From Mitsuokella multacida DSM 20544 (GTDB taxonomy: Bacteria > Bacillota > Negativicutes > Selenomonadales > Selenomonadaceae): a stretch of DNA of 64,000 bases. This document shows, one piece after another, positions 1 to 64,000 of this stretch. Position 1 is the first letter of the stretch. The number at the start of each line of letters is the position of its first letter. Both the position numbers and the translations under genes were made by a program. The stretch lies in NCBI RefSeq assembly GCF_000155955.1, contig NZ_GG697142.2:219646-283645 (forward strand), given 5' to 3'. The notes under the pieces were generated by a model. It saw only the letters and a program-made list of their open reading frames with translations. It had not been told where the DNA came from and made no database searches.

Positions 1-27
1 TTTCTTGTGAGTTTTTCCGATGACAAA

Positions 28-56
28 TTGAGCATTCTGTAGTAGAATTATAGAAT
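28..56 (+). promoter_or_regulatory. Candidate sigma-70 promoter for the polyprenyl synthase gene
   Basis: TTGAGC at 28-33 and TAGAAT at 51-56 are separated by 17 bases. The expected transcript begins about 30-40 bases before the start codon. The rest of bases 1-93 is A+T rich and holds no other feature that I can see. Confidence 0.5.
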
Positions 57-102
57 ATGTTATGCATTATAAATAAAAGTAAGAATTTTGTAGGTGATTG
101 AT

Positions 103-1074
103 TTGTCAAACCAGATGTTTGATGTCATAAAGGGAGATCTTGAAATACTGGAGCAGGGCCTGCAGGAGGCCGTGACTTCTACGAATGAACTGGTGACGGA
201 AGTCGGCATGCATCTCGTGACGTCGGGCGGGAAGCGCATCCGGCCGGCGCTCTGCCTGCTCTCGGCCCGCGGCGGCAAAGCCTTTGACTTACCGCATGTC
301 CTGCCCTTGGCAGAGGCCTTGGAGCTCATCCACACGGCATCCCTGGTTCATGACGATGTCATCGATGAGGCCGACACGCGCCGCGGCGCGGCGACGGCCA
401 ATGCGCGCTGGAACAATCAGGTGGCCATTCTCTCGGGCGATTATATCTTCGCGAGGGCGTTTGCGCTGCTCGCGGAGGCGGGCTACGGCGACTACGTCTT
501 GAAGCGCCTCGCCGAGCTCGTCTGCAACCTCAGCGTCGGTGAGATCATCCAGGATCACGCAATCTATCAGGCCTCGCGCGGCATGGCGGATTACTTCGAG
601 CGCATCCAGAAGAAGACGGCGGATTTCCTCGAGATCTGCTGTGAGCTCGGCGGTCTCGTCGGCGGCATGGACAGGGAGGAGGCCGGGAAGCTCGCGGAGT
701 ACGGCCACTGCATCGGCATGGCCTTCCAGATCACGGATGACCTCTTGGACATCGAGCAGACGACGGAGAAGATCGGCAAGCCTGCCGGCAACGACATCCG
801 CCAAGGCATCGTGACGCTGCCCGTCATCCGGGCACTCGAGACGAGCCCTGACGCCAAGGAGCTTGAGGCCATCGTCACGGACATGGAGATGACGGATGAG
901 ATGGTCGAGCGCGCGCTCGCCATCGTCAAGGCGACAGATGGTGTCGACTTCGCGAAGGCGAAGGCCGATGAGTACCTCGCGCACGCCAAGGCAGTCCTGC
1001 CGGACAGCCTGCCAGCGGACATCCGCGAATCGTATGAGATGGTGGCCGACTTCATCGGCGACCGCGATTTTTGA
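103..1074 (+). CDS. hepT: Polyprenyl (heptaprenyl-type) diphosphate synthase
   Basis: A trans-prenyltransferase that condenses isopentenyl diphosphate onto an allylic diphosphate to build the long side chain of menaquinone. The Asp-rich motifs DDVID (about residues 84-88) and DDLLD (about 212-216) bind the Mg-diphosphate, and GGKRIRP near residue 45 is typical of the family. About 323 aa is normal length. I chose TTG at 103 because TAGGTG at 91-96 then sits 6 bases upstream; a GTG at 94 in the same frame overlaps that site. The ubiA- and ubiD-like genes 3 kb downstream point to quinone synthesis. Exact chain length cannot be read from sequence, so ispB-like naming is equally possible. Confidence 0.85.
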   Translation: MSNQMFDVIKGDLEILEQGLQEAVTSTNELVTEVGMHLVTSGGKRIRPALCLLSARGGKAFDLPHVLPLAEALELIHTASLVHDDVIDEADTRRGAATANARWNNQVAILSGDYIFARAFALLAEAGYGDYVLKRLAELVCNLSVGEIIQDHAIYQASRGMADYFERIQKKTADFLEICCELGGLVGGMDREEAGKLAEYGHCIGMAFQITDDLLDIEQTTEKIGKPAGNDIRQGIVTLPVIRALETSPDAKELEAIVTDMEMTDEMVERALAIVKATDGVDFAKAKADEYLAHAKAVLPDSLPADIRESYEMVADFIGDRDF

Positions 1075-1112
1075 CCGCACGGACATTGTGAGAAAGTAGA
1101 TGGAGGAACAGT

Positions 1113-1514
1113 ATGTTTGGAATTGGTGTACCGGAGCTCGTGCTCATCCTGATCATCGGGCTCATCGTCTTTGGCCCCGGCAAGCTGCCGGAGATGGGAC
1201 GCACGCTCGGCAAGGGAATCCGTGAATTCCGCAAGGCATCGAATGCATTGTCGCAGGCAATCAACGCGCCGGAGAATCCGCCGCAGCCGCCGGCAGCAGC
1301 GCCAAAGCCGCAGGCAGTAGAGCAGAACGCGACGCCGGCCGCAGCCGCGCCGCAGAGTCCAGCTAAGCCGCAACCAGAAACTGTCAAGGCCCCGGAAGCG
1401 AAAGCACCGGAGGCACCTGCTTACGAAGCACCGACGCAGGAGAGCGTGCGCCAGCAGATTGCCGAGACGAAGGCGAAGCAGGAATCCGCGGGCAAAGAGA
1501 ACAAAGCAGTCTGA
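1113..1514 (+). CDS. Twin-arginine translocase TatA/TatB-family protein with Ala/Pro-rich tail
   Basis: A membrane protein of the Tat system, which exports folded proteins carrying twin-arginine signals. It begins with one hydrophobic helix (residues 4-20), the hinge FGPGKLP and an amphipathic helix with REFRKAS, as in TatA. After about residue 50 comes a long tail rich in Pro, Ala, Gln and Glu, likely disordered and cytosolic. At 133 aa it is longer than the second copy (72 aa), so it may take the TatB role; the sequence alone does not settle this. A GGAGG-type ribosome site lies at 1100-1105. A terminator follows, so it may be transcribed separately from tatA-tatC. Confidence 0.85.
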   Translation: MFGIGVPELVLILIIGLIVFGPGKLPEMGRTLGKGIREFRKASNALSQAINAPENPPQPPAAAPKPQAVEQNATPAAAAPQSPAKPQPETVKAPEAKAPEAPAYEAPTQESVRQQIAETKAKQESAGKENKAV

Positions 1515-1519
1515 AAGCA

Positions 1520-1545
1520 GGGCGCAACTCTTGCGCCCGTTTTTA
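1520..1545 (+). terminator. Intrinsic terminator after the first TatA-type gene
   Basis: Perfect 8-bp stem (GGGCGCAA / TTGCGCCC) with a 3-base loop, then GTTTTTATT. Confidence 0.85.
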
Positions 1546-1669
1546 TTGCCCGTTTATGGAAGCATAAGTACATCCTATAGGGACAATCAAGAATCAGAAC
1601 TGGCCAGCCACAAAGGCAGCATGTATAATAGAAGTATGTGAATTCGTATTGTGTTTAGGAGGAACTATC

Positions 1670-1888
1670 ATGTTTGGATTAGGTGTACCGGAACTCGTCA
1701 TCATCTTGATCATCGGCCTTGTCATCTTTGGACCGGGCAAGCTGCCGGATGTCGGCAAGGCACTCGGCAAGAGCATCCGCGAGTTCAAGTCGGCCAGCAA
1801 CGAAGAAGATGCGAAGAAGGACGACAAGATGGTCAACGTGACGGCAGAGACGAAGGAAGTCCCTGCCAAGAAGGATGAACAGAAGTGA
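1670..1888 (+). CDS. tatA: Sec-independent translocase protein TatA
   Basis: A 72-aa TatA that forms the oligomeric pore of the Tat translocase. It has a single N-terminal membrane helix, FGPGKLP, then an amphipathic helix (GKSIREFKSA) and a charged Lys/Glu tail. ATG at 1670 is chosen because AGGAGG lies 8 bases upstream; an in-frame GTG at 1649 has no such site. The first 45 residues closely match the upstream paralog, so the pair looks like a local duplication. tatC follows after 18 bases, so the two are almost certainly co-transcribed. Confidence 0.92.
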   Translation: MFGLGVPELVIILIIGLVIFGPGKLPDVGKALGKSIREFKSASNEEDAKKDDKMVNVTAETKEVPAKKDEQK

Positions 1889-1906
1889 TCGGGGTAAAAA
1901 GGACGC

Positions 1907-2698
1907 ATGGCAGAAATGGCAGAAGAAAGACAATATGAAGAAATAGAGGCTCCGCAGCAGAGAAGCGATGCCGCGGAGAGCGCTGAAGCGGTACAGGCGG
2001 ACGATGACGGCACGATGTCGCTCGTGGCGCACCTGACGGAACTGCGCAGCCGCCTGATCAAATGCCTCGTTGCCATCGGTCTTGGCAGCTGTGTCGGATA
2101 TTACTTCATCGACGAGATCATGCATTATCTGACTTTGCCGGCGGGCAAGCTCTACTACATGCAGCCGTCTGAGGCGTTCTTCACCTATCTCAAGGTGGCC
2201 GTCGTGGCGGGCTTCCTCTTGGCGCTGCCCATCGTATTCTATCAGGTGTGGCGCTTCTTCCTGCCGGCCCTTACGGCCAAGGAGCGCATGGTGCTCGGCA
2301 TCATCGTGCCGACGTCGGTCATCCTGTTCTTTTCGGGACTGGCCTTTTCCTTTTTCCTGGTCCTGCCGGCGGGCATCCGCTTCTTCATGGGCTTTGGCAA
2401 TGCCGAGCTCGAGGCACTCTTTTCCGTCAACAAGTATTTTGATTTCGTCATCACGTTCGTGCTGCCGTTCGGCTTCGTGTTTGAGCTGCCGCTCATCATC
2501 ACGATCCTCGGCAAGATGGGCATCCTGACTTCGGCCATGCTCAAGAAGTACCAACGCATCGTCGTTTTCCTGGCCTTCGTCGCTGGTGCCATCATCACGC
2601 CGACGCCGGATGTCTTCACGCAGTCGATGATTGCGCTGCCGATGATTGTCCTCTATGAGGTCGGCTACTTCATCGTGCGGTTCATTCTGCGCCGCTGA
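1907..2698 (+). CDS. tatC: Sec-independent translocase protein TatC
   Basis: The six-helix membrane receptor of the Tat system; it recognises twin-arginine signal peptides and recruits TatA. The first 40 residues are acidic and cytosolic. The conserved block HLTELRSRLIK follows, then six hydrophobic segments to the end (263 aa). The late motif FITPTPDVFTQ (seen here as ITPTPDVFTQ) is a TatC signature. Export of folded redox enzymes fits a respiring or fumarate-reducing anaerobe. Confidence 0.93.
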   Translation: MAEMAEERQYEEIEAPQQRSDAAESAEAVQADDDGTMSLVAHLTELRSRLIKCLVAIGLGSCVGYYFIDEIMHYLTLPAGKLYYMQPSEAFFTYLKVAVVAGFLLALPIVFYQVWRFFLPALTAKERMVLGIIVPTSVILFFSGLAFSFFLVLPAGIRFFMGFGNAELEALFSVNKYFDFVITFVLPFGFVFELPLIITILGKMGILTSAMLKKYQRIVVFLAFVAGAIITPTPDVFTQSMIALPMIVLYEVGYFIVRFILRR

Positions 2699-2751
2699 TG
2701 CACGGTCACAGAGACGGCTGGTATTGATACGATAGAGAAGGAGAGATTTTT

Positions 2752-4212
2752 TTGGCTTACAAAGATCTGCGCGAATTCATAGAGGCCCTCGAGAGCAAGG
2801 GCCTCTTGAAGCGCATCAAGACAGAGGTAGACCCGGAGCTCGAGATCACGGAGATCACGGACCGCGTGTCCAAGATGAAGGGCGAGAAGAATGTCGCCCT
2901 GCTCTTTGAGAACGTCAAGGGCTCCAAGATGCCGGTCCTCATGAATGCCTTCGGCAGCTATGAGCGCATGGCCATGGCCCTCGGCGTCGAGAAGCTCGAC
3001 GATGTCGCGGACGAGCTGCGCGAGATGATGAAGCTGCCGTACGTCTCCCTGCAGAACAAGATGAGCGTCGTCACGATGATCCCGATGATCAAGCGTGCGA
3101 TCAACTTCCCGAAGTACGTCAAGCACGCACCGTGCCAGGAAGTAGTCGAGACGGAGAACCCGAATCTCGATGAGATCCCAATCCTCAAGTGCTGGCCGGA
3201 TGACGGCGGCCCGTTCGTCACGCTGCCGCTCGTCTTCACGAAGAACCCGAAGACGGGTAAGCGCAATGTCGGCATGTACCGCCTGCAGAAGTATGACAGC
3301 AAGACGACGGGCATGCACTGGCACATCCACAAGAACGGCGCGGAGAACTTCCGCGACATGAAGGCGCAGGGCGGCGAGCGCATCGAGGCGGCCGTGGCCA
3401 TCGGCACGGACCCCGTCGTGACGTATGCGGCGACGGCTCCTCTGCCGCGCGACATCGATGAGATGGTCTTCGCTGGTTTCCTGCGCCACAAGTCGGTCGA
3501 GATGGTCAAGTGCAAGACGGTCGACATCGAGGTGCCGGCCACGGCGGAGATCATCCTCGAGGGTTATGTCCGCACGGATGAGATGCGCCGCGAGGGTCCT
3601 TTTGGCGACCACACGGGCTACTACTCCCTGGCTGACGATTACCCGGTCTTCCACATCACGGCCATCACGCACCGCAAGGACGCCATCTACTCGGCGACCG
3701 TTGTCGGCAAGCCGCCAATGGAGGACTGCTTCCTCGCCAAGGCGACGGAGCGCATCTTCCTGCCGCTCCTGCAGCAGATGCAGCCGGAGATCATCGACAT
3801 CAACATGCCGCTCGAGGGCGTCTTCCACGATTGCTGCATCGTCTCCATCAAGAAGTCGTATCCGATGCAGGCGCGCAAGGTCATGCACGCGCTCTGGGGC
3901 ATGGGCCAGATGATGAACGTCAAGATGATCATCGTCGTCGACGCGCACGTCGACGTCCAGGACCTCGGCGAAGTGGCTTGGCGCGTCTTCAACAACATCG
4001 ATGCGAAGCACGACCTCGAGATCGTCGAGGGCCCGCTCGATGTGCTCGACCATTCCTCGCCGATGGCGAAGTGGGGTGCGAAGCTCGGCATCGATGCGAC
4101 GAAGACCTGGCCGGAAGAGGGCCACAGCCGCGAGTGGCCGGATGAGATCGCGATGTCGGAGGACATCAAGGCGAAGGTCGATGCGAAGTGGAAGGAGCTT
4201 GGACTCGAGTGA
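2752..4212 (+). CDS. UbiD-family prenylated-FMN-dependent decarboxylase
   Basis: A 486-aa UbiD-type (de)carboxylase. The active-site stretch REGPFGDHTGYYS, carrying the Glu-Arg-Glu charge network used with prenyl-FMN, is present around residues 281-293. In quinone synthesis such enzymes decarboxylate a prenylated aromatic acid. TTG at 2752 is the start: AAGGAGAG at 2738-2745 sits 6 bases before it. The stop overlaps the GTG start of the UbiA-type gene, so the two products probably act in sequence. MenA-independent menaquinone routes (futalosine pathway) use a UbiA/UbiD pair like this; that assignment is inference. No ubiX-like flavin prenyltransferase lies in the window. Confidence 0.85.
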   Translation: MAYKDLREFIEALESKGLLKRIKTEVDPELEITEITDRVSKMKGEKNVALLFENVKGSKMPVLMNAFGSYERMAMALGVEKLDDVADELREMMKLPYVSLQNKMSVVTMIPMIKRAINFPKYVKHAPCQEVVETENPNLDEIPILKCWPDDGGPFVTLPLVFTKNPKTGKRNVGMYRLQKYDSKTTGMHWHIHKNGAENFRDMKAQGGERIEAAVAIGTDPVVTYAATAPLPRDIDEMVFAGFLRHKSVEMVKCKTVDIEVPATAEIILEGYVRTDEMRREGPFGDHTGYYSLADDYPVFHITAITHRKDAIYSATVVGKPPMEDCFLAKATERIFLPLLQQMQPEIIDINMPLEGVFHDCCIVSIKKSYPMQARKVMHALWGMGQMMNVKMIIVVDAHVDVQDLGEVAWRVFNNIDAKHDLEIVEGPLDVLDHSSPMAKWGAKLGIDATKTWPEEGHSREWPDEIAMSEDIKAKVDAKWKELGLE

Positions 4213-5057
4213 TCTCCATCAAAGCACACATCAACAATGTCGCCCTGCACCACACGATCTTTGACCTGCCGTTCGCTTTCATGGGCGCGGTGCTGGCTGC
4301 CAATGGCCATCCGCGCCTCATCGACCTCTTCTGGGTCGCGATGGCTATCACGACGGGGCGGGCAGCCGCAATGGCCATCGACAACCTCGCCGACCTCAAG
4401 TACGACAAGCAGCAGCCGCGCATGGCCTACCGCGCGATGGTCGCGGGCCGCATCTCGAAGCGCGAGGCACTCGCCTTCATCGTCATCTGCCTCGTGCTCA
4501 TGGTGCTCTCGGTCCTGCAGCTGCAGCCCATCTGCATCTATCTGCTGCCTGTGGCGGCCATCCCGTTCATCATCTACCCGTTCATGAAGCGCGTGACGGG
4601 CTGGGTGCACATGTTCCTGGGACTGGCCATCGCCATGGCACCGGCGGGCGGCTGGGTCGGCGTCAGCGGCACGATCACCGCGCCGCTCATCGTGCTCTGC
4701 ACGGCCGTCGCGCTCTGGATTGGGGCGTTCGATGCGATGTACGGCGCGCAGGATGAGGCGTTCGACCGCAGCCAGGGGCTCCATTCGCTGGCCGTCAGCT
4801 ACGGCGCCGCCGGAGCCTTCCGCATCGCCACGGCTGCACACGTCATCTGCATCCTCTGTTTCCTCGCGGTCGGCTTCATGATGCACCTCTCGGCGCTCTA
4901 CTTCGTCGGCGTCCTGATTGCGGCCGCGACGCTCTGCTACCAGCACCGGATCGTGAGCCCGACGGATTTCTCCCGTGTGACACAGCGGTACTTCATGCGC
5001 AATGGCATCGTCTCCGTTGCCATCTTCGCCTGTACCTGGCTGAGTTTCTATATCTGA
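4209..5057 (+). CDS. UbiA-family aromatic prenyltransferase
   Basis: An integral membrane enzyme that joins a polyprenyl chain to an aromatic ring. It shows the Asp-rich substrate motif AIDNLADLKYD (around residues 56-66), a second Asp-rich loop GAFDAMYGAQDE and about eight hydrophobic helices. GTG at 4209 overlaps the upstream stop (GTGA), with AAGGAG 11 bases before it; an upstream in-frame GTG at 4188 would bury this ribosome site. It is coupled to the UbiD-type gene, and the polyprenyl donor is plausibly made by the synthase at 103. It could be MqnP-like or 4-hydroxybenzoate-type; specificity is unresolved. Confidence 0.85.
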   Translation: MISIKAHINNVALHHTIFDLPFAFMGAVLAANGHPRLIDLFWVAMAITTGRAAAMAIDNLADLKYDKQQPRMAYRAMVAGRISKREALAFIVICLVLMVLSVLQLQPICIYLLPVAAIPFIIYPFMKRVTGWVHMFLGLAIAMAPAGGWVGVSGTITAPLIVLCTAVALWIGAFDAMYGAQDEAFDRSQGLHSLAVSYGAAGAFRIATAAHVICILCFLAVGFMMHLSALYFVGVLIAAATLCYQHRIVSPTDFSRVTQRYFMRNGIVSVAIFACTWLSFYI

Positions 5058-5103
5058 CTGATAGATTATATGTTGTTTTTTCAGAGATAGGAAAGGTGAT
5101 TCT

Positions 5104-5967
5104 ATGTCAGCTCGTATTTTGGAGGGCAAGGTCTTTGCCCAGGCGTTCCGCGAGGATGCGCAGAAGAAAGCCGCAGCGCTTCGCGAGCAGTACGGCGTGC
5201 AGCCGGGCCTTGCCGTCATCATCGTCGGCTCGAACCCTGCCTCGCAGGTCTACGTGCGCAACAAGCACAAGTCGTGCGAGGCGCTCGGCATCTACTCCGA
5301 AGTCATCGAGATGCCCGAGACAACGACGAAGGACGAGCTCATCGCGAAGATCGATGCGCTCAATGCCGACTCAAAGATTCACGGCATCCTCGTACAGCTG
5401 CCGCTGCCCGAGCAGATTGCCGCGCATGAGTCGGAAATCCTCGAGCGCATCCGCCCGGAGAAGGATGTCGACGGCTTCCATCCCGTCAATGTTGGCCGCC
5501 TTGTGACAGGCCAGCCCGGTCTCGTGCCCTGCACGCCTTTTGGCTGCCTGCGCATGCTCGAGCTCGCTGGCATCCCGATTGATGGCCAGCGCGCCGTCAT
5601 CATCGGCCGCAGCAACATCGTCGGCAAGCCGATGCTCCATCTCTTGCTCGGCAAGAATGCGACCGTCACGATCTGCCACAGCCATACGAAGGACCTGCCC
5701 GCCGTCACGCGCGAGGCGGATATTCTCGTCGCGGCCGTCGGCCGTCCGAACTTCGTCACGGCTGACATGGTCAAGCCCGGCGCGACGGTCATCGATGTCG
5801 GCATCAACCGCATCGCGCCGAAGAAGCTCGTCGGTGACGTCGACTTCGAGGCCGTCAAAGATGTCGCCGGTGCCATCACGCCGGTCCCCGGCGGCGTCGG
5901 TCTCCTGACCGTCGCCATGCTCATGGAAAATGTTGTCCGCGCTGCTGAGATGCAGCTGCAGGACTGA
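5104..5967 (+). CDS. folD: Methylenetetrahydrofolate dehydrogenase / methenyltetrahydrofolate cyclohydrolase
   Basis: A bifunctional cytosolic enzyme that interconverts 5,10-methylene-, methenyl- and 10-formyl-tetrahydrofolate using NADP. Typical features are the catalytic Lys segment [14 protein letters not shown] (around residues 50-63), the PLP block (VQLPLPEQI), the nucleotide-binding GRSNIVGKP and the C-terminal [10 protein letters not shown]. 287 aa is normal. Ribosome site GGAAAGGTG upstream of ATG. It precedes fhs by 39 bases, giving a two-gene one-carbon operon. Confidence 0.96.
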
Positions 5968-6006
5968 CATACATAGTGTTTCTCATAGAATGCAGGAGGT
6001 ACAGAA

Positions 6007-7674
6007 ATGAAAACCGATGTTGAGATTGCACAGGAAGCCCAGATGCGCCCGATCCAGGAGATCGCGGAGAAGCTCGGTATCAGCGATGATGAGCTCGAGC
6101 TCTACGGCAAGTACAAGGCAAAAGTCGCACTTTCCGCTTGGGAGCGCGTCAAGGAGCAGCCGAATGGCAAGCTCATCCTCGTGACGGCCATCAACCCGAC
6201 GCCGGCCGGCGAGGGCAAGACGACGACGAGCGTCGGCCTCGCTGACGCCTTCCACCGCCAGGGCAAGAAGGTTGCCGTCGCACTGCGCGAGCCGTCGCTC
6301 GGCCCGTGCTTTGGCCTCAAGGGCGGTGCTGCCGGCGGCGGCTACGCGCAGGTCGTGCCGATGGAGGACATCAACCTGCACTTCACGGGCGACTTCCACG
6401 CCATCACGACGGCGCACAACCTGCTCGCGGCTGTCATCGACAACCACATCCAGCAGGGTAATGCACTCGACATCGACGTGCGCCGCATCACGTGGAAGCG
6501 CGTGCTCGACCTCAACGACCGCGCCCTGCGTCACGTCGTCATCGGCCTCGGCGGCAAGGCACACGGCACGCCGCGCGAGACGGGCTTCGACATCACGGTG
6601 GCCTCGGAGATGATGGCCATCCTCTGCCTCGCGAAGGACCTCGAGGATATGAAGCAGCGCCTCGGCGAGATTGTCATCGGCTACAGCCGCGAGGGCCGCG
6701 CCATCCGCGCGAAAGAACTCAATGTCACGGGTGCTCTGACGCTGCTCTTCAAGGATGCCATCAAGCCGAACCTCGTGCAGACGCTCGAGGGCACGCCGGC
6801 CTTCATCCACGGAGGCCCGTTCGCGAACATCGCCCATGGCTGCAACAGCGTCATGGCGACGAAATTCGCGCTGAAGTTCGCCGACTACGTCGTCACGGAG
6901 GCAGGCTTCGGTGCCGACCTCGGCGCCGAGAAATTCCTTGACATCAAGTGCCGCTTCGCCGGCCTCAAGCCGGATGCTGTCGTCATCGTCGCGACGGTCC
7001 GCGCGCTCAAGATGCACGGCGGCCTCGACAAGAAGGAACTCGGCAAGGTCGACATGGCAGCGCTCGAGAAGGGCCTCGCCAACCTGACGAAGCACATCGA
7101 GAACATCCAGAAGTTCGGCTTGCCGGCTGTCGTCGCCATCAATGCCTTCCCGACGGATACGAAGGAAGAGCTCGACTTTGTCGAGAAGAAGTGCAATGAG
7201 CTCGGCGCGGAAGTCGCGCTGTCGGAAGTCTGGGCCAAGGGCGGCGAAGGCGGACTCGAGCTCGCCGACAAGGTCGTCGAGGCGACGAAGAAGCCGAATG
7301 ACTTCCACTTCATCTACGATGTCAACGAGAGCATCCCGGAGAAGATCGAGAAGATCACGAAAGAGATCTACGGCGGCGACGGCGTAGACTTCACGCCGGC
7401 AGCCAAGAAGCAGCTCAAGGAGATTGAGGAGCTCGGCTTCGACAAGATGCCGGTCTGCATGGCCAAGACGCAGTATTCGCTGTCGGACGATGCGACGAAG
7501 ATCGGACGCCCGACCGGTTTCCGCATCACAGTCAAGGAGCTCCGCATCAGCGCCGGCGCCGGCTTCATCGTCGCGCTGACGGGCAACATCCTGACGATGC
7601 CGGGCCTGCCGAAGCATCCGGCCGCCGAGAATATGGACATCGACGTCAATGGCAAGATCACGGGCCTGTTCTGA
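6007..7674 (+). CDS. fhs: Formate--tetrahydrofolate ligase
   Basis: ATP-dependent formation of 10-formyl-tetrahydrofolate from formate. The P-loop [16 protein letters not shown] is around residues 62-77, and 555 aa matches the bacterial family. AGGAGG lies just before the ATG. With folD and a MetF-type reductase nearby it covers the folate branch from formate to methyl-tetrahydrofolate. In a non-acetogen this supplies purines, thymidylate and methionine. No CO dehydrogenase/acetyl-CoA synthase gene is in the window, so acetogenesis is not supported. Confidence 0.97.
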
Positions 7675-7700
7675 GACTCGCCTCCGATAAGATAAACATG

Positions 7701-7735
7701 AGCCACTGCATCCCTGCGATGCGGTGGCTTTTCTG
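7701..7735 (+). terminator. Intrinsic terminator after folD-fhs
   Basis: 12-bp stem (AGCCACTGCATC / GATGCGGTGGCT, one G-T pair), 5-base loop, then TTTTCTG. Confidence 0.85.
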
Positions 7736-7790
7736 TTACACGAATTCTCGTTTAGCATGAGGATTGTTCGCAGGCTGTGATGTTTACAAC

Positions 7791-7819
7791 TTGACAATCG
7801 TCTGATCCTGCGGTATGAT
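7791..7819 (+). promoter_or_regulatory. Strong sigma-70 promoter for the DASS transporter
   Basis: Consensus TTGACA (7791-7796), 17-base spacer and TATGAT (7814-7819). Transcription should start near 7826, leaving a leader of about 125 bases before the ATG at 7951. Confidence 0.8.
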
Positions 7820-7882
7820 ATCCATACAGATTCATCATAGTACATATGAATATACGATATAAGTGCAATGGCGCACGAGTCG

Positions 7883-7917
7883 TGACAAGGGCAGTCCTGT
7901 CAGAGGTCTGCCTTTTT
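7883..7917 (+). promoter_or_regulatory. Attenuator-like leader with two mutually exclusive hairpins
   Basis: Terminator form: GGCAG (7890-7894) pairs with CTGCC (7908-7912) and CCT (7896-7898) with AGG (7904-7906), followed at once by TTTTT. Alternative form: TGACA (7883-7887) pairs with TGTCA (7898-7902) and GG (7889-7890) with CC (7896-7897), which uses up the 5' arm of the terminator. Just upstream GTGC (7863-7866) can pair with GCAC. The element lies between promoter and ribosome site of a transporter gene. I do not recognise it as a known riboswitch class; the ligand, if any, is unknown. Confidence 0.55.
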
Positions 7918-7950
7918 CTATGCAATCATCTTGCCAGGGGAGGAATCATC

Positions 7951-9417
7951 ATGAAAAAGAATCTGAGTCGCATGGGGCTGCCGGTAGGCTTTCTCGTGCT
8001 CATCCTGCTGCTTTTGGTGCCGACGCCGCCGGACCTCTCGACGGCCGGCCATCGCATGCTGGCCATCCTCGTCTTCTCGGTCATCATCTGGATGACCGAG
8101 GCCGTCGCCTATCCGGTCTCATCGGGTATCATCATGTCGCTCATGGCCTTCCTGCTCGGCACGGCACCCAACATGGTCAACCCGTCGAAGATGCTCGGTA
8201 CGTCTGGCGCCCTCAAGATGGCTCTGGGCGGCTTCTCGAGCACAGCGTTGGCCCTCGTCGGCGCGGCCCTGCTGATTGCGGCGGCGATGATGAAGACGGG
8301 CCTCGACAAGCGTATCGCGCTCGTCGTCCTTTCGAAGATCGGCGCCAAGACACATCACGTATTGGCTGGCGTCATTTGTGTCGGCTTTGTCCTGAGCTTC
8401 TTCGTGCCGAGCACGACGGCCCGCGTCTCGTGCATGGTGCCGATTGTCATGGGCATCATCGCCGTCTTCGGCGTGCCGCGCAAGAGCAAGTTCGCCGCCA
8501 TCATGCTGATCGCCGTGGCGCAGGCCGACAGCATCTGGAATGTCGGCATCAAGACAGCGGCAGCACAGAACATGGTCGCGCTCGGCTTCATCGAGAAGCA
8601 GCTCGGCACGACGATCAGCTGGCTCGACTGGTTCATCGCGGCGGCTCCGTTTGCCGTCATCATGAGCGTGCTGCTCTACTTCGTCCTCTTGAAGCTCATG
8701 CCGCCGGAGATGGAGGAGATTCCGGGCGGCCGGGAGAAGATTGCGCAGGAGCTTTCTGCGCTCGGCCCGATGAAGACGGATGAGAAAAAGCTGTTGCTCA
8801 TCTCAGTCGTGCTGCTCTTCTTCTGGGCAACCGAGAAGATTGTCCATCCGTTTGACACATCCTCGACGACGATTGTTGCTGTCACCTTGATGATGATGCC
8901 GGGCATCGGCATCATGACCTGGAAAGAAGTCCAGGAGCGCATCAACTGGGGCACGCTGCTGCTCTTCGGCGTCGGCATCAGCCTCGGCTCGGCTATCCTC
9001 TCGACGAAGGCGGGTGAGTGGATTGCGCATGTCATCGTCCAGAACTTTGGTCTCTATGATGCGACGGCGACGTTCATCATCGCCATCCTCGCGCTCTTCC
9101 TCATTCTCATCCATCTCGGCTTTGCCAGTGCGACGGCCCTGTCGTCGGCGATGATCCCAATCTGCATCTCCGTCCTGCAGGGTGCGTCGGAGAACATCAC
9201 GCTCAACGTCGTCGGCATGGTCATGATCCTGCAGTACACCATCTGCTTCGGCTTCATCCTGCCGGTCAATGCGCCGCAGAACATGATTGCCTACAGCACG
9301 GATACGTTCGAGGTCAAGGACTTCATCAAGACGGGCATCCCCCTGACGGTGCTGGCCTACTTGACCATCCTGCTGCTGACGAATACGTATTGGAAATGGC
9401 TGGGCCTCGTCCTTTGA
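7951..9417 (+). CDS. DASS (SLC13) family sodium-coupled anion/dicarboxylate transporter
   Basis: A 488-aa polytopic membrane protein of the divalent anion:Na+ symporter family. It has about 11-12 hydrophobic segments, the conserved loop FVPSTTARVSCMVPI in the first half and INWGTLLLFGVGISLG plus GFASATALSSAMIPI in the second, matching the paired substrate/sodium sites of the family. Substrate is probably a C4-dicarboxylate, citrate or sulfate; it cannot be told from sequence. ATG at 7951 is chosen because GGGGAGG lies 8 bases upstream; the frame is open to 7846 but that part overlaps the leader hairpins. It is transcribed alone between two terminators. Confidence 0.85.
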   Translation: MKKNLSRMGLPVGFLVLILLLLVPTPPDLSTAGHRMLAILVFSVIIWMTEAVAYPVSSGIIMSLMAFLLGTAPNMVNPSKMLGTSGALKMALGGFSSTALALVGAALLIAAAMMKTGLDKRIALVVLSKIGAKTHHVLAGVICVGFVLSFFVPSTTARVSCMVPIVMGIIAVFGVPRKSKFAAIMLIAVAQADSIWNVGIKTAAAQNMVALGFIEKQLGTTISWLDWFIAAAPFAVIMSVLLYFVLLKLMPPEMEEIPGGREKIAQELSALGPMKTDEKKLLLISVVLLFFWATEKIVHPFDTSSTTIVAVTLMMMPGIGIMTWKEVQERINWGTLLLFGVGISLGSAILSTKAGEWIAHVIVQNFGLYDATATFIIAILALFLILIHLGFASATALSSAMIPICISVLQGASENITLNVVGMVMILQYTICFGFILPVNAPQNMIAYSTDTFEVKDFIKTGIPLTVLAYLTILLLTNTYWKWLGLVL

Positions 9418-9440
9418 GACATTCCCGCGCTGATTCTTCA

Positions 9441-9468
9441 AGGCTGCCGCTTTGCGGCGGCCTTTTTG
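9441..9468 (+). terminator. Intrinsic terminator after the DASS transporter
   Basis: 10-bp stem (AGGCTGCCGC / GCGGCGGCCT), TTT loop, followed by TTTTG. Confidence 0.88.
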
Positions 9469-9482
9469 TGTGAGTGATGTGC

Positions 9483-9511
9483 TTGCAAAATATGGGGAAA
9501 GACTTTACAAT
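9483..9511 (+). promoter_or_regulatory. Candidate promoter for metF-nfnAB
   Basis: TTGCAA (9483-9488), 17-base spacer, TACAAT (9506-9511), followed by a leader of about 40 bases. Confidence 0.6.
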
Positions 9512-9560
9512 ATGATTGATATATGGTTCTTTTTTGACAAATACACTCCGGAGGGAATAT

Positions 9561-10304
9561 ATGAAACGTATCTCAGTAGAACTTGTTCCGCGTGACGAGG
9601 ACGCCCTGCGTGGGGAGCTCGCCCTGCTCGGCAAGTTCAAGGAGCAGGTCGATGTCATCAACATCCCGGATCTCCTGCGCTTCCCGACGCGCAGCTGGCA
9701 GGGCGCCGCAATCGCCAAGGAATACTTCCCCGAGTCGATGCCGCACATCCGCGCGATGGACATCGACCTCGACAAGGAGCTCGCGATGAAGGACTACCTG
9801 CGCGAGCACGATATCCGCGAGGTCCTCGTCATCGAGGGCGACCCGCCGCAGGACATGATGCACGAGGTCTATCCGACGAACAGCGTCGATGTCATCTGGA
9901 AGTTCCGCAAGGAGATGCCAGAGGTCAAGGTCTACGCTGGCATTGACCAGTACCGCGGCTCGCTCTCGCAGGAGCTCTACCGCATCAAGCGCAAGCTGCA
10001 GGCCGGCGCCGCAGGCTTCTTCACGCAGCCGTTCTTCGACATGCGCTTCCTCTCGGTCTATGCGGACATGCTGCAGGGCCTCGAGGTCTACTGGGGCGTC
10101 TCGCCCGTCATGAGCGCACGCTCGCAGAGCTACTGGGAGCGTAAGAACCATGTCGTCTTTCCGCATGCCTTCGAGCCGACGCTCGACTGGAGCGTGGCAT
10201 TTGCCAAGGAAGTCATGGATTTTGCAGTGCGAGAAGGCAACAATGTCTACCTGATGCCGATCAAGACGAACCTCGAGGCGTATCTCGAGGGTGTTCTTGC
10301 CTGA
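9561..10304 (+). CDS. Short methylenetetrahydrofolate reductase-family protein (MetF-like)
   Basis: A 247-aa TIM-barrel flavoprotein of the MTHFR family, which reduces 5,10-methylene- to 5-methyl-tetrahydrofolate. Family marks are an early Glu in ISVELVPR (counterpart of the catalytic Glu in the usual EFFPP motif), IEGDPP (around residues 91-96) and FFTQPFFD (around 154-161). It is shorter than E. coli MetF (296 aa) and divergent. ATG at 9561 follows GGAGGG. It sits 21 bases before the Nfn-type genes, so the electron donor may come from, or be balanced by, that complex. This coupling is inference. Confidence 0.75.
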   Translation: MKRISVELVPRDEDALRGELALLGKFKEQVDVINIPDLLRFPTRSWQGAAIAKEYFPESMPHIRAMDIDLDKELAMKDYLREHDIREVLVIEGDPPQDMMHEVYPTNSVDVIWKFRKEMPEVKVYAGIDQYRGSLSQELYRIKRKLQAGAAGFFTQPFFDMRFLSVYADMLQGLEVYWGVSPVMSARSQSYWERKNHVVFPHAFEPTLDWSVAFAKEVMDFAVREGNNVYLMPIKTNLEAYLEGVLA

Positions 10305-10325
10305 TGTATAGATAGGAGAGTTTTT

Positions 10326-13161
<2,836 letters not shown>

Positions 13162-13208
13162 CGGCGTCTCACTGTGATAGCCAGTCGAAAACAGGAGGAG
13201 GAAGAGCG

Positions 13209-13712
13209 ATGATCCTGGTCAGTGCGTGTCTCTTGGGACACAAGGTCAAGTACAACGGCGGCAGCAACGATGATACGCTGCTGCAGGCCTACAATGCGCA
13301 GGGGCGCTTTGTCGCGGTCTGCCCGGAGTGCTTCGCGATGCTGCCGGTGCCGAGAGCTCCGATGGAGATCCAGTACGGCACGGGCCGCAAGCTCATCGAG
13401 GGCAGGGCGCAGGCCGTCGACGCAGATGGTCACGACCTGACGGCATCGCTCTTGCTCGGCGCGCAGAAAATCTTGCGCATTGCCGAGGCGTACCATGCTG
13501 AAGTGGCAATCTTCAAGGAGGGCAGCCCGTCCTGCGGCGTGCACCGCATCCATGACGGCAGTTTCACTGGCCGGAAGATACAGGGAGCCGGCGCGGCTAC
13601 AGAGCTCCTGCGTCAGCACGGCCTGACCGTCTACTCTGAGCACGACCTGACCGAGGCGCAGCTCAAGCAACTGATTGAAGAAGATATCCGGCACGATTCC
13701 ATCAGGGATTGA
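13209..13712 (+). CDS. DUF523 family protein
   Basis: A 167-aa protein of the DUF523 family, recognisable from the N-terminal SACLLG and KYNGGSN, the CPE Cys segment (VCPECFAML) and KEGSPSCGVHRIHDG near residue 107. The conserved Cys residues suggest metal binding or a thiol-based reaction, but function is unknown. ATG at 13209 follows AGGAGG. It is the last gene of the run that starts at metF and is followed by a terminator. Confidence 0.82.
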   Translation: MILVSACLLGHKVKYNGGSNDDTLLQAYNAQGRFVAVCPECFAMLPVPRAPMEIQYGTGRKLIEGRAQAVDADGHDLTASLLLGAQKILRIAEAYHAEVAIFKEGSPSCGVHRIHDGSFTGRKIQGAGAATELLRQHGLTVYSEHDLTEAQLKQLIEEDIRHDSIRD

Positions 13713-13722
13713 CCGGCAAGAG

Positions 13723-13757
13723 CATCCGCTCTGCTGTTAGGCAGGGCGGATGTTTTT
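13723..13757 (+). terminator. Intrinsic terminator after the DUF523 gene
   Basis: 12-bp stem (CATCCGCTCTGC / GCAGGGCGGATG, one G-T pair), 6-base loop, TTTTT. Confidence 0.88.
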
Positions 13758-13809
13758 ATATATTGAATCATCAGAAAATAATCTGTTCAAAGAAAATAAA
13801 TGTAAACGC

Positions 13810-13838
13810 TTGCAGAAACCGTTACCACATGCTATAAT
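13810..13838 (+). promoter_or_regulatory. Strong promoter for ompM
   Basis: TTGCAG (13810-13815), 17-base spacer and perfect TATAAT (13833-13838), with A-rich DNA upstream. A leader of roughly 100 bases precedes the ATG and may stabilise the message of this abundant protein. Confidence 0.75.
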
Positions 13839-13948
13839 AAAACCAGTTTCAATACGAAACAACAATAGAGTATCGCGGGGGAATATGAGGAAACACGGAC
13901 ACTCATAAAAGAGCGATGCGAAACAATCACTTTTAGGGGGAGTTCACA

Positions 13949-15268
13949 ATGAAAAAGACTCTGGTATCCGCACTCACGACGGCACTCGTTGTCGGCGCTG
14001 CAAGCACGACGTTCGCAGCGGCTAATCCGTTCTCCGATGTTCCGGCAGATCACTGGGCATACGACGCAGTATCCCAGCTCGCAGCTGACGGCGTCATCGA
14101 AGGCTATGGCGACACGACGTTCCGCGGCAACCAGAACATCACGCGCTACGAGATGGCTCAGATGATTGCCAAGGCCATGGCTAAGAGCGATGTCTCCGCA
14201 GCCGACAAGGCCTTGATTGACAAGCTCGCCGCTGAGTTCTCCGATGAGCTGGGCAACCTCGGCGTCCGCGTCAGCAACCTCGAGCGCAACGCCGACATGG
14301 TCAAGTGGAACGGCCTCGTCGAGTACACGTATACGAGCACGCGCCACGATGCAGGTACGACAGACAAAGAGCGCAAACTGAATGACAACGATCTTACGTT
14401 CCGTCTCGAGCCAAAGGCTGAGGTCAACAAGAACTGGGATGTTCATGCCCGCCTTGATGCAGATACCAAGCTTGATTCCGATAAGGGTGGCCTCTATGAT
14501 GGTAAGGTTGAGCTCAAACGTGTCTGGGCTGAAGGTCACTATGACAACTTTAATGTCAAACTCGGCAAGCTGCCGAATGCCATCAACCTGCTCTCCACGA
14601 CGGATGACCCGTACTCCGGCGCTGCTGTGACGTTTGGCAATGACCTCAAGGTCACGCTTGAAGCTGGCCGCCTTGATGCGACGCAGTTCATTGATATGGG
14701 GCGCGATATCAAAGGACAGTGGAAAGATAATATCTTTAAAGATGGCGATGATACGGTTAACTTCCAGGCCATCAACATTGGCTATGCCAAGAACAAGTTC
14801 TATGGCAACATGGGCTATGAGCATATGGACGGTGCAATGCTCGACGTGGATAAGCTCGTAAAACCGTACACGAATGACAACGACAGTGAGTACAAAGCCA
14901 ACATCTGGTTCGCGAATGCTGGATACCGCTTCGACCACAACAGCTTCTTCAAGGCAGAGTACGCACAGAACACGGAAGCCGATAACTACGACAATGCTTA
15001 CAGCTTCGAGTACGACTACAAGGGCGCTCAGCAGCAGAACAAGGGCAGCTGGGGCATGTACCTCGCTTACCGCAACCTCGGCCAGTACGCTGCTCCGTGG
15101 TCGACGTACGGCGATGGTGTCGATGGCGGCCAGAAGGGTATCGAAGTCGGCACGGGCTACACGCTGTTCAAGAATGTACAGCTCTTTGCGAAGTACTTCA
15201 ACGGCAAGGACATCGCAGCAGACAAGGATGCCGAGAAGCTCTTCGGCCGTATCGATGTATTCTTCTGA
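13949..15268 (+). CDS. ompM: OmpM-type outer-membrane porin with SLH domain
   Basis: The major outer-membrane protein type of Negativicutes: it tethers the outer membrane to modified peptidoglycan through its SLH domain and forms a diffusion pore. A signal peptide covers residues 1-23 (cleavage after TFA). One SLH domain runs from about 25 to 72 (FSDVPADHWAYDAV, then ITRYEMAQMI). A coiled-coil linker follows to about 110, then a beta-barrel of alternating aromatic strands ends in a terminal Phe (RIDVFF), the usual BAM recognition signal. 439 aa fits the family. A strong promoter and GGGGGAG ribosome site suggest high expression. Its presence is the best evidence for a diderm envelope. Confidence 0.93.
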   Translation: MKKTLVSALTTALVVGAASTTFAAANPFSDVPADHWAYDAVSQLAADGVIEGYGDTTFRGNQNITRYEMAQMIAKAMAKSDVSAADKALIDKLAAEFSDELGNLGVRVSNLERNADMVKWNGLVEYTYTSTRHDAGTTDKERKLNDNDLTFRLEPKAEVNKNWDVHARLDADTKLDSDKGGLYDGKVELKRVWAEGHYDNFNVKLGKLPNAINLLSTTDDPYSGAAVTFGNDLKVTLEAGRLDATQFIDMGRDIKGQWKDNIFKDGDDTVNFQAINIGYAKNKFYGNMGYEHMDGAMLDVDKLVKPYTNDNDSEYKANIWFANAGYRFDHNSFFKAEYAQNTEADNYDNAYSFEYDYKGAQQQNKGSWGMYLAYRNLGQYAAPWSTYGDGVDGGQKGIEVGTGYTLFKNVQLFAKYFNGKDIAADKDAEKLFGRIDVFF

Positions 15269-15314
15269 TTGATCTGATGCGATTTGGTGTTGAGGTCATC
15301 GATCTCAACCGTGT

Positions 15315-15348
15315 AAAAAAGACAGTCTCTTCGGAGGCTGTCTTTTTG
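15315..15348. terminator. Bidirectional terminator between ompM and azlD
   Basis: AAAAAA, 9-bp stem (GACAGTCTC / GAGGCTGTC), TTCG loop, then TTTTT. The flanking A and T tracts let it act for ompM and for azlCD on the opposite strand. Confidence 0.85.
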
Positions 15349-15373
15349 CTTTGCTCAGTTTGTGATCCTGATT

Positions 15374-15703
15374 CTATTTGAATACCATCTGTACGAGGAC
15401 CATGTAGCAGATGGTGCCGCCTGCAATCGAGAGCAGCATCTGGTGGCGTGCCTTGTGCAGCAGGATGGTGACGGCGATGCCGAGCGCTTCGGGCAGACCG
15501 TGGCTGCCCGAAAGCAGCGTGACGTCCTTGAGGCAGTAGACGACGAGCATGGCGAAGATGGCGCAGGGCAGGGCGCGGCCGAGGTACTGGATGTAGTCGG
15601 GCGTCGGCTTCTTCGAGGAGAAGACGAGGAACGGCAGGAAGCGCGTGAGCATCGTGCCGATTGCGCAGGCCGCGATGGTGAGGACCTGTTCGGTGAGCGT
15701 CAT
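15374..15703 (-). CDS. azlD: Branched-chain amino acid export subunit AzlD
   Basis: A 109-aa membrane protein with about four hydrophobic helices and the AzlD-type [10 protein letters not shown] segment near residue 20. Together with AzlC it forms a two-component exporter of branched-chain amino acids or analogues. Its ATG directly abuts the azlC stop with no gap, so the two are coupled. Confidence 0.88.
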
Positions 15704-16393
15704 TCAGATTCCCTTCCTTTCGAGTGGGCCGCGGATCAGCGTCAGCACGACGAGGATGCAGAGCATGGCGGGGATGATGAAGGACTGGCTGCCGAAGAGC
15801 TGCAGACAGAGCGCAGACGCGGCGAGTCCGACCCAGGCCGTGATGTGGGAGTGCTCGCGCTCGTACTGCTCGAGGAAGATGACGGTGAACATCGCCGTCA
15901 TGACGAAGCTGATGCCCTGCGTGTCAAACGTCAGCAGTGAGCCCATGAGGCCGCCGATTGTCGCGCCGCTGACCCAGTAGAATTCGTTGAGCAGCGTGAC
16001 GAAGAACATGAACCAGCCGCGGTCGACATCCTGCGGAATCTTGGCCGAGAAGTTGATGGAGAACGTCTCGTCGCACATGCCGTAGATCAGGTAATATTTC
16101 TTGAGCCCCGTGCCGCGGAAGCGGCCGAGCATGGCGATGCCGTAGAAGAGATGGCGGGCTTGTATCAGGATGGCCATGAGGAAGGCCTGCAGCGGCGCGA
16201 ACGGCGAGAGCAGCATCGTGACCGTGACGAACTCGAGCGAGCCGCCGAAGATGACAATGCTCATGACCAGCGGGTAGAGGAACGAGAAGCCGGACACATT
16301 GGCGTAGATCCCGTAGGCGAGGCCGAGGAACCAGAAGCCGGCAAAGATGGGAATCGTGTAGGGGAAGGCGGCGCGGAAGGCAGCCCATTTCAT
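15704..16393 (-). CDS. azlC: Branched-chain amino acid exporter AzlC
   Basis: A 229-aa AzlC-family permease with hydrophobic helices throughout and the family segments FWFLGLAYGIY near the N-terminus and ARHLFYG in the middle. ATG at 16393 is preceded by AAAGGAAG; an upstream in-frame ATG at 16462 overlaps the promoter. It forms a bicistronic unit with azlD. CodY, encoded at 54.7 kb, controls branched-chain amino acid genes in other Firmicutes, but I see no clear CodY box here. Confidence 0.9.
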   Translation of the reverse strand: MKWAAFRAAFPYTIPIFAGFWFLGLAYGIYANVSGFSFLYPLVMSIVIFGGSLEFVTVTMLLSPFAPLQAFLMAILIQARHLFYGIAMLGRFRGTGLKKYYLIYGMCDETFSINFSAKIPQDVDRGWFMFFVTLLNEFYWVSGATIGGLMGSLLTFDTQGISFVMTAMFTVIFLEQYEREHSHITAWVGLAASALCLQLFGSQSFIIPAMLCILVVLTLIRGPLERKGI

Positions 16394-16460
16394 GAAGATA
16401 CTTCCTTTCTGATTATCGGATTGCCGAGTACTGCGTGGTCGAGATGGGATAATCTTTTCC

Positions 16461-16469
16461 ATTATATCA
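16461..16469 (-). promoter_or_regulatory. Extended -10 promoter for azlCD
   Basis: On the minus strand TGATATAAT gives an extended -10 (TGn-TATAAT). The -35 region is poor (ACCTTG at 17 bases). Confidence 0.45.
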
Positions 16470-16531
16470 TATCAGCTGGTTTCCAAGGTGTATCTTCCTT
16501 GCGAAAAACTTCTTCTTCCTCGAAAAAAAGC

Positions 16532-16560
16532 TTGCAATCTCGCATATCATCCAGTATAAT
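16532..16560 (+). promoter_or_regulatory. Promoter of the tRNA-Asn/Glu/Val cluster
   Basis: TTGCAA (16532-16537), 17-base spacer, TATAAT (16555-16560), with an A7 tract just upstream of the -35. Confidence 0.75.
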
Positions 16561-16598
16561 AATACAAGTCGATACGCGAGTATCTGACATTTCCTCAT

Positions 16599-16674
16599 TC
16601 CTCGATAGCTCAGCCGGTAGAGCACCTGACTGTTAATCAGGCTGTCGCAGGTTCGAATCCTGCTCGAGGAGCCA
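16599..16674 (+). tRNA. tRNA-Asn (anticodon GTT)
   Basis: Acceptor stem TCCTCGA / TCGAGGA, D-arm AGCTCAGCCGGTAGAGC, anticodon stem CTGACT-GTT-AATCAG, T-arm GGTTCGAATCC; CCA is encoded. Confidence 0.95.
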
Positions 16675-16676
16675 AT

Positions 16677-16751
16677 GGCGCCATCGTCAAGCGGTTAAGA
16701 CACCGCCCTTTCACGGCGGGTTCATGGGTTCGAATCCCATTGGCGTCACCA
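16677..16751 (+). tRNA. tRNA-Glu (anticodon TTC)
   Basis: Acceptor GGCGCCA pairs with TGGCGTC (one G-T), anticodon arm CCGCC-CTTTCAC-GGCGG, T-loop GGTTCGAATCC, encoded CCA. It begins 2 bases after tRNA-Asn. Confidence 0.95.
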
Positions 16752-16754
16752 TTC

Positions 16755-16830
16755 GGGCGATTAGCTCAGCTGGGAGAGCGCTTGCCTTACAAGCAAGATG
16801 TCAGCAGTTCGATCCTGTTATCGCCCACCA
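16755..16830 (+). tRNA. tRNA-Val (anticodon TAC)
   Basis: Acceptor GGGCGAT / ATCGCCC, anticodon arm CTTGC-CTTACAA-GCAAG reading TAC, T-arm with GTTCGATCC, encoded CCA. Confidence 0.95.
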
Positions 16831-16842
16831 TTTTCGAAGCAT

Positions 16843-16866
16843 AGCTGCCGCAAGGCAGCTTTTTTT
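16843..16866 (+). terminator. Terminator of the tRNA-Asn/Glu/Val cluster
   Basis: 7-bp stem AGCTGCC / GGCAGCT with GCAA loop and a T7 run. Confidence 0.85.
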
Positions 16867-16890
16867 GTTAAGCAAAGCAGGGGGAAGACC

Positions 16891-17418
16891 ATGAATACGG
16901 AGAAACGGCGCGAAATCCTGATGAAGCGCCTCAGGGAGGCCAATCAGCCGCTGACGGGCACGAAGCTTGCGCGCGAGCTCGGCGTCAGCCGCCAGATCAT
17001 CGTCGGCGATATCAGCATCCTGCGCGCGGAGGGCACGCAGATCTTTGCGACACCGCGCGGCTACATCATGCCGCAGGAAGCCGGTGGCAAGTCCATCAAA
17101 GCGACGATTGTCTGCCGCCATGATGCGGCGGCCATGGAAAAAGAGCTGCAGGCTGTCGTCGACAACGGCGGCTCCGTGCTCGACGTCATTGTCGAGCATC
17201 CCGTCTACGGCGCGATACGCGGCGACCTCTTTGTCGAGAGTCGCCGCGACGTCAAGCGCTTCCTGACGAAGATGCAGAAGTGCCAGGCCAATCCCCTGCT
17301 CGTCGTGACCGGCGGCATCCACATGCACACCATACGCGTGCCCGACGAAGAGGCACTAGCTGCAATCCGCACAGACCTCAAGCGTCTGGGCATCCTTGTC
17401 GATGAATCCTGCGAATGA
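16891..17418 (+). CDS. niaR: NiaR-type transcriptional repressor (HTH_11 plus 3H domain)
   Basis: A niacin-responsive repressor that shuts off NAD synthesis or niacin uptake genes when nicotinate binds. The winged HTH occupies residues 1-60 (LARELGVSRQIIVGDISILR). The 3H ligand domain follows, with its conserved His residues visible in VEHPVYG and in GGIHMHTI. 175 aa is the usual length. ATG at 16891 follows AGGGGGAAG. No niacin transporter or nad gene is adjacent, so its targets lie elsewhere. It is the first gene after the tRNA terminator. Confidence 0.88.
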   Translation: MNTEKRREILMKRLREANQPLTGTKLARELGVSRQIIVGDISILRAEGTQIFATPRGYIMPQEAGGKSIKATIVCRHDAAAMEKELQAVVDNGGSVLDVIVEHPVYGAIRGDLFVESRRDVKRFLTKMQKCQANPLLVVTGGIHMHTIRVPDEEALAAIRTDLKRLGILVDESCE

Positions 17419-17459
17419 AGGATGCGGAATGATACAGCGTGTAAACTATAGGCGAACAA

Positions 17460-17489
17460 TTGCCACGCCGGATGGATGTGTAGTATAAT
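17460..17489 (+). promoter_or_regulatory. Promoter for the HD-domain hydrolase gene
   Basis: TTGCCA (17460-17465), 18-base spacer, TATAAT (17484-17489). Confidence 0.6.
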
Positions 17490-17541
17490 AGAAACATTGA
17501 TTCTATCGGGGAAATCCCTGAGATAAAGGAGATGGGTGGTT

Positions 17542-18342
17542 GTGAAGGAACTGCTCAAGGAAATGCATGCCTGGATGGATGCATATATGAAATCCTTCCA
17601 TACCGATGACGAAGAAGTCATGCAGGGCATCAAGATCAAGGAAATCCATACGGGATACGTGACCTCGATCGCGGTGCAGCTTGCAAAGCACCTGCAATTC
17701 TCGGAGCACGATGTCGAGCTTGCCGAGATTATGGGGTTGTTCCATGATGTCGGGCGCTTCCGCCAGTACAGTCTGTACAAGACGTTCAACGATGCGGTGT
17801 CGGAGGACCATGCGGACCTCGGCCTCAAGGTCCTGTCGGAGCTCGACTTCATGAAGAAGCTCGCGCCGGAGGACGAGGCGCTCGTGCGCTTTGCCATCGG
17901 CCGCCACAACAAGAAGGAAATCGGTCCCGCGCCGAATGAGCGCGCACTTGTCTTCGCGAAGCTCTTGCGCGATGCGGACAAGCTCGATATCTACCGCGTG
18001 CTCTCGCCGTTCTTGGGGCCTGAGGGCGCGGACAAGGCGCCGAAGTTCATCGCCTCAGATGCCAGCCAGCTCGCGAGCCCTGATTTCATCGAGGCGTTCC
18101 GGCTCGGCAAGCAAGCGGATTACCGCAAGCTGCGCACGCATGGCGACCGCAAGCTCGTGCGCCTGCTCTGGGTCTACGACATCAACTTCAGCTGGACGCT
18201 CCGCGAGATCGTCAAGCGCGGCTACATTGACCGCATCATCCACTACCTGCCAGACCAGCCGGGCATGGCGGAAGGAATCGCGCGCATGCGCGCGTACGTG
18301 GAGAAGCGCTGCCAGCAGCCAGATACCGTGACGATGGGATGA
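17542..18342 (+). CDS. HD-domain metal-dependent phosphohydrolase
   Basis: A 266-aa protein with an HD domain at roughly residues 30-160. The metal ligands are visible as His in [10 protein letters not shown], the doublet in [11 protein letters not shown] and a downstream Asp ([11 protein letters not shown]). Such enzymes cleave phosphomonoesters or phosphodiesters, often of nucleotides; the substrate is unknown. GTG at 17542 is preferred because AAGGAGAT ends 8 bases upstream; another GTG at 17536 lies only 2 bases from it. It lies between niaR and glnS without an obvious link to either. Confidence 0.8.
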
Positions 18343-18382
18343 CGGCAGAGTAGAGAAGGGTAAAGATAAGGAGAGAATTCAG

Positions 18383-20056
18383 ATGGCAGAAAAGATCACG
18401 ATGACGCCGAATTTCATTCAGAACATGATCGAAGAAGACCTCAAGAACGGCAAGTACACGGAGGGCATCCACACGCGCTTCCCACCGGAGCCGAATGGCT
18501 ACCTGCACATCGGTCACGCCAAGTCGATTTGCCTGAACTTCGGCCTGGCCGAGTACAACCACGGCCTCTGTAACTTGCGTTTTGACGACACGAATCCGAC
18601 GAAAGAGGATACAGAGTACGTCGACTCCATCCAGGAGGACATCCGCTGGCTGGGCTTCAGCTGGGGCAACCGCAAGTTTTATGCGTCGGATTACTTTGAC
18701 AAGCTCTACGACTTTGCGGTCACGTTGATCAAGAAGGGGCTTGCCTATGTCGATGATCTCTCGGCTGAGGAGATCAAGGCATATCGCGGCACGCTGACGG
18801 AGCCGGGCAAGGAGAGCCCGTACCGCAACCGCAGCGTCGAGGCGAACCTTGACCTCTTCGCGCGCATGAAGGCGGGGGAGTTTGCCGACGGCGAGAAGGT
18901 GCTGCGTGCGAAGATCGACATGGCGTCGCCGAATCTCGTCATGCGCGACACGGTCATCTACCGCATCGCACATACCAAGCATCACCGCACGGGCGATAAG
19001 TGGTGCATCTACCCGATGTACGACTTCGCGCATCCGCTGTCCGATGCCATCGAGGGCATCACGCATTCGGTCTGCACGCTCGAGTTCGAGGAGCACCGCC
19101 CGTTCTACGACTGGCTGCTCGACTCGCTTGACTTTGATCCGAATACGCGCCCGCGCCAGATTGAGTTCGCCCGCCTCAACCTCACGAACACGGTCACGAG
19201 TAAAAGAAAGCTGCGCCAGCTCGTCGAAGAGGGCTACGTGCGCGGCTGGGACGATCCGCGCATGCCGACCATCTCGGGCCTGCGCCGCCGCGGCTACACG
19301 CCGGCTTCCATCCGCAATTTCTGCAGGGAGATCGGTGTCGCGAAGGCAGACAGCATCGTCGACGTCTCCATGCTCGAGCATGAAGTGCGCGCCGACCTCA
19401 ACGAGAATGCCGACCGCGTCATGGCTGTGCTGCACCCGCTGAAGATCGTCATCACGAACTACCCTGAGGACAAGGAGGAGTGGCTGCTCGCGGACAACAA
19501 TCCGGTGCATGGCGGCCATCGCTTCGTGCCGTTCTCGCGCACGCTCTACATCGAGCAGGAGGACTTCATGGAAGAGCCGCCCAAGAAGTACTTCCGCCTC
19601 AAGCCGGGCGGGGAGGTACGCCTCAAGCACGCCTATATCATCAAGTGCGAGGAAGTCATCAAGGACGAGGCGGGCCATGTCGTCGAACTCCATTGCACGG
19701 CAGACCTCGACTCTAAGACGGGCGGCAAGACGGCCGGCCGCAAGGTCAAGGGCACAATCCACTGGGTGGCTGAGAAGACGGCGCTCAAAGCAGAGGTGCG
19801 CCTCTACGATTACCTCATCGAGACGGACGAGAGCGGCAATGTGCCGAAGGACTTCATCGCAGCGCTCAACAAGGATTCGCTGGAAGTCATCGACAACGCG
19901 CTCGTAGAGCCGTCCGTCAAGCTCACGGCTGCTGGCACGCATTACCAGTTCCTGCGCGTCGGCTACTTCGTCGTCGACCCGGACACGACGCCGGACCACC
20001 TCGTGTTCAACCGCGTTGTCGGGCTGCGCGACAGCTGGGCAAAAGTCAACAAGTAA
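18383..20056 (+). CDS. glnS: Glutaminyl-tRNA synthetase
   Basis: A class I synthetase charging tRNA-Gln directly. The HIGH motif is in [10 protein letters not shown] (around residues 40-49) and the KMSKS-type loop reads VTSKRKL (around 271-277). The catalytic core is followed by the two C-terminal anticodon-binding barrels; 557 aa is complete. AGGAGAG precedes the ATG. GlnRS is patchy in Firmicutes, many of which use GatCAB amidation, and is generally regarded as horizontally acquired. Codon use here looks like the neighbours. Confidence 0.96.
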
Positions 20057-20092
20057 TCCTTTATCATCCCATATCCTGTAGAAGGTGAACGT

Positions 20093-20392
20093 ATGTCAAA
20101 GATACCGAAGAACCTGTCCGACAAGGACATGTTCAAAGACTATGTAGAAGATACATCGATAGAAGACCGCTTCCGCGCGGCCGAGAAGAAAGCAGAAAAG
20201 AAGAAGCAGGAGTCTCTCGAGGCACCTGCTGACTTCCTGCGCTCCGGCTTTACGCCGCAGCTCACGGAGGAGCTCGCCCGAGCTCTGTTGCAGCTCAAGA
20301 TGGAGCTCTACCGCGAGGATGTCAAGAATTATACCTTCCAGATCAAGCGCGATGGGGAAAAGATCGTGCTGATCCCGAAGTATAAGAAATAA
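20093..20392 (+). CDS. Small hypothetical protein
   Basis: A 99-aa protein that I do not recognise. The N-terminal third is acidic, followed by a Lys/Glu-rich helix (RAAEKKAEKKKQES), a hydrophobic-charged helix near 60-75 and a C-terminal beta-like stretch (YTFQIKRDGEKIVLIP). No signal peptide or membrane segment. GAAGGTGA lies before the ATG. It is spaced 36 bases from glnS and 34 from the permease, so it may be in one transcript with both. Confidence 0.7.
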   Translation: MSKIPKNLSDKDMFKDYVEDTSIEDRFRAAEKKAEKKKQESLEAPADFLRSGFTPQLTEELARALLQLKMELYREDVKNYTFQIKRDGEKIVLIPKYKK

Positions 20393-20426
20393 AAGGGAAG
20401 TTTTTTAGGGAAAGAAGTGGATTCTA

Positions 20427-21713
20427 TTGGTTAGCACAACGACGATAGCGGTCATCATCTTCGTGGCCGCTTACGCGTTGATCATCACCGAGAAGGTTCA
20501 CCGCACGATCGTCGGCATCGTCGGTGCCATGCTCATGATTCTGTTTGGTGTGCTCGATCAGGAGACGGCCATCCGTCACATCGATTTCAACACGCTGGGG
20601 CTCTTGATGGGCATGATGATCATCGTCAACATTACGAGTGAGACGGGACTCTTTAACTTTCTGGCCATCTGGTCGGCCAAGAAGGTCAAGGCGCGCCCGA
20701 TTTCCCTGCTCGTCGCGCTCTCAGCGCTGACGATGGTCTGCTCGGCCTTCCTCGACAACGTCACGACGGTCCTGCTGACCGTGCCAATCACGTTCAGCAT
20801 CACGGCACAGCTCAAGGTCGATGTCAAACCGTATCTGATTTCGCAGATCCTGGCCTCGAACATCGGCGGCACAGCGACGCTGATCGGCGACCCGCCGAAC
20901 ATCATGATCGGCAGTGCTGTCGGCCTGAACTTCATGGATTTCCTCGCCAATCTCTCTGGCATCGCAGTCCTGATCTTCATCCTCGTAGAGCTCGTGCTCA
21001 TCGCGATTTACGGCAAGGAGCTCCACACGCAGCCGGATCTCCAGGAGAAGGTCATGCGGCTCAATGCCAAGAGCCAGATTGCCAATCCGGCCTTGCTGAA
21101 GAAGTGCCTGTTCGTCATCGCTCTGACCATCGGCCTCTTCGTCGTGCACGGCTACCTCGGACTGCAGACGGCAACGGCTGCTCTCTCGGGTGCCGGTCTC
21201 TTGCTGCTCATCACCTACACGCGCAATGAGGGCATGATCACGAAAGTCCTCTCGAAGATCGAGTGGACGGCCATCTTCTTCTTCGCCGGCCTCTTCGTCC
21301 TCGTCGGTGCACTCGTCGAGACGGGCGTCATCAAGGTGCTCGCGGCTGAGGCCATCAAACTCACGAACGGCAGCGTCAATGCGACGGCCATGCTGATCCT
21401 CTGGATGAGCGCCTTCGCTTCGGCCTTCATCGACAACATCCCGTTCGTCGCGACCTTGATCCCGCTGATCCAGGACATGGGCCAGATGGGCCTCTCGAAC
21501 CTCGACCCGATGTGGTGGTCACTGGCCCTCGGTGCCTGCCTCGGCGGCAACGGCACGCTGATTGGCGCGAGCGCGAACGTCGTCGTCGCTTCGATGGCGG
21601 CACAGCGCGGCAAGCAGATATCCTTCCTGGGCTTCATGAAGATTGCGTTCCCGGTCATGATCATGACGATCGCAGTCTCGAGTGTCTACGTCTGGCTCCG
21701 CTATCTGCTCTGA
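20427..21713 (+). CDS. ArsB/NhaD (SLC13-like) family permease, copy 1
   Basis: A 428-aa polytopic membrane protein with about 11 helices. Family motifs include HIDFNTLGLLMGMM, FLDNVTTVLL, GGTATLIGDPPNIMIG (around residues 148-163) and the repeat-2 segments FIDNIPFVATLIPL and GGNGTLIGASANVV. This superfamily moves anions or Na+/H+; the specific substrate is unknown. TTG at 20427 is the only upstream start in frame and its ribosome site (GGGAAAGAAG) is weak. A close paralog is at 57134-58411. Confidence 0.85.
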   Translation: MVSTTTIAVIIFVAAYALIITEKVHRTIVGIVGAMLMILFGVLDQETAIRHIDFNTLGLLMGMMIIVNITSETGLFNFLAIWSAKKVKARPISLLVALSALTMVCSAFLDNVTTVLLTVPITFSITAQLKVDVKPYLISQILASNIGGTATLIGDPPNIMIGSAVGLNFMDFLANLSGIAVLIFILVELVLIAIYGKELHTQPDLQEKVMRLNAKSQIANPALLKKCLFVIALTIGLFVVHGYLGLQTATAALSGAGLLLLITYTRNEGMITKVLSKIEWTAIFFFAGLFVLVGALVETGVIKVLAAEAIKLTNGSVNATAMLILWMSAFASAFIDNIPFVATLIPLIQDMGQMGLSNLDPMWWSLALGACLGGNGTLIGASANVVVASMAAQRGKQISFLGFMKIAFPVMIMTIAVSSVYVWLRYLL

Positions 21714-21741
21714 TTGTTGCTGATATCGGTTGAATGATATA

Positions 21742-21780
21742 CAAAATCCCCATCATCCTTGTGGATGATGGGGATTTTTG
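21742..21780. terminator. Bidirectional terminator between permease copy 1 and putP
   Basis: Perfect 16-bp stem (AAAATCCCCATCATCC / GGATGATGGGGATTTT) around a TTGT loop; A and T ends suit both converging genes. Confidence 0.92.
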
Positions 21781-21795
21781 TATCTGTACGATGAA

Positions 21796-23274
21796 TCAGA
21801 TCTTGCTCTGGCCGACCTTGTCGAACGTCTCGAGGATCGAGGCTTCCGGCGCGCGATCGAGCCAGCTGACAATCCAGATGGCGAGAGCGGAGAACACGAA
21901 GCCAGGCACGATCTCGTAGAGGCCGAGGAAGGCGTACTGCTTCCAGACGAGGACGGTGACGCCGCCAACGATGATGCCGGCGAGCACGCCGTACTTTGTC
22001 GTGTGGCGCCAGAAGAGGCTCATGAGCAGAGCCGGACCGAAGGCAGCGCCGAAGCCTGCCCAGGCGTAGGAGACCATGTCGAGGATGAAGTTGTTCGGGT
22101 TGAGCCCGAGGAAGATCGCGAGGCTCGCAATGACGAGGACGCTCGCGCGCGAGATCCAGACGAGCTCCTTCTGCTCGGCGTCCTTGCGCAGCAGCGTGCG
22201 GTAGAAGTCCTGCGCAAATGCAGAGGCCGCGACGAGAAGCTGCGAGGAGGCGGTGCTCATGATGGCCGCGAGGACAGCCGAGAGGATGAGGCCTGTGGCA
22301 ATCGGCGGGAAGAGTTCGTTCGTCATGACGAGGAAGACCGTCTCAGAGGCCGTTCCCTCGAGCGGCGTCGTGAGGTAGACGCGGCCGACCATGCCGACAG
22401 CGACGGCTGCGGCAAGCGAGAGGATGACCCAGGTCATCGCGATGTGCGTGGCCTGCTTGACCTCCTTCGACGTGCGGATGGCCATGAAGCGCACGAGGAT
22501 GTGCGGCTGGCCGAAGTAGCCGATGCCCCAGGCGAGCAGCGAGATGAGCTCGATGGCGTTCATCATGGAGCCGTCCGGCTTCGTCAGCGGCTCGAGCATC
22601 GTGCTCTGTACCTGCGAGATGGCGGCGACTGTCGACTCGAAGCCGCCGCACTGCATCGCGCCGCAGATTGGTACGACGAGGATGGCGAAGAACATCATGA
22701 CGCCCTGGATGAAGTCCGTGCGCGAGACGGCGAGGAAGCCGCCGACGAGCGTGTAGAAGACGACGGAGCCAGCGCCGATGAAGATGGCGTACTGGTAGGG
22801 AATGCCGAAGACCGTCTCGAAGAGGCGGCCGGCCGAGACGAAACCCGACGAGGTGTAGATGACGAAGAAGATCAGGATGAAGATGGCCGGCACGATGCGC
22901 AGCAGGCCGCTCTTGTCGTGGTAGCGGTTCTGCAGGAATTCCGGCAGCGTCAGCGAGTTGTTGGCGAGCTCCGTGTACTTGCGCAGGCGCGCAGCAACGA
23001 AGTGCCAGTTGGCCCAGGTGCCGATGGCGATGCCGACGGCAATCCAGCCGGCGTTGAGGCCGGCGAGGTAGGCGTAGCCCGGCACACCCATGAGCATCCA
23101 GCCGCTCATATCCGAAGCTTCGGCGGAGAGCGACGTGACCCAGGCGCCGAGCTTGCGGTTGCCGAGGAAGTAGTCGCTCATATTGCGTGTGCGGCGGTAG
23201 TAATACACGCCGATGGCCATCATGAAGCCGATGTAGAGCACAAAGGTATTGATGATGGCAAGATCATGAGTCAA
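21796..23274 (-). CDS. putP: Sodium/proline symporter
   Basis: A 492-aa member of the SSS (SLC5) family importing proline with Na+. About 13 membrane helices; the N-terminal block SDYFLGNRKLGAWVTSLSAE, SDMSGW, the WANWHFVAARLR loop and NSLTLPEFLQNRY are characteristic of PutP. TTG at 23274 is chosen: GGGGGA ends 7 bases upstream and the protein then begins just ahead of helix 1. The open frame runs further up but has no start with a ribosome site. It is a monocistronic gene facing a terminator. Confidence 0.9.
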   Translation of the reverse strand: MTHDLAIINTFVLYIGFMMAIGVYYYRRTRNMSDYFLGNRKLGAWVTSLSAEASDMSGWMLMGVPGYAYLAGLNAGWIAVGIAIGTWANWHFVAARLRKYTELANNSLTLPEFLQNRYHDKSGLLRIVPAIFILIFFVIYTSSGFVSAGRLFETVFGIPYQYAIFIGAGSVVFYTLVGGFLAVSRTDFIQGVMMFFAILVVPICGAMQCGGFESTVAAISQVQSTMLEPLTKPDGSMMNAIELISLLAWGIGYFGQPHILVRFMAIRTSKEVKQATHIAMTWVILSLAAAVAVGMVGRVYLTTPLEGTASETVFLVMTNELFPPIATGLILSAVLAAIMSTASSQLLVAASAFAQDFYRTLLRKDAEQKELVWISRASVLVIASLAIFLGLNPNNFILDMVSYAWAGFGAAFGPALLMSLFWRHTTKYGVLAGIIVGGVTVLVWKQYAFLGLYEIVPGFVFSALAIWIVSWLDRAPEASILETFDKVGQSKI

Positions 23275-23326
23275 AATGAATCCCCCATTTCTTTCTCTAG
23301 CGAAATAAGTGTACACGAATAGTTCA

Positions 23327-23356
23327 ATTATATGGGAAAGAGGCTCTATCGCGCAA
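23327..23356 (-). promoter_or_regulatory. Promoter for putP
   Basis: On the minus strand TTGCGC (23356-23351), 18-base spacer, TATAAT (23332-23327). Confidence 0.6.
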
Positions 23357-23427
23357 TACTTATTTATATAGAAGGTATAGAAATCGGGCATTATGTGCAT
23401 TTTTTGCTGGAAATCGATAAAAAACGC

Positions 23428-23456
23428 TTGCAATCGCATGGCATATCCCGTATAAT
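23428..23456 (+). promoter_or_regulatory. Promoter for the FAD-dependent oxidoreductase
   Basis: TTGCAA (23428-23433), 17-base spacer, TATAAT (23451-23456), preceded by an A-tract. The leader to the ATG at 23550 is about 85 bases and has only weak hairpins. Confidence 0.75.
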
Positions 23457-23549
23457 ACATAAGGTTTGGAACGCAGGGAATTCGCACAAGCAGGACGAAG
23501 TCAGCTGCGCTCTTTTGCTGTGCAGAGATATGTATTAGGAGGCTTTTCC

Positions 23550-24926
23550 ATGAAAAAATACGATGTAGCGATTGTCGGCGGCGGTCCGGCCGGCGTCATG
23601 GCGGCTTATGAACTGGTCGAGAAGAAACCGGGGTTGCGCGTCATCGTCTTCGAGAGCGGCAAGGACATCTACCATCGCGTCTGCCCAATCTCGGCGGGCA
23701 AGGTCAAGAGCTGTATCGGCTGCAAGCCCTGCAGCATCATGCGCGGCTTCGGCGGCGCCGGTGCGTTCTCGGACGGCAAGTACAACTTCACGACGAAGTT
23801 CGGCGGCTGGCTCAATGAGTACCTGCCGGATGAGGAGGTCATGGAGCTCATCGATTACGTCGACAAGATCAACATGAAGCACGGTGCGCCGTCGCAGGTC
23901 TTCTCGACGAAGAACTCGGATATCGGCCGCCTGGCCCTGCAGCACGACCTGCATCTCTTGAGTGCCAGCGTGCGCCATCTCGGCACGGAGAACAACCTTC
24001 GCATGCTCGAGCAGACGTATGAGTACCTGAAGGAGAAGGTGGAGTTCCGCTTTGAGTGCCCCGTCGCCCACATCGAGTCGGACGGCCAGGGCGACAACCA
24101 GCTCGAGCTCGCGAACGGCGAGAAGGTCGAGGCGGACTTCCTCGTCATCGCGCCGGGCCGTGCGGGTGCGGAGTGGTTCTCGAATGAGTGCAATCGCCTC
24201 GGCATCGAGCAGGAGAACAACCGCGTCGATGTCGGCGTGCGCGTCGAGGTGCCGGATGAGGTCTGGAACGACATCACGAGCCAGGTCTACGAGGCGAAGC
24301 TGCTCTACCGCACGAAGCAGTACGGCGACTTCGTGCGCACGTTCTGCATGAATCCGCACGGCCACGTCGTCATGGAGAACACGGACGGCATCGTGACGGT
24401 CAACGGCCACTCCTACAGCGACCCGAAGCTCCAGAGCCACAACACGAACTTTGCGCTGCTCGTCTCCAATCACTTCACGGAACCGTTCAAGGCGCCGCAT
24501 CAGTACGGCAAGCGCATCGCCTCGTTCTCGAACATGCTCGGTGGCGGCATCATCGTCCAGCGCTACGGCGACCTCATCAAGGGACGCCGCACGAACACGC
24601 ACCGCCTGAGCAAGAGCTTCACGAAGCCGACGCTCGCGGCGACGCCGGGCGACCTCTCGCTCGTACTGCCGAAGCGCCATCTCGACAACATCATCGAGAT
24701 GATCCAGGCGCTCAACTACGTGGCGCCCGGCATGACGAACGACGATACGCTGCTCTACGGCGTCGAGGTCAAGTTCTACAGCGCCCGCGTTGTCCTGACG
24801 AACCAGCTCGAGACGAAGCTGCGCAACGTCTTCGCGACGGGGGACGGCGCCGGCGTCACGCGCGGCCTCTCGCAGGCTGGTGCCAGCGGTGTCTACGTGG
24901 CGCGCCAGATCCTCTCGCGCATGTGA
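23550..24926 (+). CDS. FAD-dependent dehydrogenase of uncharacterised family (COG2509-like)
   Basis: A 458-aa flavoprotein. The Rossmann motif AIVGGGPAGVMAAYEL is at residues 6-21. A Cys-rich stretch follows (HRVCPIS, then SCIGCKPCSIMRG, about 48-70), and a C-terminal FAD-binding segment ATGDGAGVTRGLSQAG lies near 436-451. The family is widespread in anaerobes; its substrate is not established. ATG at 23550 is preceded by AGGAGG. It stands alone, divergent from putP and followed by a hairpin. Confidence 0.8.
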   Translation: MKKYDVAIVGGGPAGVMAAYELVEKKPGLRVIVFESGKDIYHRVCPISAGKVKSCIGCKPCSIMRGFGGAGAFSDGKYNFTTKFGGWLNEYLPDEEVMELIDYVDKINMKHGAPSQVFSTKNSDIGRLALQHDLHLLSASVRHLGTENNLRMLEQTYEYLKEKVEFRFECPVAHIESDGQGDNQLELANGEKVEADFLVIAPGRAGAEWFSNECNRLGIEQENNRVDVGVRVEVPDEVWNDITSQVYEAKLLYRTKQYGDFVRTFCMNPHGHVVMENTDGIVTVNGHSYSDPKLQSHNTNFALLVSNHFTEPFKAPHQYGKRIASFSNMLGGGIIVQRYGDLIKGRRTNTHRLSKSFTKPTLAATPGDLSLVLPKRHLDNIIEMIQALNYVAPGMTNDDTLLYGVEVKFYSARVVLTNQLETKLRNVFATGDGAGVTRGLSQAGASGVYVARQILSRM

Positions 24927-24979
24927 GAGCCGCGCGCTCATGTTCATGCGTGGATGATAGGTGGATAATAGAGGGACAG

Positions 24980-25016
24980 ATGCCAGGAAGTCACGCCTCA
25001 GGCGGCTTCCTGGCAT
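24980..25016 (+). terminator. Hairpin after the FAD dehydrogenase, possible terminator
   Basis: Perfect 11-bp stem (ATGCCAGGAAG / CTTCCTGGCAT) with a 15-base loop that itself can pair (GCCTCAGGC). The downstream tract is AAAATTTT, not a plain T run, so termination strength is uncertain. Confidence 0.55.
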
Positions 25017-25026
25017 AAAATTTTAG

Positions 25027-25056
25027 TTGGCAAGGCTCGACGGTTTGGTCTATAAT
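25027..25056 (+). promoter_or_regulatory. Promoter for ywiB-argS
   Basis: TTGGCA (25027-25032), 18-base spacer, TATAAT (25051-25056). Confidence 0.6.
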
Positions 25057-25086
25057 AATATACAATGTATAGAAAGGGGCAGGCGG

Positions 25087-25524
25087 ATGAGTGAGAAGAA
25101 ACCGGTCATCGTGAAGGTAAGGGGCTCCTGGCAGGATGCGCAGGGGCAGAAAGACAGCATCCGCACCGTAGCGAAGGGCCATCATTACTTCCATCGCGGC
25201 AAGCACTATGTGATCTACGAGGATGAGACCGTGCAGGAAGGGTCGAAGGTATCGACCGTCCTCAAGATTGACGGCGGCATGATGACGCTCTTGCGCAAGG
25301 GAATCCTGGAGCAGGAACAGCGCTTCGAGAAGGGGTGCGAGCATACGAGCATCTACCGCACGCCGTACGGCAACATCGACCTCTCCGTCCGCACGGAAGC
25401 GCTGACGGTCGACTACGGCGAGGTGGCGGGGCGCATCGACGTCCGCTACGGGCTCTGGGTCAATGGAGCCTTCCAGAGCCAGAACCGCCTGCACATCGAG
25501 GTCGAGGAAGACCGCGGCGCGTGA
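25087..25524 (+). CDS. DUF1934 (YwiB-like) calycin-type protein
   Basis: A 145-aa predicted beta-barrel protein. The alternating hydrophobic strands, HYVIYEDETVQEG segment and position directly before argS match B. subtilis ywiB-argS. The family resembles calycins (small-ligand binding barrels), but function is unknown. ATG at 25087 follows AAAGGGGC. Confidence 0.8.
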   Translation: MSEKKPVIVKVRGSWQDAQGQKDSIRTVAKGHHYFHRGKHYVIYEDETVQEGSKVSTVLKIDGGMMTLLRKGILEQEQRFEKGCEHTSIYRTPYGNIDLSVRTEALTVDYGEVAGRIDVRYGLWVNGAFQSQNRLHIEVEEDRGA

Positions 25525-25593
25525 GGCGGGGGAAAATCAGATTGTTTGCGTGCATGACGGCAAAAACATGCACTTAGGATAGGAGGAACACTT

Positions 25594-27249
25594 TTGGAAA
25601 TCAAAGACATGTTGACAGAGGCCATTGAACAGGCCGCCAAGGATGCCATCCGCGAAGGAGCACTGCCGGAAGGCGAGCTCCCGCAGGTCATCCTTGAGGT
25701 GCCGCCGCAGAAAGAGTTCGGCGACTTTGCGACGAACTTCGCCATGCAGTCAGCCCGCGTCTTCCATCGGAATCCGCGCCAGATCGCTGAGGAACTCGCC
25801 AAGCGCATCGAAGGCGACTGGCTCGACCACACGCAGATCGCAGGTCCGGGCTTCCTGAACTTCTACCTCAAGGGCAATGTGCTTTACGATTCGTTCCAGA
25901 AGATCCTGGAGGCAGGCGAGGCCTTCGGCAACCTGCCGAAGCTTGACCATCCGAAAATCCAGGTCGAGTACGTCAGCGCCAATCCGACGGGCCTGCTGCA
26001 CGTCGGCCACGGCCGCGGCGCCGCAGCCGGCTCGGCACTCGTCAACCTGCTGCGCGCAGCGGGCTATCCGGTCGAGAGCGAGTACTACATCAACGATGCC
26101 GGCAACCAGATGAACAATCTCGCGCGCTCGGTCAATGCGCGCTACCTCGAGCTGCTCGGCAAGGAGGTCACGTTCCCGGAGGACGGCTACCACGGCCAGG
26201 ACATCATCGACACGGCGCAGCGCATCATCGACCGCGATGGCGACAAGTACCTCGCGCTCAGTGAAGAAGAGCGCCTTGCCATCTTCAAGGACCTTGCCTA
26301 CCACGAGAAGCTGGCCATCCTTAAGGAAGACCTCGAGCGCTTCCACGTGACGTTCGACAACTGGTTCAGTGAGCGCACGCTCCATCCGGACGCCGTGCGC
26401 AAGGTCGTCGAGATCCTCAAGGAGAAGGGCGATATCTACGAGAAGGAGGGTGCGCTCTGGCTCAAGTCGACGGCCTACGGCGACGACAAGGACCGCGTCG
26501 TCATCCGCGACAACGGCGTGCCGACGTATCTCGCAGCCGACATCGCCTACCACCACAACAAGTATGAGCGCGGCTTCGACCGCCTCATCAACATCTGGGG
26601 CGCCGACCACCACGGCTACGTCTGCCGCGTCAAGGCTGCCATGCAGGCGCTTGGCCATGATCCGGAGAAGCTCACTGTGCTGCTCTTGCAGATGGTCAGC
26701 CTCTACCGCGGCGGCGAGCTCGTCAAGATGAGCAAGCGCACGGGCCAGAGCGTCACGCTCAACGAGCTCATGGAAGAGGTCGGCACGGATGCCGCACGCT
26801 ACTTCTTCCTCATGCGCTCGCTCGACAGCCAGCTCGACTTTGACCTCGACCTCGCGAAGAAGAAGTCGAACGACAATCCGGTCTACTACATCCAGTACGC
26901 GCACGCCCGCATCTGCAGCATCTTCCGCCAGGCGGAGGAGACGAAGCTCGCGCTCGGCGAGGCGCCGCACCTCGAGCTCCTGACGGACGAGAGCGAGGTC
27001 GCCCTGATCAAGAAGATCGAGGAGTATCCGGAAGAGGTCGCAAAGGCCGCTGCCGACTATGCACCGCAGCGCATCGCGCGCTACAGCTACGACCTTGCAG
27101 CGCTGTTCCACAGCTTCTACAACAAGTGCCGCATCATGGGCGTCGACCACGATCTCGCAGAGGCGCGCCTCGCACTCGTCACGGTCACGGCGCATGTTAT
27201 CCGCCACAGCCTCGGCATCCTCGGCGTATCGGCACCAGAACACATGTGA
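25594..27249 (+). CDS. argS: Arginyl-tRNA synthetase
   Basis: A class I synthetase, 551 aa. The N-terminal Add-1 domain (residues 1-115) is followed by SANPTGLLHVGHGRGAA (HIGH-type motif HVGH, around 129-145) and the KMSKR-type loop VKMSKRTGQ near 378. The C-terminal DALR anticodon domain contains APQRIARYSYDLAALFHSFYNKCRI. TTG at 25594 lies 7 bases after AGGAGG. Confidence 0.96.
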   Translation: MEIKDMLTEAIEQAAKDAIREGALPEGELPQVILEVPPQKEFGDFATNFAMQSARVFHRNPRQIAEELAKRIEGDWLDHTQIAGPGFLNFYLKGNVLYDSFQKILEAGEAFGNLPKLDHPKIQVEYVSANPTGLLHVGHGRGAAAGSALVNLLRAAGYPVESEYYINDAGNQMNNLARSVNARYLELLGKEVTFPEDGYHGQDIIDTAQRIIDRDGDKYLALSEEERLAIFKDLAYHEKLAILKEDLERFHVTFDNWFSERTLHPDAVRKVVEILKEKGDIYEKEGALWLKSTAYGDDKDRVVIRDNGVPTYLAADIAYHHNKYERGFDRLINIWGADHHGYVCRVKAAMQALGHDPEKLTVLLLQMVSLYRGGELVKMSKRTGQSVTLNELMEEVGTDAARYFFLMRSLDSQLDFDLDLAKKKSNDNPVYYIQYAHARICSIFRQAEETKLALGEAPHLELLTDESEVALIKKIEEYPEEVAKAAADYAPQRIARYSYDLAALFHSFYNKCRIMGVDHDLAEARLALVTVTAHVIRHSLGILGVSAPEHM

Positions 27250-27289
27250 GTTTGATTTGATTACGCAATATGCGAAGGGAGATATAGAA

Positions 27290-27622
27290 ATGGATTTTCT
27301 GAAAAGCTCGGAAGTTGATGTAGCGTACTACATCTTGTCGCAGGCTGGTGAGAAGATGTACTACAAGGACCTCGTCCTCGATGTCATCGAGAAAACGCAC
27401 AAGCCGGTCCAGTCGCTCTCGGCTGCCATCTCGGAAGTGTACACGCTCATCAACATGGACAGCCGCTTCCACTACGAAGGCGAGGGCCAGTGGGGCCTGA
27501 CGGAGTGGAACCCGCCTGAGGTCAAGCGCTCGCATGCCAGCCGCTCGACGTCCGGTTCGAGCAAGGCAGCGGCCAAGGCCAGCAGCAACCGCAAGAAGAA
27601 GCTCGAGAGCATCCAGGAATAA
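27290..27622 (+). CDS. rpoE: DNA-directed RNA polymerase delta subunit (HARE-HTH)
   Basis: A 110-aa protein with an N-terminal HARE-HTH domain (residues 1-72: MYYKDLVLDVIE, INMDSRFHYEGEGQWGLTEW). The tail is short, Ser/Lys-rich and basic. The classical B. subtilis delta has a long acidic tail, so this is a short, oppositely charged version and may not behave like delta on polymerase. Position directly before pyrG matches B. subtilis rpoE-pyrG. Confidence 0.78.
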   Translation: MDFLKSSEVDVAYYILSQAGEKMYYKDLVLDVIEKTHKPVQSLSAAISEVYTLINMDSRFHYEGEGQWGLTEWNPPEVKRSHASRSTSGSSKAAAKASSNRKKKLESIQE

Positions 27623-27630
27623 TCAATGTC

Positions 27631-27660
27631 TTGACACTCCCGTGCGATTCGGGGTAGAAT
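27631..27660 (+). promoter_or_regulatory. Promoter for pyrG
   Basis: TTGACA (27631-27636), 18-base spacer, TAGAAT (27655-27660). The leader is only about 35 bases and I see no C-tract attenuator of the B. subtilis pyrG type. Confidence 0.65.
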
Positions 27661-27685
27661 AGTCAACATGTGTTTCAAAGAATGA

Positions 27686-29305
<1,620 letters not shown>

Positions 29306-29333
29306 AACAGCATGACGATAGAGAAGACCCGCT

Positions 29334-29358
29334 TTGCCGGGTCTTTTTGACGTGAGAT
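29334..29358 (+). terminator. Intrinsic terminator after pyrG
   Basis: 8-bp stem AAGACCCG / CGGGTCTT with a 6-base loop and trailing T run. Confidence 0.82.
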
Positions 29359-29361
29359 ACG

Positions 29362-29387
29362 AGAGGTATCAAGAGGTATAGAGGTAT
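29362..29387 (+). repeat. Three short direct repeats upstream of mfd
   Basis: The octamer AGAGGTAT occurs at 29362, 29372 and 29380, immediately before the mfd ATG at 29393. The last copy is the likely ribosome site; the others could be duplicated ribosome-binding sequence or an operator. Confidence 0.6.
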
Positions 29388-29392
29388 ATGGA

Positions 29393-32300
29393 ATGAATGC
29401 ATTATTTGCCGCGATGCTGCAGGATGGAGCACTGCAGCGCCTGCGGGATCACACACAGGGGGAGCCGCGCGAATCCCTGATCTACGGGCTTGGGGGCTCG
29501 CAGAAGCATGCGGCCGTCGCCGCGTGCTACGCGGCTCTGCCGCAGATGATGGCTATTCTCTGCCATTCGGCAGAATCGCTGGCGGACTGGAAGGAAGATC
29601 TCTCGCTGCTCTTGCCGGAAGTCCCCATCGTCGAGCTTCCCGAGGTCGACACGTTTGATGTCAAGGCGGCGGCCAAGAGCCAGGAGCGCGCGGCCAGGCG
29701 CATGGAGGTGCTCGGCCGTCTCGTGCGCGGCGAGCACATCATCGTGCTTGCGCGCACGGAAGCGGCGGTGCAGAAGGGCATGGGCCGCAATGAGTTCAAG
29801 CGGCTCTCGCTCACGCTGCGCATGGGAGAGGTGCTGCCGCGCGAGGAGCTCTTGGAGCGCCTCGTCGACCTCGGCTACGAGCATGCCGAGGAGGTCGAGC
29901 GCGTTGGCCAGTTCAGCGTGCGTGGCGGCATCGTCGATATCTTTGCCATCAATGCGGCCGTGCCGGTGCGTGTCGAGTACTTCGACGATGAGATCGACTC
30001 CCTGCGCGAGTTCGACCTCGACACGAAGCGCTCGACCAAGAACGTCGGTGCGGCGACCATCATGCCGCTGGCACAGACCGACGCCTCAGGCAAGCCGGAA
30101 CTCTTTCTCTCGTACCTCGAGGGGAAGGGCACGGTCCTCTTTGACGAGCCGACGCGCATCCGCGACACGATCCGCACGATGGTCAAGGAGAACCCGGACA
30201 TCAAGGGCAAGATTTTCAGTTGGGAGGAGCTGCTGCAGGCGGCGCATGGCAACCGCATCGTCTACATGGCGCTGCTCTTGCAGCAGGTGCCGGGCGCCGA
30301 TGCCGTCGAGAACATCGGCGTGACGGCGACGACGATGACGCCATTCCGCCGCCAGATGGACCTCTTGGAGAATGAGGCGAACCGCTGGCTCGCGCAGAAG
30401 CAGCGCGTGCTCGTGCTGCTCAGCGACAAGGAGAAGGCGAACAGCCTGCGCGAGTTCTTCGCGCACCGTCGCATCCCGTCACTCGTCGAGAACGCGGCAG
30501 AGCCCTTTCGGGACGATGCCATCAACATCCGCAGGGGATCCCTGCTCACAGGATTCGAGATGGCCTCGGCGCGCCTCGTCGTCGTGACGGAGAAGGACAT
30601 CTTCGGGCGCCACAAGCGCCATACGGCAGTCCGCAAGCACAGCGACTACGGCGAGAAGATCTCGCATTTCCGCGACATCAAGCCGGGCGACTACGTCGTG
30701 CACGAGAGCCATGGTATCGGCAAGTACCTCGGCGTCGAGACGCTCGATGTCGGCGGCATCCACAAGGACTACCTTCACATCCAGTACGCGGGCGACGATA
30801 AGCTCTTCGTGCCGACGGACCAGGTCGGCCTCTTGCAGAAGTACATCGGCTCAGAGGGCGATGTGCCGCGCCTGCACCGCATGGGTGGCACGGAGTGGGT
30901 CAAGGCCAAGGCGCGCGCCAAGAAGTCGGTCGAGGACATCGCACAGAAGCTCATCGAGATCTACGCGAAGCGCAAGGATGCCAAAGGTCATGCCTTCCCG
31001 CCGGACGACGCGAGCCAGCGCGAGTTCGAGGATGCCTTTCCCTATGAGGAGACGGAAGACCAGCTGCGCGCCATCGCGGAAATCAAGGCAGACATGGAGA
31101 GGGAGAAGCCCATGGACCGCCTGCTCTGCGGCGACGTCGGCTTCGGCAAGACGGAGGTCGCCATCCGCGCGGCCTACAAGGCGGCGATGGACGGCAAGCA
31201 GGTGGCCGTACTCGTGCCGACGACAGTCCTCGCGCAGCAGCATTACCAGACGTTCACGACGCGCTTCAACGGCTTCGCGCCGGTCATCGATGTCATCTGC
31301 CGCTTCCGCACACCCAAACAGCAGAAGGAGACCATCGAGAAGGTGCGCCTCGGCCAGGTGGACATCTTGATCGGCACGCACGCTATCCTCAACCAGAATA
31401 AGGTCAAGTGGAAGGATCTTGGCCTCTTGATCGTCGACGAGGAGCAGCGCTTCGGCGTCAAGCAGAAGGACAAGATCCGCAAGCTCGCGGCGGGCATCGA
31501 TGTCCTGACGCTCTCGGCGACGCCGATACCGCGCACGCTGCACATGTCGCTCGTCGGCGCGCGCGATATGAGCATCATCGAGACGCCGCCGGCCGAGCGC
31601 TTCCCCGTGCAGACGTACGTCGTCGAGAACAACGATACGATCATCGCGAACGCCATCCGGCGCGAGATGAAGCGCGGCGGCCAGGTCTACTTCATCTACA
31701 ACCGCGTCGACACGATCGACCGCATGCGCGACCACATCGAGTCGCTCGTGCCAGAGGCGAGGATCCAGACGGCACACGGGCAGATGCCCGAGGAGATGCT
31801 CGAGCACGTCATGATGGACTTCTACGAGGGCGATTACGACATCCTGCTCGCGACGAGCATCGTCGAGAACGGCCTCGATGTCGCCAATGCCAATACCATC
31901 ATCGTCTACAACGCCGACCATTTCGGCCTGTCGCAGCTCTACCAGATGCGCGGGCGCGTCGGCCGCTCGCACCACATGGCCTTCGCGTACTTCGTCTACC
32001 AGGCGGACAAGATCCTGACGGAGACGGCGGAGAAGCGCCTGCAGGCCATGAAGGAATTCGCTGAGCTCGGCGCCGGCTTCAAGATCGCCATGCGCGACCT
32101 CGAGATCCGCGGCGCGGGTAACCTGCTCGGCGCCCAGCAGCACGGCCACATCGCCAGCGTCGGCTTCGAGATGTACTGCAAGCTCCTCGAAGAGGCCGTG
32201 GAGCGCCTGCAAAATGGCAAGGCTCCCGAGGAAGCACCGCCGGAGCCCGTCATCGACCTGCAGACGGAGGCCTACATCGACGGCGGCTTCATCGCGGACG

Positions 32301-32782
32301 CCATGCACAAGATCGAGATTTACCAGCGCATTGCGGCCATCCGCAGCAACGAGGAGATCCGGAGCCTGCTTGACGAGCTCATCGACCGCTTCGGCGATCC
32401 GACTGAGCCTGTCATGCACCTCTTGGAGGTGGCGCGCATCAAGAACTACGCGCGCGACCTCGGCATCCGCGCCATCAAGGAGCTGCCGCTCGCACTCGAC
32501 ATCTACTTCCTGCCCAAGAAGCGCATGCCGGCCAAGGGCATGCTCGCGCTTGCCAATCTCTTCGGCAAGCGCATGCGGAGCCTGCCCGACAAGAACGGGC
32601 TGCGCTTCACCCTGAGCGATCGCTACAAGAAGAACATCACGAATTTCGTCACGCGTCTGCTCATGATCGCATCTGGCGATGAGGAAGCGTTGACAGCAAG
32701 GGCGAAGGAACAGGCAGAGCGGCTCCAGAAGACCAAGAATGGAGCAGGAAAGAGCAGTTCCGCAAGGAAGGGGAAAGAGTAA
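29393..32782 (+). CDS. mfd: Transcription-repair coupling factor
   Basis: A 1129-aa ATP-dependent DNA translocase that removes stalled RNA polymerase and recruits UvrA. Domains in order: UvrB-like region (about 1-330), the polymerase-interaction domain with KPGDYVVHESHGIGKYLG (about 430-500), a RecG-like helicase core with Walker A CGDVGFGKTEVA and Walker B DEEQRFG, and the C-terminal TRCF domain. Full length. The stop is followed 2 bases later by the yabN start. B. subtilis has spoVT here; no such gene is present. Confidence 0.96.
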   Translation: MNALFAAMLQDGALQRLRDHTQGEPRESLIYGLGGSQKHAAVAACYAALPQMMAILCHSAESLADWKEDLSLLLPEVPIVELPEVDTFDVKAAAKSQERAARRMEVLGRLVRGEHIIVLARTEAAVQKGMGRNEFKRLSLTLRMGEVLPREELLERLVDLGYEHAEEVERVGQFSVRGGIVDIFAINAAVPVRVEYFDDEIDSLREFDLDTKRSTKNVGAATIMPLAQTDASGKPELFLSYLEGKGTVLFDEPTRIRDTIRTMVKENPDIKGKIFSWEELLQAAHGNRIVYMALLLQQVPGADAVENIGVTATTMTPFRRQMDLLENEANRWLAQKQRVLVLLSDKEKANSLREFFAHRRIPSLVENAAEPFRDDAINIRRGSLLTGFEMASARLVVVTEKDIFGRHKRHTAVRKHSDYGEKISHFRDIKPGDYVVHESHGIGKYLGVETLDVGGIHKDYLHIQYAGDDKLFVPTDQVGLLQKYIGSEGDVPRLHRMGGTEWVKAKARAKKSVEDIAQKLIEIYAKRKDAKGHAFPPDDASQREFEDAFPYEETEDQLRAIAEIKADMEREKPMDRLLCGDVGFGKTEVAIRAAYKAAMDGKQVAVLVPTTVLAQQHYQTFTTRFNGFAPVIDVICRFRTPKQQKETIEKVRLGQVDILIGTHAILNQNKVKWKDLGLLIVDEEQRFGVKQKDKIRKLAAGIDVLTLSATPIPRTLHMSLVGARDMSIIETPPAERFPVQTYVVENNDTIIANAIRREMKRGGQVYFIYNRVDTIDRMRDHIESLVPEARIQTAHGQMPEEMLEHVMMDFYEGDYDILLATSIVENGLDVANANTIIVYNADHFGLSQLYQMRGRVGRSHHMAFAYFVYQADKILTETAEKRLQAMKEFAELGAGFKIAMRDLEIRGAGNLLGAQQHGHIASVGFEMYCKLLEEAVERLQNGKAPEEAPPEPVIDLQTEAYIDGGFIADAMHKIEIYQRIAAIRSNEEIRSLLDELIDRFGDPTEPVMHLLEVARIKNYARDLGIRAIKELPLALDIYFLPKKRMPAKGMLALANLFGKRMRSLPDKNGLRFTLSDRYKKNITNFVTRLLMIASGDEEALTARAKEQAERLQKTKNGAGKSSSARKGKE

Positions 32783-32784
32783 GA

Positions 32785-33462
32785 ATGAAACAGCCAAAGA
32801 TCACCGTCGTCGGCCTCGGACCGGGCCGCTTCGGGCTCATCACCTTGGAGTCGTGGCAGGTCATGCAGCAGGCTGAGCGCCTTGTCCTGCGCACGCGCAT
32901 CCATCCGACCGTCGCCGACATCGAGAAGCATGGCCTGACGTTTTCCTCGTACGACGGCTTCTACGAAGAAGCGTCCGACTTCGAGACGCTTTACCATCAT
33001 ATCGCTGAGGACCTGCTGCACCGCGCAGCAGAGCAGGGCGACCTCGTCTACGCCGTGCCCGGCAGCCCGCTCGTCGCCGAGCGCACGGTCGTGCTCCTGC
33101 GCGAACTCGCGAAGGAGTCAGGCGTCACAGTCGACATCCTGCCCGGCATGAGCTTCGTCGAGGTCATGTACACGCGCCTCGGCCTTGATCCGATCGCGGG
33201 CCTGACGATACTCGACGCAGAAGACGTCGGCACGCTCAAGGAGCGCCCTGCACAGTCGTTGATCATCACGCAGGTCTACGACCCCATCATCGCCTCGGAT
33301 ACGAAGCTCATGCTCATGGAGCTCTACCCCGATGAGTACGAAGTCACCTACATCCACAACCTCGCACTGCCGGATGAATCCATCCGCAAGATCCCGCTCT
33401 ACGAGCTCGACCGCCAGAAAGATGTCGATCACCTGACAAGCCTTTTCGTGCCGGCACGGTGA
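32785..33462 (+). CDS. YabN N-terminal-type tetrapyrrole methylase-fold protein lacking MazG
   Basis: A 225-aa protein with the SAM-methylase fold: TVVGLGPGRFGLIT at the N-terminus, YAVPGSPLVAERTV near 90 and ILPGMSFVEV near 120. In B. subtilis YabN this module is fused to a MazG nucleotide pyrophosphohydrolase. Here the frame stops at 33460-33462 after VPAR, and no MazG-like coding follows before the terminator at 33499. The first module seems intact, so this is a domain loss or split. Position after mfd agrees with orthology. Confidence 0.8.
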   Translation: MKQPKITVVGLGPGRFGLITLESWQVMQQAERLVLRTRIHPTVADIEKHGLTFSSYDGFYEEASDFETLYHHIAEDLLHRAAEQGDLVYAVPGSPLVAERTVVLLRELAKESGVTVDILPGMSFVEVMYTRLGLDPIAGLTILDAEDVGTLKERPAQSLIITQVYDPIIASDTKLMLMELYPDEYEVTYIHNLALPDESIRKIPLYELDRQKDVDHLTSLFVPAR

Positions 33463-33498
33463 ACAGGCGCTCTCGTTTGCGGTTATTTTTCCGAAAAC

Positions 33499-33519
33499 CC
33501 TTGATTTTTCAAGGTTTTT
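33499..33519 (+). terminator. Intrinsic terminator after mfd-yabN
   Basis: 6-bp stem CCTTGA / TCAAGG with TTTT loop and T5. A weak promoter-like pair (TTGATT 33501-33506, TAAATT 33524-33529, spacer 17) overlaps it and may drive HU. Confidence 0.65.
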
Positions 33520-33611
33520 CTGCTAAATTTTGATAAGCGGGCAGGATATTCAGGTTTGGCCGCGAATATCTGCCAACATAAGCAAAACCATTATTTAAGG
33601 AGGCTACGATC

Positions 33612-33887
33612 GTGAATAAAAATGAATTGGTAGCTAGCGTTGCTGAAAAAGCAGGCCTGACGAAGAAAGATGCAGAGAAGGCTGTGGGTGCTATCTTCGA
33701 GAGCATCCAGCAGGCATTGGTTGAGGGCGATAAAGTACAGGTGATTGGCTTCGGTACGTTTGAAGTCAAGGAGCGCTCCGCTCGCGCAGGCCGCAACCCG
33801 CGCACGAACGAGACGATCCAGATCCCGGCTTCGAAGAATCCGGCATTCAAGGCTGGCAAGGCCCTGAAAGATGCTGTCAACGCATAA
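33612..33887 (+). CDS. hup: HU-type DNA-binding protein
   Basis: A 91-aa nucleoid protein that bends DNA as a dimer. [21 protein letters not shown] opens the helical dimer body in shortened form [32 protein letters not shown] and the arm tip [17 protein letters not shown] follow. GTG at 33612 is preceded by AGGAGG at 33598-33603. It is flanked by terminators and is monocistronic. Confidence 0.95.
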
Positions 33888-33902
33888 TCTGGCTTGAGTA
33901 TG

Positions 33903-33940
33903 AGAAGCTGGGTTCCTTCGGGAGCCCGGCTTCTTGTTGT
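33903..33940 (+). terminator. Intrinsic terminator after hup
   Basis: 14-bp stem (AGAAGCTGGGTTCC / GGAGCCCGGCTTCT, two G-T pairs) with a TTCG loop; the following TGTTGTATT is only moderately T-rich. Confidence 0.75.
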
Positions 33941-33955
33941 ATTGGAGGGATATGC

Positions 33956-34723
33956 TTGGATCTCGGTTTATCATCAAAGGCCGTGCTGATTTCGGGCGGG
34001 ACTTCGGGCATCGGGCTGGAAGCGGCGCGGGAATTCCTGCAGGAAGGCGCCCGCGTCTGCCTGATGGGGCGCTCGGCAGAGCGCGGCCAAGCGGCAGTCC
34101 GGCTCCTGCAGCATGAGGCGCACGGCGCGGATGTCTGCTTTATGGCGGGCGATGTGCGAAGCAAAGCCGACTGCAGCCGCGTGGTCCGGGAGACGGTAGG
34201 GCGCTTCGGCGGACTTGACGTGCTGGTCAATTCGGCCGGCATCTACCGCGAGGGAGCGCTCGAGGACCTCCGGGAAGAGGAGCTCGACGATCTGCTCGAC
34301 TGCAATGTCAAAGGTGTCTTCCACCTGACGCAGGCTGCCCTGCCCGCCCTCAAGGCTTCGCGTGGCTCAGTCGTCAACGTGGCCTCCGATGCGGGCGTCC
34401 ACGGCAACTACTTCTGCGCGGCGTACTGTGCGAGCAAGGGGGCCGTCGTGCTCTTTACGCGTGCCCTGGCCCTCGAGACAGCTGCCTTCGGCGTGCGCGT
34501 CAATGCCATCGCGCCCGGCGATATCCTGACACCGCTGACAGAGGCACAGCTCGGCACGGGGGAGAAGCGCGAGCAGAGCCTGCAGGAGATGGCCTCTGTC
34601 TATCCGCTCAGACGCATCGGCACGGCAGAGGAAGCGGCGGCGCTCATCGTCTTCCTCGCCTCCGCGCGCGCTTCATTTGTGACGGGAGCTGTCTACGGTA
34701 TTGATGGAGGCCTGACTGCCTGA
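33956..34723 (+). CDS. Short-chain dehydrogenase/reductase
   Basis: A 255-aa classical SDR. It has the cofactor motif SGGTSGIG (residues 13-20), NSAG (about 91-94), catalytic Ser in NVASDAG and YCASK (YxxxK, about 158-162), then the PGDI segment. It reduces or oxidises an unknown alcohol/ketone; fabG-like similarity alone does not prove fatty acid synthesis. TTG at 33956 follows GGAGGG by 6 bases. It overlaps the glycosyltransferase start by one base (TGATG), suggesting a joint role in lipid or envelope chemistry. Confidence 0.85.
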   Translation: MDLGLSSKAVLISGGTSGIGLEAAREFLQEGARVCLMGRSAERGQAAVRLLQHEAHGADVCFMAGDVRSKADCSRVVRETVGRFGGLDVLVNSAGIYREGALEDLREEELDDLLDCNVKGVFHLTQAALPALKASRGSVVNVASDAGVHGNYFCAAYCASKGAVVLFTRALALETAAFGVRVNAIAPGDILTPLTEAQLGTGEKREQSLQEMASVYPLRRIGTAEEAAALIVFLASARASFVTGAVYGIDGGLTA

Positions 34724-35844
34724 TGAACAAGATATTGATTCTCACAGCGTCAATCGGTTCGGGGCACATCAAGGCGGCAGAGGCTGTCGAGACCGAACTT
34801 CGCCGACTGCTGCCGGACGCGGAGATCACGACGGTCGACTTTATGGCGCGCCGCATCTCGCGCATCCACTGCTTCATGAAGGACTTCTACCTGATGATGC
34901 TGGCCTTCGTACCGAACCTCTACGATGTCTTCTACAAGATCTCGGGCGGTTCCTCAGGCGGCACGCTCGTCCAGAACGCCTTTGCCTGGGTCATGATGCC
35001 CGTCATGAAGAAACTCGTGCGCCGCTATGAACCGGACCTCGTGCTCTGCACGCATCCATTCCCTGAGGGCGCCGCGTCGCTCCTGCGCCGCCGCCATGAG
35101 GAACACTACCGGCTTGCGACGGTCATGACGGACTACTCGCTGCACCAGATCTGGCTCTATCCGGCCGTCGACCGCTACTACATGGCGACCGAGGAGATGC
35201 GCATGGGCATGATCGGCCACGGCTTTGCTGTCAGCACACTCCGCGTGTCCGGCATCCCCGTGGCGGGCACGCTGAAGGAGATGACGGACAAGGCAGCGGT
35301 GCGCCACGCCATGGCTATACCCGAGGGGCAGCCGGCCGTCCTCTTGATGGGCGGCGGCCTCGGACTCGGCGGCATCGAGTCGAATCTTCGCGACCTCGAG
35401 AAGATTGAGAAGCGCCTGACCATCCTCGTCGTGGCCGGGCGCAACCAGCGCCTGATGGAGCGCGTGCAGGACATGGCCTATGCCTCGCACCATCAGGTGC
35501 TGGTCTGGGGCTATACGGATCAGGTGCACTTCCTCATGCGGGCGGCAGACCTCCTGATCACAAAGCCGGGGGCGCTCACGATGAGCGAGGCCTTCGTGCT
35601 CGGCCTTCCAATGCTCTTGCACGACCCGATCCCGGGCCCCGAGACGGAGAACGCCATCTATGCGACGCAGCACGGGGCCGCCGTCTGGCTCCACCCGCGC
35701 GAAGACCTCGCGCAGTCCGTCGAGACACTCCTTTGCGGCGATGCGCTCAGCGAGATGAGCCGCGCTGCTCGCGGCTGCGCGCGGCCGGATGCCGCCGCAG
35801 CCATTGCCGAAGACCTGAAAACATTGCTGTCACGTAGGAGTTGA
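34723..35844 (+). CDS. MGDG synthase-like glycosyltransferase (GT28 family)
   Basis: A 373-aa GT-B enzyme resembling monogalactosyldiacylglycerol synthase and B. subtilis UgtP. The N-terminal acceptor domain begins ILILTASIGSGHIKAAEA and has the THPFPEG segment. The C-terminal donor domain has LLMGGGLGLGG, WGYTDQVHFLMRAADLLITK and GALTMSEAFVLGLP, which bind the UDP-sugar. Likely product is a glycosylated diacylglycerol or other envelope lipid; the sugar is unknown. It is 4 bases from divIC, so glycolipid synthesis and division may be co-expressed. Confidence 0.83.
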   Translation: MNKILILTASIGSGHIKAAEAVETELRRLLPDAEITTVDFMARRISRIHCFMKDFYLMMLAFVPNLYDVFYKISGGSSGGTLVQNAFAWVMMPVMKKLVRRYEPDLVLCTHPFPEGAASLLRRRHEEHYRLATVMTDYSLHQIWLYPAVDRYYMATEEMRMGMIGHGFAVSTLRVSGIPVAGTLKEMTDKAAVRHAMAIPEGQPAVLLMGGGLGLGGIESNLRDLEKIEKRLTILVVAGRNQRLMERVQDMAYASHHQVLVWGYTDQVHFLMRAADLLITKPGALTMSEAFVLGLPMLLHDPIPGPETENAIYATQHGAAVWLHPREDLAQSVETLLCGDALSEMSRAARGCARPDAAAAIAEDLKTLLSRRS

Positions 35845-35848
35845 TTTC

Positions 35849-36154
35849 ATGAAGCGTAGGATAAAGCAGAGGAAGGGGCTCCTCAACTGGTTCACGATCC
35901 TCTTGGTCATCATCATCGGCTATTTCGCCGTGATCCTCGTCAAGCAGCAGATCTACTTGAACCAGGTCAGTGCCGATCAGGCTGCCGCAGAGGAGCGCCT
36001 CGCGACGGCCAAGGCAGAGCACGAGCGCCTCGTCAAAGAGAAAGATGACCTCAACCGCTTGGATTACATCGAGAAGATCGCGCGCGAAGAGCTCGGCATG
36101 ACGCGCCGTGGAGAGTTGCCGTACAGTTCCGGTAAGTCCGTTGGCTCGCGCTGA
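35849..36154 (+). CDS. divIC: Septum formation initiator FtsB/DivIC family
   Basis: A 101-aa bitopic division protein. The basic N-terminus is followed by one membrane helix (about residues 13-32), a coiled coil (about 38-70) and the conserved end DYIEKIAREELGMTRRGE. It helps build the divisome with FtsL and DivIB. TAGGAG precedes the ATG. The order before the S1 gene matches B. subtilis divIC-yabR. Confidence 0.9.
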   Translation: MKRRIKQRKGLLNWFTILLVIIIGYFAVILVKQQIYLNQVSADQAAAEERLATAKAEHERLVKEKDDLNRLDYIEKIAREELGMTRRGELPYSSGKSVGSR

Positions 36155-36190
36155 GGTGGATGGAAATCGCGTTCTTTCGCGACACTTTCC

Positions 36191-36220
36191 TTGACACTGC
36201 TGAGTGCGCAAGGTTATAAT
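36191..36220 (+). promoter_or_regulatory. Strong promoter for the S1-domain gene
   Basis: Consensus TTGACA (36191-36196), 18-base spacer, TATAAT (36215-36220). Confidence 0.78.
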
Positions 36221-36263
36221 AAAGCGTGTATTTTCCATCACGACTTAAGGAGGAAGAATTAAT

Positions 36264-36722
36264 TTGTCCATTGAAGTTGGCAATGTAGTTGAGGGTGTTG
36301 TCACGGGCATCACGAATTTCGGTGCTTTCGTAGAATTGCCGGAAGGCAAGACCGGTCTCATCCATATCTCCGAGGTAGCGGATGTCTATGTCAAGGATGT
36401 CCACGATTTCCTCTCCGAAAAAGACAAGGTGAAGGTTAAGGTATTGAGCATCGATGATCGCGGCAAGATTGCCCTTTCCATCAAGCAGCTTCAGGAGAAA
36501 AAGCCGGAAGCTCAGGCTCAGACGGGAAATTCTTCCTTCCGACCGCAGCGCCAGAGCCGCGGACCGCGGGATTTCCGCCGCGGCGGCCGCTACAACAATA
36601 CCACAGCATCGTTTGAGGACAAGCTCTCGAAGTTCCTCAAAGACAGCGATGAGCGTCTGACGGACCTGCGCCGCAAGACGGATTCGAAGCGCGGAGGCCG
36701 TGGCTCCCGCCGCTCGGATTGA
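36264..36722 (+). CDS. yabR: S1 RNA-binding domain protein (YabR-like)
   Basis: A 152-aa protein. A complete S1 domain spans residues 1-73 (GNVVEGVVTGITNFGAFVEL, then KTGLIHISEVAD and KVLSIDDRGKIALSIK). A basic Arg/Gly/Ser tail follows (RGPRDFRRGGR), ending in GGRGSRRSD, likely a second RNA contact. TTG at 36264 is preceded by AAGGAGG. It is transcribed alone between its own promoter and a terminator. Confidence 0.88.
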   Translation: MSIEVGNVVEGVVTGITNFGAFVELPEGKTGLIHISEVADVYVKDVHDFLSEKDKVKVKVLSIDDRGKIALSIKQLQEKKPEAQAQTGNSSFRPQRQSRGPRDFRRGGRYNNTTASFEDKLSKFLKDSDERLTDLRRKTDSKRGGRGSRRSD

Positions 36723-36744
36723 TCATCTGCAATCGGAATGATAC

Positions 36745-36773
36745 AAGCACTCTTGACAGGGTGCTTTTGTTCT
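36745..36773 (+). terminator. Intrinsic terminator after yabR
   Basis: 8-bp stem AAGCACTC / GGGTGCTT, 6-base loop, TTTTGTTCTTT. Confidence 0.75.
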
Positions 36774-36805
36774 TTCTGTTGATTCTGCTGGAGACGGTGT
36801 AGATT

Positions 36806-38215
36806 ATGGGACGTATGTTGGAAGAGGCCGTGCGCTACGCAAGGGCGCAGGATCTGCTGCATCCCGGCATGCACGTGCTCGTGGCCTGTTCTGGTGGGCC
36901 GGACTCTCTGGCCCTGCTTGATATGCTGCTGCAGCTGCGCAGGCGCTTTCGCCTCGTCTTGACGGTGGCGCATTACGAGCATGGCATCCGAGGAGCGTCA
37001 TCCGCAGAGGATGCCCGCTTCGTCGATGCATTCTGCCGCGAGCGCGAAGTGCCGTGCTTTATCGGGCACGGCGATGTGCCTGCTTTCGCGAAGGCGCAGG
37101 GCAAGTCTGTAGAACTTGCGGCGCGCGAGCTGCGCTACGTATTTCTCTGGCAGACGCTGGAGCGCTGCGGGGCCGATGTGCTCGCGACGGCGCACCATGC
37201 CGATGACCAGGCGGAGACTGTGCTCATGCGCATCCTGCGCGGCACGGGCCTTGATGGCCTCGCGGCCATGAAGCCGCGCGAGGGGAAAAAGATTCGCCCG
37301 CTTCTGTTTGCGCGGCGCGAGGACATCCTCGACTACTGCCGGGAGCGCGGCCTTACGCCACGCCATGATGCGACGAACGACATCCCCAACTGCACGCGCA
37401 ACCTGCTGCGCCTCAAGGTCCTGCCGTATTTGCGGCAGTCGTGCAATCCAGAAGTCGCGCATGCGCTCTGCCAGCTCGCAGAGCTCGCGCGCGTCGACTG
37501 CGATTACCTTGAGCAGCAGCTCGAGGAGAGTTGGCCGTATCTGACGCGCGAGGAAGATGGCCGATGCAGCATCGTGCTGACCACCTTTCAGCGCCGCCAT
37601 CCCGCGTTGCAGCGCCGGGCGCTGCGCCGCTTGTACACAGGCATAGCGGGGATGGGCAGGGACCTCAGCTTTTCCCATGTGGAAGAGCTGCGCCTGCTGG
37701 CCCTCTCCGGGCAGGCGACGGGCAAGACCGCAAAACTGCCGGGCGGCATCGAGGCGCACTTCACCTACGACAGGCTCATCCTGCGGCCAGCGCTCCCCGG
37801 AAGAGAGCGGCACGAGCAGGAGAAGGGCCAGGCGTCAGTCGTCCCGGTCATCGTCCCGGGGCGCACCGACTATGGCGAAGCCGTCCTCGAGGCAGAGCTC
37901 CTCGAGGCGCTGCCCGCAGGTGACGGCTCCCGCGGGTTCTACCTAGACGCGGGCGTCCTCAAGGGAGCGCCGCTCGTGCTCCGCCACAGGCAGCCGGGCG
38001 ACTTCATCGGGCTGCCCACCGGGCGCAAGAAGCTCAAGGAGGTCCTGATTGACGACAAGGTCCCGCGCGAACGGCGGCACGGCTTGTTGCTACTGGCCGC
38101 AGGCCACGAAATCTTGTGGATTGTCGGCAGGAGGCGCACGAGCCATTATCCGGTCACAGATCAAACGAAGAGAATCCTGTATTTCCAGATAAAAGAAAAG
38201 GGGAACAAAAAATGA
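36806..38215 (+). CDS. tilS: tRNA(Ile)-lysidine synthase
   Basis: Adds lysine to C34 of tRNA-Ile2, an essential step for reading AUA. The PP-loop [15 protein letters not shown] is at about residues 27-41; [19 protein letters not shown] follows near 131, and the C-terminal TilS domain has [20 protein letters not shown] in the shortened form [10 protein letters not shown]. 469 aa is normal. It ends in a 4-base overlap with hpt (ATGA). The same tilS-hpt-ftsH order occurs in B. subtilis. Confidence 0.95.
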
Positions 38216-38766
38216 CTAGAGACATGAATGAGGATATCGAGAAGGTCGTTTTCTCGGAGGAAGAGCTCAAGAAGCGCATTGCAGAGCTCGGCAAAGAGAT
38301 CACGGAAGACTACAAGGATGCAGAGGAGACGATCTACTGCGTCGGCATCCTCAAGGGTGCTGTCGTTTTCTATACGGACCTCGTGCGCAGCATCAACCTG
38401 CCGGTCCACTTCGACTTCATGATCGCCTCGAGCTACGGCAATGGCACGGAGACGAGCGGCACGGTCAAGATCCTCAAGGACCTCGACTACGACGTAGCAG
38501 GAAAACACCTGATCATCATCGAAGATATCATCGACTCGGGCACGACGATGAACTACCTCATGAAATACTTCCGTGAGCGCAAGCCGAAGAGTGTCAAGCT
38601 CTGCGCGCTGCTCTCGAAGCCGTCGCGCCGCACGGTCGACGTGAACATCGACTACTGCGGCTACACGGTCCCCGACGAATTCCTTGTTGGCTATGGCCTC
38701 GATTATGCGGAGAAGTACCGCAACTTGCCGTACATCGGTGTGCTCAAGCCTGAGATCTATGAATAA
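38212..38766 (+). CDS. hpt: Hypoxanthine-guanine phosphoribosyltransferase
   Basis: A purine salvage enzyme forming IMP/GMP from PRPP. The PRPP-binding loop [13 protein letters not shown] is around residues 102-114, with the base-binding [19 protein letters not shown] near 161 and the acidic C-terminus. ATG at 38212 overlaps the tilS stop; AAAGGGG is upstream. 184 aa is normal. Confidence 0.95.
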
Positions 38767-38816
38767 GGGCCAGCTGCTCCTGGAGCAAAAGCTCTGAGAC
38801 AAAGGAGGACAATGGA

Positions 38817-40805
<1,989 letters not shown>

Positions 40806-40822
40806 GCCAGTAAGGCATGAGG

Positions 40823-40857
40823 GCGGGGATTCTCAGACGAGAATCCCTGCTTTTTTT
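40823..40857 (+). terminator. Intrinsic terminator after ftsH
   Basis: 12-bp stem GCGGGGATTCTC / GAGAATCCCTGC with AGAC loop and T7. Confidence 0.9.
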
Positions 40858-40910
40858 ATGCCCCGCTACGGTGTATAATGGAATGGTGTTACAATGAGGA
40901 GGTGGCGTTT

Positions 40911-41897
40911 TTGCGCTCAAAAATCTTAGCTCTGCTCAGAGAAGCAGGTGATTCGTATCTTTCTGGTGAGGAGATGGCGAAGCGCTTGGGCGTCTCGCGC
41001 ACGGCGGTCTGGAAACACATCCAGGAGCTGCGGCGCGATGGCTACGACATCGTCAGTCACTCGCGCAGCGGGTATTCCCTGCAGAGTGCGCCGGACACGC
41101 TGCGCCCGGAGGAAATCAAGAATGGCCTCCATACGAAGCGCATCGGCACGGAAATCCGCTTCTACCCGACCATCGATTCGACGAATCTCGAGGCAAAGCG
41201 GCTGGCGCAGCAGGGCGCTCCCGATGGCCTTGTCGTCGTCGCCGAGGAGCAGGGCAAGGGGCGCGGACGCCTCGAGCGCTCCTTCTTCTCGCCGGCCGGC
41301 AAGGGCATCTGGTTCTCCGTCATCCTGCGCCCGGACTTCCTGCCGCAGGATGCACCGAAGTGCACGCTGCTGTCCGCCGTCGCGGTCGCGAAGGCGGCTG
41401 AGGACTTTGGCATGAAGGTCGGCATCAAGTGGCCGAATGACGTGCTCGCGGGCGGCAAGAAGCTCGTGGGCATCCTGACCGAGATGAGTGCCGAGATGGA
41501 GCGCATCCACTACGTCATCATCGGCACGGGCATCAATGTCAACATCAAAGCGGAGGAATTCCCGGAAGAGCTGCGCGATAAAGCGGCCTCCTTCTCGGAG
41601 ATCAAGGGCGAGAAGATTCCGCGCGCTGCCTTTTTCCGTGCGGTGCTGGAGCACATGGATGCGCTCTACGATGCCATCCTGCGCGAGGGCTTCGCGGAGG
41701 TCTTCTCGGAGTGGCGCCGCTACAGCATCACGCTCGGGCAGACAGTCCGTATCATCGATGCGCGCGGCGGCGGTCAGGGCGCATTCGTCGGCAAGGCCGT
41801 CGACATCGATGAAGATGGCGCGCTGCTCGTCGACACGGCGGCAGGCCGCCGCCGCGTCCTCGCGGGCGATGTCTCCATCCGCCCGCAGCAGGACTGA
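40911..41897 (+). CDS. birA: Biotin operon repressor / biotin--protein ligase
   Basis: A 328-aa bifunctional protein. The N-terminal winged HTH (EEMAKRLGVSRTAVWKHIQEL, shortened: RLGVSRTAVWKHI) can repress biotin genes; the catalytic domain has EEQGKGRGRLERSFFSP, KWPNDVLAGGKKLVGIL and GTGINVN; a C-terminal SH3-like domain follows. TTG at 40911 is favoured: AGGAGG at 40897-40902 sits 8 bases upstream. An in-frame ATG at 40878 overlaps a TATAAT (40874-40879) that probably serves as the -10. Confidence 0.93.
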   Translation: MRSKILALLREAGDSYLSGEEMAKRLGVSRTAVWKHIQELRRDGYDIVSHSRSGYSLQSAPDTLRPEEIKNGLHTKRIGTEIRFYPTIDSTNLEAKRLAQQGAPDGLVVVAEEQGKGRGRLERSFFSPAGKGIWFSVILRPDFLPQDAPKCTLLSAVAVAKAAEDFGMKVGIKWPNDVLAGGKKLVGILTEMSAEMERIHYVIIGTGINVNIKAEEFPEELRDKAASFSEIKGEKIPRAAFFRAVLEHMDALYDAILREGFAEVFSEWRRYSITLGQTVRIIDARGGGQGAFVGKAVDIDEDGALLVDTAAGRRRVLAGDVSIRPQQD

Positions 41898-41927
41898 GAC
41901 AAGGCAAGTACAACAGGAGGATTATCT

Positions 41928-42731
41928 TTGTTACTAGTTCTAGATATCGGCAACACGAACATTGCCATGGGCGCCTATGAGGGCAAGGAGCTCTGCAAGC
42001 ACTGGCGCATCTCGACGGACCGCCAGAAGACGGGCGATGAGTACGGCATGCTCATCAACAGCCTGTTCCACTACCAGGGCATCGAGATGGCGGACATCCA
42101 TGCCATCATCATCTCGTCCGTCGTGCCGCCGCTCGTCGTGCCGTTCATCAAGATGTGCGAGCGCTACTTCCACCTGCGCCCGCTGATCGTCGGGCCGGGC
42201 ATCAAGACGGGCATCCGCCTCAACTACGAGAACCCGTGCTCGATCGGCGCGGACCGCATCGTCAATGTCGTCGGCGCCTACGAGCAGTACGGCGGCCCGC
42301 TGATCGTCATCGACATCGGCACGGCGACGACGTTCGATGTCGTCGCGAAGAACGGCGACTTCCTCGGCGGGGTCATCGCGCCGGGCATCGGCACGAGCTC
42401 GGAGGCACTTTTTCAGCGTGCAGCCCAGCTGCCGCGCATCGAGCTCGTGCCGCCGAAGAACATCATCTGCCGCAATACGATCCAGGGCATGCAGGCGGGC
42501 ATTATCTTCGGCTACGTCGGCCAGATCGATGAGATCGCGCGCCGCATCAAGCGGGAAATGCGCGAGAACGGTGTGGAGGAGGAAGTCAAGGTCATCGCGA
42601 CGGGCGGCCTCGCGCGCATGATCGCGAAGGAATCCGCCACGATCGACAAGATCGACCACTTCCTGACGCTCACGGGCCTGCGCGTCCTCTACGAGCGCAA
42701 CCAGAAAGGACGTCCGCATGAAGATCGGTGA
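41928..42731 (+). CDS. coaX: Type III pantothenate kinase
   Basis: First step of coenzyme A synthesis, ATP plus pantothenate. The ASKHA fold shows the phosphate-1 motif LDIGNTNIAMG, GADRIVNVVGAYE and the adenosine-side DIGTATTFDVV; GGVIAPGIGTSSEALF is the family segment. 267 aa. TTG at 41928 lies 7 bases after AGGAGG. It overlaps the dusB start by 14 bases, implying translational coupling. Confidence 0.94.
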   Translation: MLLVLDIGNTNIAMGAYEGKELCKHWRISTDRQKTGDEYGMLINSLFHYQGIEMADIHAIIISSVVPPLVVPFIKMCERYFHLRPLIVGPGIKTGIRLNYENPCSIGADRIVNVVGAYEQYGGPLIVIDIGTATTFDVVAKNGDFLGGVIAPGIGTSSEALFQRAAQLPRIELVPPKNIICRNTIQGMQAGIIFGYVGQIDEIARRIKREMRENGVEEEVKVIATGGLARMIAKESATIDKIDHFLTLTGLRVLYERNQKGRPHEDR

Positions 42732-43686
42732 GTTTTCGTTCAAGACGCCGGTGTTCCTCGCGCCGATGGCCGGCGTGACGGACACGGCCTACCGCATCAT
42801 CGCGCACGACATGGGCTGCCCGCTCTGCTTTGCCGAGATGGTGTCGTCACAGGGCATCCACTTCCGCAACGAGCGCACGCTGGCTATGCTGCAGTCGGAG
42901 AAAGAGGAGAGGCCGCTGGCCATGCAGATCTTCGCCAATACACCGGAGATGGCGGCAGAAGCGGCCGCCTTTGTCGAAGCACTCGGCACGGCGGACATCC
43001 TCGACTTCAACATGGGCTGCCCCGCGCCGAAGATCGTCAAGAATGGGGAGGGCTCGGCCCTGATGCGTGACCCAGAGCGCGCGTTCGCCATTCTCTCGGC
43101 CATCCGCAAGGCGGTCAAGATGCCCGTGACGGTCAAGATGCGCAAGGGCTGGGATGCGGCGTCGGTCAATGTCGTTGAGATGGCGAAGCTGGCGGAGGAA
43201 GCCGGCGTGGATGCCATCGCCGTGCACGGCCGCACGCGCGAGCAGTTCTACACGGGCCGTGCGGACTGGGAGATCATCGGCGAAGTGAAGCGCGCGGTCA
43301 AGATCCCTGTCATCGCCAACGGTGACGTGCGCACGTTTGACGACCTCGACAAGATCCGCGCGGTCACGGGCTGCGACGGCGTCATGATCGGCCGTGCCGC
43401 ACAGGGCAATCCCTGGATCTTCCGCCAGTTCACCCATTATCTCGAGACGGGCGAGCGGCTGCCGGGGCCGACGATGAAGGAGCGCGCTGCGGTCATCCTG
43501 CGCCACCTAGACCTGCTGCTCAAGTACAAGGGCGACTACGTCGGCCCGCGCGAGATGCGCAAGCACGCGACCTGGTACACGCGCGGCATCGTGCACGGCG
43601 CCATCCTGCGCGACCGCTTCAACAAGGCTGTGACACGCGAGGATTTCGTCGAGATCTTAGAAGAATACTTTGAAGGGAAGGATTGA
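42718..43686 (+). CDS. dusB: tRNA-dihydrouridine synthase DusB
   Basis: An FMN-dependent enzyme reducing uridine in the tRNA D-loop. The TIM barrel starts FLAPMAGVTDTAYR, with the general-acid Cys in GCPLCFAEMVSSQG region, NMGCPAPKIVKNGEG, VTVKMRKGWD, AVHGRTREQFYTG and IANGDVRT. 322 aa. coaX-dusB adjacency resembles the order seen in other Firmicutes. Its stop is 2 bases before the next start. Confidence 0.94.
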   Translation: MKIGEFSFKTPVFLAPMAGVTDTAYRIIAHDMGCPLCFAEMVSSQGIHFRNERTLAMLQSEKEERPLAMQIFANTPEMAAEAAAFVEALGTADILDFNMGCPAPKIVKNGEGSALMRDPERAFAILSAIRKAVKMPVTVKMRKGWDAASVNVVEMAKLAEEAGVDAIAVHGRTREQFYTGRADWEIIGEVKRAVKIPVIANGDVRTFDDLDKIRAVTGCDGVMIGRAAQGNPWIFRQFTHYLETGERLPGPTMKERAAVILRHLDLLLKYKGDYVGPREMRKHATWYTRGIVHGAILRDRFNKAVTREDFVEILEEYFEGKD

Positions 43687-43688
43687 AT

Positions 43689-45080
43689 ATGGCAAAAGAA
43701 GAGAAGGCGTCCGTCTGGTCCTCGTACACTGAGGCAGATAAAGAGGCGCTCGAGAAACTGGCCGCTGGCTACCGCGATTTCCTCTCCACGTGCAAGACGG
43801 AGCGCGAGAGCGTCCGAGAGGCCGTACGCCAGGCAGAGGCTGCCGGCTACCGGGACCTGCAGGATGTCCTGCGTTCCGGCGAGAAGCTCAAGGCCGGCGA
43901 CAAGGTCTATGCCGTCAACATGAAGAAGAGCATCGTGCTGTTCCAGATCGGCGAGGAGCCGCTGGAAAAGGGCCTGGCCATCCTCGGCGCGCACATCGAC
44001 ACGTGCCGACTCGATGTCAAGCAGAACCCGCTCTACGAGGACGGCGGCCTCGCCTACCTCGACACGCATTACTACGGCGGTATCAAGAAGTACCAGTGGG
44101 TCACGCTGCCGCTCGCACTGCACGGCGTCGTCGTCAAGAAGGACGGCACGGTCGTCGAAATCTGCATCGGCGAGGCGGAAGGCGACCCTGTCTTCTGCGT
44201 GACGGACCTGCTGATCCACCTCTCGCAGGAGCAGATGAAGAAGAACGCCGCCAAGGTCATCGAGGGCGAAGACCTCGACATCCTCGTCGGCAACTACCCG
44301 CTCAAGGACGGCGAGAAGGAATCGGTCAAGGCTGGCGTCCTGAAGCTCATCGAGGAGCAGTACGGCATCGAGGAGGAGGACTTCCTCTCGGCTGAGCTCG
44401 TCCTCGTGCCGGCCGGCCGCGCGCGCGACCTCGGCTTTGACCGCAGCATGATCCTAGCCTACGGGCAGGACGACCGCGTCTGCGCCTACACGAGCCTCGT
44501 GGCCATGCTCGAGAGTGATGGAGCGCGCAAGCGCACCTCGTGCTGCCTGCTCGTCGACAAGGAAGAGATCGGCAGCGTCGGTGCCACGGGCATGCAGTCA
44601 CACTTCTTCGAGAACATCCTCGCAGAGCTCATGAACGCCTGTGGCCAGTACAGCGAGCTCGGCCTGCGCCGCTGCCTCGCCAACTCCAAGATGCTCTCGT
44701 CCGACGTCTCGAGTGCCTACGATGCGCTCTACGCCAGCGCCTACGACAAGAAGAACGTTGCCTACCTCGGCCGCGGCATGGTATTCAACAAGTTCACGGG
44801 TGCTCGCGGCAAGTCGGGCTCCAACGACGCCAACGCCGAATACCTCGGCGAGATTCGCCGCATGCTCGAGAAGCACGATGTCCACTTCCAGCTGGCTGAG
44901 CTCGGCCGCGTCGACCTCGGCGGCGGCGGCACGATTGCCTACATCATGAGCCTCTACGGCATGCAGGTCATCGACAGCGGTGTTGGTGTCCTCTCGATGC
45001 ACGCCCCGTGGGAAGCGACGAGCAAGGTTGACATCTACGAGACGAAGAAGGGCTACATGGCCTTCCTTGCAGAGGCCTGA
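43689..45080 (+). CDS. M18-family aminopeptidase
   Basis: A zinc aspartyl-type aminopeptidase, 463 aa, cytosolic. Metal ligands are in GAHIDTCRLDVKQNPL (His/Asp), DKEEIGSVGATG (Glu-Glu) and the C-terminal LSMHAPWEATSKVD (His). LDTHYYGGIKKYQWVTLPLAL is the family substrate-loop region. It probably trims peptides after proteolysis. ATG at 43689 follows AAGGGAAGGA; a TTG at 43683 is also possible. It ends the birA-coaX-dusB run. Confidence 0.9.
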   Translation: MAKEEKASVWSSYTEADKEALEKLAAGYRDFLSTCKTERESVREAVRQAEAAGYRDLQDVLRSGEKLKAGDKVYAVNMKKSIVLFQIGEEPLEKGLAILGAHIDTCRLDVKQNPLYEDGGLAYLDTHYYGGIKKYQWVTLPLALHGVVVKKDGTVVEICIGEAEGDPVFCVTDLLIHLSQEQMKKNAAKVIEGEDLDILVGNYPLKDGEKESVKAGVLKLIEEQYGIEEEDFLSAELVLVPAGRARDLGFDRSMILAYGQDDRVCAYTSLVAMLESDGARKRTSCCLLVDKEEIGSVGATGMQSHFFENILAELMNACGQYSELGLRRCLANSKMLSSDVSSAYDALYASAYDKKNVAYLGRGMVFNKFTGARGKSGSNDANAEYLGEIRRMLEKHDVHFQLAELGRVDLGGGGTIAYIMSLYGMQVIDSGVGVLSMHAPWEATSKVDIYETKKGYMAFLAEA

Positions 45081-45110
45081 GCTTCTTTAGTACAAGATCA
45101 CGAGCATATG

Positions 45111-45155
45111 GGCAATAAAAAACACGGACCAATCTGGTCCGTGTTTTTTATTGCC
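45111..45155. terminator. Bidirectional terminator with a perfect 20-bp stem
   Basis: GGCAATAAAAAACACGGACC (45111-45130) is exactly complementary to 45136-45155 around a 5-base loop. The central A6/T6 tracts serve both the M18 gene and deoD. Confidence 0.95.
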
Positions 45156-45168
45156 ATTTTGTCGGTCG

Positions 45169-45879
45169 TCAGTCTTCGATGGCCGTCTCGAGTGCAATCT
45201 TGATCATATCGTTGAAGGACGTCTGGCGTTCCTCCGTCGTGCAGGCCTCTCCTGTCAGCAGGTGATCGCTGACCGTGAAGAGTGCGAGTGCCTGGACGTG
45301 TGCCTCGGCTGCGAGTGTGTAGAGCGCAGCCGCTTCCATCTCGACGGCGAGGATGCCGTACTTGCGAAGTTTGTCGTTGTCGATGTCGTCGTCATAGAAG
45401 CGGTCGACCGAGATGATGTTGCCGACCGTCGCCTTGAGGTTGAGCTTCTTCGTGTTGGCAACTGCCTTCGAGAGCAGGTCGTAGTCAGCAATCGGGCAGT
45501 AGTTGATGGAACCGCCGAAGATATTGCGGATGATGGAGGAGTCCGTGCTGGCCGCCTGGGCAATCAGCACATCGCGCAGGTGGACATCCGGGTGCATGGC
45601 ACCACAGGTGCCGACGCGGAAGAGCTTCTTGCAGCCGAATTCATGGATGAGCTCATGCACGTAGATCGAGATGGACGGGATGCCCATGCCCGTGCCCTGG
45701 ACCGATACGGGAACGCCCTTGTAGGTGCCCGTGAAGCCGAGGATATTGCGGACAGACGTGTACTGCTTCGGATTGTCGAGGAAGTTTTCGGCAATGAACT
45801 TGGCGCGCAGCGGGTCGCCCGGCAGCAGGATGCGCTCAGCAATCTCGCCCTTTTCGGCAGCAATATGTGGTGTGCTCAT
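45169..45879 (-). CDS. deoD: Purine-nucleoside phosphorylase DeoD-type
   Basis: A 236-aa hexameric enzyme cleaving purine nucleosides with phosphate. Key segments are LLPGDPLRAKFIAENFLDN, GTGMGIPS (phosphate), FRVGTCGAM, AVEMEAAALYTLA (Glu contacting ribose) and TVSDHLLTGE with the catalytic Asp. AAGGAAC precedes the ATG. It is monocistronic and complements hpt in purine salvage. Confidence 0.96.
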   Translation of the reverse strand: MSTPHIAAEKGEIAERILLPGDPLRAKFIAENFLDNPKQYTSVRNILGFTGTYKGVPVSVQGTGMGIPSISIYVHELIHEFGCKKLFRVGTCGAMHPDVHLRDVLIAQAASTDSSIIRNIFGGSINYCPIADYDLLSKAVANTKKLNLKATVGNIISVDRFYDDDIDNDKLRKYGILAVEMEAAALYTLAAEAHVQALALFTVSDHLLTGEACTTEERQTSFNDMIKIALETAIED

Positions 45880-45957
45880 GGATAGTTCCTTCTTTCTGTC
45901 TGGAATGTGGATGGACGACGTAATGTCTTTTCTGAAGATTTGAAATCGTATACACTC

Positions 45958-45986
45958 ATTATACTGAAAATGTGCTCGAAAGAAAA
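45958..45986 (-). promoter_or_regulatory. Weak candidate promoter for deoD
   Basis: Minus-strand TATAAT (45963-45958) with a poor -35 (TTTTCT, 45986-45981) at 17 bases. The leader is about 70 bases. Confidence 0.4.
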
Positions 45987-46046
45987 GGCCAAATGTCCCG
46001 CCATCGCGGCAAGAGACGTCGTTTTCCCAGCAGATTAGGAGCTGAT

Positions 46047-46075
46047 TTGACAGATTCGTGCTAAAGTGCTATAAT
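46047..46075 (+). promoter_or_regulatory. Strong promoter of RNase P RNA
   Basis: Consensus TTGACA (46047-46052), 17-base spacer, TATAAT (46070-46075). The start point would fall close to the mature 5' end near 46085-46089. Confidence 0.85.
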
Positions 46076-46088
46076 TCGCTTTGTTGAT

Positions 46089-46442
46089 ATAAGTTGTCAG
46101 GACAATCGCGGCAGCCCTCGAGGCTGATGAGGAAAGTCCGGGCTCCACAGGGCAGTGTGCTGGATAACGTCCAGCGAGGGTGACCTCAGGGAAAGTGCCA
46201 TAGAGATTTAGACCGCCTGAGCAATCAGGTAAGGGTGGAAAGGTGCGGTAAGAGCGCACCAGCAGTCAGGTGACTGGCTGGCTTCGGTAAACCCCACATG
46301 GAGCAAGACCAAATAGGGAAGGGATGATGCGGCCCGCGGAACCTTCCGGGTTGAGTCGCTTGAGCCGGCAGGCAACTGCCGTGCCTAGATAAATGATTGT
46401 CACCGCGTGAGCGGAACAGAACTCGGCTTATTGACGACTTAT
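46089..46442 (+). ncRNA. rnpB: RNase P RNA, bacterial class A
   Basis: The catalytic RNA that matures tRNA 5' ends. P1 is formed by ATAAGTTGTCA (46089-46099) and TGACGACTTAT (46432-46442). The universal core is present: GAGGAAAGTCCGGGCTCC near 46128, the GGAAAGTGCCA and TAAGGGTGGAAAGGTG segments, GGTAAACCCCA, and GATAAATGATTGTCACC plus ACAGAACTCGGCTTA at the 3' end. About 354 nt fits the ancestral A type. Confidence 0.97.
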
Positions 46443-46460
46443 AACACGATGCAAGCAATG

Positions 46461-46487
46461 AGGCTGCCCCTTCTGGCAGCCTGTTTT
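46461..46487 (+). terminator. Terminator of rnpB
   Basis: 8-bp stem AGGCTGCC / GGCAGCCT with a 6-base loop and GTTTTC. Confidence 0.75.
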
Positions 46488-46646
46488 CATGTCTGGGACT
46501 AATCTGAAAAGAACCTGAAAGAAATGAGAGCGAACGAGCCGGGAAATGGTTCAAAACAGAAGGCGCACTTTTATCACGTATTTTATTTTCACGAAGTACG
46601 ACGACTCCTGTCGTATGATTATAAATTAGAAATGGGTCTAAAAGAA

Positions 46647-46795
46647 TAAGCTGAGTCCAGCCCAGGAGCGGGGGAACCAAGTTTTTTGGGGTGAACGTCT
46701 GGCTCACGGTGTCAGGCCAAGCGGCCTTCATGGTGAAATAGGCGAGGGTGGTCTTCTCTACCCTAACCCGGCAGCTAACCTCGTAAGCGAAGAGA
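46647..46795 (+). promoter_or_regulatory. c-di-AMP riboswitch (ydaO-yuaA type)
   Basis: The leader of the NlpC/P60 gene carries the hallmark ydaO sequences: AGGAGCGGGGGAACCA near 46664, TTTGGGGTGAA near 46685, a GGGT...ACCC hairpin around 46746-46763 and CAGCTAACCTCGTAAGCG near 46772-46790. In other bacteria the class senses cyclic di-AMP and usually turns off cell-wall hydrolase or osmolyte genes; NlpC/P60 is a typical target. No T-run hairpin follows; the GAGAGAGGAG ribosome site lies directly after the 3' core, so translational control is plausible. Boundaries are approximate. Bases 46488-46646 are A+T rich; a hairpin TACGAC/GTCGTA (46598-46616) and a TATGAT near 46614 may mark the promoter. 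Confidence 0.87.
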
Positions 46796-46810
46796 GAGAG
46801 GAGTGGCTTT

Positions 46811-47476
46811 TTGAGTAAAGCAATGCGTATCATTTTCGCAGTATCCATGATCCTTATGTGCTGGTTTTCGGTGGCGGGGGCTTCCGCTTTTCGCGTCGGA
46901 GATCAGGGCAGCGATGTAGCAGAAATCCAGGGCCAGCTGGCCAATCTGGGCTACGACGTCACGGCAGACGGTGCCTACGGGCCCGCAACGGTCGAGGCTG
47001 TCAAGAGCTTCCAGATGACGCAGGGCATCAACGCAGATGGACTTGTCGGTCCGTCCACGTACGCCGCTCTGCTCGGCAAATCCATGCCGGCAGTCAGCTC
47101 CACGACGAACTCCATCGCACGCCGCGTCGTATCGGATTCCATGAACTACCTTGGTGTCCCGTACGTCTTCGGCGGTACGACGCCGAACGGCTTCGACTGC
47201 TCCGGTTACGTCCGCTATGTGTTCGCCAATGCCGGTGTCTATCTGCCGCGCACGGCTGATGCACAGTATGAGGTCGGCTACTCGGTTTCCACGAGCGAGC
47301 TCATGCCGGGCGACCTCGTCTTCTTCTCGACGTATGAGCCGGGTGCATCGCACGTCGGCATCTACCTTGGCGATGGTGATTTCATCAACGCATCGTCGAG
47401 CCAGGGTGTATCGGTTGCATCCCTGTACAGTTCCTATTGGGGTTCCTGCTATATCGGTGCCCGTCGCGTCATGTAA
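46811..47476 (+). CDS. Secreted NlpC/P60 peptidoglycan hydrolase with peptidoglycan-binding domain
   Basis: A 221-aa exported DL-endopeptidase. A signal peptide spans residues 1-26 (cleavage near AGASA). A PG_binding_1 domain follows (about 30-88: GSDVAEIQGQLANLGYDV ... GLVGPSTYAAL). The NlpC/P60 domain covers about 100-221, with catalytic Cys in GFDCSGYVRYV and His in ASHVGIYLG. The third polar position reads Asn (FINASS) where many members have His. TTG at 46811 lies about 8 bases after GAGAGGAG. The c-di-AMP riboswitch upstream ties wall cleavage to second-messenger level. Confidence 0.92.
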   Translation: MSKAMRIIFAVSMILMCWFSVAGASAFRVGDQGSDVAEIQGQLANLGYDVTADGAYGPATVEAVKSFQMTQGINADGLVGPSTYAALLGKSMPAVSSTTNSIARRVVSDSMNYLGVPYVFGGTTPNGFDCSGYVRYVFANAGVYLPRTADAQYEVGYSVSTSELMPGDLVFFSTYEPGASHVGIYLGDGDFINASSSQGVSVASLYSSYWGSCYIGARRVM

Positions 47477-47483
47477 TCTTTTC

Positions 47484-47515
47484 GGAGAGGGGCAAGCGTC
47501 TCTCTCCCTTTTTTT
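47484..47515 (+). terminator. Intrinsic terminator after the NlpC/P60 gene
   Basis: 8-bp stem GGAGAGGG / CTCTCTCC with an 8-base loop, then C and T7. Confidence 0.82.
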
Positions 47516-47541
47516 ACTTTTTTACCGGAAGGGGTGGAATC

Positions 47542-47619
47542 ATGGGGGATCTCTTCCTATTGTTCCTGATCATCCTGATGTTTGCCTTTGCCTATTGGGA
47601 TGAATTGTTCACGGAGTGA
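47542..47619 (+). CDS. Putative 25-aa membrane peptide
   Basis: A short ORF: ATG after GGAAGGGG (spacing about 7), encoding MGDLFLLFLIILMFAFAYW then DELFTE. Residues 4-18 are uninterrupted hydrophobic, so it would be a single-span membrane peptide with an acidic end. It sits between two terminators (47484-47515 and 47625-47653) and no promoter is visible in the 26 bases before it, so expression would need read-through from the wall hydrolase gene. The strong ribosome site and its own terminator argue that it is real; function unknown. Confidence 0.5.
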   Translation: MGDLFLLFLIILMFAFAYWDELFTE

Positions 47620-47624
47620 TAATG

Positions 47625-47653
47625 GGCCGTCTGCTTGTCAGATGGCCTTTCTT
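47625..47653 (+). terminator. Terminator after the 25-aa ORF
   Basis: 9-bp stem GGCCGTCTG / CAGATGGCC (one G-T), 5-base loop, TTTCTTG. Confidence 0.7.
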
Positions 47654-47697
47654 GTCAGGACTGCGTGTGTATTTTTCTGAAACTTTACGCTGAGAGG

Positions 47698-47726
47698 TTG
47701 CATATTATCTCGTTTTTGGGTAAGAT
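47698..47726 (+). promoter_or_regulatory. Promoter for dprA-topA-trmFO-hslVU
   Basis: TTGCAT (47698-47703), 17-base spacer, TAAGAT (47721-47726). Confidence 0.6.
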
Positions 47727-47760
47727 GATATAACGTATAGACCAGGAAGAAGGCGATGCA

Positions 47761-48858
47761 ATGGATGCAAGGCAGGATTTCTATCTGGCGGCGCTCGCGC
47801 AGTGCCCGGGACTTGGCAGCCGCAGGCTCGGCCTGCTCTTAGAGACGGGCCGCGATGCCGTATCGCTCTGGCAGATGCCAGCGCTCGAGATGAGCCGGCT
47901 GGTCCGGATGCCGCAGGGGCTCGTCGAGGCCCTGCAGTCGTTCCGCAGGACGCATCCCGACTTGCCGGAATCGCTGGCCGAGAGCTGCCAGCAGCGCGGC
48001 GTGCATCTCTGCACGATCCGCGATGCCTCCTATCCGTATTTATTGAAGGAAATCTTCTCTGCGCCGCCCGTGCTCTACTTCCGCGGGACGCTCGAGCCCG
48101 AGGCGCGCCGCGTCGCGATCGTCGGGTCGAGGCGCCTGAGCCCCTACGGGGAGGCACTGGCCCTGGAGTTCGGCGAGCAGCTGGCGGCTGCCGGCCTGAC
48201 GGTCGTCAGCGGTGCGGCGCGCGGCATCGATACGAGGTCGCATCGCGGCGCCCTCAAGACGGGGCGCACGGTCGCGGTGCTCGGCTGCGGCATCGATGTG
48301 GCATATCCTGCGGAGAACCGCCGCCTGCTCATGGAGATCGCAGAGAGCGGCGGTGCCGTCATATCGGAGTACGGCCCGGGCGTTCAGCCTCTGCCCGCTT
48401 TCTTCCCTGCGCGCAACCGCATCATCAGTGGGCTGTCCGAGGGCACGCTCGTCGTCGAGGCGGCCGCGCGCAGCGGCTCGTTGATCACGGCGGAGCTCGC
48501 CCTTGGCGAGGGCCGTGAGGTCTATGCGTTGCCGGGCAGTGTCTTCTCCAAGATGAGCGAGGGCTGCCATCACCTGATCCAGCAGGGGGCAAGTCTCGTG
48601 ACGAAGCCCTGCGACATCCTCGAGGACATGGGGCTCGTCCAGAAAGTTGCGGCGAAGAAGCAGAAGAGCATGACGCCGGACGAGCGCAGGATCTATCAGG
48701 TCCTGTCATTTGACCACCCGCTGAGCGCGGATGAGATCCTCATGAGTCTCCCGGATGGGGAGATGCCGAGTCTGTCCTTCACGCTCCTGCAGATGGAGCT
48801 CAAGGGACTGATCATAGAAAATGAACTGCACGCCTACAGGCGTGCCGAGAGGGAGTGA
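47761..48858 (+). CDS. dprA: DNA-processing protein DprA
   Basis: Loads RecA on incoming single-stranded DNA in transformation. A helix-hairpin-helix-type N-terminus (residues 1-60) is followed by the Rossmann-like core with VAIVGSRRLSPYGEALA, SGAARGIDTRSHRGAL, GCGIDVAYPAENR and the ARSGSLITAELALGEGREV segment. A C-terminal winged-helix domain (about 300-365) is present. 365 aa is complete. Only this competence gene is in the window, so transformability cannot be judged. Confidence 0.95.
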   Translation: MDARQDFYLAALAQCPGLGSRRLGLLLETGRDAVSLWQMPALEMSRLVRMPQGLVEALQSFRRTHPDLPESLAESCQQRGVHLCTIRDASYPYLLKEIFSAPPVLYFRGTLEPEARRVAIVGSRRLSPYGEALALEFGEQLAAAGLTVVSGAARGIDTRSHRGALKTGRTVAVLGCGIDVAYPAENRRLLMEIAESGGAVISEYGPGVQPLPAFFPARNRIISGLSEGTLVVEAAARSGSLITAELALGEGREVYALPGSVFSKMSEGCHHLIQQGASLVTKPCDILEDMGLVQKVAAKKQKSMTPDERRIYQVLSFDHPLSADEILMSLPDGEMPSLSFTLLQMELKGLIIENELHAYRRAERE

Positions 48859-48862
48859 CGGT

Positions 48863-51157
48863 TTGGCTGCAACAAAAGCAAGTACGGCAACAAAAGCAAA
48901 GACAAGAACCAAGACGAAGACAAAGAGAACGCTCGTCGTTGTCGAGTCTCCGGCCAAGGCCAAGACCATCGAGAAATATCTGGGAAGAAAGTACATGGTG
49001 CGCGCCTCCATGGGGCATCTGCGCGACTTGCCGAAGAGTCAGTTCGGCATCGACATCGAGAACGACTTCGCACCGAAATACATCAACATACGCGGCAAGG
49101 GCGAGCTCATCAAGGCGCTCAAGAAGGACGCGAAAAATGCCGACAAGATCTATCTCGCAAGCGATCCCGATCGCGAGGGAGAGGCCATTGCCTGGCATCT
49201 GGCATTCATCCTGGGGCTCGACCCGTCGTCGGACTGCCGCATCGTCTTCAACGAAATTACGAAGCCGGCCATCCAGGAGGCGGTCAAGCATCCGCGCGCG
49301 ATCAACCTCGATCAGGTAGACGCGCAGCAGGCGCGCCGCATGCTCGACCGCATCGTCGGCTACAAGCTGTCGCCGCTCCTCTGGCGCAAGGTGCGCAAAG
49401 GACTGTCGGCTGGCCGCGTCCAGTCGGTGACGGTGCGCCTGATCTGCGACCGCGAGAAGGAGATCCAGGCCTTTCAGTCGGATGAGTACTGGACCGTCGG
49501 ACTCAAGCTGCGCAAGGCGAAGTCGGCGATGTTCCAGGCCGACCTCGTGCAGATCGATGGCAAGCGCCTCGCCGTCACGGATGAGGACGGCAAGAAGATC
49601 GCGCTGCACAATGAGAGCGAGGCGATGGCCGTCACAGAGGAGATCGCAAAGCAGCAGCTCATCGTCGAGTCGGTGCGCAGCAGTGAGCGCAAGCGCCGCC
49701 CTGCGGCGCCTTTTACGACGAGCTCCCTGCAGCAGGATGCCGCGCGCAAGCTCGGCTTCACCTCGCGCAAGACGATGATGCTCGCCCAGCAGCTCTATGA
49801 GGGCATCGAGCTCGGACGTCACGGTTCGACCGGTCTCATCACCTACATGCGAACCGATTCCACGCGCATCTCGGAGCTCGCGCAGGACGAGGCGAAGTCC
49901 TTCCTGCTCGAAACATTCGGCGAGGCGTATGTGCCAGCAAAGCCCAATGTCTACGTGACGGGCAAGAAGGCACAGGACGCGCATGAGGCCATCCGCCCGA
50001 CGAGCCTCGTCCACACGCCGGAGAGCCTCGAGAAGTACCTCAATAAGGACCAGCTCAAACTCTACACGCTGATCTGGCAGCGCTTCGCCGCGAGCCAGAT
50101 GACGCCGGCCATCTACGACACGATGGCGATCGCCATCAAGGCTGGCAGCCGCTATGGCCTGCGCGCCAACGGCTCCCGCCTCAAGTTTGCCGGCTTCACG
50201 AAGGTCTACGCCGGTGCAGATACGACGAAGAAGGAGAAGGACGTCCTGCTGCCAGAGCTCGCAGAGGGCGATGAACTGAACATCGCCAAGACGCTGCCGC
50301 AGCAGCACTTCACGGAGCCGCCGCCGCGCTACAACGACGCTTCACTTGTCAAGACGCTCGAGGAGAAGGAAATCGGCCGTCCGAGCACGTACGCGCCGAT
50401 CATCGAGACAATCCAGGCGCGCGGCTACGTCCAGCGCATCGACAAGCACTTCCAGCCGACGGAGCTCGGCTTTGTCGTCGTCGACATGCTCAAGGAGTAC
50501 TTCAAGGACATCGTCGACGTCAAGTTCACGGCCAACCTCGAGAATGAGCTCGATGAGATCGCCGAGGGCAAGGTCCACAAGAACCAGCTGCTGCGGGAGT
50601 TCTACGGACCGTTCGAGCAGACGCTCGAGAAGGCAGACGAGGCCATCGGCCACGTTGAGCTGCCCGTCGAGGTCTCCGACGTCCGCTGCGAGCACTGCGG
50701 CCGCCTCATGGTCATCAAACAGGGCCGCTACGGCAAGTTCCTGGCCTGCCCGGGCTTCCCAGAGTGCCGCAACACAAAGCCGCTGCTGAAGGACACGGGC
50801 GTCAAGTGCCCGAAGTGCGGCGGCAAGATCGTCGAGCGCCGCACGCGCCGCGGCCGCACCTTTTACGGCTGCGAGAACTACCCAAATTGCGACTACACGA
50901 CCTGGGATACGCCGCAGCAGGAGAAGTGCGAGAAGTGCGGCTCCTTCCTGCTCAAGCACCACTTCAAGAACGGCCGTGGCATGCTCTACTGCAGCAATGA
51001 TGCCTGCGAGACGCGCATCAACCACCCAATCAACAAGGAACTCGAGAAGATGCGCGAGCGCGCCGAAGCCAAGAAGAAGCGCGAGGCGGAGAAGGCAGCC
51101 GAAGAGGCAGCTGAGTCTGCCGCAAAAGAGAATCAGGAAAGTCAGGAGAATCCATGA
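48863..51157 (+). CDS. topA: DNA topoisomerase I
   Basis: A type IA topoisomerase relaxing negative supercoils, 764 aa. The TOPRIM domain has [16 protein letters not shown] and [14 protein letters not shown]; the active-site Tyr is in [13 protein letters not shown]. Three C4 zinc fingers lie at the C-terminus (CEHCGR...CPGFPEC, CPKCGG...CENYPNC, CEKCGS...CSNDAC), then a Lys/Glu-rich tail. TTG at 48863 follows GAGAGGGAG; starting at an upstream GTG (48821) would overlap dprA. It overlaps trmFO by 4 bases. Confidence 0.95.
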
Positions 51158-52491
51158 AGAAAGTCATCATAGTCGGCGCTGGCCTGGCTGGCAGTGAAGC
51201 CGCCTGGCAGGCTGCCAAGCAGGGCGCAGAGGTCACGCTCTACGAGATGCGCCCCGCAAAATCGACGCCAGCCCACAAGACGGCTGGCTTTGCTGAGCTC
51301 GTCTGCAGCAACTCGCTGCGCGGTGCCGGCCTCGAGAACGCCGTCGGCGTGCTCAAGGAAGAGATGCGCCGCCTCGGCTCCATCATCATGGAGGCGGCGG
51401 ACGCGACGCGCGTCCCTGCCGGCGGCGCGCTGGCCGTCGACCGCCATGGCTTCAGTGACTACGTGACTGCGAAGGTCACGGAGCATCCGAACATCACGGT
51501 CGTCCATGAAGAAGTCCCGAAGATCCCGATGGAGGAGGATGCCGTCACGATCGTGGCGAGCGGCCCGCTGACGGCCGGCAGCCTCGCTGAGGATATTGCC
51601 GCGCGCACGGGCAATGACTCGCTCTACTTCTACGATGCGGCGGCGCCGATCGTCAGTCTCGAGTCAGTCGACATGACGAAGGCGTACCGTGCTTCGCGCT
51701 ACGGCAAGGGCGAGGCCGCCTACATCAACTGCCCGATGACGAAGGAGGAGTACGAGGCGTTCTGGAACGCGCTCGTGACGGCTGAGAAAGCGCCGACGAA
51801 GGACTTCGAGAAAGAGAAGTTCTTCGAGGGCTGCATGCCGGTCGAGGTCATGGCGAGCCGCGGCATCGACACACTGCTCTACGGTCCGCTGAAGCCAGTC
51901 GGTCTCGAGCATCCCGTGACGGGCGTGCGCCCCTACGCCGTCGTGCAGCTGCGCCAGGACAATGCGAGCGCGACGCTTTACAATATCGTCGGCTTCCAGA
52001 CGCATCTCAAGTGGCCGGAGCAGCGCCGCGTCTTCGGCATGATACCGGGCCTCGAGCATGCGGAGTTCCTGCGCTATGGCGTCATGCACCGCAACACCTT
52101 CCTGAACTCGCCGCGCCACATGCGTCCGACGTTGCAGCTGCGCGGCGAGGACCGGCTGCTCTTCGCCGGACAGATGACGGGAGTCGAGGGCTACATTGAG
52201 TCAGCCTCGTCGGGCCTCGTCGCCGGCGTCAACGCGGCGCGCATCGCGCGCGGCGAAGCGCCGCTCGTCTTCCCTGAGGAGAGCTGCCACGGTGCGCTCT
52301 GCCACTACATCACGACGAGCGAAGCCAAGCATTTCCAGCCGATGAACGTCAACTTCGGCATTCTGCCGCCCGTCGAGACGCGCGACGCCAATGGGCGCCG
52401 CATCCGCGACAAGAAACAGAAGAAACAGCTGCTGGCCGAGAAGGCACTGGCAGCGATAGAGGCCTTCAAACCGCAGATTTTCGGCTGCTGA
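51154..52491 (+). CDS. trmFO: Methylenetetrahydrofolate--tRNA-(uracil-5-)-methyltransferase TrmFO
   Basis: Makes m5U54 in the tRNA T-loop using methylene-tetrahydrofolate and FAD. The FAD motif [17 protein letters not shown] opens the protein, followed by [17 protein letters not shown] (with a conserved Cys) and [16 protein letters not shown] near 340. 445 aa. topA-trmFO order is the same as in B. subtilis; xerC (codV), which follows there, is missing. Confidence 0.95.
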
Positions 52492-52513
52492 AGGCTGGAA
52501 GCGAGGGAAAACT

Positions 52514-53062
52514 ATGAGTACAGAATTACAGTTCCATGCGACGACCATCTGCGCCGTGCGCAAGAACGGCAAGACGGCCATCGCCGGTGACGGCCAGGTG
52601 ACGTTTGGCCAGAACACGATCATGAAGTCGACGGCGCGCAAGGTGCGCCGCATCTACCATGGCAGAGTGCTGGCTGGCTTTGCCGGCTCCGTCGCCGATG
52701 CGTTCACGCTGTTCGAGAAGTTCGAGGCCAAGCTCGAGACCTACAACGGCAACCTGCAGCGCGCGGCTGTCGAGCTCGCCAAGGAGTGGCGTACGGACAA
52801 GATGATGGGCAAGCTCGAGGCACTGCTGCTCGTCGCCGACAAGGACACGCTCTTGATGCTCTCCGGCAACGGCGAGGTCATCGAGCCGGACGGCGATGTC
52901 GCCGCCATCGGCTCGGGCGGCTTCTTCGCCCTCTCGGCGGCACGCGCCCTCGTCAAGCACACGGACATGGAAGCGAAGGAAATCGCCAAAGAGGCCCTGT
53001 CAATCGCTGCCGATATCTGCGTCTACACGAATCACAATATCAGAGTGGAGGAACTTGACTGA
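52514..53062 (+). CDS. hslV: ATP-dependent protease subunit HslV
   Basis: The proteasome-like peptidase of HslUV (ClpYQ), 182 aa. [22 protein letters not shown] contains the Thr that becomes the N-terminal nucleophile after removal of about nine residues; [19 protein letters not shown] is typical. Some Bacillus homologues use Ser instead, so this is the classical Thr form. Its stop overlaps the hslU start by one base (TGATG). Confidence 0.95.
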
Positions 53063-54468
53063 TGGAGAACCGTATCGAAAGTATCGGCGTCAACGAACAG
53101 ACGCCGCGCGAGATCGTAGAAGAACTCGACCGCTACATCGTCGGCCAGGATGAAGCGAAGCGCTCGGTGGCCATCGCCCTGCGCAACCGCTGGCGCAGCC
53201 GCCAGCTCACCGGGGCCATGAAGGAAGAAGTCATCCCGAAGAACATCATGATGATTGGCTCGACGGGCGTCGGCAAGACGGAGATCGCACGCCGTCTCGC
53301 GAAGCTCGTGCGCGCGCCGTTCATCAAAGTCGAGGCGACGAAGTTCACGGAAGTCGGCTATGTTGGCCGCGATGTCGAGTCCATCATCCGCGACCTGACG
53401 GAAGCCGCCGTGCGCATGATCCGTCAGGAGCGCCTCGAAGAGGTGCAGGACAAGGCGAAGGAGCAGGCCGAGGAGCGCATCCTCGATGTCTTTGTGCCGG
53501 AGCCGAAGAAATCGCAGAACCCGCTCGGACGCCTCTTCGGCGGTGACGACGAGGAGAAGGACAAGCCGGCTGAGGAGCCGAAGAAATACCAGGCTGGCCG
53601 CGAATGGGTCCGCAAGCGCCTCGAGAAGGGCGAGCTCGAGGACGAGCTCATCGAGATCGACGTCGAGGAGACGCGCCGCCCGATGGTCGGCATGTTCTCG
53701 GGCTCGAGCCTCGAGGGCATGGGCGACAACCTGCAGGACATGATCGGCAACATCATGCCGAAGCGCCACAAGAAGCGCAAGGTCACGGTCGCACAGGCCC
53801 GCAAGATCTTCACGCAGGAAGAAGCCGGCAAGCTTATCGACATGGAAGCCGTCGCCGAAGAGGCCGTCAAGGTCACGGAGTACAGCGGCATCGTCTTCCT
53901 CGATGAGATCGACAAGGTCGCCGTCAAGGGGAACAGTTCGGGCGCCGACGTCTCGCGTGAAGGCGTACAGCGCGACATCCTGCCGATCGTCGAGGGCTCG
54001 CAGGTCTCGACGAAGTACGGCCCGGTCCGCACGGACCACATCCTCTTCATCGCAGCCGGCGCCTTCCACATGGCGAAGCCGTCCGACCTCATCCCGGAGC
54101 TCCAGGGCCGCTTCCCGATCCGCGTCGAGCTCAAGTCGCTGCGCAAGGAGGATTTCGAGCGCATCCTGACCGAGCCGCAGAATGCCCTGATCAAGCAGTA
54201 CGAAGCCCTGCTCGCGACGGAAGGCATCACGCTTTCCTTCAAGCCCGATGCCATCAGCCGCATCGCAGAGCTCGCCTGTGAGGTCAATGAGCAGGCCGAG
54301 GACATCGGTGCTCGCCGCCTGCACACCCTGCTCGAGAAGGTCCTCGAAGACATCAGCTTCCGCGCACCGGAGCTCACGGATAAGGACGTCGTCATCGATG
54401 CGGCCTACGTCAATGAGCGCCTGGCCGACATTGTGGTCAACCGCGACCTCTCGCAGTTCATCCTCTGA
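53062..54468 (+). CDS. hslU: ATP-dependent protease ATPase subunit HslU
   Basis: The AAA+ unfoldase feeding HslV, 468 aa. [20 protein letters not shown] opens it, Walker A is [15 protein letters not shown] (about 66-80), a central I-domain spans about 110-240, Walker B reads [11 protein letters not shown], and the C-terminus ends DLSQFIL, the tail that inserts into HslV. A terminator follows. Confidence 0.96.
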
Positions 54469-54482
54469 TGCATCTAAGACAT

Positions 54483-54522
54483 AAGCAGAGTACGGGCCGT
54501 GCCTGTATTCTGCTTCTCTTTT
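54483..54522 (+). terminator. Intrinsic terminator after hslU
   Basis: 14-bp stem AAGCAGAGTACGGG / CCTGTATTCTGCTT (G-T pairs included), 5-base loop, then CTCTTTT. Confidence 0.82.
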
Positions 54523-54575
54523 GCGCAGTATTTGAGTGAATTCGCGAAAAAAATAAAAAAATCGACAAATCGTCT

Positions 54576-54603
54576 TTGACTATTTAGAAAAGTGTGATAA
54601 ACT
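54576..54603 (+). promoter_or_regulatory. Candidate promoter for codY
   Basis: TTGACT (54576-54581), 16-base spacer, TAAACT (54598-54603), in A+T-rich DNA. Confidence 0.45.
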
Positions 54604-54669
54604 AAAAGTGGTTCAAAGATGAAACTTTCGGAATTCATTCGTTACGAGAGCAAAGGAGCGTATTATATC

Positions 54670-55449
54670 ATGGCATCTTTATTGGAAAAAACACGCAAGA
54701 TCAATCGTCTGCTTCAGCGTTCTGAAAATGTAGAATACGATGGCATTTCTCGTGTGCTCAGCAATGTCCTGAATGCAAACGTCTATATCACAAACAAGAA
54801 GGGCAAGATTTACGGCTATGCCTTTGTCGACGACTTTGAATGCGATCTCATGATCGACAAGGTCATCGACCAGGGCGAGTTCCCGAAGCACTACGTCAGC
54901 TGGCTCATGCGCATGGATGAGACGTGCGCCAACCTGCGCTCGAAGACGGGCATGTGCGCCTATGAAGAGAATACGAAGTGCCTCTTCAACGGCAAGAACA
55001 CGACGATTGTGCCGATTTACGGCGTGGGTGAGCGCATCGGCACGCTGATCGTCGCGAAGTACGACGAGGAGTTTGATGACGATGACCTGCTGCTCTGCGA
55101 GTACGGCGCGACGGTCGTCGGCATGGAGATGCTGCGCGATCACGCTGAGAAGATCGAGATCGAGGCGCGCAAGAAGGCGACGGTCCAGATTGCCATCAAC
55201 ACGCTGTCCTTCTCGGAGCGCAAGGCGGCATTTGCCATCCTCTCGGCACTCGATAGCACGGAGGGGCTGCTCGTCGCCTCGAAGATTGCCGATCAGGTCA
55301 AGATCACGCGCTCGGTCATCGTCAACGCACTGCGCAAATTCGAGTCGGCCGGTGTCATCTCGTCGAAATCGCTCGGCATGAAGGGCACCTACATCAAGGT
55401 CCTCAACGAGTACCTGCTCGACAAGGTGCAGAAGCTCCGCAACGAGTGA
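54670..55449 (+). CDS. codY: GTP-sensing global transcriptional regulator CodY
   Basis: A 259-aa repressor responding to branched-chain amino acids and GTP. The N-terminal GAF domain (about 1-155) begins LLEKTRKINRLLQRS, and the C-terminal winged HTH has ASKIADQVKITRSVIVNALRKFESAGVI in part (KITRSVIVNALRKFESAG), which matches CodY. ATG at 54670 follows AAAGGAG; an in-frame ATG at 54619 lacks a ribosome site. It follows hslVU as in B. subtilis but has its own promoter. azlCD (15.7 kb) and trpD are plausible targets by function only. Confidence 0.95.
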   Translation: MASLLEKTRKINRLLQRSENVEYDGISRVLSNVLNANVYITNKKGKIYGYAFVDDFECDLMIDKVIDQGEFPKHYVSWLMRMDETCANLRSKTGMCAYEENTKCLFNGKNTTIVPIYGVGERIGTLIVAKYDEEFDDDDLLLCEYGATVVGMEMLRDHAEKIEIEARKKATVQIAINTLSFSERKAAFAILSALDSTEGLLVASKIADQVKITRSVIVNALRKFESAGVISSKSLGMKGTYIKVLNEYLLDKVQKLRNE

Positions 55450-55465
55450 TCGATACGGACACAAA

Positions 55466-55505
55466 AAAACGAGGGATCCAGTCTGGATTCCTCGTTTTAT
55501 TTTTA
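55466..55505. terminator. Bidirectional terminator between codY and trpD
   Basis: 15-bp stem AAAACGAGGGATCCA / TGGATTCCTCGTTTT with GTC loop; A and T flanks serve both strands. Confidence 0.9.
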
Positions 55506-55515
55506 GCTTATCGAC

Positions 55516-56532
55516 TCAGGCATTCGAGAGCTGCTTGAACTCCTCGAGCTTCTTGAGGGCGGCGCCCGAGGCGATCATCTCGCGGGCAATCTCGATGCCC
55601 TCGGCGATGTCCTTGGCCTTGCCGCCCACGTAGATGGCAGCGCCGGCATTTAAAAGGACGATGTCGGTCTTCGGTCCCTGTTCGCCCTTGAGGATGGCGA
55701 GCGTGACAGCGGCATTCTCTGCCGGGTCGCCGCCGCGGATATCATCCTTCGTGCAGCGCGTGAAGCCGAAGTCCTCTGGCTTCACTGTGTAGCGGCGGAA
55801 CCAGCCGTCCTTGAACTCGCAGACGCTCGTCGGGGCGCTCATCGAGAGCTCGTCGAGGCAGTCCTGGCCGTAGATGACCATGCCGTTCTTGACGCCGAGT
55901 GTCAAGAGGACGTTAGCAAGCGGCTCGAGCAGGTATTCGTCGTAGACGCCGAGGATCATGCGCGTCGGATGGGCCGGATTTGTCAGCGGTCCGAGGATGT
56001 TGAAGACCGTGCGGATGCCGAGCTCCTTGCGGATGGCGCCGACGTACTTCATCGAAGCGTGGTACTTCTGGGCGAACATGAAGCAGATGCCGATCTTCTC
56101 GAGCTCTTCGACGACCTTGGCGGGTGGCTGGTCGAGGTTGACGCCGAGTGCCTCGAGGCAGTCGGCTGCGCCGCACTTCGAGGAGGCGGCGCGGTTACCG
56201 TGCTTGGCGACTTTGACGCCGGCCGCGGCGATGATCATGGCCGCCGTCGTTGAGATGTTGATGCTGTGCGCGTGGTCGCCGCCCGTGCCGACGATGTCGA
56301 GCACGTCCATCGCATGCTCGACCTTGAGTGCATGATCGCGCATGGCCATGGCCGAGCCCGAGATCTCATCGATGGTCTCGGCCTTCGTGCTCTTCGTCGA
56401 GAGCGCGGCGAGGTAGGCGGCATTCTGCACCTGCGTCGTCTCGCCGTTCATGATCTCGTTCATGACAGTGTAGGCCTCATCGTAGGTGAGGTCCTGTTTG
56501 CTGACGATTTTCTCAATAGCTTCTTTGATCAT
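55516..56532 (-). CDS. trpD: Anthranilate phosphoribosyltransferase
   Basis: Second step of tryptophan synthesis: anthranilate plus [21 protein letters not shown] (PRPP loop, about 79-95), [21 protein letters not shown] in part ([18 protein letters not shown]) and [12 protein letters not shown] are present; 338 aa is complete. ATG at 56532 is preceded by GGAGGG. It stands alone, not in a trp operon, with its own promoter and a terminator. A minor alternative is a TrpD-like paralog with another substrate, but the key motifs look canonical. Confidence 0.92.
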
Positions 56533-56595
56533 AGAGAACCCTCCTGTAGACAATATCTCGTATGATTGCAGTAAAATAGATTTTCAACATGATTA

Positions 56596-56624
56596 ACGTT
56601 ATCATCCAGATGTAAACTTGTCAA
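56596..56624 (-). promoter_or_regulatory. Candidate promoter for trpD
   Basis: Minus-strand TTGACA (56624-56619), 17-base spacer, TAACGT (56601-56596). The leader of roughly 60 bases is too short for a T-box. Confidence 0.45.
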
Positions 56625-56684
56625 CTTATCTTTCCCTGTGGCAGGGAATCGTGGCGGGACATGAGCAAAATTTTCCTGGATGCA

Positions 56685-56713
56685 TTGACAAGGCGTAGAG
56701 AAGTCATTATAAT
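56685..56713 (+). promoter_or_regulatory. Promoter of tRNA-Pro/Arg
   Basis: Perfect TTGACA (56685-56690), 17-base spacer and TATAAT (56708-56713). Confidence 0.88.
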
Positions 56714-56730
56714 AGTAAAGTACGTAATAA

Positions 56731-56807
56731 CGGGATGTAGCGCAGTTTGGTAGCGCGCCTGCTTTGGGAGCAGGATGTCGCAGGTTCGAATCCTGTCATC
56801 CCGACCA
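56731..56807 (+). tRNA. tRNA-Pro (anticodon TGG)
   Basis: Acceptor CGGGATG / CATCCCG, anticodon arm CCTGC-TTTGGGA-GCAGG, T-arm with GGTTCGAATCC, encoded CCA. Confidence 0.96.
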
Positions 56808-56814
56808 TCCATAT

Positions 56815-56891
<77 letters not shown>

Positions 56892-56902
56892 TTTGCGAGT
56901 TG

Positions 56903-56928
56903 AGCTCCGGTCAAACCGGAGCTTTTTT
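56903..56928 (+). terminator. Terminator of tRNA-Pro/Arg
   Basis: 9-bp stem AGCTCCGGT / ACCGGAGCT with a CAA loop and T run. Confidence 0.88.
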
Positions 56929-56961
56929 ATTGTTTTATTCCACCTCAGCGCGAATTCTGTC

Positions 56962-56991
56962 TTGCTATCGGGATGATAGCTGTGTTATACT
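56962..56991 (+). promoter_or_regulatory. Promoter for permease copy 2
   Basis: TTGCTA (56962-56967), 18-base spacer, TATACT (56986-56991); start point near 56998. Confidence 0.6.
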
Positions 56992-57024
56992 GAGCATATG
57001 TGAATTGCATAGGGGAATTTTAGG

Positions 57025-57060
57025 CGGAGTCTGTTCAAATACGGGCTCCGTTTATTTTTT
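57025..57060 (+). promoter_or_regulatory. Terminator-like hairpin in the leader of permease copy 2
   Basis: 9-bp stem CGGAGTCTG (57025-57033) / CGGGCTCCG (57042-57050) with two G-T pairs and an 8-base loop, followed by a TTTATTTTTTT tract. It begins about 27 bases after the predicted transcript start and about 70 bases before the ribosome site AAGGAGG (57115-57121). The rest of the leader (57061-57133) is A-rich with no stable fold I can see. It may be an attenuator; no ligand-binding class is recognised. Confidence 0.5.
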
Positions 57061-57133
57061 TGCAGGCACATGAGGAACACAGGAACAGAAGAAAAGGGAA
57101 GAATGTCATTTATCGAAGGAGGAATACGTTTTT

Positions 57134-58411
57134 ATGGAAATGCTAGCTGCCATTATCTTTGTGCTCATGTACGTGCTGATTGTCTCAGAGAAGGTACACC
57201 GCACGATCGTCGCCATGATGGGCGCCATCCTCATGATCATCGTGGGCATCATGCCGGTGGACACGGCCCTGCACCACATCGACTTCAACACGCTCGGCCT
57301 GCTCATCGGCATGATGATCCTCGTGAGCATCACGGCCAAGACGGGACTCTTCGACTACGTCGCCATCAAGACGGCGAAAGTAGCGAAGGCGCAGCCGCGC
57401 CGCCTGCTCATCTACCTCGGCTTCATCACGGCCCTGTTCTCGGCCTTCCTCGACAACGTGACGACGGTCCTCCTGATGGTCCCCGTCACGTTCGCCATCA
57501 CCAATAAGCTGCACATCCCGGTCGTGCCGTTCCTGCTCACGCAGATCCTCGCCTCGAATGTCGGCGGCACGGCGACGCTAATCGGCGACCCGCCGAACAT
57601 CATGATCGGCAGCGCGGTCAAGGAACTGACCTTCGTCGCCTTCATCGAGAACCTCACGCCGGTCGTCATCCTCTGCATGGCGGCAGTGCTCTTCGTCATG
57701 GACGTCCTCTATCGCAAGCAGATGGTCACGAAGCCGGAGCTGCAGGCGGAGATCATGCAGATGGACGAGAAGAAGTCCTTGAAGGACCGTAAGCTGCTCG
57801 CGCGCTCGCTCTTCGTGCTCGGACTGACGATCCTCGGCTTCTTCACGCATTCGTTCACGCATATCGAGTCGTCCGTCGTCGCTCTGTTCGGTGCTTTCCT
57901 GCTGCTGCTGCTCGCGGGCGGCAGCCAGCACGATGTGGACTTCTCGATGCGCAAGGTCGAGTGGGCGACCATCTTCTTCTTCATCGGCCTCTTCGTCGCT
58001 GTTGGCGGCCTCAGTGAGACGGGCGTTATCCGCGACCTCGCGACGGGGGCCGTGGCGCTCACGGAGGGCGATGTGACGAAGACGTCGCTGCTCGTGCTCT
58101 GGCTCTCGGCGCTCGTCTCCTCGGTCCTCGACAACATCCCGTTCGTCGCGACGATGATTCCGCTGATCCAGAACATGGGTGCGATGGGCGTCGACAACCT
58201 CGAGCCGGTCTGGTGGAGCCTCTCGCTCGGGGCCTGCCTCGGCGGCAACGGCACGCTCGTCGGCGCATCGGCGAACCTCATCGTCGCCGGCATGGCGGCA
58301 GACCGCGGCGTCAAGATCTCGTTCATGAACTACTTCAAGATCAGCTTCCCAATCATGATCATGACGATCGCCATCTCGACCGTCTACGTCTACCTGCGCT
58401 ATCTGCTCTGA
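57134..58411 (+). CDS. ArsB/NhaD (SLC13-like) family permease, copy 2
   Basis: A 425-aa polytopic permease closely related to the one at 20427-21713: both share EKVHRTIV, HIDFNTLGLL, FLDNVTTVLL, GGTATLIGDPPNIMIGSAV, DNIPFVAT and GGNGTL. The middle loop (about 195-225) is more charged and differs most between the copies. Substrate unknown. ATG at 57134 with AAGGAGG 12 bases upstream. It is monocistronic, with its own promoter, leader hairpin and terminator. Confidence 0.85.
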   Translation: MEMLAAIIFVLMYVLIVSEKVHRTIVAMMGAILMIIVGIMPVDTALHHIDFNTLGLLIGMMILVSITAKTGLFDYVAIKTAKVAKAQPRRLLIYLGFITALFSAFLDNVTTVLLMVPVTFAITNKLHIPVVPFLLTQILASNVGGTATLIGDPPNIMIGSAVKELTFVAFIENLTPVVILCMAAVLFVMDVLYRKQMVTKPELQAEIMQMDEKKSLKDRKLLARSLFVLGLTILGFFTHSFTHIESSVVALFGAFLLLLLAGGSQHDVDFSMRKVEWATIFFFIGLFVAVGGLSETGVIRDLATGAVALTEGDVTKTSLLVLWLSALVSSVLDNIPFVATMIPLIQNMGAMGVDNLEPVWWSLSLGACLGGNGTLVGASANLIVAGMAADRGVKISFMNYFKISFPIMIMTIAISTVYVYLRYLL

Positions 58412-58436
58412 TACAGCGCATTGCTCTCTGTACTAG

Positions 58437-58462
58437 ACCGGCCCTTCGTGGGCCGGTTTTTT
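58437..58462 (+). terminator. Intrinsic terminator after permease copy 2
   Basis: 8-bp stem ACCGGCCC / GGGCCGGT, TTCGT loop, T6. Confidence 0.92.
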
Positions 58463-58551
58463 ATGTGGCAGCGCTGCCTCCTGGCAGGATTTCGCGCATG
58501 GGGAAAGAATAGATAAGGTAGTAGACATTTTTATGATTTGGAGGGGTTCTC

Positions 58552-58824
58552 TTGTCTAAGTTTGGTGGACGTGGATATGGCATGTGTATCCTGTTCGTGA
58601 TCATCGGTGCGATACTCGGCGGCATACTCGGTGAGGTATTGAAGAATGTGCCGTCGCTGGCGGGCGTCATGCCATTCCTCGTGACGTCATCCCCGGTCTT
58701 CGATATGGCACCCGTGACGATCAACCTCTACGTGATCAAGTTGACGGTCGGCCTTGCCTTCATGCCCAATCTCATGAGCATGCTCGGTATCATCCTGGCC
58801 ATCGTCCTCTATCGCCGCTACTGA
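58552..58824 (+). CDS. DUF4321 small membrane protein
   Basis: A 90-aa protein with two hydrophobic helices (about residues 10-30 and 62-86) joined by a short loop, typical of DUF4321. It sits directly before maf-radC-mreB, the usual neighbourhood, hinting at a role in envelope or shape functions; the function is unknown. TTG at 58552 lies 6 bases after GGAGGGG. Confidence 0.78.
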   Translation: MSKFGGRGYGMCILFVIIGAILGGILGEVLKNVPSLAGVMPFLVTSSPVFDMAPVTINLYVIKLTVGLAFMPNLMSMLGIILAIVLYRRY

Positions 58825-58859
58825 GGGATTGTGCAAGAAGATGAGAAAGGAAGGATATC

Positions 58860-59453
58860 ATGTTTATTCTGGCATCTGCGTCGCCGCGTCGCAGGGAACT
58901 CCTGCAGCAGATCGACGCCAGCTTTGAGGTGAAGGTCGCTTCGGTGGAGGAAGTGACTGGCGGCAATCTGGCACCTGCTGAGATCGTAGTGGAAAACGCC
59001 GTCCGCAAGGCAAAGGCTGTGGCGAAGGAAAATCCCGGGCATCCCGTGCTCGGTGCCGACACCATCGTCTTCCTCGACGGCAGGGTGTATGGCAAGCCGC
59101 ATGATGCGAAAGAGGCAAAGGCGATGCTCAAGGCATTGGCGGGCAGGGAGCATGAGGTCGCGACGGGCATTGCCTGGGTCCGTGGAGACGAGGTCTTCAC
59201 GGATGTCGAGACGACGCGCGTCTTCTTTGCTCCGATGACAGACGAAGCGATTGCCGCCTACGTCGAGACGGGAGAGCCGCTCGACAAGGCGGGGGCGTAT
59301 GCCATCCAGGGACGGGCGGCGAGGTTCATCGAGTCGATTGCAGGCTCGTTCTCCAACGTCGTCGGCCTGCCTCTCTACGCGGTCTGCCGGCTTGCCGGAA
59401 AGGCAGGCGTGAATCTTTATGACAATCATGGTTCGAGATCTACCAAGGGATGA
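58860..59453 (+). CDS. maf: Maf family nucleotide pyrophosphatase
   Basis: Hydrolyses non-canonical or modified nucleoside triphosphates (dTTP/UTP-type Maf). FILASASPRRRELLQQI is the N-terminal signature, with VLGADTIVFLDG and the GAYAIQGRAARFIESIAGS segment near the C-terminus. 197 aa. GAAAGGA upstream of the ATG. It overlaps radC by 35 bases. Confidence 0.94.
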   Translation: MFILASASPRRRELLQQIDASFEVKVASVEEVTGGNLAPAEIVVENAVRKAKAVAKENPGHPVLGADTIVFLDGRVYGKPHDAKEAKAMLKALAGREHEVATGIAWVRGDEVFTDVETTRVFFAPMTDEAIAAYVETGEPLDKAGAYAIQGRAARFIESIAGSFSNVVGLPLYAVCRLAGKAGVNLYDNHGSRSTKG

Positions 59454-60108
59454 GCGGCCGCGTGAGAAGCTCATCGCGTATGGGGCGGATGCCCTGAGCA
59501 ATGCAGAACTCCTCGCCGTGCTGCTGCATACGGGGACGCGCGAGCAATCGGTCCTGCACCTCGCAGAATCCGTGCTCGGCAAGTTCAAGGAGCGTGGCAT
59601 CGCTTCCATCGTGCACACGTCGGTGGCGGACCTCGCGGGCATCCACGGCATCGGCCCGTCGAAGGCGGCGAGCATCCTCGCGGCCGTCGAGCTCGGCCGC
59701 CGCCTCGCAAAGAAAGCAGCCGAGAAGGTCCAGATCGTCCACGGTCCGGAGGATGCGGCGCACTACGTCATGCCGCATCTGCGCTACGAGCAGAAGGAGC
59801 ACTTCGCCGTGCTGCTGCTCAACACGAAGAACCACATCCTCGGGCTGCGGGATGTCTCCATCGGCAGCCTGTCGGCCTCCGTCGTGCATCCGCGCGAGGT
59901 CTTCGCGATGGCCATCCGCTATGCGGCGGCCTCGATGATCCTCGTGCACAATCACCCGAGCGGGGACCCGAATCCGAGCCGCGAGGACCTCGCCATCACA
60001 GATCGGCTCGTCAAGGCGGGGCGCATCCTCGACATCCCCGTCCTTGACCACATCATCCTCGGAGACAATCGCTTCCTGAGTTTGAAGGAAAAAGGCATGA
60101 TTTCTTGA
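59419..60108 (+). CDS. radC: RadC family JAMM-domain protein
   Basis: A 229-aa protein of uncertain function (a direct repair role is now doubted). Two helix-hairpin-helix-like segments (HGIGPSKAASILA near 75) precede a JAMM metalloprotease-like domain with the zinc motif HNHPSGDPNPSRED (about 178-191). ATG at 59419 (or 59428) lies inside the end of maf. Linkage to mreB is common in Firmicutes. Confidence 0.93.
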   Translation: MTIMVRDLPRDERPREKLIAYGADALSNAELLAVLLHTGTREQSVLHLAESVLGKFKERGIASIVHTSVADLAGIHGIGPSKAASILAAVELGRRLAKKAAEKVQIVHGPEDAAHYVMPHLRYEQKEHFAVLLLNTKNHILGLRDVSIGSLSASVVHPREVFAMAIRYAAASMILVHNHPSGDPNPSREDLAITDRLVKAGRILDIPVLDHIILGDNRFLSLKEKGMIS

Positions 60109-60115
60109 ATAATTC

Positions 60116-60144
60116 TTGACGTTCCCCTATTTTACCATTACAAT
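60116..60144 (+). promoter_or_regulatory. Promoter for mreBCD
   Basis: TTGACG (60116-60121), 17-base spacer, TACAAT (60139-60144), about 70 bases before mreB. Confidence 0.65.
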
Positions 60145-60197
60145 CCATTATGAGATGTGTTACAATGGTATGTATTGTTTCGATAAGGAAATTCTGA

Positions 60198-61255
<1,058 letters not shown>

Positions 61256-61256
<1 letters not shown>

Positions 61257-62290
61257 TGAGTGGAAAATACAGAAGGAATAATAAGAAGGGAACGGGCAAG
61301 AAGATCCTGATCCTGATCTTTGTGCTCATCAGCCTCTTCTGCATCATCTTTTTCTCGGCGCGGGGCCGTTTCCAGGCTCCTGTGGCGGAGCAGGCCGTCT
61401 CCATCGTGCTCACGCCGTTCCAGCGCGCGATCTCGTGGGTCGGCAGCCAGCTCAATTACGTGACGAGCAACGTCTGGGAGATCGCCACGATGCACGAGCA
61501 GAACAAGATGCTGCGCAATGAAGTCGAGCAGCTCCGCATCCAGAACCTCCACGCGAGCGAGTACGATGCGGAGAACCAGCGCCTGCGCGCGCTGCTCGGC
61601 TACAAGCAGACGGCGACGCAGTTCGACCTTGTCGCCGCAAGGGTCATCGGCCGCGAGTCGGCCACCTGGTCGAGCGTCATCAAGATCAACCGCGGCACGC
61701 GCGACGGCGTTGACGTCGACATGGCCGTCGTGACGGACAAGGGACTCGTCGGGCACGTCATCGAGGCCGGCCCGACTTCCGCAAAGGTCCAGCTTCTGCT
61801 CGACCCGCGCTCGTCGGTCGGCACGCTCGTCCAGCGCGCGGATTCCCGCGTCGCTGGCATCGTCGAGGGCGATATGGACAACCCGACCATGCCGCGCATG
61901 GTCAATATCCCGAAGACGGCAGATGTTGAGGAGGGCGATGTCGTCGTGACCTCTGGCTTCGGCGGGGTGTACCCGAAGGGGCTCAATGTCGGTACCGTTG
62001 CAGAGATGCGCAACGATGAGGGCGGCCTGCTGAAGATTGCCGTGCTCGAGCCGGCTGTCGACTTCCAGAAGCTCGAGGACGTCATGGTCATCACGGCTTC
62101 CCGCGAGGCGCCGCCAGAGCCACTTAAGACGCCGCCGCAGACGCCGGGCACGGAGACAGACCCGGCGGCCCAGGCTGCTGAGCAGGCTGCCGCTGCAAAT
62201 GGCGATGAAGATTCGTCCGATTCTTCCAGCTCGGACGGCTCGAGCAGTTCGGATAGCAGCGCGGACAGCGGAGAGGGGAGCGCACAATGA
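61256..62290 (+). CDS. mreC: Rod shape-determining protein MreC
   Basis: A bitopic elongasome protein, 344 aa. The basic N-terminus leads to one membrane helix (about 16-34), a coiled coil (about 70-105, NKMLRNEVEQLRIQN) and the two-barrel MreC domain (ARVIGRESATWSSVIKINRG, then KVQLLLDPRSSVG). The last 70 residues are an acidic Pro/Ala then Ser/Asp-rich tail (SSDSSSSDGSSSSDSSA), an unusual low-complexity extension. ATG at 61256 overlaps the mreB stop; a GTG at 61253 is one codon earlier. Confidence 0.94.
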
Positions 62291-62781
62291 AGAATGCAGG
62301 CGTGACGGCACTCGCCGTCATCATCCTCTACGCGCTCCAGACCTCCCTGCTGCCGCTCATCGCCTATCATGGCGTGACGGCAGACCTCTTGCTGCTCTTC
62401 GTCACCTCGACGGCTTTCCTCAAGGGAGCGCGCGTCGGTGCGCTCTCCGGCTTTGCCGTCGGACTCCTGCAGGACCTCGCGAGCGGGACCTTCCTGGGCA
62501 TGAACGCGTTCACGCGCCTCGTGCTCGGCTTCTGCGTCGGCAAGTTCTCCGACCAGGTATTCAAGGAGCAGTTTTTCCTGCCGGTCGTTGCCTCTTTGGT
62601 CGTGACGACGGCGAACTATTTTATTTTGGCGTTACTTATGCTATTATTAGGGTATCGCTTTAATCTGATGGGCCACATGCAGTACACGCTCCTGCCGATG
62701 CTCATCTATCAGCTGGTATTCGCTTATCCGGTACACCGTCTGGCCTACGAGCTTGACAAGCGGTACGGGAAGAAAGCATGA
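62287..62781 (+). CDS. mreD: Rod shape-determining protein MreD
   Basis: A 164-aa integral membrane protein with about five helices (residues 7-25, 31-50, 57-80, 98-125, 133-152). GFAVGLLQDLASGTFLGMNAF is the typical MreD block. It overlaps mreC by four bases (ATGA). Confidence 0.9.
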   Translation: MKNAGVTALAVIILYALQTSLLPLIAYHGVTADLLLLFVTSTAFLKGARVGALSGFAVGLLQDLASGTFLGMNAFTRLVLGFCVGKFSDQVFKEQFFLPVVASLVVTTANYFILALLMLLLGYRFNLMGHMQYTLLPMLIYQLVFAYPVHRLAYELDKRYGKKA

Positions 62782-62821
62782 CAGCAGCCTCTCTGGGGCA
62801 GCAGACGTTTTGGCAATGATT

Positions 62822-62847
62822 AAGGCACCTTGCGGGGTGCCTTTCGT
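62822..62847 (+). terminator. Weak terminator-like hairpin between mreD and the PBP2 gene
   Basis: 8-bp stem AAGGCACC / GGTGCCTT followed by TCGTT; the poor T run suggests partial read-through into the PBP gene. Confidence 0.45.
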
Positions 62848-62865
62848 TATGGGAGAGATTCGATT

Positions 62866-64000
62866 TTGGATAATGATGAAATCAACAGCAGATTACGGAC
62901 TTTGATGATCATATCGGTCCTGGTCATTGCCGTTCTCATCGGGCGGGCTGCCTACCTGCAGATCTATCAGGGGGAGTACTACGCCGGCCTCGCGGACGGC
63001 AACCGCATCCGCATCGTGCCGTCGATGGCACCGCGCGGCACGTTCTACGACCGCAACGGCGAGCTGCTCGTCACGAATCGCCCGGGCTTCTCGGTCTCGC
63101 TCCTGCCGCTGACCGCGCCAATCTCGGATGATGTCATCGACCGCCTGTCGGATCTTTTGAAGGTGCCGACAGATGAGATCAAGACGAAGATTGCCGGCCA
63201 CAGCGGCTTCAACCCCATCCGCATCAAGACGGATGTCACGCCGGACATCGTCTCCATCATCGAGGAGCAAAAGAGCCAGTACCCCGGTGTCGTCATCGAA
63301 GTGACGCCAATCCGTGATTACATCCTCAAGCAGGAGGGCGCGCATACCTTCGGCTACGTCAGTGAGATCAACGACACTGAGCTCGAGAAGATGAAGGACG
63401 AGGGCTACAAGTCCGGCGACATCATCGGCAAGTTCGGCCTCGAGAAGGTCTACGACAAGGAGCTGCGCGGCGAGAACGGCGGCCAGCAGGTCGAGGTCGA
63501 CGTGTCGGGCAAGCCTGTGCAGATCCTCGGCCGCAAGGAGCCGATTCCGGGCGATGATCTCGAACTCACGATCGATATCAACCTGCAGCAGGCGGCCGAG
63601 AAGGCCGTCGACGAGCAGCTCACGCAGATCGGTGCACACGCAGCGGCGGCCGTCGTCATGAATCCGCAGACCGGCGAGATCCTCGCGATGGTCAGCCGTC
63701 CAGCCTTCGACCCGAACCTTTTCGCGCATGGCATCTCGTCGAAGGACTGGAACCAGCTCAACAATAACCCGTACCACCCGATGGACAACAAGACCATCAC
63801 GGGTGAGTACCCGCCGGGCTCTACCTTCAAGATCGTCACGGGTACGGCTGCCCTGACAGAGGGCGTCGTCACGCCGGACGAGCAGATCTTCGACTCCGGC
63901 CATCACTGGATCATCCCGAAGGGCAATGCCGACGGCGAGGCCCTCGGCTGGCTGAACTTCCGCACGGCGCTCGCGCACTCGGATAACGTCTACTTCTACG
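62866..64000 (+). CDS. mrdA: Penicillin-binding protein 2 (partial, 3' end outside window)
   Basis: A class B transpeptidase for cell elongation; 378 codons are in the window and the frame is still open at 64000. One N-terminal membrane helix (about residues 13-32) is followed by the PBP dimerisation domain with RIRIVPSMAPRGTFYDRNG in part (MAPRGTFYDRNGE). The transpeptidase SxxK motif is Ser319-Thr-Phe-Lys322 in PPGSTFKIV. TTG at 62866 follows GGGAGAGA by about 7 bases. It continues the mreBCD cluster. Confidence 0.92.
   Translation, partial: MDNDEINSRLRTLMIISVLVIAVLIGRAAYLQIYQGEYYAGLADGNRIRIVPSMAPRGTFYDRNGELLVTNRPGFSVSLLPLTAPISDDVIDRLSDLLKVPTDEIKTKIAGHSGFNPIRIKTDVTPDIVSIIEEQKSQYPGVVIEVTPIRDYILKQEGAHTFGYVSEINDTELEKMKDEGYKSGDIIGKFGLEKVYDKELRGENGGQQVEVDVSGKPVQILGRKEPIPGDDLELTIDINLQQAAEKAVDEQLTQIGAHAAAAVVMNPQTGEILAMVSRPAFDPNLFAHGISSKDWNQLNNNPYHPMDNKTITGEYPPGSTFKIVTGTAALTEGVVTPDEQIFDSGHHWIIPKGNADGEALGWLNFRTALAHSDNVYFY

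Follow-up and report, generated by a model that had tools for sequence, protein, structure and literature searches.

What controls a sodium-coupled anion transporter gene that lies behind a leader with competing hairpins is the question raised by this locus. The window, that is, the whole stretch of 64,000 nucleotides that was analyzed, originates from a Mitsuokella genome, and among named relatives the transporter of M. jalaludinii (L037) comes closest, with 96% identity. The assignment of the gene to the DASS family, made in an earlier note from the sequence alone, was confirmed by a PF00939 match at 7.5e-110 and a TIGR00785 score above the cut-off, and LaINDY and VcINDY are the relatives of the protein in the PDB. 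The anion that it transports is probably a dicarboxylate. A separate terminator upstream (7700-7730) sets the DASS unit apart from the formate-THF ligase gene. Transcription is expected to start near 7826, and the leader between the promoter and the gene is about 125 nt long. The promoter, the leader, the terminator, the alternative stem and the small hairpin are all present as they had been described, as seen in the sequence and with RNAfold. The features of the locus are as follows.

7791 to 7819, plus strand: sigma-70-type promoter TTGACA-17-TATGAT, 11 of 12 consensus matches
7854 to 7883, plus strand: outer helix P0, ACGA (7854-7857) with TCGT (7880-7883), from the minimum-energy fold, of moderate confidence
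7863 to 7876, plus strand: ANTAR-type hexaloop hairpin GUGC-AAUGGC-GCAC, conserved with compensatory stem changes
7883 to 7902, plus strand: alternative (antiterminator) stem UGACA (7883-7887) with UGUCA (7898-7902), extendable by GG/CC, from the sequence
7890 to 7917, plus strand: intrinsic terminator GGCAGUCCU-GUCAG-AGGUCUGCC-UUUUU, with counterparts in the DASS leaders of relatives
7936 to 7943, plus strand: ribosome binding site AGGGGAGG, from the sequence
7951 to 9417, plus strand: gene for a DASS-family (SLC13/INDY-like) sodium-coupled anion transporter, 488 aa

The DASS reading frame is open upstream across the entire leader to an ATG at 7846 (7846-9417). This ATG has no ribosome binding site, and therefore the extension is probably due to chance. 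One-carbon genes flank the transporter (5104-10301), namely folD, formate-THF ligase and, on the downstream side, one for a short protein whose residues 58-209 weakly match methylene-THF reductase (36.9 bits). Elsewhere in the window, Rfam matches identify the gene of the RNase P RNA (46090-46445) and, a short way downstream, a c-di-AMP (ydaO) riboswitch (46639-46805).

The leader had been interpreted as a transcription-attenuating riboswitch or a protein-responsive leader, with an ion or a carboxylate as the guessed ligand. A promoter, competing stems and a terminator ahead of a sodium-coupled anion transporter would suit a riboswitch sensing Na+, another ion or a carboxylate. However, the proposed covariance-model search against Rfam, ion-sensing classes included, gave no match at the gathering score, and at a permissive threshold the region 7780-7970 gave chance matches only (E 0.8-2.8), far under the gathering scores. 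No aptamer-like core is conserved; what the leaders keep is a small hairpin in which two loop bases are fixed, and this hairpin is also found ahead of amtB and glnA, as described below. A riboswitch is thus highly improbable. What stands of the former interpretation is a transcription-attenuating, protein-responsive leader with a conserved ANTAR-determinant hairpin and a terminator, while the guess at an ion or carboxylate ligand gives way to probable control by nitrogen via an ANTAR protein.

The small GTGC/GCAC hairpin, which the earlier note had mentioned last, is the conserved and important element. Its arms are 7863-7866 and 7873-7876, which satisfies a stem of at least 3 bp, and its hexaloop has A at position 1 (A1, 7867) and G at position 4 (G4, 7870), closed by the pair C7866-G7873. 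Recognition by ANTAR proteins needs the loop A1, the loop G4 and the top base pairs (PMC3369931).

DASS ortholog leaders from Selenomonadaceae were collected both from named genomes and from genomes designated by handles. Their sequences show near-total divergence, yet almost all contain a promoter, a short hairpin whose loop has six bases, and a terminator, with the promoter in the corresponding place upstream of the gene. In a search without any loop rule, a hexaloop hairpin of 4-6 bp was found in nearly all Selenomonadaceae DASS leaders, in every group. The DASS hairpin is conserved across Negativicutes, and it was found in 2 of 21 DASS relatives outside this class. The stems GUGC, GCGC, AUGC, GUAC, GCAC, GACAC, GUUC and GCUC occur, each with its complement. 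The alignment of ortholog leaders, which had been suggested as a check for covarying pairs, thus revealed compensatory changes in the stem of the hexaloop hairpin. In alignment A2, 91% of the stem cells are paired, versus 63% after shuffling and 29-42% after sliding, and four of the five pairs vary on both sides while the closing pair is constant; the rows of A2 were chosen by the loop rule, so that its constant loop bases are no evidence and the stem pairing alone counts. An A1/G4 loop with a C-G closing pair is present in 25 of 28 DASS leaders, and the other 15 combinations at positions 1 and 4 occur 0-3 times. Among the three leaders outside the rule, one has G at position 1 (L014) and two have shortened or mismatched stems (L020, L021). 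An IRE-like loop (CAGUGN) was considered and dropped, as loop positions 2, 3, 5 and 6 are free to vary. If the terminator and some chance hairpins merely occupied a spacer, there would be no regulation at all, and the alternative stem, which by itself is at chance level, is compatible with this. The loop rule is nevertheless kept and the stems are compensated, and the absence of regulation is hardly credible.

A second A1/G4 hairpin (P1) was sought 2-25 nt upstream of the first, and none was found in the window. Within 25 nt upstream, such a hairpin is present in 1 of 25 DASS leaders and 1 of 22 amt leaders, versus 2.3 and 1.6 expected by chance. In 15 of 16 amt leaders with a measurable promoter, the hairpin begins about 14-29 nt past the -10 box, and therefore there is no space for a second hairpin upstream. 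A scan both upstream and downstream for a canonical second hairpin yielded candidates that are not common to other leaders, namely AGC-AUAGAA-GCU in L019 and GCU-AUAGCA-AGU or UAUCG-ACCGCU-UGGUA in L009, and the canonical arrangement was rejected. The lack of a second A1/G4 hairpin, which experiments on eutP require, counts against control by an ANTAR protein. DASS and amtB leaders both lack P1, and the hairpin is a class-wide single-hexaloop variant.

ANTAR targets elsewhere precede nitrogen genes, and the leaders of ammonium transporter genes were therefore examined in the genomes already used for DASS. They contain one or two units, such as GGC-AAUGGA-GCC or GGAC-AAAGGC-GUCC, in which the 3' strand of the hairpin is the 5' arm of the terminator. 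The regulon was sought by model searches and in individual stretches of sequence. With DASS and amt hairpins as training set, a covariance model (R1) was built, which picks up the window hairpin at 19.8 bits and finds it again in the genome search. On the own genome, R1 recovers both amtB sites, the DASS site, the leader of the glutamine synthetase gene and the leader of an EamA transporter gene. The glnA site, AUGGC-AAUGGC-GCCAU, has an overlapping terminator, so that in this one genome the hairpin occurs with an intrinsic terminator at two amtB sites and at glnA. Neither the glnA site nor the EamA site was in the training set of R1, and both genes were named by eye from the sequence. The E-values of R1 are near 1, as the motif is short, and the weight of these matches lies in their position ahead of terminators and nitrogen genes. 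Four further matches in the own genome (L174, L177-L179) are inside coding sequences without a terminator and were set aside as background. Among relatives, R1 also found sites with terminators before genes whose N-termini, judged by eye alone, point to a symporter of the alanine/glycine type, a xanthine-type permease and a sodium:solute symporter.

Three variants of the element were observed. The hairpin before the EamA-type transporter gene, both in the own genome (L172, C5:3178) and in a relative (L225, G001), is not accompanied by a terminator, and its 3' strand can pair with the Shine-Dalgarno sequence (UCCUG-AAGAG-CAGGA); this suggests a translational version of the switch. Many Negativicutes have two tandem hexaloop attenuators before amtB (L121-L150), of which the first is usually GGC-AAUGAN-GCC and the second GAC-AANGGC-GUC, and such serial switches may make the response sharper. 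In a Pelosinus-like genome, the element between two amt genes (G065:C1:4585818-4585877; L231, L236) is nearly palindromic and its hexaloop hairpin was therefore matched on both strands.

The genome of Mitsuokella has a single ANTAR gene. Its product is a response regulator in which PF00072 and PF03861 were matched, and the adjoining gene encodes a kinase with the PdtaS GAF domain (PF12282) and HisKA_2. The ANTAR protein matches Rv1626/PdtaR (1S8N) at 6e-61 and EutV at 2e-46. In the crystal structure of EutV with RNA, G4 is flipped out against Tyr164, and Arg142, Lys149 and Glu160 hold it (PMC8934654). The residues R142, K143, K149, E160, Y164, M172 and R175 are identical between EutV and the Mitsuokella protein, and among them R142, K149, E160, Y164 and M172 contact G4 in EutV. 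The changes K147 to R and, at two RNA-contact positions, N173 to M and R177 to T count against control of the leader by this protein. The window leader, an A1/G4 hairpin in a genome with an ANTAR protein, has the features of a single-hexaloop ANTAR site.

The distribution of the element was compared with that of ANTAR genes. An attenuator was defined as a hairpin C[A..G..]G whose stem has at least 3 bp and whose 3' strand is used by a terminator. Where the genome has an ANTAR gene, 50 of the 54 leaders of amt and glnA contain such an attenuator, while other loop rules gave 0-5 and simulated sequences 2%. Attenuators of amt were found in 37 of 37 cases with an ANTAR gene versus 2 of 5 without a match over the cut-off (Fisher p 0.0009), and those of glnA in 13 of 17 versus 2 of 9 (Fisher p 0.014); the genomes are related, and these p-values overstate the independence of the data. 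The two amt exceptions without an ANTAR match are from genomes that are 87% and 63% complete, while the two glnA exceptions are closed genomes of one genus, g30 (G031 and G052), in which no ANTAR protein was detectable over the cut-off. Their glnA leaders (L186, L187) retain the A1/G4 attenuator hairpin TGGC-AGCGTT-GCCG, and its regulator is either an ANTAR protein too diverged for detection or another one. Nitrogen genes thus have a common element that co-occurs with ANTAR genes, with one exceptional genus.

This genus is also an argument against the ANTAR reading, and it bears on whether another RNA-binding protein, happening to need the same loop bases, reads the hairpin. Besides g30, the absence of the canonical dual hairpin would agree with such a protein. 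However, the loop determinants, the closing pair, the nitrogen genes and the co-occurrence of genes all fit ANTAR biology, and in the ANTAR-less genus g12 the amt attenuator is absent in three of three genomes. A different protein is accordingly judged quite improbable. Control by ANTAR in response to nitrogen, and not a riboswitch, is the preferred reading because of the A1/G4 determinants, the hairpins of amtB and glnA, the single ANTAR protein and the co-occurrence.

The terminator of the window leader folds with a probability of 0.97 (RNAfold). Its arms GGCAGUCCU and AGGUCUGCC occupy 7890-7898 and 7904-7912 and are followed by U7913-7917; a U.U mismatch keeps it off the list of the default terminator pattern scan. 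The fold of the whole leader is better than that of shuffled sequence (z -2.8). Competition between the terminator and the alternative stem, the core of the former proposal, holds in that both stems are present and that UGACA/UGUCA overlaps the 5' arm of the terminator, forming with a probability of about 0.8 in a shortened transcript. Compared with shuffled linkers, however, the stem by itself is at chance level (z -0.35), which counts against the preferred reading; the competition is the least certain part in Mitsuokella. The same chance level was found for L037, L007, L008 and L014-L016. The alternative stem is strongest in L011 (z -2.9) and weaker in L009, L010 and L013, and these four leaders have a common GCUUG/CAGGC-type alternative helix. 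The stem was dropped as strong evidence, being at chance level in the window and in several other leaders.

Between helix P0 and the hexaloop hairpin that it encloses lies an asymmetric internal loop, and L009-L013 have analogous outer helices of different sequence. Once the transcript is just past 7902, the P0-hexaloop hairpin in the fold directly abuts the UGACA/UGUCA stem, a layout that is also found, with other sequences, in L037, L009-L011 and L013. In L007 and L012, the 3' strand of P0 is the 5' strand of the antiterminator. The hairpin of the window leader is separated from the terminator by 13 nt and does not overlap its 5' arm. When the hexaloop hairpin was forced, the probability of the terminator was unchanged, a further point against the preferred reading, and direct competition between hairpin and terminator in the window leader was rejected, as it is not seen thermodynamically. 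In the Selenomonas ruminantium group and in distant genera, hairpin and terminator overlap: in L019, GGGGUACAUCGUG pairs with CAUGAUGUGCCC, and L094, L092 and L047 are similar. Because of this overlap, binding should prevent termination in these leaders.

These observations are consistent with the following mechanism. Transcription from near 7826 would end by default at the terminator at 7890-7917. The hexaloop at 7863-7876 is the predicted binding site of the sole ANTAR protein of the genome, which is PdtaR/EutV-like and would be controlled by the PdtaS-like kinase; the signal of the kinase is most likely nitrogen limitation. The phosphorylated regulator would bind the hairpin and let RNA polymerase read through into the transporter gene. 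In most relatives, where the 5' arm of the terminator is the 3' strand of the hairpin, antitermination would be direct. In Mitsuokella, read-through could depend on stacking of the P0-hexaloop hairpin onto the UGACA/UGUCA antiterminator, an arrangement that the bound protein would keep until the polymerase has passed, or through bound protein acting at the RNA exit channel. The DASS gene would be co-induced with amtB and glnA, and uptake of an anion, probably a dicarboxylate, would be matched to ammonium assimilation. An ANTAR-controlled attenuator that co-induces DASS, amtB and glnA in a nitrogen regulon is, as a whole, held to be likely.

The sign of the effect and its coupling to the terminator are the weakest part of this model. 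The ANTAR protein may bind leaders of the window type and yet promote termination or have no strong effect, since the hairpin is off the terminator and the supporting P0 helix competes with the antiterminator. The unchanged terminator under the forced hairpin and the double use of the P0 strand in L007 and L012 favor this. However, the overlap with the terminator in S. ruminantium-type and distant DASS, amt and glnA leaders implies antitermination, and a common sign is to be expected throughout a regulon. A reversed or weak effect is thus considered unlikely, and antitermination by the ANTAR protein is preferred.

ANTAR antitermination is a textbook two-hairpin device. The target RNAs of the eut, nas and ami operons are dual-hexaloop antiterminators, and eutP needs both hairpins at the right distance (Ramesh et al. 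2012, PMC3369931). The window leader resembles these targets in its A1/G4 hexaloop on a short stem with a constant top pair, followed by an intrinsic terminator, and in the regulon of nitrogen-metabolism genes and the ANTAR response regulator with a kinase. It differs in having one hairpin instead of two, located 13 nt ahead of the terminator and not inside it, and the DASS transporter is a new target gene. The second hairpin was tested for and is absent; therefore, the window leader is not a member of the dual-hexaloop family and is read as a single-hexaloop variant of ANTAR attenuators.

EutV binds a single hexaloop at a time, either hairpin alone with similar affinity, and the EutV dimer cannot hold both hairpins simultaneously, as indicated by the structure with RNA; the minimal ANTAR motif was redefined as a single hexaloop, and the breadth of its use was left as a question (Walshe et al. 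2022, PMC8934654). The window leader agrees with this minimal site, one A1/G4 hexaloop in a genome with an ANTAR protein. In that study, antitermination was seen only when two hairpins were correctly spaced, whereas in Negativicutes single hairpins precede terminators class-wide. In a literature search that included few subscription papers, nothing came up on a dicarboxylate transporter under ANTAR control in Negativicutes, and PMC8934654 was the only paper on a "single hexaloop" with ANTAR; the 2012 survey may already list some amt or glnA sites in its supplementary tables of hits.

In comparison with ion or carboxylate riboswitches in Rfam, the window leader is similar in that a leader with a terminator precedes a transporter gene, and differs in lacking a family match and an aptamer-like conserved core. 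The mycobacterial PdtaS/PdtaR (Rv1626) system is the same protein pair by sequence (kinase with PF12282 GAF_PdtaS; 1S8N, E=6e-61), while the predicted RNA targets in Negativicutes precede nitrogen genes and consist of single hairpins with terminators. A function is suggested for the conserved PdtaS/PdtaR-like pair of this class, which is rich in gut and rumen anaerobes, and uptake of an anion, probably a dicarboxylate, would be linked to ammonium assimilation there. It is reasonably probable that Negativicutes have a nitrogen regulon controlled by ANTAR antitermination with a single hexaloop per terminator and no recruitment hairpin, comprising transporters for ammonium and other nitrogen sources, glutamine synthetase and the DASS anion transporter, and that the dual-hairpin rule of eutP is not general. 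The single hairpins of Negativicutes make the single-hexaloop question directly testable, with natural controls in the genomes that have neither an ANTAR gene nor an attenuator, and with the tandem copies before amtB.
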